64,000 nt of DNA from Branchiostoma floridae (Eukaryota > Chordata > Leptocardii > Amphioxiformes > Branchiostomatidae), in NCBI RefSeq assembly GCF_000003815.2, contig NC_049983.1, forward strand, positions 20,178,553-20,242,552. The letters are read 5' to 3'. Made by a program: the position numbers and the translations under genes. Each line of letters begins with the position of its first letter. Positions within the stretch are counted from its first letter, which is position 1. The notes beneath the pieces were generated by a model. The model saw only the letters and a list, made by a program, of their open reading frames with translations. It made no database searches and was not told the origin of the DNA. Below are positions 1 to 64,000 of this stretch, one piece after another.

Positions 1-660
1 GTAGGGATTGGTTGGGATTGGTAGGGATGGGTGGGGATTGTAGGGATGAGTATGGATTGGTAGGGATTGGTGGGGATGAGTATGGATTGGTATAGATGAG
101 TATGGATGGGTAGGGATTGGTAGGGATGGTTGGGGGTTGGTCACTAGGGATGGGTATGGATTGGTAGGGATGAGTGTGGATTGGTAGGGATGAGTGAGGA
201 TTGGTGGGGATGAGTATGGATTGGTAGGGATGAGTGTGGATTGGTGGGGATGAGTGAGGGTTGGTGGGTATGAGTATGGATTGGTATGGATCATAGTATG
301 GATTGGTAGGGATCCCAGGGTATGGATCGGTAGGGATTGGTTGGGATTGGTAGGGATGGGTGGGGATTGGTAGGGATGAGTATGGATTGGTAGGGATTGG
401 TGGGGATGAGTATGGATTGGTATAGATGAGTATGGATGGGTAGGGATTGGTAGGGATGGTTGGGGATTGGTCACTGGGGATGGGTATGGATTGATAGGGA
501 TGGGTAGGGATTGGTAGGGATGGGTGGGGATTGGTAGGGATGGGTGGGGATTGGTAGGGATGGGTGGGGATTGGTAGGGATGGGTGGGGATTGGTAGGGA
601 TGGGTGGGGATTGGTAGGGATGGCGGGGATTGGTAGGGATGGGTGGGGATTGATGTGCAT
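1..660. repeat. GGGATTGG/GGGATGGGT minisatellite
   Basis: Degenerate tandem repeat built from 9-20 bp units such as GGTAGGGATGGGTGGGGATT. The most regular part is about 490-650. The block from about 320 to 470 repeats almost exactly the block from 1 to 150, so a higher-order duplication has occurred. The reverse strand is open (a Pro/Thr/Tyr-rich frame at 471-710), but that is a by-product of the repeat. No gene is seen here. Confidence 0.9.
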
Positions 661-802
661 GGAACATCTGTAATCATTACGGGAGGTCTTGTCTGCCTTT
701 GACTGTGCATGCCTTAATTGCCTATCCTTTGTGTCTAGCATGTGTGTTGTCTCATTTGCATACTTGTGACTGGCTACATGCGGCCGTTACCCAGGGGGGG
801 GG

Positions 803-975
803 GTGATGAAACTGTGACAACACTGACGTACTGTAGCGAACGAACGAATTTTCTGTCCCAAGTAGGTGCGGCCGATAGACTATCAAGCAGTTGGTAGGTG
901 CAGCCGACAAATTTCAAAGGTAGCTATCTCTTTACCTGCTGAAAAGCTCAGTGCAAACCCCATCAATTTCAAGGA
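803..975 (+). repeat. Copy 1 of the GPCR upstream region
   Basis: This stretch matches the sequence directly upstream of the GPCR gene (about 1619-1770) and a third copy at 4808-4975. Shared landmarks include GTGATGAAAC after a poly-G tract, TTTTCTGTCCC, GTAGGTGCGGC and CAAGCAGTTG. Copy 1 loses similarity after CCCCATCAA (about 970), just before the point where the coding region would follow, so it carries promoter or 5' UTR sequence without a gene. Between 985 and 1610 nothing recognisable is seen. Confidence 0.8.
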
Positions 976-1830
976 GACTAAGGTTATAAGCAAATCGGAC
1001 AGTATTGGGTAGCCTCGGATGGCGGATAACGTTACGTCCTGTCCTTTGTTTATTCATTTATTGGTCTGGCCGAAACATACATACAATACATGAACAGTCA
1101 AGGGTACCTAACTATCATATTGTTATCTTGGGAGAAACTACAATGAGTACACAATCAATAGGTTACAAGGTTAAAAAAACATTTTAATTTACATCATGTC
1201 GTCGTGCACAAATCATCGTTATAGATTTTATATAATTCCAGCATAAGAGAATATCTTGGCACTTACTAACGGAGTAGTGCTTTTTCATGTTTTACCTAAG
1301 CAAGTTTTACAATCTTGTCGCATGACAAGAACTAGTAGTACTGATTTGTACGCTGGCTTAAAGAGAACGGGCTCCCAATGCGTCTACATATTTGGGCATT
1401 ATCTGCGTCTTCTGCTTTCCATCACTTTTCTATAGACAGGAAAACCGTACGGTAAGTTGTGATTAAAATGACAGCGGGTATTTCACCAGTAAATTAGTTT
1501 GGATCATGCTATTGTCCAGCACCACAGCATTCTCCGCATATCCTGACATTCTAATTACAAAAGCATGCGTGTATCTTCAAGTAAGCAACAGTTGCCATGA
1601 CAATCCTAGCGGTAGGGGGTGAAACTATGGCAACACAGACCTACTGTAGCGAGCGATTGAAATTTCTGTCCCGCGTAGGTGCGGCAGATAGACTGTCAAG
1701 CAGTTGATAGGTGCAGTCGGCAATTGTCAGAGGTAGCTGTCTTATTATCTGCGGAAAAGGTGCAAACCCCATCAACTGGAGTTTCTAACGAGGTCCAAGA
1801 TACTTGTCTTCTGGAAAAAAAAATCTCAAA

Positions 1831-3123
1831 ATGAACGACATCATGGGGAACTTCACCGGAGAAAATTCCACAGTGTACCGTACTTTCTGGCCGTGTTTCC
1901 GCTGGCATATGGAAAAGAAAATGGAATACGACCTGGCAGTAGCTGCCTGCTCTCATCTCCCCACTCCGTATCTGGACGAGAACAGGGAAGTCGGCATCGC
2001 CTCCGCCGTTGTCGGAACAGTCGCTCTCCTCATGAACGGCGCTGTTCTGTCCGGGGTGCTGAAAAACCATCACCTGTCCAAGCCCATGTATCTGTTCGTG
2101 GCAAACCTAGCCACGGCGGACTGCGTGGCTGGTTTCTTCTCGTTCTTCTTCTGTGCAATTTACCAGTCGGAACTGCCGCGACCATTCACAATGCTGGGTT
2201 TATTGTGCGCTTTCTTTCTAGTGTTGGTTTTATCAGCAGTTGGTGTGGCCTTGCTGTCCATGGACCGTTATCTGGCCATCCTCCACCCGATATTCTACCA
2301 GACTCGCATGTCTGGGCGTCACGTTGCCGTGAGCTTGGCGATCGCGTGGCCGGCCTGTGCGCTTGTGTGCCTGTCTCCTCTCATGGGCTGGAACTGCATC
2401 AGTATGAGCACAGTGAACTGCGTAACGACCGTATCCGTGGGCTACGTGATTCTCATCAACATCATCTTGTTGATGGCCATAGTGATAGTGGTCTTCGTCA
2501 ACATCAGAATTTTCATCGAACTGAAGCGACGCTTCTCCAGAACCAACCCCCCCGAGAACCCACAGGACAACCTGCCCGCCGCGCGCCGCAGGGAGCAACG
2601 CATCGCGGCAAGACAATACCAGCAACTCCAGAAGTGCTGGAAGATGCAGGTAACGGTTGTCATCATTGCAGTGGTGTTCGTCGTGTTCTGGTTGCCGATT
2701 TGCATCGGTGCTATACGACAGTTTGTCTGCCATGCAAGAGAAGACTGTGAAATCGAGGCAAGGCCATACTGGGGGTTGTTGATCGCGCTCTGCAACTCGG
2801 TGATCAACCCAGTCATCTACGCATTCAGGATCAAGAAGATTCGGGAAGCTGTGCTTCACAGGGCGCGACGACTCGCCAGCGCGGTGCGTGAAAAGTTGGG
2901 ATGGTCATCGAATCAAGTGGTGAACATTCAGATTGTTGGAGATGCGGCAGCGATGGACGCTCCTGGACTGAGTACGGACAATCGGGCCAACCAGCCGGCT
3001 AAATGGGCAGTCAGTCGAAGAGCGGCAGAGAATCCACAAAACGCACCAAGCCCGAACCGTCTAGATGTGCTCTTCGTAGCCTCGTCAAACTCGGTGAAGA
3101 TGCCCGGTGCTGTTGAAATCTGA
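1831..3123 (+). CDS. Class A (rhodopsin-like) GPCR, lysophospholipid/cannabinoid-receptor-like
   Basis: Intronless gene for a 430-residue seven-helix plasma-membrane receptor. The start is the ATG at 1831; the frame extends upstream to 1804 but only through a TTG, and a second in-frame ATG lies four codons later. N-glycosylation sequons NFT and NST lie at residues 7 and 12. Visible class A landmarks are TM2 NLATAD (92-97), the DRY motif at 145-147, MGWNC at 185-189 in extracellular loop 2, FWLP in TM6 (286-289) and NPVIY in TM7 (326-330). The MGWNC loop and lack of the usual TM3 cysteine are typical of the S1P/LPA/cannabinoid/melanocortin group (family knowledge). The third loop is long and basic (231-265). 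The ligand cannot be told from sequence; an orphan lancelet-specific member is equally possible. The 3' flank carries a short tandem TTAAGCAGACGGGGTTTT (about 3162-3206). Confidence 0.93.
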   Translation: MNDIMGNFTGENSTVYRTFWPCFRWHMEKKMEYDLAVAACSHLPTPYLDENREVGIASAVVGTVALLMNGAVLSGVLKNHHLSKPMYLFVANLATADCVAGFFSFFFCAIYQSELPRPFTMLGLLCAFFLVLVLSAVGVALLSMDRYLAILHPIFYQTRMSGRHVAVSLAIAWPACALVCLSPLMGWNCISMSTVNCVTTVSVGYVILINIILLMAIVIVVFVNIRIFIELKRRFSRTNPPENPQDNLPAARRREQRIAARQYQQLQKCWKMQVTVVIIAVVFVVFWLPICIGAIRQFVCHAREDCEIEARPYWGLLIALCNSVINPVIYAFRIKKIREAVLHRARRLASAVREKLGWSSNQVVNIQIVGDAAAMDAPGLSTDNRANQPAKWAVSRRAAENPQNAPSPNRLDVLFVASSNSVKMPGAVEI

Positions 3124-3704
3124 AGCAGTGGGCAGCGCATACAGTGAACAAGGTACACTGATCTTTAAGCAGACGGGGTTTTATTTTTAAGCAGACGGGG
3201 TTTTGTCTAAAGACTCTTAGATATTAAAATTAACGTATCGGTGAAGTTGGACCATGTGATTGTCTGGCCTTTCTACATATGAAATTATGTAATTTGGTGT
3301 GTTGTGGGCATTGCTTATAATTGTCATTCTACCAGGTTGGCATTTTTTATAGCTTCATAGCTTAGGAAGAGACGTATTGCGTAGCCGTGGTTGTGTAGTA
3401 CTTTTGCCGTGTTATCACAATTTCGGACATGGAACATCCTGGAGTAAAGCACTTGTAATTGGCAATTTAGTGTACTTTTTTCTGTGATGCTCGCTTAGCT
3501 GTTGTAGGTCCTTCTGATGTGTTGAAGTAAAAGAATTAGTCCTGATATAACCCTGGGTATTTGTATGATTTGCGTCTACAAAAACTACTTTCATGGTTGT
3601 GAAAAAAACTATCACAAAAAGGACTGATTCGAACATCAAAAGGTTAAGTGATTGACCTTGAAGGCGTGATGGGAAGTTTGATTGGTTCTTGACATATACG
3701 TTCT

Positions 3705-4473
3705 NNNNNNNNNNNNNNNNNNNNNNNNNNNNNNNNNNNNNNNNNNNNNNNNNNNNNNNNNNNNNNNNNNNNNNNNNNNNNNNNNNNNNNNNNNNNNNNN
3801 NNNNNNNNNNNNNNNNNNNNNNNNNNNNNNNNNNNNNNNNNNNNNNNNNNNNNNNNNNNNNNNNNNNNNNNNNNNNNNNNNNNNNNNNNNNNNNNNNNNN
3901 NNNNNNNNNNNNNNNNNNNNNNNNNNNNNNNNNNNNNNNNNNNNNNNNNNNNNNNNNNNNNNNNNNNNNNNNNNNNNNNNNNNNNNNNNNNNNNNNNNNN
4001 NNNNNNNNNNNNNNNNNNNNNNNNNNNNNNNNNNNNNNNNNNNNNNNNNNNNNNNNNNNNNNNNNNNNNNNNNNNNNNNNNNNNNNNNNNNNNNNNNNNN
4101 NNNNNNNNNNNNNNNNNNNNNNNNNNNNNNNNNNNNNNNNNNNNNNNNNNNNNNNNNNNNNNNNNNNNNNNNNNNNNNNNNNNNNNNNNNNNNNNNNNNN
4201 NNNNNNNNNNNNNNNNNNNNNNNNNNNNNNNNNNNNNNNNNNNNNNNNNNNNNNNNNNNNNNNNNNNNNNNNNNNNNNNNNNNNNNNNNNNNNNNNNNNN
4301 NNNNNNNNNNNNNNNNNNNNNNNNNNNNNNNNNNNNNNNNNNNNNNNNNNNNNNNNNNNNNNNNNNNNNNNNNNNNNNNNNNNNNNNNNNNNNNNNNNNN
4401 NNNNNNNNNNNNNNNNNNNNNNNNNNNNNNNNNNNNNNNNNNNNNNNNNNNNNNNNNNNNNNNNNNNNNNNNN
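3705..4473. other. Assembly gap (769 N)
   Basis: Run of undetermined bases. It lies between the 3' flank of the GPCR and its broken copy, so further receptor sequence could be hidden here. Long open frames spanning it are artefacts. Confidence 1.
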
Positions 4474-4807
4474 CGTGATAATACGAGACAAAAATTGTTG
4501 CGGGTCTATCATTTCAAAAACTTCTGAAGTCGTAAGATTTCTTTAGTCTCTTCATCTTTTGGTCATCAAGTAAACTTTTTAACCGTTATAAATAGAAGAA
4601 GGAGGTTATATAGATCAATTGTTTGTGTGAACTCCCGAACAGTGCCTGCTTGGTGTGTGTTTATGACATTTACATGATAGACAGGGTGAGAATGGCCCGC
4701 CACTCATTCGGGCTATTCACACCGTAGTAATTGTCGTTGACCTGTCCTCGATAGAAAGCTTCTGGGTGTGTTTTAGTGTCAACGGGGGGGGGGGGGGGGG
4801 GGGGGGG

Positions 4808-5262
4808 GTGATGAAACCGTGGCAACACTGACGCACAGTAGCGAACGACCGTCAGTGAATTTTCTGTCCCGCGTAGGTGCGGCCGATAGACAATCAAGCA
4901 GTTGGTAGGTGCAGCCGACAAATTTCAAAGGTAGCTATCTCTTTATCTGCTGAAAAGCTCGACGCAATCCCCATCAGCTGGCGTTTCTAACGAGGTCTAA
5001 CATACTTGTCTTCTGTAAGAACATCTCAAGATAGAGGGTATCACGGGGAACTTCACTGGAGAAAATTCCACTGTGTACGAGACTTTCGGGCCGTGTTTCC
5101 GCAGATATATGGAAAACAAAATAGAATACGAATGGACAGTAGCTACCTGCTCTCATCTCCCCAACCCGCATCTAGACCAGAACAAAAGGACTGATTCTAA
5201 CATCAAAAGGGTCTGAAGTGATTGGCACTTAAGGTGTGGTGGGAATTTTGATTGGTTCTCTT
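4808..5262 (+). pseudogene. Truncated, start-less copy of the upstream GPCR
   Basis: 4808-5030 matches the GPCR 5' region and 5031-5182 matches its first ~50 codons (1831-1983). The ATG has become ATA, the next in-frame ATG has become ACG, and the similarity stops within the extracellular N-terminus before TM1. From 5183 to about 5262 the sequence instead matches the GPCR 3' flank at 3614-3690 (AAAGGACTGATT, GATTGGTTCT). The copy is therefore a duplicate with an internal deletion of everything from TM1 to the 3' UTR. The join lies in a short shared ACAAAAGGA-like stretch. It cannot encode a receptor. It is preceded by a poly-G tract of about 25 G (4784-4808). Confidence 0.85.
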
Positions 5263-5982
5263 TAAGCCATACTGATTTGATTATATGTACGATATCCTCT
5301 GGGATAACCCCCAACTGTTAGTGTCCGAACTAAAGTTGGGCAAAAATGTCACATTTCTTATGAAATCTAAGCCAGCGGTCAGGAAAGTTGATCAAAAAGA
5401 ACAAGGCACACGAACCAAACAAAAAACCAACAAAATGTTCAATTTGTCCCATTCGGTGTCCTTCTTTGAACGACTTTGCCCAGGGCTCGAAATAACATTT
5501 CTAACCAACATTTTGCATGCACAACAGTCAACACAAACCTAACAACAGGTCATACTAATTATTTCATCGTGGCCCAACCTATCTACATCAATATTCAATT
5601 TCCGATATATTTTTTGTTGCAATTCATGGTATACATATTGCAGCTTCTTTGAACAATCTACAGCTCTGGTCAAATGTTTTTCTCATGGAAACAGACAAGA
5701 GTTAATATGCCTGCCAATGTCATCCATATTATCAAACCAACATGGCCTTAATTTGGTCCACTCTTGCTTATTCTTCTCTTTCCATGTAAATCATGGAATT
5801 TACTCACATTTTCTGTACTGTTTTTACTGTTATTCTCCTTCCTTGAAATACCTTACATGCCCTAGATACATGTTCTAAATATTTGTTTGTAAAAATTTGT
5901 GTTGGGTTGTTGTGCATTGTGACATTACAATTTTCTGAATATCAGGTGTGAAAACATGAACACAGTATGGATTGTACTTTCT
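5263..5982. other. Intergenic, nothing recognised
   Basis: AT-rich sequence between the GPCR pseudogene and the 3' end of IFT122. A short plus-strand frame (5285-5542) shows no domain and no coding signature. Confidence 0.6.
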
Positions 5983-5988
5983 TTTATT
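5983..5988 (-). promoter_or_regulatory. Candidate poly(A) signal of IFT122
   Basis: AATAAA on the minus strand, about 725 bases past the IFT122 stop codon. A second AATAAA on the same strand lies at 6111-6116. Either would give a 3' UTR of 0.6-0.75 kb. No transcript evidence is available. Confidence 0.45.
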
Positions 5989-6712
5989 TACATGACATAT
6001 ACTTACAGAAACAAACCAATCTGCTAGCTAGTACACAAAATATAAACCTTACACAGCTGTGATAGGTCGTTAAATATCACCATATTTTCCATTTGTGCAA
6101 TTATCTATTCTTTATTCATTGCAGTTTTGTGCCAATATGCTATTTTATTTGAAAAAGCCTATCTCAGATAAGATGGGATTTTCTCATAGTACACGATGTT
6201 TCACCCTTTTGCATGAATAACAAAGATAATATAGCATGCACATGCCAAAGAGGAATGATAGCAGTTAATTAATACAGATAAAGATATTGGCAGTTCTGAA
6301 CATGCAGTGTTCCTCAAAACACGATCAACCAACACTTACTTTGTGCAAGGACTATTACAATCATGTACTTACATTTCTCTGAACTTTATACAGAAAACAT
6401 TAATTTGCAGATTAGGGTTTACACCATTCTGTACAGCATTCTCTATCATTTTCTGTCAAAATTACTTGGTTCAATGAGGAATGAGAAGCAACTATATTGA
6501 AAAAAAACCCATCGGATTCCGTGTTAACAACATCAAATTAACCAATGATAGAAACCCTTATTGGTAATGTCTATACAGTAGCTTTGGTTACTAAAACACA
6601 TACATTACCAACAACATTATACAGTTCCATGTGAACCAAGAAACAAGTCAAGAGAGTGATAATGATGATAATGATGATGATTGACACCTGATGATTGATT
6701 GACACCTGTCAA

Positions 6713-20813
<14,101 letters not shown>

Positions 20814-20850
20814 TTTGGCCGCTCTCTGGAATTTTGAAATGGCAACAAAC

Positions 20851-20883
20851 ACGCATGCGCAATTAAGGTATAATCTCGCGAGA
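20851..20883. promoter_or_regulatory. Housekeeping promoter motifs between IFT122 and RAD54L2
   Basis: ACGCATGCGC (20851-20860) resembles the NRF1 site and TCTCGCGAGA (20874-20883) is the palindromic core-promoter motif found at TATA-less, often bidirectional promoters. Both lie within 70 bases upstream of the IFT122 start codon, on the side facing RAD54L2. Motif identity is seen directly; function is inferred. Confidence 0.55.
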
Positions 20884-21554
20884 CTTCATCGAGAACTCAA
20901 TAGGAGAATATCCCATTACAGTTTTACAGGGGTAAATTATTGCTGTGAATTTCTGTATTTACTGTTACTAGACATGAAAATGTTCATCAAGTATTCAAAT
21001 TATTACTCATAATATTATAGACTTGAAAAATTGTTTGTAAAGCATAGTTTTTGAGAATGGCATCTTTTGAAAGAAAGAATTTTTTTCTCTCTCCCTCATT
21101 TAGGATCAACCACCATGCGTCATGGCGGAATACATTAGCCATTGAGGCCAATTTCCTGTTACGGACCGAAATAATTTTGTTACTCCTACACAAATTCTGA
21201 ACTTGTTACCGCCCTGAACTTATGATGTTATCGAGGTAGACGAAATCGGCCTAACTGTGATAAAGGTAAGCTAACGGGTTTATTCGTTGGCAGGGGCCGT
21301 AAACAAGTGGCTAGCGCGGGGGTTGTTGGATGGTCGTCACCGAACAGATCTTTTGTCCGTACGGCCGTGTGGGTGTTTTGTTTGGGTCCGTGGTTTACAT
21401 AATATCGCAGTAAGGTGACCTCCTGGCGGTCACACCGGGATGTGTCATACCTGTACCCGTGTGTGCTATCACGTTCCTTATAAAGAAGAGGAACTAACAC
21501 CAAAAGTACGTTGTTAGGGCGCCTGGCTGGATCTTTCAAGAACCATACTCAGTA

Positions 21555-22924
21555 GCAAGTATACCGAAGTCACGGGTTCCGCACTGGGCGCCCAGTGCGG
21601 AATTCGTGGAGAAACTGGCGTCGGCACTCGGGGCCCAGTACGGAAGAAACTTCCGCACAGGAATTCCAGTGCGGAAGGGTTTTTTCGAGTGCTGAAGACC
21701 CGTCAGCACTGGAATTCCAGAGCTACACCTTGTCTCGGCACTCGTTTTCCAGTGCCGAACTCCGCCCAGCACTCGGTTTCTAGTGCCGAACTCCGCCCAG
21801 CACTCGGTTTCTAGTGCTGATCTCCGCTCAGCACTCGGTTTCTAGTGCGGAAGGGTGGTTCAAAGATCGTTCAGCACTGGTTACCCAGTGCGGAGGTCTT
21901 TGAGCACTGGATAACCGAGTGCCGATCTACCTAAGTCACGGGTTCCGCACTGGGATTTCTAGTGCTCGGTGACTTTTCGGCACTAGAGGCCGAGTGCTAA
22001 GACCACTTCGGCACTAGAAGCCGAGTGCTACTATCATTTTAAGACCGTCAGCACTGGGTTACCAGTGCTCGCGTCCAAATTGTTACTCAAAAACATACTA
22101 GTACTCAGTATTTTAAATCAATTTTGCCCTAGTCTTGTCTCTGTTGGAACTCGAAACAGCATGTGTGTATCATACGCTACATCCTACATGTATATAGTGT
22201 TATGTAAATGATGACCTCATGTCAACAGTGTGTCAGCTTCGTTCCCTTTTTCTAAATTTCACGAAGATAAAATGCCAATAAATTACAGCTCCCTTTGTCG
22301 TGTTTGAGTTGCAGACTACTTTCAATCAATCGTTCGCATGCATCATTTGTTGATGCGTGGCGGCTACAGACAGTTTAGACAGTTCTACTTTGGTCACGAA
22401 AAAAAAAATGTCTAAATAAGAAAGATAATTGATATGTACTGTTCTTTGAAAACCCGACACGGATATTTCCTCCCATACGCAGCTTTCTCAGGCTCAAGGT
22501 GAACGTTTTGTTACACTTCTTTTATGTATTACATTAATTTTGTATATGTGTACCTTTAACTGCCCGGAACTGTAAATAACGTAACGGAGGCAGGCTGTCA
22601 GCACTCGCGGTTTCAAGTGCGGAATATTTGTCGTCACTGGTTTTCCTGTGCGGAATATTTGTCGTCACTCGTTTTCTAGTGCGGAATATTTGTCGTCACT
22701 CGTTTTCTAGTGCGGAATATTTGTCGTCACTCGTTTTCTAGTGCGGAAGGTAGTCTCAGCACTCGGTTTCTAGTGGTGAATCGGGGGGTTTCAGTGCTGA
22801 AGTCGACTCACCACTGGACACCTAGTGCGGACGTAACGTCGGCACTAGACTTCTAGTGCGGAAGGCCCCTTCCGCACTAGACACCGAGTGCTGAGAGAGG
22901 AACCCGTGACTTCGGTAGTTTTGC
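21555..22924. mobile_element. Foldback-type transposon built of hairpin units
   Basis: A 1370-bp element flanked by the 9-bp direct repeat TACTCAGTA (21546-21554 and 22925-22933). Its 26-bp terminal inverted repeats share ACCGAAGTCACGGGTTCC and differ at three bases. Inside, 21579-22065 and 22598-22900 are arrays of about 22-bp imperfect palindromes of the form GCACT..AGTGC spaced about 30 bases apart; 21579-21600 is a perfect palindrome. The middle (about 22080-22590) is unique AT-rich sequence. No transposase frame is present. A 9-bp target duplication suits Mutator-like or Foldback elements (inference). Confidence 0.85.
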
Positions 22925-23591
22925 TACTCAGTACCGACACACACAGGACTTTCTTCCTCTTTTAGTCTTTACCACCCTTTCAAGTTTACTTGATTCTGGA
23001 AGTTGACTTTTTGTCCCCGATGCCGCACAGGTGATACAATTTTCCCATGTTAATTTTTGACTGGTCATCGTGACCTGGCAATTGGGTCGTCAGGAGTTTC
23101 GTAACGGTTTCTTTTCTAAATTGTGCTGTTTGTAGTCTTCAACTTTTTGTGAGTTTAAAGTACCATTTGTAAAACTTTGGGATTTAGGCTGCAAACTGTC
23201 ATGATTAATGATCAAGTAAATGTCATTTCCTTGAATAACAATCAAGATATCCAGTTGTAGGATTTTCACGTCTATTTTTGGCATGATGATATTGATTCTC
23301 ATATAATTATATTTATACTAATTTTAATTGGATTAGATGATCATATCTGTAATGATCAGCCAAATGCTTAGATCTATGTTTCCATGTTCATATGAAGTGG
23401 ACTCTTGTGTTGTTGTTTTTTAGTCCTAGACAGAGAGAGCCTTACTAGTAATTTAAGAAATTTATGTTTCAATTGTAAACAAGAAAAGTTGGAAGACATC
23501 ATTTTGACATTATCTAAATCAAAGAAACTCTGAATGTGATATGTAATGATTGTTGTTCATTTTCCACAGCTTGACTGTTGTAAGGGTTACG

Positions 23592-26500
23592 ATGGAAGAA
23601 GAAGACTTTTCAGGTGACAGTGAGTTGGACCAGCTGTCAGATGCAGGAGATGAACTTGACTTTGAAGAGGAGCAGTGGGGAGGGGGGTCCAGGTCCAGCA
23701 GTAGGGCATCTCAACAGTCAAGGTCATCAACACCAGGGGGAAGATCTAACCAAGACTCCATAGGTTTGTACATATAAAACTTAGTATAGTTCTGAATCTG
23801 ATCTAGTAAGACTAAGAGGTTAAGACCTATTATACTAGTTACTACATTCACACACACTGTACTGCATCTGGTTTTGCTTCAAATTCTGGTTCTGGTTGAA
23901 TACTACCTTTGGTTGGAATAAAGTGCCAAGGAGTGGTACTGCACAGTTATAGCCGGTTCCTCCAACTGGTCAGAGCCAGAATGAAATGTTATGAGACCTC
24001 CCGCCTGAACTTGGCAGGGACCGGTGTTGTGGTAGTTGTACAGTTTAAAGAAGGGAATCCCAATCCAGAACTAACATAATGATTTGATATACATACTGTG
24101 CATTATACAAATGACTTTGAAAGTAAGTCCTTGCGAAGATCAATGCATTTACAGATATATCGTGTATTACATAACTTATATGTACATGTAGTGGTGATAA
24201 TTGTTTCTTATTCTGTGCTTATTGTAGTGTATTCTATATGTTTTTTAACAGAATCCAAAAGTGTTAACAATTTTTCTTACCCAAAAGGCCAATTGATGTT
24301 TCTCTCTCAAATTCATACTGTACTGCCCTCAATTATTCGCTCTTGAATAATTTACATTCAAGTTGTGGCAGGTGTCCCTTATGCTTTATGTATTATTCTG
24401 TACAACCATTTACATGGTGTGATGTATGTAACTGGGGCTTATGCCTTCAGGAGTACATTACCCCCAGTTTTACATAGGGCTGCCTGTACTACTAATTACT
24501 GCTAACATGCTAAGATGAATGTATATTGAGGTATAATCACATTTAGGCTCAACAACCATTTAAAATGTGTCTCTGTATGGACTCTGAAATCTGAGCATGA
24601 ATATTTACGACAATTTAGTGCATGGTGTATTGATTTTTTGCTGTTTTGATTCAGTCTGAAGGCAGTTATTTTTAGTTACCTTGTTGTTGTATAATTTTGT
24701 CCTAATGCAGGTATTTTTAGATACATATAGCCTGTGGCAGTTTTTAACGATCACTTAAGCTTGTATTTAAACACTAGGTACGTGGGTTAGGTGTCATTGG
24801 CACGTTACATAAGGGTAGGATATAGAAGCACACTTGGAAAGGACAGTTACATAACACAGTATCAGAAGGTTCTATTTCAGACAATCACAGAAATTTATAG
24901 TCAGAAGATAAATTTTTTGCTATTTATTTTTTCATACCGTGATTGATAAATTGATTAGTTTGAAAAAAAAAGTCGTTCTGCTTTATCAAAAGATTCTTGT
25001 ATAATTTGTTTACCCTTTGTCCCCTATACAAGGTGACTCATTGGTATAGTCCTGTTCAGTGCGTGTAAGATGTTGCATAAGGGTGGCATATGCTGGCCAA
25101 TAAGAAGCAACTTAAGCAAGCAACTCATTTGTCTATCAGTGTCAGTGCAGTGCAAACATAACATTTGGACAGGTGTTTTGGGCAAAATTGCCATTAAGCT
25201 CTAAGGTGGGTATGCTTTTTCACAGGTGTATACTATATTAGTCAAATCTGTTAGAGACGACCACTCAGGGGACTAATGCATGGTCGGGCTTCTTATTCTT
25301 CAATGTTTGTGTCAATGGGAAAAATTAACAAATTCTAAGGGACCACCAATTCATGGTCACATTGGCCAGGTGGCCTATACTGAGTGGTCATTTGTACAGG
25401 GTTGACTTTTATTGTTTGGACTTTTGCTTGCATTACAGTATGGCAGGTGTATATGAGTTTGGATTGTGTTGTATAACATCATGTCAAGTTTTCCCTTAGG
25501 ATTATTAGCTGCTGTTATGCAAAACTACTGTGTTACAGTCATACATATTTTAGTGTTTACATATGCCAAGCATTTGTAGACCGAATCCAGTAGTAGAATA
25601 ATTCGTAGCCATGTTTCGCAAGTAAACTATAACTTATCGTAACTGAATACTTGTATACTAGTACCTGTGTTACACAATATATTCATGAGTGAGTATTACA
25701 CAATACAATACAATACAATGTACTACTAGTACATTGGCCTCTGTCCGTCTTGAAAAGTTGAAGCGACGATGGGCTTTGATCATGGTCAGCATCTTCTTCT
25801 AATATAGTAACGGTTGATTATAATATAACAGAATGTTTTGGTACCGACTAAATGGTATAGGATATTGTTGAATATCTCTTAATGTAACTGTATTCTTGTA
25901 ACGTTATATTTCAGATATGGGAGGAGCAGAGGCCTGTGCAGATTCGAAACAGTCACATGAAGTTGGTGACAACAAGCCAAATGAAGGTAAAAATTTCCTA
26001 ACATTTTGATTGTGGATGTATATTTTGTATATGTGTTGTGTATCCCTTTGGGCATTTGGTTAAATCCTAGTCCCAGGACAGGTTTCAAAAGGTTTATACA
26101 ATTTACAAAGAATCTGAACCAAGAAATATTTCTGATAGTATAGTGCACTTGTATTGTTTTTTTTTTCACCGTTCTGAGTTTGAATGCATGTTTTTATACT
26201 TAGTGAATAGATCTGATATATCAGTCTGCACGCATGTATTTTTACATGTAGTTACCCTCTGGCTGCTTTTCAAAAGTCACTTGTTTTAAGACAATAGGTA
26301 CCTGGGTTAGGTGTCATTGGCATCTTACATAAGGGTTACATATAGAAGCACACTTTGAAGGGATAGTTACATAACATAGAAAGAGTTGTACATTACTCAA
26401 AACTATTTCAGCATATTATAGTTAAAGGATTTTACGCAAGGGGTATTGATTTTGTATTTTCTTTGAGACCATAACAGCATTGGACAGCAAGTTTTGAAAA

Positions 26501-29500
26501 ATTCATTTGCCCAGGGCAAATACAATGTAGTTAAAATTTACTGGCCCAAATTAACTTTTCGCCGACCCGAAAGTCAAATGACATATCCTATTCATTTGTA
26601 CCTTCAGCAAGGAGTTCCTTTTATTTTTCAGTAAAAAAATCTGGTTATGGTACCGTGTAGGGACACTCGGGGCACTTGCATGTTATAAACTAATATTTAG
26701 AAGGCAAGGGCCGGCTAGCTTTACTGGTGTCTGACAAGCTTCTAAGGGCTGGTCATTTTGGTGAGCTGCAGGGAGCAAAGTCAGCCTTGTGGACCAATAC
26801 TAGGAAAGTATATATCTACATCTGCCAATACAATCTATAGTTTCTACCCACATCTACCTATACCAAGAAAAAATCTGTCCACATAGACCAAGGAAAATTT
26901 GCAGGGTATACATAGGACATGTACTTGCCTGATCGACACTTTCATTTGCTCCAGGCAATGGACTTGTCTGACCCTACAAAATTAAAAATGTCTAAGTCGC
27001 TTGATCTTTCATCTGTTCTTGAAATTGGTTTGACAGCTGAAGGAGAAGCCACATCTACAACCTTCAACGATGGCAGCCAGACGGCAGAAGGGAAAGGGAA
27101 GAAAAGAAAGAAAAAGACTCCACAACAACCTGGAGAGAAGAAGAAACGCAAGAAGAAAGAAGGAGGAGAGAAAAAGAAGAAGAAATCTAAACCGGGACAT
27201 CTTCGGAGAAACATAAGGTAAATTTACAATTTTTGCATGAGTTATGGATTCATATTAAACTTTGAAGCACTTTTATTTATACACTTATCATGTTTTAATA
27301 TCGTATTCCTTGTTAGTTCATTTTACTTTGCTTGAATTATTCTAGAACCTTGTCAGTTACCTTTTTGTTTGTTTAGAACATTGTTAGAACACCTCTATAG
27401 TTACCTGTGTTGTTTATTTTAGAACACCTTAGCCGTTACCTTTTTTGTTTATTTAGAACATAAGAATTATTCCTTGTTTCAAGAAATTGTTTGTCTTCAT
27501 TTTCTTTTCACTGAGGAAGGAAGGCGGACGCCTTCCGAAACGTCTGTATAAAAATAAAGTATCCAGAAGTAAAGATTTATTCGTCTTCAATTGTAACGAT
27601 TCCTGGATGTCTAACCTTCACAAACACACTTGATTGTAATATTTAATAGTTGACAGCAAATAGCATGACATCCTTGAATTTTATATAAAACAGAACAGGC
27701 ATCCAGGGGGTCCAAATCTATGTCATTAATGATTTATTCCATGCTCAAGAAACTGGAAGTTTCTCTGCAGAACCAAAACAAGCTGCTGTGGGGCCCAGAA
27801 TCATATCATTTTTAGGTCTTATCAAGACTTACTCACAAATCAAGACAGTCTATCAGAGCTTTCTTGAGTTATCATGTTCACACTGCCATAGATTCAGCCA
27901 CTACTGTACAACGAATGTTGTAACTTGTTCCCCATGGTGTGAACCTTCCATAGTAAAACATTGCCTTGGTAAACATAAAACTTAAAAATGCTTACTAAAT
28001 CTTCCAGAAGATCACTCGAAATGTCCGGAAGTAAATATCCGTTTTTTATCCAGTTGTAGAGAATGAGTTGTATTTGAATATTGCTTACCTGGATGTCTAA
28101 CCTTCATAAACGTATATCTTCCAGAAAACTTAAGGGTGAGGACACCCTGGAAGCGGAGACCCTGGCAGCCCAGCAGGAGGAGATGGAGAGGAAGAGACGT
28201 CTTGAGATGCAGCGCTCCCAGAACCTGCCCACACCTGGCTTCATGGCTCAAGACATGGACCTAGCAGACCTGGACTTTGGCACGGGCCAGCTAGACTTCA
28301 GTAAGGAACCACCTTTCCTTTAATCTTTGGGTACAGGCATGGTGGATGATATGTGTTGTGCAGTCAAAACTGTCCAAGAAGACAACTTTGGGGACCAATA
28401 AAACATGGTTGATGTGGACAGGTAGTCAACGGAACACCAAAAAGTGGTCACATTGGCCAGGTGGTCCTCATGTAGAGGTGGTCCTCATGTAGAGGTGGTC
28501 ACTTGGTCAGTTTTGACTGAATGATGGATACCTCAATGTATTCTCAATGGGATGCTTTTTGTCAGCTTTGTGCGTCATGTTATTAGTGACATGTTTCAAA
28601 GTCAGTTGTAACTTCATTGGAATGGACAATAGCTTATGAGTATAATGATGGTCACCACTGACTGATCTATAACCTTTTCCCTGCAGCCTAACATCATGCC
28701 CTAGTAGACCCTGAAATTTTATCACAATGCTATCATAATTGTGTAAAAGTATGTTGTTCCTCATACACAACATACTTTGTCTTAACCAGGCAGTCTTGTG
28801 GAAGCAGAGGCAGAGTTGGCACCCTCTATGTACACAGAGCCTGCAATACCAGAACCTGTACCTGTACCCACAACAGAGCAACCTGCAACATCTACAGACC
28901 AGCCTACCGAGCTGAAACTGGAACCCAAGGCTGAGGAAACACCCACAGAAGATATAACTGTGCCAAAGGTCACCCCACCTCCACCTCCCATGATGCCGCA
29001 GAAGGCTGATGACAGTGATGATGTCATCTGTATAGACAGTAGTAGTGGAGAGGAGGAGAGTGCAGAAACGAAGAGCAAACATGCAAAAACAACCAAGTCA
29101 CCTCGTGAAGGTACGTGGCCTTCTGTCCCTTAAATCAGTACTTCATGTGTATACTAACATTGCTGGCCTACCAGACACCAGCTTGCCATTTTATGGAAAA
29201 CATTGGCCTAAATCTATGTCAAATGTTGGTTCTATGAAAGCATCGCACTTCGAGTAGCCCCTCTACTGGCCATACCCCTCAGGGAGGCAGCCAAATCAAC
29301 CCCTGACCCAGAGACATTGAGTAACACATGCTGTAATTCTGTGAAAGTTTTGTTGAAATCCCTACAACTAGGAAACTGTACATGTTTGACTTGGATTTTT
29401 TTAGGATAATGACATAAGATATAAGTTTCAACTTAAACATGTTTTTTTCATGTTTTAGATGTGGTCGAGTTGGCGAGTTCTGATGATGATGTGATGATTG

Positions 29501-32500
29501 TGAGTGGTGATGATGAAGACCAGGAGGAAGAGGAGGAGGAGGATGATACAGGGAACAGTGGGTCTCACACGGATGATGCAACTAACCAGCCCGACGCCCT
29601 GGGGAAGGTTCTGATCAATGTCAATCATCCGTCAACAGAGTCTGACATCTTCCTGTCACCTCAGCTGGGGAGGTCTGTCAAGCCTCATCAGGTGATTTAA
29701 TCAACATGCATTCTTATTAATTATTGATAATATTATGGACTTTTTGTCCAGTACAAATAAGTTGCTGAACGTACATGAACGCCTTTCAGTGTATAGCAGT
29801 TGTGCCCATCTCTGTATCCATAGCCCTTGGGCCACACAGTACAGTAGAGACTACTCCTCTGCTCTGGTAGTGGGTTGTGTTCAACTCCTATATTTTTCCA
29901 CATAAGTGATGAGCAGAGAAAGCCTCAGAGTCAAACACTACATTTAAAGATATTTACTTAATTCTGTCAGTTCTATGTGTTCTGTATTATGTAATATATA
30001 CAGTCCCCATGACAGGATTTTTTGCCTTTCAGATTGGAGGAATCCGTTTCTTGTACGACAATCTGGTGGAGTCCTTGGAGAGATACAAATCCTCGGGTGG
30101 GTTTGGCTGCATCTTGGCTCATAGCATGGGCCTGGGGAAAACTCTACAGGTCAGTGCACTGATGTCCCATTGTAGGTATATGTGTTATCAGCTTTTGAGA
30201 GTGTGTTAAATCTTGCTGCGTGAAATGTGAGAGGACTAAAACTATCATGATGTATACTTTTAGATAGTCATATTAGAAATATCCTCGTTGTAAACAATTT
30301 TCTACATCTCTACATTTTTATGGGCTTATGTAGGTCTCTGGGATTGATCTATACAATTGAAGTCATCATCATTAAAATGAAATTAAAGTTTGTGTTTTAA
30401 CAGTTGTACGTTTTTCCCATCCACAGTTGATCTCCTTTATTGACGTGTTCCTGAGACATACAGAAGCCAAGACGGTGCTGTGTATCGTCCCCATCAACAC
30501 CTTACAGAACTGGTCAGCAGAGTTCAACATGTGGCTGCCCACTAAGGAGGCAGTGGACACTGCTATCCAGCAGGGGATAGCACAGGAGGGGGAGATCCAG
30601 CATAGGGAGTTTGGGGTGTATCTTCTCAATGATAACTACAGAACCAACCTGGCAAGGGCCAAGCTTATCGGTAAGGACTGTCTGACTGCTAGCTTCTATT
30701 ACAGGGCTCGAAATACTGGGTGCATGTGCACCCAGGTGCACCCAAAATTGGAGCTGTGCACCCAATCATTTTCTGCACCCAAATATTTTCTTACATTTAT
30801 GTATGTAAAGATATCAAAGTATACTAGTAAACATCATATTCTTGGCATCTAAGTGTTAGAAAGATAATACAAATATGTCTGTCATGGTACTTGTATAAGA
30901 ATTTGATTGCTTGTAACTAAGTCTTATGACATTGTATTAGGTTATTACTTAAATTTAAGTGGTGCACCCACAAATTTTTCGGTGCACCCAATTTTTTAAG
31001 CTGGGTGCACTAGTGCACCTAATCCCAAAAATGAATTTCGAACCCTGTATTATGTAAAATGTTGTCTGATTTTCAAAATTTGCCAGTTGATTTACAGGAT
31101 AGATTTTCCCATGTAACTAAATGAGCTCAAAGTCATACACTGCCCAAAACAAAAACACACTATGCTCAAAATGTTCAAGTTTTGGTGATGCTTTGGTGGG
31201 AAACATCTTTTCAAAGCAGCAAAAAGTAATACTAATAGCCAAATGCAAACTTAGTACAGGAATAAACATCTTTTCTTTTTCCTATTCCAGATAAGTGGTT
31301 TAAGACAGGTGGTGTTCTCCTGATGGGGTATGAGATGTACAGACTGCTCATCTCCAAGAAGATCATGCTGACAAACAACAAGAAGAGGAGAGGCAAGCAG
31401 CCCAAGGACATGGAGGTCATTGACCTGGAGGAAGAGGACACAAACCTTGCAATACTACATGGTGGGTAATTGTTACCTCTTTGAGAATGGAGGTATTGTT
31501 TTTGGTCTGTTTTGCTGTGTGTTCAGGTTTGTGGGCCCTGGTCCAGTTTTGTTCCCAGTCTTAATCAAGTTAATGATAACTTGTAGGATATAAAAGTAGA
31601 GCTGACATGACCGTAGGAATACAATGTAAGGTAGGGCATATGTTCAGTGATTGTTAACACTGAGAATATTTCAGTATTTACAGTACAGACAGTGATGTGA
31701 AAAAATGTAGTAAACTAGAATCCAGCATCATATGTCAGACCTTATAACATGGCATGAAAAAAGTGTGGTGTTTTTTTTTTTCTGACGTTTCTTTCATGTT
31801 GTATTTTAATCTATCAGGAGTGTACAAGGCCCTTGCTAAGCCCGGTCCAGACCTTGTGATCTGTGACGAGGGACATCGCATCAAGAATGCCCACACCAGC
31901 GTGTCACAAACACTCAAGAACATCAGGACTAAGTAAGTCTTATTCCTCAGTACTGATTTTAATGTAACATACTAGCATGAGTACAGCTTTCGTGAATTGT
32001 TAGGAGTTGTCTGCTTCTACACATTAGGAAAGTTCATGCTGGAACAACCTGAAGGCATTTGTTTCATTATCTGCTTAGTTACCTTTTTATCGCATTTGGT
32101 GCAAATCTAACTTCCATGCACAAGTATCATGAATATCACATAGGAACAAATGCCTAAGCAGCAAACAAAGTTCTATCTAACTGGACTCTGCCTAGTAGTA
32201 AATGTCAAGCTATATATCCTTGCTGTTTGATGCATTTAGCATCTAGATTCAATGTAAAATGTACTCATATGAAATAACCATGATCATAGTCCAAAATCCA
32301 ACTGTTAAACCCTTGCTTGTAAAGGAACAAGTACAATCCTCTAACAAACAATGTTTCCTGCCCCCCTCCCACCCCAGGAGGAGAGTTGTGCTGACCGGGT
32401 ACCCCCTACAGAATAACCTGATGGAGTACTGGTGCATGGTGGATTTTGTCAGGCCCAACTTCCTGGGTACACGCCAGGAGTTCAGCAACATGTTCGAACG

Positions 32501-35500
32501 GCCCATCCAGAATGGACAGTGTATAGACAGCACTCCTGAGGTATGGACATGTTTCAGGATTGGAGCCTATTTTGTAAAATGTTTTCTTGGATGGTATGTT
32601 TTCATGAATAATAAAAGTACTTATTCTTTTAATTTCTAGTGCATGTTTAATAGAGCATACAGTATTTGAAACAGGTTCAATGGTATTATATTAGGATTTG
32701 TTGTTGTCAGTTGTAATGTTTGACCCATGAAACTATTTTTGTGTTTGCAGGATGTGAGATACATGCGGTATCGAGCACATGTTCTCCATAGTTTATTGGA
32801 GGGATTTGTCCAAAGGTATGTATTGTAACTTCTTCTTTCTGTTACTTCAGGAACTAATAGCACAAAGTATTATATTCCCTATGAATGCATATAAAGCTCC
32901 AGAATTCAATGGCAATTTACTGGTTTGTATTGAGTAGAATTGTGCCCTTTATTACATTTGTATTTTCAGATCTGACATCTTTTCTCTTGCCCATCCCACA
33001 GGAGAGGCCATGCGGTACTGAAGTCTGTTCTTCCACCCAAGTATGAGCACGTTCTGCTGGTCAGGATGTCCGCCATACAGCGTGAACTGTACGCCAAGTT
33101 CATGACCGCGTTCAGGGAGGCAGGTGCAGCCGGTTGGAGCAACAACAATCCTCTCAGGGCTTTCTCAGTTTGTTGCAAGGTGAGACATTCTCTATTGGAT
33201 GTTTTGTTTATCAACAAAATTTTTTAACATTAATTTTACAAACATTGTACAAAGAAATACATGATAATTCGATCATAAAAAACAGATTTCTTGTAGTATT
33301 GAAGATTGTTGTCTTTTTAAAACATTGCCATTGTTCATTGTGTAAACTTTTTCTATTTCTAGAAGTGTTATTCAATCTGTCTCTAACGAGCACAAAGTTT
33401 GGTTTGACGTTTTTCACAAAGCATAGATATAGTACTTAGAAATATGAATACAGTGTGAAAGTGTGTGGTGGGATATAGGTTCTGTATTAATTAGATGTTC
33501 CCCCTTGGCCCAAGTTTGCATTTAAATCTTTTAGCGACACCTCGGGACCAGAGCCGATAGCATCCTATTTCTGCTCTATCTGTCTAGATCTGGAACCATC
33601 CAGACATACTGTATGAGATTCTGCAGAAGAAGATGACAAACGATGACCTTGACATTGAGGATCCAGAAGGGTTAGGCAACAAGTCAAGGTCAAGGTCAAA
33701 CACCCCAACCATACCAGATGGGTCCAGGAGGTCAGGGTCACCGGCAGTACCATTGATAGCTTCCACCTCTGGGGTAACAGGTGAGAAAATGTTGTTGTTT
33801 TTTACTCTACATTTTCAAATGTGTCCTTTCTGCCTTGCAAGTTGCTGTAGGTTTTAAATAGTTTTGATCTAGACTAATGTTTCTCATTAGTCTTGGCATT
33901 CAGTGTCAAAATATTGAAAACTAAATGATGCTGTCTTCTGAGCTTAAATTTTATATGCTTAAAGCAAAGAAATAAACAGGATAAAGGGTGAAATATGAAC
34001 ACTATGAATATATCTTGAGCTCCAAATTTTCAATTGAAAGTAGTAGTTGAATGAGAACAAAAATATCTAAAACTAATAGATGGCATTGTATTATTCTTTT
34101 TTTTTTTAACCTTTCCCCTCTTTCTAGATGAGAACAGCAACAGTAACAGCAGTAGCAAGGACCGCAGGTTTACGCAGGACGTCGGACTGACACCATTCCA
34201 GGAGAAAGCCAACCAGGGCACTAACTACAACTGGGCAGAGGACTGTATGAAGGACTACACCCCCGGTGTGCTGGAGAATGGAGGCAAGATGCTGCTGCTC
34301 TTCAAGATCATAGAGCAGAGCATCAGGGGAGGGGACAAACTGCTTGTCTATAGGTTTGTATGCTACAACATGATGGGAACATTGTTGCTTAGAAGTGTTA
34401 AAAAAGAACAATTACAAATTTTTGTCCTTTTGAAAACCTTATGTAGACATTAGGTGAAGTTGAAATTATTGGAGTTTTATCAAAATGCAAAATCAGAGCA
34501 TTGCACAATTTCACAACTAATGTACATCAGTTGTAATGTAACTGCATTGAAATAAAGAGCACATAGCTGCAATGAGTGGGCTATTAGATTTTTACCATTT
34601 ACACGCAACATTAGATATTAACTATAGTCAGACATATATTATGAGTTGATTCTAACATTTTGTTTTGCGCTTGTACTTTACAGCCAGAGTTTGAACACCT
34701 TATCCCTGATTGAAGAGTTCCTGGCCAAAACTCCAATGCCAGAACCACCGAACGGCTTCCCACACAACATCCCTCTCAGATGGGCCAAGAACAAAACATA
34801 CTACAGTAAGGACATTGTCTTATGACTTTTAAGTTCAACATGCTATATCTATGACGCTGCAACTATGTAACATTTGAGCCTTGTGGTACATGTACATGTA
34901 CATTTTGTAGCTTAGATAGAATACTTGATGTTACAATTTTGTCTTCCAGATGTTGTTACTTTCTGTATGAAGAATTTCGAAAAAGTAGTTTTACATTCTC
35001 CCTGATGCCTAACCGTGTAACCAATAGACAATTGGTAAAGAGTAAACTCAGAGGCACATTTTGAATCAGTTGAACTTACCGGTAACACTCCTTTGGAACA
35101 CCTTGGGAATCATGCAGTAGTGAGGTCACACAAGGAGGATAACATGGCTAGGAAGCTATGTGCAGTTTAGATCCTAACACACAGAAATAACAAAGTATTG
35201 CTGTATATTAAATCCTTGTTTGTTGGATGAATGTTGCATCCTGAATCACTGGAGTTCATATAATATATGTTGTGTTGACTTTAAGGGTTGGATGGCGGCA
35301 CATCAGGACAGGACAGGGAGAAAATGATCAATCAGTTCAACGTTCCCAACAGTCCAACATGGCTGTTTCTTCTCTCTACTAGGTGAGGCATAAAAATTGT
35401 ATCTGATTCAAGTCTCACACAATACAGAATTGCTCTCCTGTACGTGTATCACTGACAGTCTAGTGGTTTGGCTGATATTCAAAACTTTTGTGACTTATGT

Positions 35501-38500
35501 AAGATTCCTTCTGATGGAAACTGAAGGCAGATATTTTATTTTTAAGTGGTGCACAAAATGATGATGCAGATACATAATATGAACTAGCTGCACCATTGAA
35601 AGTCTGCCACCATACTTTACAGCTTCTCTGTCTTGACTTTTGAAAGAAAGCAACCACAATAATTTATTTTAACATGGTACATCTGATGATCTTTGTGGAC
35701 CCCCTATACTTGATTGTCTGTACTTGATTACAACTAGTCTAGTCATTGATTTTCAGTGAGACTTTAATAACCTGTGCCCCCCTCCCCACCAGGGCTGGTT
35801 GTCTGGGTGTGAATCTGGTGGGAGCCAACAGAGTGGTCGTGTTTGATGCATCGTGGAACCCGTGTCACGACTGCCAGGCCGTGTGCCGCGTGTACCGCTA
35901 CGGTCAGACCAAGCCGTGCCACATCTACAGGCTGGTGACAGACAAGTCACTGGAGAAGAAAATATACGACAGACAGGTCAACAAGCAGGGCATGTCAGGT
36001 GGGGCTGGTTTTATTTTTTTATAGCAGCTAGCAGTCACTATATATACATAAACATATTTCACGTTGCTCCTACATCATGCTCAATGCAAATGTCCCAACA
36101 CCTTCTTAATTTACATCATTGCTTTTAAGAAACTGTCACAATGTGTTACTAAGTCTTATAGAGTACTAAGATTACAGTCATCGTGTAATATTGATTTTAC
36201 TCCATGCAGATCGAGTTGTAGACGAGTTACAACCAGAATCCAACTTCACAAGGAAGGAAGTGGAAGACCTCTTTAGTTATGATGTAAGTACCACTGAGCA
36301 TTATTTTGCTATAGCTATGTCTTCTGCAATGCAACTGGTAAACATCTAGATCCAACTCCCTATCTTTGGAAAAATAGGTCCACAGTACACTATGATGTAC
36401 ATGTGCTTCCTCCTTGCAAAAGGACAGAACTGGTGTTTTATGCCAGGTGACAATGACCCAGTCATATCATGCAGATTTAGAGTTGTATCATTTTTAGCAT
36501 TGTATAATGGGTTACTTTCCCTGGTTGTGTCCAGGATTCAGACCCAGTGTATGAAGACTTCTCCCAGGATGCAGCTCAGTTTGCAGACTCCATCCTCCAG
36601 GACATCTGTACAGAACACAGCAAACTCATCACCAAGGTAACCAACCTATTCTATATTGGGAATGTGTTACCTTAACTTTTACAATTATGATAAGAGGTCT
36701 TAATGAATGTCAAGCTGTTGTGCACAATTGTTCATTGTACACAACCAAAACAAATTCCTTTCAACTATTCGGTAGTGCTCCTGCAACCTTCCCCAGGGCA
36801 AGAATTACTTGCTGTGTTCCGCGTGCTAGGTGTCACTGTAGTAAGAAAATTGTAGCGTCAGTTGCGACTAAGCCTTTATCCCCCATCAACACAGTTCATG
36901 ACAGGACAGAACTTTGAAGCAGATACTAAAGCTGTGGAAGTCTCATTTGCTTGTCTTGCCAATGCCACATTTTGTTGTATTCTATACCTCATATAGCTAT
37001 GTTATCCCTTACCTTGTTGTTGCAACTTCCTTTCTTTTTTTTCAGGCACCATTTCAACATGAGTCCCTCCTGATCGACAGGAAGGATCACAAACTCACAA
37101 AGGCGGAGAAGAGAGCAGCTAAGAAGGGCTACGAGCAGGAGAAGCGCATGAGCGTCAGTAACTACTCCCGACCATCCTACTCCGCCTTCTATCCCCAGCA
37201 ACAGTCAGGGGGGACACCTGGCAGCTCAGGGGGAACTGCATCCATATCCAGCCTCATATCATTTGCTAGGGCACAGACAGGGTAAGAAGTCTGGCTAACT
37301 TGAAATCACTTCTTCAAAATACACTGCCTCTCCCTAATCAAAGTATTGAATAAATCTGCCTATTTCGAGTAAAGAATTAGAAATATAAATCTAAAGCTGT
37401 TAATGTTATTCTCCTATCACAGAATGCCTCCGATGATCCACCGTCCCGTGGCGAATGTACGGCCCATCCAGTCCACGCCCATCCCGATGCAGCCTCGGAC
37501 ATCCGGCAGCAACGATGTCCAGGTCTTTCAACGAGGGGGACACAACATCATGGTCAACCACGTCAAGACCACCATGGGTGAGAACATCTGACTTATTAGG
37601 TTTACACAGGTTGTCTTGATTCTAGTATACTAAGCATTGTGTGGTGTAATGGTTAGCTTGGCCCAGAATCAGGAGGCCCTAGGTAGCCACTCAGGTTCTC
37701 AAGCAAGCAGCCTTCCTAACCCCTGCTTGTCCTATTGGACAAAGCTTGATATCTTGAGTTAGTCCTGTAGACCTTTAGTAGATTGGCATCCTGTGGCTTA
37801 TTTAGTAATACTAGTAGCTAATGTGTATGGCCTACAATCTAGACATTGTGGGTTGGGGATTTTCTAAGCAGGCTTCATAACTCCTGCTTTTCCTATTGGG
37901 TCAGGTAAGCTGTTTCAAAGTATCTCCAAATCTTCACAGATAGTTTGAAGATACAGTCACGTAGCTATATAGGTTGAGACGTAAGATGTAGAAACGTTTG
38001 TTTACATCAGCATCCTTGCATGTGTTGCAGACATCCCGATCCCCGGCAGTGCCAGTTCCACCTCTTCTGCACAGAAGATCCCTGCCGGCACACAGATCAC
38101 CGTGATCCGCACGCACCGCGGCATGTACATACGCACCAACGACGGCAAGATCTTCGCTGTGCGGGCCGGAGCACCAGGTATGAGCCAGGTTCTCCGTGGG
38201 TCTCTCGGTTCTGCCCAGAGTAACTCCGGCAGCCAAGGTAAGGCCAAACTGAAGGGAAAAGAAGTTGTTTCTCACTGGTACATCTACCTCAACCAACACT
38301 CATTTCTCTATTCCTCTTTCACCCTTGCATCAGATTGAATACTGCTGCATTTCTGTCTTAACCTACTCCCTACTGTGTAACCTCGTATGCATGACATATT
38401 TGGTGTCAAAAGGTTACATCAGCTGGGAGAAGGTTAAACACGTCTACTTAGTACTAATCCTGTCAACATACACCAAAAAAAGTTTTGTTTGAGAAACAGG

Positions 38501-39636
38501 AACGTACTTTACTTTGGCCTCAACTTGACATTAGATTACATGATGTAATGTTGTCTTTGGTTGTGGTTTCTGCAAGATTTATGCTGATACAGCTAGCCTG
38601 TTATCACTTGTACACATTGTGAGCTGGGTAACTTTTTCTTCCCATGTCTTCAGGTATCCCTGTCCAGGCTGGTGGGCCATCCTTGTCTGCCACTGCGGTG
38701 AACGAGGCCATTGGCTCTGCTGCAGCCTCCTCCGCCACCTCCGGTCAGCCTTTCCCCCGGCCAGCGGCAACGTCAGCACCAATGGTCAGTGCCCTGCTCT
38801 CCGGCACGCCCTCTCGGGAGTCGCCAGGGCTCGGACGTGTGATGCCGATGACATCGGTCACAACAAGCACATCAACGTCTGGCAATAACACGGCAAGTTC
38901 ATCAGAAGCAACAGCAACAAGGCAAGGGTATAGCAGTGCGTCTACCGCCGAGGTCTCTCCGTTTCTCACCACATCGAGTAGAGAACCAGATGGTAAACAA
39001 GATGGGAACAGTAGCGAAGCTGACAAGAGCATGGCTCAGAGACCGGAGTCGACGGGAGGGCTTAGCTCGGGAAGCTCGCAGTCTCGTCCTGCGAGTCAGA
39101 ACCTGGAGAGAACGTCGCCCATCTCACAGGCGGCTGACAGTAGCGTGCCGGCCGTTACATCGTCAGGCGTTCCACCCTCCGTCGCGCCCCTAGTCTCCCA
39201 GCAGAACACCACACAGAGCATGGGGTTGCCCAACTTCTCCTTCCCCACCCCTAGCCAGGGCCAGGCTCTGAACATGAACATTCCAGGCATGGGGAACATC
39301 TCCCCCTCCCCCTTACAGAACCTCATGACCTTTGTCCCCAGCTACCTCAACCCAGGCTCTGCCCAGCCCCAGCCTGGTATGATCCCCAGCATGTACAACT
39401 ACCCCGGCATGATGCCACCGTTCGGCCTGGTGGCAGCACCCCTGCCCTTCCTTCCATCTGCCCCACCCCCCAACATGCAGGCAACACTTGGCAATGCTGT
39501 TCCACTCAGCGGGTACCCTCCCCAGCCTGGTATGGCTATTCCAACTACCACCACCACCTCTCAGGAGCCAGCTAAAAGTACTGAGGAGATGAGTTCATCA
39601 CCGTTCAACTTAGATGACATTGTCCAGCTGGACTGA
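23592..39636 (+). CDS. RAD54L2: RAD54-like 2 / androgen receptor-interacting protein 4, SNF2-family ATPase
   Basis: Complete 24-exon gene, 4809 coding bases, 1602 aa. Exons: 23592-23763, 25915-25986, 27037-27217, 28125-28300, 28790-29110, 29459-29691, 30033-30149, 30427-30670, 31291-31461, 31818-31932, 32378-32540, 32751-32815, 33002-33179, 33588-33780, 34128-34353, 34684-34805, 35286-35382, 35793-35998, 36210-36283, 36535-36636, 37046-37281, 37423-37577, 38031-38237, 38654-39636. Order: acidic/Ser-rich N-terminus, Lys-rich stretch (101-135, probable NLS), conserved RRNIRKL, acidic VICID and VMIVS stretches resembling SUMO-interacting motifs, then the bipartite helicase core: Walker A GLGKT (418-422), DEGH (579-582), motif [13 protein letters not shown] (977-987). 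The C-terminus is Pro/Ser-rich. Vertebrate ARIP4 is a nuclear DNA-dependent ATPase and steroid-receptor coregulator (family knowledge). A splice acceptor at 23569 implies a 5' noncoding exon; a candidate donor is AAAG|GTAAGC at 21265. Confidence 0.96.
24650..26375 (+). repeat. Dispersed duplicate in RAD54L2 introns 1 and 2
   Basis: 24774-24860 and 26292-26375 share long matches (GGGTTAGGTGTCATTGGCA, ATATAGAAGCACACTT, AGTTACATAACA), with weaker similarity extending about 100 bases upstream of each. They are two copies of an unclassified interspersed repeat. No terminal repeats or coding frame are seen. Confidence 0.7.
25237..25408. mobile_element. Degenerate MITE related to the one at 28361
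   Basis: Starts AGTCAAATCTG and ends GGTTGACTTTT, and shares GGTCACATTGGCCAGGTGG with 28361-28519. The termini are imperfect inverted repeats. It lies in RAD54L2 intron 1. Confidence 0.5.
27511..27560 (+). repeat. Retroelement-tail-like motif, hammerhead-ribozyme-like fold
   Basis: CTGAGGA is followed by a 7-bp perfect stem (GGAAGGC..GCCTTCC) and GAAACGTC, then an A-rich tail with AATAAAG. This order (CUGANGA, stem II, GAAA, then GUC) recalls hammerhead motifs of Penelope-like elements, but there is one extra A before the stem. It may be only the remnant of a short retroelement in intron 3 of RAD54L2. Confidence 0.3.
28361..28519. mobile_element. 159-bp MITE in RAD54L2 intron 4
   Basis: Terminal inverted repeats of 18 bp, CAGTCAAAACTGTCCAAG against CAGTCAAAACTGACCAAG, one mismatch. 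A CATGTAGAGGTGGTCCT tandem lies near the right end. No target-site duplication could be identified. Confidence 0.75.
30702..31047. mobile_element. 346-bp MITE in RAD54L2 intron 8
   Basis: Terminal inverted repeats CAGGGCTCGAAAT and ATTTCGAACCCTG, flanked by the direct repeat TATTA (30697-30701, 31048-31052). Sub-terminal GTGCACC motifs form further inverted pairs (GGTGCACTAGTGCACC near the right end). It begins 31 bases past the exon 8 donor. There is no coding frame. Confidence 0.85.
37638..37760 (+). repeat. Possible tRNA-derived SINE fragment in RAD54L2 intron 22
   Basis: TGGTGTAATGGTTAGC resembles a tRNA A box, followed by GGTTCTCAAGC at about B-box distance. CCTGCTTGTCCTATTGG recurs in similar form near 37880, so the segment is part of a local repeat. 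No cloverleaf is supported. Confidence 0.3.
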
Positions 39637-42600
39637 ATCGGTGGCTGGACTAAGTAATGAGTAGTACTATAGTCCCAACATCTGCTGTCACATCTGCAAA
39701 TCCTTATCAATAGACAAGTGTCATGTAAATAATGTGTGTTCTGAGGAAAATTTATGAACATATGTCATTTGAATTGGCCATCTAAATGATAACTTATCCT
39801 AAGTGTCATGTCTTTTCAGCTATATGCTGTACCTTCGTGAGCTTGTGTTTGTGTGATATGGACAAAGTATTAATCCTCTTCCTTCTGTAAGTCTGTAACC
39901 AAGATGTAGATACATTTACAGTAGATGGGCTGCAGGAGGGAAAAGGTCTTACTATACTCGTCGAGTCTTGTTAACTCTCTTCATTACAGTGGCAACATTG
40001 GATCTCTCTCTAGGGTCAGGTGTTGGTGTACATATTGGAAACAACATTGGGCCTCTGTTTTACTACTGTATTAGAAGTAATTTCTACTTTCTACAACATC
40101 GGAGAGCAGTTGAATGCTGAATTTGCCCAAACCTTTTGACGAACACAAAGTGGTTAAGATGGGAGAACCAAAACGTATTTTGAATGTCAAAATAAAGTTA
40201 ACATTCAGTGTAAGAAGCATTGTATGTGTACAAGGGAACGTTACTAATGATGCTTACATCGTGTAAATACGTGTAGTGTTTTATTACTAGGTGTATGTTT
40301 GAGAAGAACTCTATATTCAATACTGATATTCAGTTGATTGTAGAGTTTTTAGAGACAGGAAGATATACATGTTAAGATATTGTTCTTGGTTGTGAAGTAT
40401 CATATCATGATCAGTATTTGTCAAAGTGATCCTAGAATGTCCCAGGGAACAGGGTTTTCTCTCTGAACTGTTATGTCTCAGTCTGGAATCAAACAACAGT
40501 ATTAAAAAAAAACATGTATTTCATGTAATCAGACTCAATAAGGGGGTAGATTGTACTTTCAGCTCAAAGTTTCAGACCTACCAAATTTTAGAGTCCAGTA
40601 GCCTGCCTTAAGATTGATACATTGGGCATGGGAGAAAGAATGACAATGAAATGTTGATTTTGCATGGAGTAGTAGTAAGGCCCTCTTTCATTTTGTAACA
40701 TACCTGCAGAAATTGTGATGGTCCTCGAGCGTATGACTTCCTTGGCGAAAACGCTAGTCCCTTATCATGCCACATGCATAATATTATGCAAAATCGTTAC
40801 AGCCTTAGTTTTAAAATCAGCGTAGAGATGGAAACATGAAGCATTTATCGTGTATTTGTTGTTCTTGTAGCTCCATGTGCTAAACTGGTCGCTTTTTCAG
40901 CTGATGTTTGAACGTATGGAGATTGTGTCAAAATCTCGTCTTCATTGGGACCTTTAATACCAGGTGCAATGGATTAGCTTGTTGCCTTCATTATCCAGAG
41001 TAGAGAAGATGTCCTTTGTACTGTGAGTGCAATAATACATATCTGTCTACTAAGTTGGCGTGTAGGTTTGCAAATAGCTTCAATAGGTTGATAGCTCACT
41101 GGAAAATAATGTTTTGGTGAGTCAGACACAATCTAGAGAAAATGTACCTGATTTTAAATTATGACACTTCTGTTGAATTGCTTATGGAAAAATATTTTCC
41201 CAGGACAAAATTTATTTCCTTTTCCTTACTTGTGTAATGACAGTTTGCATATACTGTACATTTTGTGTTCAATGTTGAAGTCAATGGTGTGACATTTTGT
41301 TTTGTAATAGAAATACCTACCTTCAATACCAACATGTCATTTGAATGTTATTGCTTTCTTGGTAACTTTTGCAAGCTGTGCAGTTTTCTTAAAATTAAGT
41401 TGTATTCTTTCTCTGAACTACTTCGTATTAATGCCCTAATGCAATTGTTTGTTGACCAAGCTTAAGGGTATATTGACTTCCAGTTGGTTTGCATTACAAT
41501 TGAGCTTGTACAGAAAGCTAGCAGTAGTGCTTATTTATAGTAAATATTGTATGAATATGTGTTAATGTGAAGAGATAAAGTCAAAAATGAATTCAAGTAT
41601 ACTTACTAAAACATGATCATAAATGTTTGTGTACATGTATTTGGTTATTGTACATTGCATCAAGTATATGGTCACAAAATTGCCAGCAGAACTTCATGTT
41701 GTTAGTGTTACTTCCAGTTTTTCAGATGTAGGCAAATCAAATGCAGTTTAATACCTTCTTAAGTTAGATAAGTTAACTCACTATTGATATTTTGATTAAC
41801 AGTTTTTTATGTATAGCGCTTGTAGCAAGTTTTGGTTCTTATTGTATTCACACATCACTGAGTAATAAATTAAGATGGAAAAGCGAGAGAAAACAGGTCT
41901 CATTGGCTTTCAATATAATGGTTTCCTTGTCCAAGTATGATATTTAGATGAATGTGCAAAAAATGTATTCATCGAAGCCTGACCAATCTGTGGAAACTAG
42001 CAATGTGAGTTGTAGCACGGGAAAAAACGTGTCGTGTTATGCCTCCCTCGGAGTCCCTGTTGTATAATAGACATTATCATGTAGAATAACTTTCTTGGTC
42101 TGTAATGCTAAGTCATGACTATAGACCACATTCTGCTCTAATTTAAACCCACGTATGCATACTCAAACAAATCCTGCAATAACTTGTCAACAGTTTCTTT
42201 TCCACTGTAGTAAAATCTGTCCAAAATGTATTTTATTGTATTGATGGTAAAATTGGCTATCTGTCACATAGTTGCATGGCTTGGAATACTGTTGGCTTCT
42301 CCGTTATTCGTAATCTGCGGTCCCCAGCTCGGGCAGGCTGAAGTACTGCAAGAGTGCCCCCACTCTGAGGAAGATGTCAGCTCTGGCACGTGGATCTGGG
42401 CATGCTCAGTTGTGACCAACCTGCAAACATGGGGGCAATTGATATCATCTTTGTTTACTTTATAACAATTTTACAAGAAAAGAAAAAAGTCAACCATCCG
42501 AAAGTCATAGTGACTAATGATGCATGATGCATTCGGTGTAAAGAATCATACCTGCCCTTTCTTGTTTTTACAGGAAAGGAACTGGTAGATCCTGATAAAC

Positions 42601-43192
42601 TCACCTGCATTGCAAAAGTCACTAAAGGAGCTTAAAAACCCATTGGTTCATTAGTCAACAAGTTTGTTACTATTAACCCAGTTTTCTCGCCTTAAAAATA
42701 GAGTAACGTCGTAGTATTTAAGTATCTTAACGATCTACCTGTAGTGGGGACCCCTAGCGATTCCCCCTTCTGGTTGCATATTTACCTAGCAGTTCTGTTG
42801 TGCGTGTCTTCATCGTGCGATAGGATGCACTTTCTGTCTTGGCGAAGCAGCGTTGACGCTACGGTGACCAGCTGGATATTGTTTGGCGCCTGGACACCTT
42901 CTTGACACCGTAGAAATCTGCTGGAACATTAACGAAAACTGGGCACCAAGTCGGCCAGCACAGCAAACTATGTACGAAAGGATTTATTGCAATACTAACC
43001 AGTGTTAATAGATAACTCTGTGAGACCTTCTGTTCTCACATTCAAACTTTATACACGCAGAGTCAGGTCACAATGTGATTCTGGTGTGATTCTCCTCACA
43101 CGTTGCTTAAGGACATGAGTTTGTGAAGTAATGAAGATGCAACGTCTTGTGTGTTACGTGAAAACGAACAAATCTGCTACAATGTGAAAAAC
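39637..43192. other. RAD54L2 3' UTR and intergenic sequence
   Basis: Candidate poly(A) signals for RAD54L2 are AATAAA at 40191-40196 (about 555 bases past the stop) and 41864-41869. The rest is AT-rich with only short unsupported frames (for example 41265-41465 and 42226-42465). No domain or RNA gene was recognised. Confidence 0.6.
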
Positions 43193-43250
43193 CTGGACAA
43201 TTTTCAGAGCCTACCGGGAGGCTCTGAAGTAGGCTCTGGAAATTGTCCAG
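43193..43250. repeat. 58-bp near-perfect hairpin
   Basis: Two 22-base arms, CTGGACAATTTTCAGAGCCTAC and its complement with one mismatch, enclose a 14-base loop. The loop side also offers a competing pairing, CAGAGCC with GGCTCTG. It lies in the intergenic stretch downstream of gene A. Confidence 0.8.
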
Positions 43251-43998
43251 TTGCAAACTACAATTACTGGCACTTTGCTAGCTTTGTGGTCCCTAAAATT
43301 TCGACGCCTCGGTGGATACTGAGGATATACACAAGAACATCGAATACAATTAGCAAAGAGTACGTTATTACTAGGCAATCTCAAACTAATACTGAGCAAA
43401 GCCCTCTATAAGGGCATCTCACTCAGGGGTGATGAAAAAAATGAAGAAAAAAAAACGCCGAAACAACATAATTTATAAATTGCTGACAAGACAAGGGCTT
43501 ACCTTTCCTATGGATACCTTTAAGTTAGATATTCAAGGCAATGACAAAAAATGAGAAGAAGTGAATGCCAAATTAGCTTACCTTACCCGTGAATACGCCG
43601 CCAGAAAGGACCGCCACCAGCAATATCCAATATCAAACTATACAATTTGCTCTAAATGTCGCTGTACCTTGCCTGTAAACTGCTGCGCGCGTTCATAATC
43701 TAAGTATAAGCGAGGCGCACTTTGTCGCGGTAAGTAAAAAGTGAACAGAACTGCAAGAGTGACAAAAACAGAATGAAGTTTGACAAATTCACTGAATAAA
43801 CAGACAACAGTTCAGGAGGAAAGGAACGATCGAGGAATATACACAATGTCGACAGGTTTTAAGAGTGTAATCGAACAGCAAAATGCAATGGAAACAATGA
43901 AATGCAAGAGTCAAGACCTCAGGGGCATCATTATAATGTACTGTAGGTGTCAATTCTGTCCATGTTTGAGTATGCGTGTATATTGTATTAGCTTGGGA
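43251..43998. other. Region downstream of gene A, nothing recognised
   Basis: No transmembrane exon comparable to that of gene B is visible on the minus strand here. If gene A splices past its mucin exon, the acceptor exon was not identified. Confidence 0.5.
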
Positions 43999-46900
43999 TC
44001 ACATACCCGGTGTTGTTGTGGAAGCTATGTCGGCCTTCATTGTTGTTGATGAAGCCTCCACCGTTGTTTGGAAAGTCACAGCGACTGTTGATGCTGATAC
44101 AGGTGCTGTTGTTGCTGATACAGGTGCTGTTGTTGCTGATACAGGTGCTGTTGTTGCTGATACAGGTGCTGTTGTTGCTGATACAGGTGTTTTTGTTGCT
44201 GATACAGGTGCTGTTGTTGCTGATACAGGCACTGTTGTTGCTAATACAGGTGCTGTTGTTGCTTGCACAGGTGCTGTTGTTGCTGATACAGGCGCTGTTG
44301 TTGCTTGCACAGCGGCTGTTGTTGCTGATACAGGCGCTGTTGTTGCTTGCACAGCGGCTGTTGTTGCTGATACAGGTGCTGTTGTTGCTTGCACAGGTGC
44401 TGATGTTGCTGATACAGGCGCTGATGTTGCTGATACAGGCGCTGATGTTGCTGATACAGGCGCTGATGTTGCTGATACAGGTGCTGATGTTGCTGATACA
44501 GGCGCTGATGTTGCTGATACAGGTGCTGATGTTGCTGATACAGGCGCTGTTGTTGCTGATACAGGCGCTTTTGTCGATACTGTAGTTGTTTGAGGTGCCA
44601 CTGCTGTCGTCTTTGCGGTTTCTTCAGTTGTCATTGATGGTGTTTTTGGCGGTGTCTCTGACGTTTCGGTGAACTGTGTCGTTGCTGCAATGGTGGTAGA
44701 CGGAGTCGCCTCCACCGCTGTCATCAAACCAGTTGTAATCTCATGAATCTGGATGGAAGAAGTTGTTGACACGTCGGTTGTCTTGGACTGTGTAGATGGA
44801 GGAAGGGTTGGCTGTGTTGTTGCAGATGTTGTCGTAACTAATGGATGAGTCGTTGACCTACCAGACGTCGAGAGAGCAGCGGTAGTTTGAGAAACCGTCG
44901 ACACGTCTTCTGTTGTGATTGCCCGAGATGTTGTGGACGAGGCAGCCACAGTAATGGGTGTTGTATTATCAGGTTGGGCCGACCACACTGGTTCTGTTGT
45001 ATTGTGAAAAATATTGTATCCGTTTGATAGATGTTTTGATTGATTTGTACAAGACTTATGGCGTTACTAGCCTACGAATACATACTACGTATACATCTGA
45101 ACTACAACATAGTACCTGACTAAAGAATGCCTTACAAAATCCCTCACCTTCACATCCCAGCAGCTCCATCCGAAAACGTATGAGATTACTAGTAAAGTCT
45201 TGTGGATTTACTCGGACGAAAGAGGCGATGATCGACAGATCAAGGTCATGGCTGACCACTGTTGCCCCATCGGAATTCGCAACAAAGACCTAGAGGCAAA
45301 GGTAGAAAACAACAAAAAGTCCTTTCTGCAACTCTTACTGAGTGACACATTGTAAATCCTTTAGTCTGTAAAAGTTGTCGGGTCTGCTGTTTAGAAATGA
45401 AAGGAACAAAAATGTTTTCATGTTTATAACTGGCCTAATAAAAAGACATAGCAAGTCATGTCAATAATACCTTGCTACTGTCCGATCCCGGTTCTTTATA
45501 GAGGGCCCCAAAGCCCTTTTCCGTAGAGCGTAATCGGCGGTTTTAATTCTACGTACTACGTAGCGGGACCGCTCGAATTCAACGTAGAGCGTAATCGGTG
45601 CATTTTGCGTCGAGCGATATTGGCCCCTTTAATTTAACGTATTACGTAGAAGCTAACCGGATTTTACCGTAAAACGTAATTCATATCAATTTTTCGTCAA
45701 GCGTAATCAAAGTTTCATTAAACTTAACTAGTCTACCGGTAAATTTTACCCGCGAAAATGCTAGCTGGAAATTGCGTTTCAAAGGGTCCAGATTTCAAAA
45801 TTTCGCCGGACATTCCTTGCTATGGCTCAACACTTCGGCACTGGACATGGTGAAAATATGTTGCGGGAGCGTTGTCCCCCATCTAGTAGAAATCTTTTTA
45901 CCGACCTTAGCTATATAGCTTAGTTAACAAGCAAAATGTGCCCCTTAAATGCAGGAAATGGCATTTCAGAGGGTCGAGATTTCAATTTTTCTCTGGGCGC
46001 CGGGCGGCCTTTGCCATCATGTAGGCTTGCGACGAGTTGGGCCTCCGGTGCTCACGACTCTCCGGCGCTCGTCGCCCTCAAAGACGTTTCTCAGACCAAG
46101 GAGGCTCAGACAGAAATGTCATTACATTGAGCATATGGTCTGCCAGCAAAATTTGTCCCTCAAAATGCAGGAAATGGTGTTTCAGAGGGTAAAAATTTCC
46201 AAATTTTCCCGTACCTACCTTGCGACAGTTCGACTGTTCGTGCTTTCGGCACTCGAAATCTGAAAATGATGTTTGGGGCGTTGCCCAGCGTAAAGCTAAA
46301 ACCATGTGAATTTCTAGCTGGATGCTATTTAACTTAGCTTAGTTTGTGAGCAAAATTTGCCCTTCAGAATGTATAAAATGGCGTTTCAGAGGGTCAGGAT
46401 TTCACAATATTCCCGGGGAGCATGCCCCCGGACGCCCTAGGATTGTCGCGCCTCCACTTTCGGTGATACAAGTGCTGAAAATTACGTCACATGAGAAATT
46501 TGCTGTCGCCGCCTTTGGCCAGCAAGACGTCTTTAGAAGTTAAGTTTTAATCTTATTAATGAAATTATCAGTTTTATTTAGATCTCATCTTCACATGTTC
46601 TGCCGTCGGCGGAGTTCAGCCAAAAGACAATAAATATTTGCATAATTATGAAATTTCGTAATTTAGCGTAGAGCGTAATAAAGTGTCCATAATTTAGCGT
46701 ATTACGTAGCCGGCCCTCCCGAATTTAGCGTAGAGCGTTGTCGCTACCCCCCCTTGGGGGCCCTCTTTATACACTGAGAGGCCGTCCTCTGTATCTCCGT
46801 AGAGAAGCCTGTAGCTCTTGACATGCCCTCCCCACAAACCCTGTGTCTGGATCCCGGTGATGATGGTTCTGTTGTTAAAGTTGACCTGTAACCACTGGTT

Positions 46901-48586
46901 AGTGTTGGCGACGTCTGCCTGCCAGGCACGGGGACCGTTCAGTCGGCCTTTGTAAGCCTCGTATCCGGCCACCTCCGAGGATGCCGAGATCTGACTGTCC
47001 TCGATATCACCACTTGCTATCCCCAGGGGAAGCAAGCATGAGGCTTTTGATACTGCAAGAAAAAAACTTTTTATTAGTATTGCGCAATTATTCTCGTCAA
47101 AATCAGTGGAAAGTTAGTATCATATCAACAAGTATATATGTAATCACTCAACGATTATAAATATGTATGGCATGATCTCTACAGGACTGAAACGTTCATC
47201 ACGGCATTGCGGCTTTCTTACTTGGAGTTCTCTGGTCTGCAAAAACGAATAACGGAGAATCATATCAACATGTACTTATTATCAATCATCTATTCTTGTT
47301 ACCTTGACATCGCGTCTCTACATACTCTGGCGTACACAGGCACTGGAACCCGGCAGCCCCGTCCACACATGTCCCCAGGTTGGCACAGGGGGACAATGTG
47401 CAGTAGTCGACGTAGTCTTGGGGAAAACAAACCACTATCATGAGCGTTGTGCAATTACATGGGTATTTCCACTTCTATTTGAAACCACTTTAGAGCTACA
47501 AAAATACTTGTAATGGGATCCGATTGCCATCACATGGACAATTATACCCTAGATAGCAGGTGTAAAAAAAAGTGCATTTTATATCAAACTTATGTGGCCG
47601 TGGAAAAAAGTCATTTTGATATTGTGAATAGTGACAACTAAATGGACGTTACTGAATCTACCTGTTTCGCACAGCAAACCAGTGAACCCAGCAGCACAGA
47701 AGCAGCTGTATCCACTCGGTGTGTCTGTGCACGTCCCTCCGTTCTGACATATCACGTCAGTACAGTCAGCGTGGTCTGGATAACAGATATAATTAAATTA
47801 ATATCAAGACATACGCCATCTGAAAATAATTTCTGATAGTTGCAGACAATGCGCTCGGCAAAATTAGTGGATATGATTAGCACGGTAGTTAATGGGCTCA
47901 GGGAATACAATCAGTCAATCAGTCTACCTGGGAAAGAAAACGTTGCAACGAAGCCATGCCCAGGTAAGAGCCCGCCGAAGTCTCCCGAGTAAAAGCGGAC
48001 CAACAGGGACCCTGATGATGACTGTATCACATCTGGAGGCGCGAAGTTCCCGTTCTCATCTCCACAGTACCGTCCTAGTGATGGGGCTGATGGGGATGAA
48101 CCGTCAAATACTGATACAGATGGGTTAAAGTCTGTACACCCAAACAGTGATGATAGAAACGTGAATTCTTCAAACTGAAGTAGAACTTGTCCCATGGGTG
48201 CTTCAATGATCCAGTCACACGTGATCTCATCACCTATCAGATCAGGATAGTTGGGAGACGTGAAGTTCCTAGTTGAACTGCCTTTGTTAAGGGTTCCTCC
48301 ACAGGTCTGTCCCATTGACCCTAAAGTAATAAATAAAGATTGCCAATAGAGTTTTATTATTTACAAATTAATGACGTATTAAATACACTTGATGGTGACA
48401 TGGAATTTAATGTAAATTCTTGGCGGATTGAGGAATATGTGGTTCAAAAGAACCACAGACATAGTCTCGATGCTTAAATATCGCATGTCGCTATATATTG
48501 ACAAATACGTATTCTAGATTCTACTAACCATGAGTAAATGCCAACAAACAGGAGACCCAGACAGGAGCAAATGCTGGAAACGTCAT
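43999..48586 (-). CDS. Gene A: CUB-EGF-EGF-discoidin-mucin protein, interrupted by a transposon
   Basis: Exons in gene order: signal peptide 48529-48586; CUB 47928-48320 (four Cys, ends FSFPG); EGF 47662-47775; EGF 47303-47416; discoidin part a 45471-47052; discoidin part b 45148-45289; mucin-like exon from 44993 down. Module exons all start and end in phase 1; discoidin a and b are split in phase 0. The discoidin-a exon contains the mobile element at 45501-46763. As assembled, the frame runs into it and stops at 46694, giving a 345-residue product cut inside the discoidin fold. Without the insert the exon is 311 bases, like its paralogs, and the frame runs to a TGA at 43999 (708 aa). A GTATGT donor at 44006 could instead splice onward. 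No TM helix was found, so A may be secreted. Function is unknown; discoidin domains often bind glycans or lipids (family knowledge). Confidence 0.85.
44092..44580 (-). repeat. 21-bp coding minisatellite (mucin repeats) in gene A
   Basis: About 23 tandem copies of a 21-bp unit coding for seven residues of the ATTAPVS / ATSAPVS type on the minus strand. The Thr/Ser/Pro content predicts dense O-glycosylation. Copies fall into subtypes, for example PVSATSA near the 5' end of the array and PVQATTA in the middle, showing unequal-exchange history. Confidence 0.93.
45501..46763. mobile_element. 1.26-kb DNA transposon inserted in the gene A discoidin exon
   Basis: Flanked by the 8-bp direct repeat TCTTTATA (45493-45500, 46764-46771). 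Ends are GAGGGCCCC and GGGGGCCCTC; if both are counted as terminal inverted repeats the duplication is 6 bp (TTTATA). Sub-terminal sequence is rich in CGTAGAGCGTAAT and TACGTAATACGC motifs at both ends. The centre holds three clear copies of a ~210-bp repeat (GCAAAATTTG starts at 45931, 46146, 46350) plus a decayed fourth. No transposase frame, so it is non-autonomous. Confidence 0.92.
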
Positions 48587-50517
48587 GCCTTTCACAGTAT
48601 GTACCAGGAGTTCAGGTAGAACTCAGGAAAACGCCCAGCCGTATAGGTGCGTCGACTGAGAAAACTATGCAATCTTGTAAATGTTTTTCCAATATGACTA
48701 AGAGAATACTAATCTGGCTTCCCAGGCGTATTAATGAGCACGGTCTTTTAAGTGTCGGAATGTCAAACTCGTTAAAGAAGAACTGGACTGACGCCTGGGG
48801 AGCGAGGTTAGAGATGGTCAGGACTTAATTCAGTCAAAACTTTCAAATCAATCGCCATTATGGTTGACACGTGTAAACAATGTCAACACGTTTTCATCAG
48901 CTATTGACCCCTGCTGCGCACGTTTTGAGCACTAGGTAATGAAGGGAAGCCATCAGCTATGCTGAATGTACTTGTCTTAAACACTTATTCACAGTTACTT
49001 TGATAATGGTGACTTCATTTCAATTAAGGCTGAACAATTGCAATGCGAACAATGGTACCATTTATTTAGAATAAAGACCACTAATCAATGTTTAGGTGAC
49101 CAGGAAAGTATACATCACAGTGCCTAACAGGCCGAGTTCGAGTTGTAGACCTACTGTGCGTGACATTATATCTGTCATAACCCACAAGAAAGTAATTAAT
49201 GTTCCATCGCAATTTTCTTAAGATATTTGATAGTGAGAAACGTTATTATGTTAACGATTCTCTATGTATTTTGTATATTTATGTCGAGTCTATCGCGCTA
49301 TGGTTATACAAACTTAAGAAGCATAAGGACATTAATTTAAGTGTCACTTGATCAATTGTCTGTTTGTCAAATTGTGTCAATAGCGATTTATTTGTTACAA
49401 GTTCTTGAGTTCCTGTACTGACTTTGTGTGATGTCGCTCCGTAGCACGAAGTTGAAACAGCTAGCGAAACACAAAATACAATATCACTGCGTGTCATATA
49501 TCCGTGTGCCACATCGGTGCTACGTCCCTATGCGATGGAGAGGTTACATGTGTGTGTATGTTATGCGCTAGTGCACCTGTCAAACACTACTCAAAATACG
49601 TTCAGCAAACATCAAACAGTGCAGGTTATGTAACCTTAAATCATTAACCCCCTCTCCCTAATGGGTATGACGGAGGTCAGTGGTGTCAGGGTGAGGGGAC
49701 TAAAGGTTGTTTGCTGACAGAGTGGTGTGATCAGCGTCCTTGATACCTGTTTGCCTAACAAACTGTCACTTCAGTTACTCTCATATGTAATAAAGGTATG
49801 GTTTGAAAAACTCACGGAATGACATGCGAGATGGCAAATTTGTTCAACTAATAGGGATTTAATTATCAATGGGCTGTGGAATAACCTCAACGTAAAGGTA
49901 CCCACCAATTACAGAGCTGTACATACTGGTATTAAAACGGCGTTCTTGTTGTATATTATGATACAGCCATTTCCTTATGAGCGATATTGTCATGAAAAAA
50001 GACATTCACAAATATAGAGATTAACGCTAGTTCACCTTTATCCGTGGGATAACCTATACCCGTTGTGTTTCAAAACAGCACATTTAGGGATCTCAAGTCG
50101 ACTGACGGTTGTTTTATATTGTAATGTTTTCAAAATATAGCAGTTTAAACTCACATTTCGTTCGCATGATAGCCCTAAATACCCTGCTTTTGAAAACAGC
50201 GGATTTAAGTTGCCCCACTGATAAAGATGAACTAGCGTTACCCTTCCATTGTTGTTTAGTGTCATCCTTGTCAAACACAACTACTACTAATAGTACCACA
50301 CCACACTCTGAAGGCTTTCTGTACCCTTGTTGAGTACCCATGCTATCCGTTTGTACCGTTCCAAGACAATGGGTGATTATGAAGCTCTTCTCACGTAGAG
50401 CTCGACACGAGTCAGTGATTGACAGACTCTTGAGCAGTGGAGACAGAGTGTATCGGACGACTCGAAAAGAAGCCAATGAAATCACAGCATTCTCTGGTTA
50501 CAACAGAACGTTTTGTT
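48587..50517. other. Intergenic between divergent genes A and B
   Basis: No gene recognised. Short frames on both strands (for example 49279-49512, 50114-50485) lack domain features. The region should hold the promoters of A (minus) and B (plus). Confidence 0.6.
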
Positions 50518-50558
50518 CAGTACAAATATTATCACACCCTTCCGTTTACACAAGATAA
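50518..50558 (+). promoter_or_regulatory. Conserved upstream block of gene B
   Basis: About 41 bases beginning CAGTACAAATAT and ending ACAAGATAA match 60343-60384 upstream of gene C with few differences. Downstream of each, TTACATCATA recurs (50716 and 60432). They lie about 205-245 bases before the respective start codons, so shared regulatory sequence or a recent duplication is likely. Confidence 0.6.
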
Positions 50559-50763
50559 AAAGTTGCGAAGAACAAAGAATCCGCTGACAATCACCATCAA
50601 AGGCGACCTTATAATGTCACCAATGGGCACCGCCGGGATAAATGTGTTTGGCGCAAGTTCGTCTGGGAAGTGCCCAAAGACGAAGAAGACTTCATGACTA
50701 GGTGCGCTAGGTAAATTACATCATACGGATTTTTTTTCCGTTGTGGGACTACTAACAGACAAC

Positions 50764-53700
50764 ATGATGCCGTTTGGCAACCACATCACCGTATGTGTGC
50801 TGATTCTGACGACATTTGGACCGTTAGGTGAGTGTTTTATCCTCGATCTTTGATGGTCACACTTAATTTGTAACTACCCTCCTCTCTCTTCTGGTGTTGG
50901 TGCTTAACAATAATATAAGTCGCACGTGCGATTGGCGTCTTTCTTGTACATTTTCAACGTAGATCCTATCCTGCCTTGGATAGATACACATAGTAATTAC
51001 CTCCAGCCGTTATTGAAATAATGAATACATAAAATTGGTCTAAACTTGTTTGGGTGGGGTGACTGCCTTTTACAGCTGTGTATGTACTTTATATGCAGAA
51101 AACTTGATCTATACATATTCGGAACACTGTTTCAGCACACTAAGTGCATCAAAGATCCGCAAATTGAAGATTTTTCTTAAAGTGAGTGTTTCCATGCCAG
51201 TGGGGGATCTCAAGTATGAACGCATACTGTCTATGTACTCAGGGCAAATTTGTTTTACCTTGATAAATATATAATCGGCACGGTGGTCATAGGCCCTAGG
51301 GGTACCGGTACGCACGCGCAGAGGATAGTTCTGGACAGAAGGATTGGATGGGATGACAACAATTACCTTCTAGTCATAGTAGTCATCAGGCCAATTAGCC
51401 ATGTTCATGTTACGCAGTACCATTTGCTTTACACAGACATAAGGCGTACCATAGGAATGTCACCATACTTCATATCTGAATGTAAGATTCATGACAATAC
51501 CAAATATTTCTGTTGTATAGAATTCATACGACATTAATGTAATCATCGATATTTTGGACAATAGTGACATTCTGATAGAATGAGATTAGACCACTGTTGG
51601 CCATTGAACGTTGTACAAAATGCTGAGTGAGCCTGTCCCATCAACTTATCAGCCTCAAGTTAGCAGATTCATTATCCTCGGCTCCGGTGTTCTGATAGTG
51701 TTTCTATGGTTATTCTACTTATGTGTCTCAATGGCTTATATTGTTTTGTTTATCAGATCAATTTCCTCCCATGGTCGCTAATTCTGACAGACATACAAAG
51801 ATTCACATACAAAACTCCCATAGTCAGTTCGTAGACATATTTCTTTGAATATAATGGCAGTATTGGAATACACTGGTTATGTTGTTATGAGTTATGCGCT
51901 TATCAATGTAAACAGAAAATGGTTTTCCTTCAAATGACTTCTTAAGAGTGCTTTTGAAATGTTACTATGGATGATTTGGTCATGTTGATTCAACATGCTA
52001 ACCTTTGATCACAGTGGGAGACTATATTTTTTAGTAAATTACCATTCGCAATGCTGATTCGCCGTGTCTCTTATTCAGTTACTTCTCAAATTCAACTACC
52101 CACATTATTCATATGGTATACGAAAGTCATGAGAAGTGGGGAGATGTAAGACTAAACACACACAGCCTATCTATAGATACAAGTTACAAGTAGTTCAGGA
52201 AGGCATGTTGTTTGGAGGTAAGAGAACTATTGCAATAGTCTTATTCTTAACCTACTAGTAACAGATGAAAACAGCTTAAAGGGTTTTTTAAACTATTACC
52301 AATAATACATCACTAAGACAGTAAGAAATACTAGTGCGCTTTTCCGAAAGGCACATTTGAAGTCTGGTGACTTAGATGTTCTGCTTTTCCCCCTCAAAAT
52401 GAGATATTGCGCAGTCAAATCATAATCTCTTGAAACAGTTTTGCCCAAACATAAAGTGTGATGACCAACCGAGGTACAGTGTCTACATCGTTGTGATATT
52501 GTTTTCCCTGTGTACTTTCAATATTCATAGGATCAATAGGACAGACCTGTGGAGGAACTCTGAACGAAGACACTACGACTAGGAACTTCACATCTCCCAA
52601 CTACCCAGAACGACTCTCAGCGGACGTCACGTGTGAATGGATTATCGAAGAACCTATGGGTCAAGTTCAACTGCAGTTTCAGGACTTTGATTTCCCACCT
52701 ACAGTATTTGGGTGTTCTGACTTTAATCCATTCCTGTCCATTTATGATGGTTCAACAGCATCAGCCCCATCCCTGGGACAGTACTGTGGAGATGAGAATG
52801 ATATTTATGCTCCACCAGGCGTGGTAGTATCATCTTCAGGGTCACTGCGTGTCCACTTTTATTCTGGAAACTTCGGTGGACTCTTACCTGGACAAGGCTT
52901 CGCTGCCACGTTTTCTTTCCAAGGTAAAGCTTATTTTCATTCATCTCATTTTGCCACAGGTACACAACTGACCTCGTCTACATACCATCACTCAGCATTT
53001 CAACAATTGCCCTAATTCCTAGACATTGCCAGTTTTGGTGCCATCCTGGGAAGTCTATGTTTCTGCCAGAACTAAGAGGGGACGTACGACACATCGGTGA
53101 TCGAAAATACATTACAGGAACAGAAAAGTATCCTGAGGATAGGAGACTACTACAAAGTGTCATCCTATCAAAGTTGAATATGAATATAGTACTGTTGCTG
53201 AGAAAATGATTGAAGATATTTCCTTATGCTACTTGGGACATTGTTGTAGACAACGAATAGGGAATGTAAATCATACGTGCACTGCTCTAGATTTCAAAGA
53301 GAAATACTCCTGTATCAATATGCAACATACATACTGATATCTTTTGTTTCCACAAGGTGATGTAGATCATTGTGCATCGTCGCCCTGTACCAACGGAGGG
53401 ACATGTGTGAATGCACCTAACGGTTTCCAGTGCCTGTGTACGCCAGAGTATATCGGGAAACAATGCCACGGTAGTTATTTCTGAGACATCTCTATTCAGC
53501 ATTTCGTCTGTAGAAAGGTAGAAAGTGCAATATAAATTTATATACCGTGCCATCACCACCATTGCCTTGCTCATGCTGCATCCATCCTTTGGTTTAAACC
53601 GGACATGTATCTTATTTTCATCCTCAGTATCACTGGGCTGAGCCAATCAGCATGTACGTGTAGTAGCTTTGAGAATATAAATGTATTATACATCCAGCTC

Positions 53701-56700
53701 AAAATCATTATATTAGTTCTCTTTAGAAGACAATTACTTCTTAATGAGGGTAACCGCAAGCAGCCACAAATCTGTATACCAAATCTAGCAATGACTTACA
53801 GTAATACAGGCAATCAAAAATGTTGCTTTTATCCAGTGACATTTTTATAAAAATTGAAATTTCTTTGTATTTTATATAGTGTCGCGAACATCATGCATGC
53901 TGCCACTGGGGATGGCAAGTGGTGACATTGAAGACAGTCAGATCTCAGCATCAACAGAGAGGACTGGGTACGAGGCTTACAAAGGTCGACTGAACGGTCC
54001 CCGTGCCTGGCAGGCAGACGTCGCCAACACTAACCAGTGGTTACAGGTCAACTTTAACACCAGAACCATCATCACCGGGATCCAGACACAGGGTTTGTGG
54101 GGAGGGCATGTCAAGAGCTACAGGCTTCTCTACGGAGATACAGAGGACGATCTGTCAACATACCAAGAGACTGCATCAAACAGTAGCGAGGTATGAATTA
54201 ATCTCCAGGCAGATTTACCAGGTGGCATGAGATAGTATCAAAGCCGGTCAAAGATTGTAGCCGGGCCAAAGGGTGTCAACCGGCTTTGATACTATCTTAT
54301 GCCACAGGTACATCAGCCTGAAGATTACATGTAGGTATGAGTTACACCTGACCTACCCTATGCAAAGTATCTGCCAAGTCCCTTTAAAGCTGGAAAGAAT
54401 GTTTATCAACAAAACGTTGTTATAATTAGATAACGGAAGGTGCCGCAACTTCGGACGTAAATTTACCAGTTCGACATCGTATTGTAGCAGTGTCAGTTGT
54501 CTGAAAACTTTTGCGTTTTGACTAATGATAAATGAGAGTGGTGGTGTTAAGGGATTTTCCGTCCGGGAGTTTATTTTCCATCGTCCATGCACAATTTACA
54601 CCATGAGTATTGGGACATGTTGTCTTTGTAGTTCAATGGCATATGTTTTTTTGGTCATTTCCACTTTCTATGCATGCTTGTAGGTCTTTTATGCGAATTC
54701 CGACGGAGCAACCGTAGTCAGTCATAATCTTAATGTACCGATCATCACCTCCATCCTGCGAGTGAACCCTCAAGACTTCACGGTCGGAATGATACGACTT
54801 CGATTAGAGTTGCTGGGATGTGAAGGTGATGTTTTTACCATTGCTAGGTATGAAGTGTGCAGTATGGACAATGTTGTATTTCTCGCTGTTAACATACTGT
54901 TCATAATTCACTTTCTCAGATGCTGCTAACCGTACTTGAACTTTGATCCAACAAACAATTTTTGTTAGTTAGATTTAGGGAGTCGACGTTATTGAACATA
55001 TCATCAAAGTTTGCTTTGGAACTTAAAAACGTGTGCTTTCTTCAATGGTTCCTTGAGGTTCTGTTTAATACTTGTTAGGGGGTCATTGTGCGCATAGTTG
55101 GGTGTATTAAAGAACTCAGTCTTCCAACTTGACAGCATCATTGTTCATAATGTTTTATGCTCTGGTTTGTTTTGTCAGAATACGACCACTGTGCCTCGTT
55201 GCCCTGTAGTAACGGAGGGACATGTGTGAATGGACCTGTCAGTTTCCAGTGCCTGTGCCCCCCGGAGTATGTGGGAACACAGTGTCAAGGTAATACGTTC
55301 TTACTTTTAAGGCAGAGCGCCCCTTTTGTTTTGGTTAAAATCAAGGCAGTTGACAGAGCTAAATACTTTTACCCCGTCATTGTCAACATTGCCAGGCTTC
55401 CGATGTCCTATATGACAGAATAAATCTACGAGGGTAAGTCAGAAAGTAATGCAAGTGGTTTCATAACAGACTCGTTTTTTAATCAATTGAGTTTAAATTT
55501 GGCATAAAGGTAGAGATATATGTCCTCTTGAGATTGAACGTTTTAAATTTGGTCTTTATCATTTTATGAGCAACTGAGTTGATTTCAATATGAACACACC
55601 CTTGGTAGCTTGTCAGACTATCGATTCCTCTAAATCAGACCCCTTGAAAAATCACTGTAGGAGGTTGAAATTATATATGTATGATAACAAATGTCTCTAT
55701 AGGTTGCGTACCAGTTTTCATTTCTAAACTCGTAATGGTTCTTTATTTACAGCTGCTAGGATGCAGTAAGTTGCGTTATAGAGCGGTTGGATTTATACAC
55801 GAATTCGTGAGTTGTTGGTTAAAAGACTACTTTTCCATTTACCAAAAGAAACGAAACTTTACACAGTTATTAACTGTTTAAAGACTAAAAAGTGTGCTAA
55901 GTTTCATTTCTCTTTGTTAATGAAAAAGAAGGCTACAGAAATTTTTAATCATAACACTGCAGATCTCATGACCCTGAAGACCGCGTATACCTCACTCTAC
56001 ACCAGCAACGAAAAAAGAAATACTGCTCGGATTTCAGTGTTGAAAATAAGCGTGTGGCTTATAGAGAAATGCAGCTTATTGCATGTGCTGGCTTAGTCTC
56101 CTACAATAGAAAAAATTGGTTTAGGGAAATTCATAATTGTACGTTAATTGGACCCCACTTTTCTTTTGACGGGATACCAAGGGTGTGGTCACCTTGAAAG
56201 CAGCTCAGTCACTCATAAAACAATTAGCAACAAATTTAGATGTTTCAATCTCAAGAGGAGATATGTCTTAACCTTTGTGCCAAATTTCAACTCATTCGAT
56301 CAAAGAACGACTCTGTTATGAAACCACTTGCATTACTTTCTGACTCACCCTCGTATCTACATTTTTTGCGCAGTCTATGTCATAATCTGTAGAGATTGAC
56401 TGACAGTAGTAGCAGTAGTATTTACATTTATCTTATTTTCCTTAGTATTGAAGTCATTGTGCTCCCTGCCCCTGGGGATGGCAAGTGGTGACATTGAAGA
56501 CAGTCAGATCTCAGCATCAACAGAGAGGACTGGGTACGAGGCTTACAAAGGCCGGTTGAACGGTCCCCGTGCCTGGCAGGCAGACGTCGCCAACACTAAC
56601 CAGTGGTTACAGGTCAACTTTAACAACAGAACCATCATCACCGGGATCCAGACACAGGGTTTGTGGGGAGGGCATGTCAAGAGCTACAGACTTCTCTACG

Positions 56701-59578
56701 GAGCGACAGAGGACGGTCTGTTGATGTACAAAGACACCGGGTCCAACATTGACAAGGTTACCATCATTTACTTGTACGTTATACTACACGAAAATATCCT
56801 GACTATCTGTTAGGTGTTGTAACCACGATATATAATTCCTTGGTATAATTCCTTGTTATACTGAATATTAAACATTTAATGATCATAGGATTCTTTTCCA
56901 GCCGATGATGTACATTTGTTTATCTTGATATTGTAACGGAATGTAGTTGATTTTTCTGTTTGTTTTCCGTCTCTACCTCCAGGTTTTTGACGCTAATTCT
57001 GATGGTTCAGCAGTGGTCAGTCATGTCCTTGAAGTACCGGTCACTACGTCCATCGTGCGAGTAAACCCTCAGGACTTCACGGCCAACTTGATACGTCTCC
57101 GTATAGAGATGCTAGGATGTGTGGGTGAGAAATTTAAGCTCTCCTCGTCTGGATTTGGTAGTTTTGACACTGGTCACCGTTACTCACAGTAGCTTAAATA
57201 ACGACCATTTTCCGCATACGTTTTTTGTTTTATCTGTCAATAGTCTGTAAAAATAAAACACCTATCTTCTTTCATTATACAATTGCAACAGACGCAGTTT
57301 ATGTTGGATCAACCCAACCAGGAACAACCACACTGAGTACGTCCGAGGCAACCACAACAGACGGCGCGTCAACAGTGTTTCCAACTACACTCGCTCTATC
57401 AACACCAGACAGGTCAACTACACAGCCTGCAATTACAACGACATCTGCAACAACACAGCCAACTCAACCTCCATCTACACAATCTAGTACAACTGAAATG
57501 CCGACGACCAGTCTCAGTCAGACTCCATCTAGCGTAAAGACAGCAACGACACCAAATCTTCTGACATCCTCAACAGCGACAGTACAGCCAACGGAGACAT
57601 CAGTGACACCATCCTTTATGACACCAGGACCATCTCCAATAATCACCTCAACAACGCATATAGAGGAAACTGTGGTGACAACATCAGAAACATTTGTTGT
57701 AGAAACGTCAGAGACACCGCAAGTTACAACATTAAAACCGTCTACTGTACCTATATCAACAACGAATATGGAGGAAACTGTATTGACAACAACAGAAACA
57801 TTCATTGTAGAAACATCAGAAACACCATCAGTTACAACACCTACCGTATCTACATCGACATCGCCTATGTCTGAGGAAACTGTCACAACAACAGCAGCAG
57901 CATCAACTGCAACAACCTCAGCTACCATGGCAACATCAACGACACCGACATGTATGGTAGAAACTACAGAAGCAACAACACCTCCGACAACAAAATTATC
58001 AGTGTCATCTCAACCTACAACAACGCCATTACAAATGGTAGAAACATCACCCAAAACAACAAATACAAAAACTTGTGCCCATACGACAACAAAGGAGGCT
58101 TCCACGTCAAAGAAGACCAACATACCACTTCCAGTAGAAACCACGAAACCTGACTTGATCAAGACAACGAAGACTCTTTGGAAACATACCACATCGGCTG
58201 AAGATGGTGGTAAGGCTGAACAGTCAGGCGACAGTGGAGGAGGAGGAGGTAACACCGCGGTGTTCGCTGCTGCAGGAGCCGCAGGAGGAGTAGCGGTCCT
58301 GGTCGGAGTGGGAGTCTCTATCTTCATCTGCAGAAGACGCGGAAGGTAAAGGAAATTGTCTATAGAATATTAACTATACTCAAATCGATTCTTAATCTAC
58401 TCACTGCACTATGTATTCATCATTTGTCACCATAGCTTGGTTGCCACATTGGAGTTACAAATGCGCAGTACGTACACATTTAGAATAACAAAGCATTGCG
58501 TAGTACAAAGACGTTCAATGTCTCATACGACTATACAATGTAACTTGATCAACATAAATACTCTCATTTCTCTTTTCATTATTACGTAGTATTAAAAATG
58601 ACATTGCAGGAATTCCGAGGCTTGTGGTGTACCAATGCATCGTCTGGAGGAGAACAACAATCCTAAAACGTAAGTTGTTTGTGGAAATATTTCCATTTCG
58701 CTCCTTGTTTGACATATGAATTGGGTTATAACGTTTGTTGCCACGTTTGATGTGGACATTTTGCCTTGATGAGCTAAGTTTATTGACATAACCCCCATGC
58801 ATAGAGTACTCTATGAATATTTACTGGGAATCGCACGTATTATATCTGTCGGTGTGTAATATGTTTGCATAATGCGGCAGTGCTATATGTAAACATTCCT
58901 ATAGAGCTAACTGTTACTGTTACGAGGCGAAATGTCATTGACGTCACGTCTTGAGCGAAAAGTAGTGACTTCAGATTCATTTAAAGTTTACGAAATAGCT
59001 TGATTCGATGACTCAGCTAGTCTGAATGGTAACAGCTGTATAGGGTGATTATCAATGCATTCAACAGTTCGTTATATTTTTCTGTATCTCTACTCTAGTC
59101 ATAATCACGTCGCTGATGTGGAAGTGGAGAATCCCCTCTACGGAACGTAAGTGACATGTGACATTTGATTGTACTCTTGAGACTTATCTTGGACAAGTAA
59201 CGTTATCTTCAAAATTCCCTTGCTTCACCCCAAAGGAAGTGAAGTATTGTGTTTTGCTTGTGTGTGTTCCAGTGTGGACGATTACATCATATGTGTGTCT
59301 GTGTATGTCTGTGTGTGTGTATGTGTCTGTGTCTGCGTGCGTGTGTGTGTGCGTGTGTGTGTGTGTGTTTGCGTGTGTGTGTGTGTGCGCGCGCGCGTGT
59401 GTTTGTGTGTGTGTCTGTCTGTCTGTGTGCGTGTGTGTGTGTGTGTCTGTCTGTTTGTCCGCCTGTCTGTGTGTCTGTCTGTCTCTCTGTGCAATCAAAT
59501 TAACAGACGCAATTCTGGTCTTTCAGGATGAGTAAAGCGGACGGAGTGGGTCTGGCCGTGGCTGACAGCTGTGCGTGA
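50764..59578 (+). CDS. Gene B: CUB-EGF-discoidin-EGF-discoidin-mucin transmembrane receptor
   Basis: Complete gene, 2802 coding bases, 933 aa, 12 exons: 50764-50827 (signal peptide), 52531-52923 (CUB, residues 22-152), 53357-53470 (EGF, 153-190), 53880-54190 and 54684-54825 (discoidin, 191-341), 55179-55289 (EGF, 342-378), 56446-56756 and 56983-57124 (discoidin, 379-529), 57292-58345 (Thr/Ser-rich stalk, then TM about 852-876 ending in RRRG), 58610-58669, 59099-59146, 59527-59578. It is a type I membrane protein with a tail of about 57 residues. The tail contains NPLY (912-915), an NPxY-type sequence known from adaptor and endocytic signals. Modules are phase 1-1, fit for exon shuffling. Neuropilins, DCBLD and MFGE8/EDIL3 share domains but not this order. 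Ligand and role unknown; adhesion or pathogen recognition is an inference. Poly(A) signal AATAAA at 60021. Confidence 0.93.
54222..54305. repeat. 84-bp hairpin in a gene B intron
   Basis: Two 27-base arms starting GTGGCATGAGATAGTATC and ending GATACTATCTTATGCCAC pair with a single mismatch around a 30-base loop. It lies 31 bases after the donor of discoidin-a exon 1. A tiny MITE or a pre-miRNA-like fold are both possible. Confidence 0.8.
55429..56353. mobile_element. 925-bp mariner-like element in a gene B intron
   Basis: Flanked by TA on both sides. Long terminal inverted repeats of over 100 bp begin CGAGGGTAAGTCAGAAAGTA on the left and CGAGGGTGAGTCAGAAAGTA on the right strand complement, and both continue through CCTCTTGAGATTGAA. 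A TA duplication and CGAGGGT ends are typical of mariner/Tc1 elements. A weak frame at 55812-56096 shows no transposase motifs, so the copy is non-autonomous or decayed. Confidence 0.85.
59290..59485 (+). repeat. (GT)n / TGTC microsatellite in the last intron of gene B
   Basis: Runs of TGTG with interspersed TGTC and GCGC steps, followed by GTCTGTCT. It creates Cys/Val and His/Thr open frames on both strands that are not genes. It ends about 40 bases before the final exon of gene B. Confidence 0.95.
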
Positions 59579-60020
59579 CGTCAGTAGTAATGGCCGGGAG
59601 GACCTTGCAACTCCCTATTGTGACTGAGACTTTCCCTAATATGTATCAATAGATCGTTGAGAACAGGGGGATTTATCGGACTTTTTGTGTAGTTTGAACC
59701 TAAATGTGTAATATTGCAATGGTCAAAGCTTTTTTTAGCTGTACAGCATACAACTACATTGCAATTTAATAGCAACTTACTGCCTTCATATTGCCCCGCT
59801 ATGCATATCGAATACTCTTCTATGCAGTGTAAGCTTAGTATGTCACTGCCTCACTCAAGGTAATTGTCTTGTATCAGTGTTTGTGTATAAATAACCAGTG
59901 TTCGGTTATTTCTAGCAAAATTCTTTGGAAATGTGGATTATTAGAATATTTGATAAACAGGAAAAGCAGTGCTATTTCTATTGTGTAAATACCTGTACAT
60001 GCCATGCTCCATTTAAGTGC

Positions 60021-60026
60021 AATAAA
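60021..60026 (+). promoter_or_regulatory. Poly(A) signal of gene B
   Basis: AATAAA about 440 bases past the gene B stop codon, in otherwise gene-free sequence; a good candidate for 3' end formation. Confidence 0.6.
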
Positions 60027-60342
60027 ATAGATACGCTATACTGGTTTGTCAGGTTTTTTGTGTACACTGTATGAAAAGAATCTGTGCAACCTTAATCACT
60101 TTATTCATACCGGCTCTCTTTTTGGTGGCTATTCTTATCGCCCACTACCCGGGTAAAAGTCAGATAAGGTTAAACGTCAAAACTATGAGTAACATGGATT
60201 CCTTAAGACTATGGAAACTTTAATTCAAAATATGTCTGTAAGCTATGCTAGTCACCATTGGTTGGACATTTCTCGAGAAATATTGACAAAAAGCTAAAAG
60301 AATCACGGCATACCTTAGTGATAACCGCTAGCGCCCATTGGT

Positions 60343-60384
60343 CAGTACAAATATCAGCACACCTTTCTGTTTGCACAAGATAAG
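60343..60384 (+). promoter_or_regulatory. Conserved upstream block of gene C
   Basis: Counterpart of 50518-50558 upstream of gene B (CAGTACAAATAT ... ACAAGATAA), followed by TTACATCATA at 60432. It lies about 205-245 bases before the gene C start codon. Confidence 0.6.
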
Positions 60385-60587
60385 ATAACTGGAGAGAACA
60401 ATCCGCCGCCAGTCACCACTGTGCACGCCTTAGTTACATCATATGGGTGGAGATAGATGACTAATAGATGACGCAAAGGCTTGCGGGATATAGGTATCAT
60501 AAAATGAGGTAATTACATACATGCATGATTCGGGTGTTGTCAGAGAGCTACACTACTTCGTCGTGGCACGTGTTTAACAATCGTGCG

Positions 60588-63500
60588 ATGGTGAAGGAAT
60601 ACCGGCGGAACAAAATGATCTCATCTGGCAAAATCCTCGTTGTAAGAGTTCTGATGCTGGTGGCATTCGGGGCGTTAGGTGAGTGTTTTTCTTAGAACAT
60701 GTTTAATGACAATTACCAGTCTATGTTGTTAGTTGACATTATGATTGTGATTGGCAGCTTTCTGTGCGTTTCCAATGAAACAGGTTTTCAGTTCTCAGAA
60801 GATAACACCAAATACATTAACGTAAAGAATGTTGAAATTACGTCTCAAACCTATAATCAATCAGACATAACTATACAATTCTATCAAGAAGAAAGTATTC
60901 CATGTGACAAACAAAGATAGTGAGATAGCTGTAGGAGAACGACTCAGTCGGATAGAGGGTTTGCGCCAGTCATTGTGTTCAACAGGTTCTACACTGTCAC
61001 TTAAACTAGAAGAAGAGAAATGAAAACAGAAATAGAGTGGAGTAGTATTTTCGGTATAATGTAACATTTTAAAGCAGATCTATTCACACAACACCATGTA
61101 TATTTTACAAAATACGCCTTCTGTTCTTAGTTAAGGTTTCATCACCACACGTGCCGTGGGGATGTTTGACACTGTACTTTTGTACGTCATGTGGTGGCAT
61201 GGGTTTTGACATACAGATTTAGATCAAGATCGAATACTTCTGTTGCGTTACAATTAGTACAAGGGGCGTCCCTGACCTATAGTTGCATCGTGCTGTAGGT
61301 AGGCTGCAACACGTTTGACCTATGAAACATTTAACAGAGTTCTAAACGCAGCAGATTTCATCATCTCTTTGTTTTGTATTTGTATTTGTTTTCCTGGCTG
61401 TCCTGGCATGACCATTAGATATTCATAATTTTCGGGAGATGGTGTTATATGGTTTCAAATGTCAGTCTTCTCTAAAGTATGCTGAAAATTGATATTGGAT
61501 CTAAACTGACCTCTGCTCTTCAAACGTTGTTTGCTACTTAACGTATCTTTCATCCCTTTTGCACCGGTTGTGATCTTTGAACTTTGATTAAGCGATTTTA
61601 CTTGTTACAAAGGCACGCAGGTAAGTAGTATAAATCCAGACGCGCAGGTTGATATCTACAGTATCTTCTCTCGTTCAAAACGATAAAATATTTGGCGGCA
61701 AGCAACGTTAACCCCTTCCATAACTCTGATTTCTTAACATGTCACCTATTGCTTCAGATAAGAACAGTTCAAACATAGGGTGTGGTTATCTGTTGATTGG
61801 AGTTTTGTCCTGTCTTTGGTAAAATATGACTCAAGCGACAGAGAATGTGAGAATAAATGTCATTGCGATAGGCTATCTGCCCTAATCTCAGAGCCATTGG
61901 TTTTACTACCACGGCTCGTTTACTAGCTCCCTCAAAAATGTATTTTTAGGAAGCCAGTTTGGGGGGGGGGGAGGGTAGGATGACACCCAGGCAATCTCTG
62001 TCCAGCGACACTGGCAGCATTTCAAGTGAGATATTGCTCAAGGAATCCATAATATCTGAAGTCATTAATTACTAACATGAATACAAGTGCAAGCATGTGT
62101 ACACTGACAAGAGAATCATGCACAGATCCGACTGTGATTGTTCGTTTTATGATTTATTAGCAGCTTATAATTAGCAGTTTAGGTCCAGTACACTGAGCTG
62201 AGCTGATATGATTTGTTTTTATTTCTAGGGTCAATGGGGCAGAACTGTGGAGGAACTCTAAACAAAGACAGTCCGACAAGAAACTTTACATCTCCCAACT
62301 ACCCTAGACCAGTACAAGATGGCGTCACTTGTGACTGGATCATCGAAGCACCCATGGGTCAAGTTCATCTGCAGTTTGACGACTTCATTTTCGCGCCAGC
62401 AGTATTTGGGTGTTCTGACTTTAACGCGTTTGTGTCAGTGTATGACGGTTCGTCCACATCATCCCCATCACTAGGGCGGTACTGTGGAGATGAGATCGGG
62501 AACTTCGCGCCTCCAGACGTGATACAGTCATCTTCAGGGTCTTTGTTCGTCCGCTTCTACTCGGGAACCTTCGTTGGTCTTACATCTGGACAAGGATTTG
62601 TTTCAACTTTTTCTTTCCCAGGTAGAATGTTTATATTCCCTATTTTGTTTGTATTACTACATCGCTAAACGTATTGTCTGCAACTATCAGAAACTTTTTT
62701 TTTTCATTTACTGCCAATGCCTATCACCCGATATTCCCATGTATAAAGCTTTATTGTACACTTGGTTACAATTGTGTTTGATATGATATCGAATCATGCT
62801 TGTTTCCAGACCACGCTGACTGTACTGACGTGGTGTGTCAGAACGGAGGGACGTGCACAGACACACCGAGTGGATACAGCTGCTTCTGTGCTGCTGGGTT
62901 CACTGGTTTGCAGTGTGAAACAGGTACACAGTGCCTTTTATAGAACGGTTGTTTTTTTAGTCTCCATAGCAGGCTCTCTGGGCTTTCTTCCGTCTTTTTT
63001 TTGTGTCACAATACAGTTTTGCTTGCCTTTTGTACTGGGTCGCTTGTAGTACTCGTCATAATTACAATGTTAATATTAGTGGTTGTTTTGTTTTGTTTTC
63101 TCACAAGAAAACGTCGACTACTGCGCATCGTCTCCTTGTACTAACGACGGGACATGTGTGAATGTACTTGGCGGTTTCCAGTGCGAGTGCACGTCAGAGT
63201 ATGTTGGGACACAATGCCAAGGGTAATTTATTCCCAAATCATTATATTATTCTAGTAACTATCATCACCAGGTGGTAGGTTGGCGCTTTGCGGCTTAAGA
63301 ACAGGGACTTACACGTACACTACAGTCGCTGTTGATTTCTACAATAAAGTATGTTAGCATAGGCAGATTTTTCCATTACAAATCAGTGTATAAATCATCA
63401 CATCAACAAATTTCATGTTTTGTCTGGCTTAGTGTTAAAATCCTCATGCTTGATGCCTCTGGGGATGGAAAGTGGCTACATTGAAGACAGCCAGATCTCA

Positions 63501-63743
63501 GCATCAACAGAGAAGACTGGGTACGAGGCTTACAAAGGCCGACTGAACGGCCCCCGTGCCTGGCAGGCAAACATCGCTAACACTAACCAGTGGTTACAGG
63601 TCAACTTTACCACCAGAACCATCATCACCGGGATCCAGACACAGGGTTTGTGGGGAGGCCATGTCAAGAGCTACAGGCTTCTCTACGGAGATGCAGAGGA
63701 CGGCCTGTCGGTGTATAAAGAACCTGGTTCGGACGGTAGCAAG
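60588..63743 (+). CDS. Gene C: CUB-EGF-EGF-discoidin protein, partial (continues past the window)
   Basis: Exons seen: signal peptide 60588-60678 (a second in-frame ATG at 60615 gives a more typical signal peptide), CUB 62229-62621 (393 bases as in A and B), EGF 62810-62923, EGF 63108-63222, discoidin part a 63433-63743 (311 bases). The second discoidin half and the rest lie beyond 64000. The domain order and the first EGF (TDTPSGYSCFCAAGFTGL) match gene A far better than B, so A and C are closest relatives. At the second EGF exon the canonical donor (GTAATT at 63223) leaves one base too many; the phase-1 join used elsewhere needs the exon to end at 63221, where the next bases are GG. Used as is, the frame stops about 18 codons into the next exon. 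63844-64000 is A/T-rich and resembles a retroelement tail. Confidence 0.85.
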
Positions 63744-64000
63744 GTATCAGCGACATGTATATTTTTGTGATAATGAATGTAAACATAAGTATGAGAAATA
63801 GCATTTCTACATCATGTACTCCATTTCACTGTGGCACTTTACATGTACTTTTCATTTTTTTTTTCATTTCAAACTTTATTTCAGGCTCTTGGCTCATATC
63901 GCATACATAATAGACATAAAAAATATACAATATAACAATACAAATACACTTTATGTACAATAAAAAAGATGAATTACCCGGGGCTTTTGTAAATAAGATT

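Follow-up and report, generated by a model that had tools for sequence, protein, structure and literature searches.

Organisation of the gene cluster

A stretch of the Branchiostoma floridae genome 64,000 nucleotides long (the window) carries linked genes that combine CUB, EGF and F5/8C (FA58C) modules, which raises the question of what such proteins do and how their domain order came about. We found four related genes (A-D) adjoining on one chromosome in about 33 kb. Gene B lies on the plus strand (50764-59577) and gene A is an inverted copy on the minus strand. Gene C crosses the window edge, with its FA58C second exon, stalk, TM helix and tail on the outer side, and gene D lies just outside, downstream. 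A preliminary description of the locus had counted three linked paralogs and proposed scanning the downstream DNA for more. The linkage stands but the number does not, since the scan revealed gene D; no further module turned up in the other ~47 kb of the 60 kb examined downstream. A genome-wide search with the CUB type of the cluster returned only the four loci (the next match was 42% identical), and no other copy of the B/C/D TM module was found genome-wide. At least two of the four genes, B and D, are intact. The frame of gene C is open if one EGF exon is skipped, and gene A is apparently broken. The earlier account had neither gene D nor the break in A, and it mentioned neither the displaced splice donor of C nor NPLY as a conserved motif of the tail.

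Table 1. Positions of exons, repeat elements and upstream blocks in the cluster
Feature	Position	Strand	Basis
Gene A Thr/Ser-rich exon, S+T 42%	44007..44993	-	
Gene A FA58C second exon	45148..45289	-	
Gene A FA58C first exon, piece past element; first 6 bp are the repeated site	45471..45500	-	
Non-autonomous repeat element within gene A FA58C exon 1	45501..46765	.	
Gene A FA58C first exon, upstream piece	46766..47052	-	
Gene A EGF exon, type b	47303..47416	-	
Gene A EGF exon, type a	47662..47775	-	
Gene A CUB exon	47928..48320	-	
Gene A weak, non-homologous signal-peptide candidate, donor GTTAGT	48529..48586	-	
Gene B upstream block, putative promoter/5' element	50513..50560	+	self-comparison, pattern scans, B/C/D alignment
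Gene B exon 1, signal peptide, ends phase 1	50764..50827	+	splice model
Gene B CUB exon, phase 1-1	52531..52923	+	Pfam CUB, splice model
Gene B EGF exon 1, phase 1-1	53357..53470	+	Pfam EGF, splice model
Gene B FA58C-1 first exon, phase 1-0	53880..54190	+	
Gene B FA58C-1 second exon, phase 0-1	54684..54825	+	
Gene B EGF exon 2, phase 1-1	55179..55289	+	
Inverted-repeat element in gene B intron	55427..56355	.	self-comparison
Gene B FA58C-2 first exon, phase 1-0	56446..56756	+	
Gene B FA58C-2 second exon, phase 0-1	56983..57124	+	
Gene B Thr/Ser-rich stalk and TM helix, ends phase 2	57292..58345	+	
Gene B tail exon 1 (VPMHRL)	58610..58669	+	conserved in C and D
Gene B tail exon 2 (VENPLYGT, PHIxNPxY motif)	59099..59146	+	conserved in C and D
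Gene B tail exon 3, ends ...VADSCA (C-terminal S-x-A), then stop	59527..59577	+	
Gene C upstream block, putative promoter/5' element	60338-60385		
Gene C exon 1, signal peptide	60588..60678	+	
Gene C CUB exon	62229..62621	+	
Gene C EGF exon, type a	62810..62923	+	
Gene C EGF exon, type b, GT donor shifted one base	63108..63222	+	
Gene C FA58C first exon	63433..63743	+	
Gene D upstream block, putative promoter/5' element	L009 (downstream sequence), about 4184-4222		

Gene models and intron phases

The splice model of gene B encodes 933 aa with no internal stop and GT-AG borders at 11/11 introns. It confirms both the length and the CUB-EGF-FA58C-EGF-FA58C order described earlier, preceded by a signal peptide and followed by a Thr/Ser-rich stalk, a TM helix and a tail. 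A stop at 58349 is reached only if the donor AAG/GTAAAG (slash at the splice junction) is not used. The B and C signal peptides share 45% identity over 22 aa. In Pfam (threshold E 0.001, run on the 881-aa form of B and on D) solely CUB, EGF-type and F5/8C-type families were found, all three module types passing the cut-offs as the preliminary description would have it. The matches of gene B (F5_F8_type_C 1.8e-30, EGF 7.7e-16, CUB 2.1e-14) are far beyond chance. The TM helix and short tail ascribed to B are there, but they are not restricted to it, as C and D carry both.

Introns between modules are in phase 1 in 6/6 cases in B and 12/12 in D, with FA58C counted as one two-exon module; the exception in the cluster is the donor of the C EGFb exon. 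The modules are thus flanked by phase-1 introns, as in the exon-shuffled lancelet genes of the phase 1-1 class. The earlier statement that every module exon is so bounded is true of modules but not of exons, since FA58C consists of two exons with a phase-0 junction and the tail introns are in phase 2. That linked paralogs gain and lose phase-1 modules in frame is borne out, and gene D strengthens the case, its product having seven EGF domains and three FA58C domains. A and C each have one EGF-FA58C cassette, B has two and D three.

Gene A has the modules of the CUB-EGF-EGF-FA58C paralog described before, but is apparently not a working gene: FA58C exon 1 is interrupted, and a homologous TM helix, tail and promoter block were not found. 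The interruption is a 1,265-bp element flanked on each side by TATAAA, with terminal inverted repeats GAGGGCCCC. Among the best 40 of 3040 candidates scored, the matches listed include 41 others in the genome, of which 35 cover nearly the full length (90-96%). The Thr/Ser exon of A contains a 21-bp tandem repeat (44085-44574, 23.3 copies) that encodes APVSATT units. Our searches found no TM module or tail homologous to that of B, and pattern scans did not show the block that precedes B and C. Seven hydrophobic frames are listed downstream, which leaves room for an unrelated TM exon. The upstream block common to B, C and D may act as a promoter or 5' element. A further element lies in an intron of B; its terminal repeats match at 40/41 positions with TA at each end, and we take it to be mariner-like.

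The type a EGF exon of gene C is 96.5% identical to that of A at the nucleotide level. Its type b EGF exon has the donor CAAGG/GTAATT, which puts the following exon out of frame. As assembled, the frame is open through the tail (835 aa) only without this exon, and therefore the CUB-EGF-EGF-FA58C order claimed for C is not established.

Unusual lancelet architectures can be artefacts of gene models or assembly, as Banyai and Patthy argued for lancelet domain combinations from the high misprediction in lancelet gene models (PMC4967905), and A and C are indeed imperfect as assembled. However, B and D are each a single open model from one signal peptide to one TM helix with matching phases throughout. 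They also have the upstream block and homologous tails in common, and a fusion artefact would hardly arise twice. We consider an artefact very improbable.

Exon duplication and probable homogenisation

The order of gene D is CUB-(EGF)5-FA58C-EGF-FA58C-EGF-FA58C-stalk-TM-tail (1217 aa); like B, the models of D and C have GT-AG borders. Its EGF exons 2-5 are tandem exon-plus-intron units with a period of 234 bp (4.5 copies, 94%). The three full introns are 99-100% identical and the exons differ more (92-97.5%), a pattern not expected from simple unequal crossing-over of recent date, although the numbers are small.

In the seven FA58C copies the first exon had the lower dS in 21/21 pairs, which are not independent of each other. 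The median silent divergence was 0.27 for exon 1 and 0.88 for exon 2, and among the fourfold sites common to all seven copies 9/26 and 11/12, respectively, were variable (permutation p 0.0005). GC3 was 0.62-0.67 in exon 1 and 0.46-0.56 in exon 2; the higher value fits conversion, because GC-biased conversion predicts it. Run-length tests on the six pairs of A, B1, B2 and C had a mixed outcome. B1-B2 (0 of 2000 shuffles) and A-B2 (0.03) stood out when every variable site was used, A-B1 alone (0.02) when the sites were limited to silent ones. Codon or splicing-enhancer constraint could also cause the low silent divergence of exon 1.

We see the family as one that would diversify through in-frame duplication and loss of phase-1 exons. 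Gene conversion probably keeps all seven copies of the first FA58C half almost the same, in contrast to the second half and to CUB, stalk and tail, which diverge. A stronger version is unlikely: a live copy-number-variable system in which EGF exons and cassettes are exchanged unequally, the ligand-loop exon alone is converted and one NPxY uptake tail is kept. If true, reach and valency would vary while specificity stays shared, unequal exchange of phase-1 units would change their number within one individual as well as from one individual to another, and phagocytic receptors would have an exon-level diversification system.

The conserved tail and a possible uptake function

The tails of B, C and D (about 57 aa) share VPMxRL, PHIxNPLYG[AT]M and a terminal DS[CS]A (DSCA, DSCA and DSSA, respectively). 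The NPLY contexts are VENPLY, IGNPLY and IENPLY, with V, I and I at the -5 position. Random 57-mers of like composition contain PHIxNPxY in 0.14% of cases. The tail dN (0.36-0.39) is below its dS (0.72-1.08), and CUB dN/dS is 0.22-0.27 among A, B and C. ITAM-like and other tail motifs were judged by eye only.

A cell-surface protein, as proposed before, is supported. The products would be a small set of related type I membrane receptors, in which the CUB/EGF/F5/8C head is spaced from the membrane by a Thr/Ser-rich, probably O-glycosylated stalk, and a single TM helix leads to the tail with PHI-x-N-P-x-Y and C-terminal S-x-A. The ligand bound by the head would most likely be a protein or a glycan. 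NPLY may then recruit a PTB-domain adaptor of the GULP/CED-6, Dab or ARH type, by which the ligand would be internalised. Judged from its sequence, the conserved motif suggests that the receptors pull bound material into the cell, and we favour an NPxY/PTB endocytic or phagocytic receptor because the tail is conserved in B, C and D. All parts taken jointly (type I receptors, NPxY/PTB uptake, phase-1 exon gain and loss, conversion of FA58C exon 1) have about an even chance of being right.

Some NPxY-bearing receptors take up no ligand. In addition, S-x-A at the C-terminus is similar to SEA, the PDZ ligand of neuropilins, which could speak for a co-receptor instead.

The stalks are long (320 aa and 44% S+T in B), and FA58C and EGF are found in adhesive proteins such as sea-star footprint proteins (PMC9382459). 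The products might thus be adhesion or glycocalyx proteins, stalked sticky heads at an epithelium or cell-cell contact with no uptake or signalling. We find this doubtful though still credible, since a passive adhesin needs neither a conserved PHIxNPxY tail nor a constrained C-terminus. For the uptake receptor, the NPLY tail offers a simple testable hypothesis.

Ligand-binding loops

The top single-domain matches of FA58C are end-to-end, Cys-to-Cys matches to factor V/VIII C domains. FA58C has both terminal cysteines and is predicted to be a C domain of this type. The loops aligned to the membrane spikes of C2 are shorter: the first by 4-5 residues relative to C2 of FV, FVIII and the venom homolog, the second by 2-4. 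This weakens the lipid part of the proposed 'glycan- or lipid-binding' role; against that, C1 of these proteins has a first loop no longer than the one here. A phosphatidylserine receptor or bridge for dying cells, acting through FA58C like MFGE8, would accord with the best matches, the C1-like first loop and the EGF and paired FA58C of B. It is nevertheless quite improbable given the short loops against FV/FVIII C2, the lack of RGD in B, and the CUB, TM helix and tail of the cluster proteins. The RGD search covered the B model (881 aa) and the B, C and D tails, and found none.

In calcium-binding CUB domains (C1r/C1s/MASP) an Asp before the ..YDG strand is conserved along with other acidic ligands. 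By eye, in a cubilin alignment, the D of xDYLxVYDG is replaced by P in A, B and D and by A in C.

Comparison with known systems

The domain order is unlike that of neuropilin, DCBLD and MFGE8/EDIL3, as stated earlier, and matches no family compared. Neuropilins have two CUB domains in a row, two adjacent F5/8C domains, MAM and a TM helix. Neuropilin-1/-2 and the cluster proteins share the N-terminal CUB, F5/8C, a single TM helix and a short tail with C-terminal S-x-A, a short motif that is weak for membership. B and D have one CUB each and F5/8C domains separated by EGF, and Pfam found no MAM in them; we reject the neuropilin architecture for both. Neuropilins are not known to carry NPxY, unlike the NPLY-bearing tails here. 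The loop aligned to ISRETQNGYY of neuropilin-2, which we take to be the S/E/T loop of the C-end-rule pocket in b1, is six residues shorter, and the pocket is likewise rejected. A neuropilin-like co-receptor, with CUB/FA58C binding a growth or guidance factor and S-x-A signalling via a PDZ protein, is rather unlikely on these differences, even though neuropilin-2 was the top whole-head match among solved structures (6.2e-46, four matched stretches) and the B, C and D tails end in S-C-A or S-S-A, where NRP1 and NRP2a are described as ending in the PDZ ligand SEA (PMC5641316).

Other families differ in the modules. The B and D models lack LCCL (Pfam) and have EGF. DCBLD1/2, which also combine CUB and F5/8C in a type I membrane protein, have LCCL between CUB and F5/8C and no known EGF, and membership is rejected. 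MFGE8/EDIL3 likewise unite EGF and F5/8C in one protein; they are secreted, with EGFs first (RGD in one) and two C-terminal F5/8C domains. The cluster has CUB first, EGF between F5/8C domains and TM helix and tail last; this order, the membrane anchor with its tail and the lack of RGD in B exclude membership.

CED-1, Draper and MEGF10 have an EMI domain and EGF arrays and are not known to have CUB, F5/8C or a mucin stalk. With B, C and D, which are single-pass with a PHIxNPxY tail, they share extracellular EGF-like modules, a single TM helix and an NPxY tail that, as their tails are described, would work alike. That NPxY is linked to CED-6/GULP, and its mutation in MEGF10 abolished GULP binding (PMC8092387, PMC1762421); MEGF10 and Draper also carry an ITAM (PMC8092387).

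Phase-1 exon shuffling is already known in lancelets. Huang et al. (2014) described phase 1-1 shuffled multidomain genes with promiscuous domains and transposable elements nearby (PMC4284660), and the cluster resembles these in all three respects, its module exons being symmetrical. Unlike our single cluster, that survey was genome-wide; neither EGF nor CUB occurs in its main text (0 occurrences each), so the cluster is not described there under these names. Whether lancelets really gain domain combinations fast (Huang et al. 2014) or only seem to because of mispredicted genes (Banyai and Patthy 2016) is disputed. The cluster offers a view at splice-site level, with one, two and three FA58C cassettes in sister genes, up to seven EGF exons and near-identical tandem units; therefore shuffling by tandem duplication of exons is open to direct study here, including its rate in different individuals.

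Structure of gene B and its surroundings

Gene B is the complete intact member of the cluster within the window. In the splice model all its junctions are GT-AG and the product is 933 aa long with zero internal stops, the length already stated in the preliminary description. Pfam recognises in it two F5_F8_type_C (1.8e-30), two EGF (7.7e-16) and one CUB domain (2.1e-14). An earlier model of 881 aa, stopping at 58349, was dropped and replaced by the present one because the added tail exons are conserved in the paralogs C and D. It had been claimed that phase-1 introns surround every module exon. This holds for the introns between modules (6/6 in B and 12/12 in D), but in B the intron within each FA58C domain is in phase 0 and the introns of the tail are in phase 2. 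Both EGF domains of B bear the consensus sites for O-fucose and O-glucose.

Exons of gene B, in window coordinates
Feature	Position	Strand	Basis
Signal-peptide exon	50764-50827	+	splice model
CUB exon	52531-52923	+	splice model
EGF exon, first	53357-53470	+	splice model
First FA58C, two exons	53880-54190 and 54684-54825	+	splice model
EGF exon, second	55179-55289	+	splice model
Second FA58C, two exons	56446-56756 and 56983-57124	+	splice model
Thr/Ser-rich stalk and TM exon	57292-58345	+	splice model
Tail exons	58610-58669, 59099-59146, 59527-59577	+	splice model

On contig C5 the window occupies 20178553-20242552. Upstream of the cluster it contains a rhodopsin-type 7TM gene and exons of IFT122 and of an SNF2 helicase, and Rfam at gathering scores gave no match across it. 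A 39-bp tandem repeat (11.6 copies, 93%) lies amid the IFT122 exons at 13265-13715, and a run of 769 N at 3705-4473 may be an assembly gap or sequence that was withheld.

Paralogs D, C and A

An additional paralog, gene D, lies entirely outside the window (stretches L009-L010 of C5) and had been missed. D encodes a signal peptide, CUB, five EGF, FA58C, EGF, FA58C, EGF, FA58C, stalk, TM and tail, in a model of 19 exons and 1217 aa with zero internal stops; Pfam finds seven EGF and three F5_F8_type_C stretches. Its EGF exons 2-5 are part of a tandem array of 234-bp exon-plus-intron units (4.5 copies, 94%, L009:6808-7857). The three introns between these exons are 99-100% identical, compared with 92-97.5% for the exons (small numbers), which is the opposite of the pattern expected from recent duplication by itself.

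In L009, outside the window, gene C carries FA58C exon 2, the stalk, the TM and three tail exons. TM and tail, previously attributed to B alone, are also present in C and D, together with the stalk. The order CUB-EGF-EGF-FA58C described for C is doubtful: both EGF exons are present, but as assembled the frame is open only without the second. The donor of this exon, CAAGG|GTAATT, is off the phase-1 pattern of the paralogs by one base; its use loses the frame, and omission of the exon leaves it open to the end (835 aa, splice model). The displaced donor is possibly an assembly error.

Gene A, on the minus strand, has identifiable CUB, two EGF and FA58C exons. Its FA58C exon 1 is interrupted at 45501-46765 by an element with terminal inverted repeats GAGGGCCCC and TATAAA on either side, the repeated site being 6 bp, or 8 bp with the shared GA included. 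The element contains no long open frame, and neither its terminal repeats nor the repeated site fixed a class. The matches listed genome-wide (best 40 of 3040 candidates scored) number 42 including this one; apart from it, 35 of 41 extend over nearly the whole length, with 90-96% identity. Downstream of the exons of A there are seven hydrophobic frames, and a TM module homologous to that of B was not found. Pattern scans near A found no upstream block of the B/C type, and the sole signal-peptide candidate is weak and non-homologous. The stalk exon is open, with a 21-bp in-frame tandem repeat of 23 units (APVSATT, window 44085-44574) that is possibly length-polymorphic. The CUB dN/dS is 0.22 for A-B, no higher than for B-C (0.27). 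We take A to be an inverted copy, truncated and recently broken.

Homogenisation of half-domains

Across the seven FA58C copies, silent divergence is lower in exon 1 than in exon 2 in 21/21 pairs, which are non-independent (medians 0.27 and 0.88). Fourfold sites common to all seven are variable at 9/26 in exon 1 and 11/12 in exon 2 (permutation p 0.0005). Variable columns number 5/102 in codons 47-80 against 79/144 in exon 2. Exon 1 also has the higher GC3 (0.62-0.67, compared with 0.46-0.56 for exon 2). Gene conversion fits the homogeneity of exon 1 best, the alternative being that constraint on silent sites keeps its divergence low; a run-length test for conversion had a mixed outcome. Exon-sized conversion between inverted copies is also probable for the type-a EGF exons of A and C (window 47659-47807 and 62778-62926). 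These are 96.5% identical and differ at 0/16 fourfold sites, whereas the CUBs of the two genes are 80% identical and differ at 18/52 (Fisher 0.007).

Extent of the family in the genome

The genome searched comprised 513.4 Mb in 431 contigs and holds at least 166 F5/8C matches. At E 1e-8, with 150 of 229 candidates scored, this type of CUB was found at the loci A, B, C and D with 61-100% identity, and the next match is at 42%. For FA58C exon 1 (150 of 309 candidates scored) there are seven matches at 84-100%, all within the cluster, then one on contig C4 at 72% and the rest at or below 58%. The genome-wide search for the TM module gave B, C and D only (6/6 candidates scored). The C4 relative (L035, C4:5764001-5768000) has EGF-FA58C-Thr/Ser-rich exons, its FA58C exon 1 being the one 72% identical to that of B, and CUB was not found within the 4 kb read.

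FA58C clusters on C7, C10, C11, C15 and C235 were considered and rejected. This CUB was unmatched in the 20 stretches taken from them, and ORFs were read in two. Exon matches on C7, C10, C15 and C235 are 31-58% identical, except for a 22-residue piece on C15 (77%), and the C11 cluster has zero matches passing E 1e-4.

Long F5/8C-bearing open frames, most of 1235-1350 aa, occur in the region of C6:22022710-22023096 (stretch L002), with similar ones at C16:11.75 and 12.25-12.30 Mb. The one that was read, in L002, is open throughout and combines F5/8C and kringle with an amiloride-sensitive sodium channel domain (Pfam ASC 4.4e-63); we did not expect such a channel, which apparently lacks introns in this stretch.

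Tail and FA58C loops

The tail of B is 57 aa long and homologous to those of C and D. The three share VPMxRL, PHIxNPLYG[AT]M and a terminal S-x-A. Tail dN (0.36-0.39) is below dS (0.72-1.08), supporting coding constraint, and PHIxNPxY occurs in 0.14% of random 57-mers with the tail composition. Two papers (PMC8092387, PMC1762421) link CED-6/GULP to the NPxY motifs in the CED-1, Draper and MEGF10 tails. From this parallel and the conserved NPLY tail we infer that the B, C and D receptors would most likely act in uptake, through a PTB adaptor bound to the NPxY tail. The main rival readings make them passive adhesins or co-receptors with a PDZ link; the neuropilin C-terminus is SEA (PMC5641316).

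The FA58C domains can be aligned end to end to the C domains of factor V/VIII and to neuropilin b1. The first spike loop falls short of that in C2 of factor V, factor VIII and a venom homolog by 4-5 residues and the second by 2-4, and the loop matching ISRETQNGYY of neuropilin-2 is six residues shorter. Such loops make it less likely that the domain binds with the geometry known from C2 or the C-end rule. The lipid-binding role first proposed is weakened likewise but may still apply, the first loop being no shorter than in C1 of the same three proteins; MFGE8-like recognition of phosphatidylserine through FA58C we consider improbable.

Comparison with known systems

None of the compared families shows the domain order of the cluster, in agreement with the arrangement being distinct from neuropilin, DCBLD and MFGE8/EDIL3. 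Membership of the neuropilins was rejected, as the cluster has neither their defining domain order nor a b1 loop of their length. No description of a lancelet CUB-EGF-FA58C-mucin family was found among the titles and abstract openings listed in the literature searches, which left most subscription journals outside their reach, and the accessible parts of the LanceletDB and lancelet pangenome papers name no such gene. The candidate explanations overlap, for example in a neuropilin-like head combined with an uptake tail.

The shuffling mechanism is one already reported for lancelets. Huang et al. (PMC4284660) describe how lancelet genes duplicate and lose phase-1 module exons, with a 1-1 phase bias and transposons, and Banyai and Patthy (PMC4967905) attribute many lancelet shuffling cases to prediction errors. 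A and C show the need for caution, while B and D speak cleanly for the view of Huang et al.
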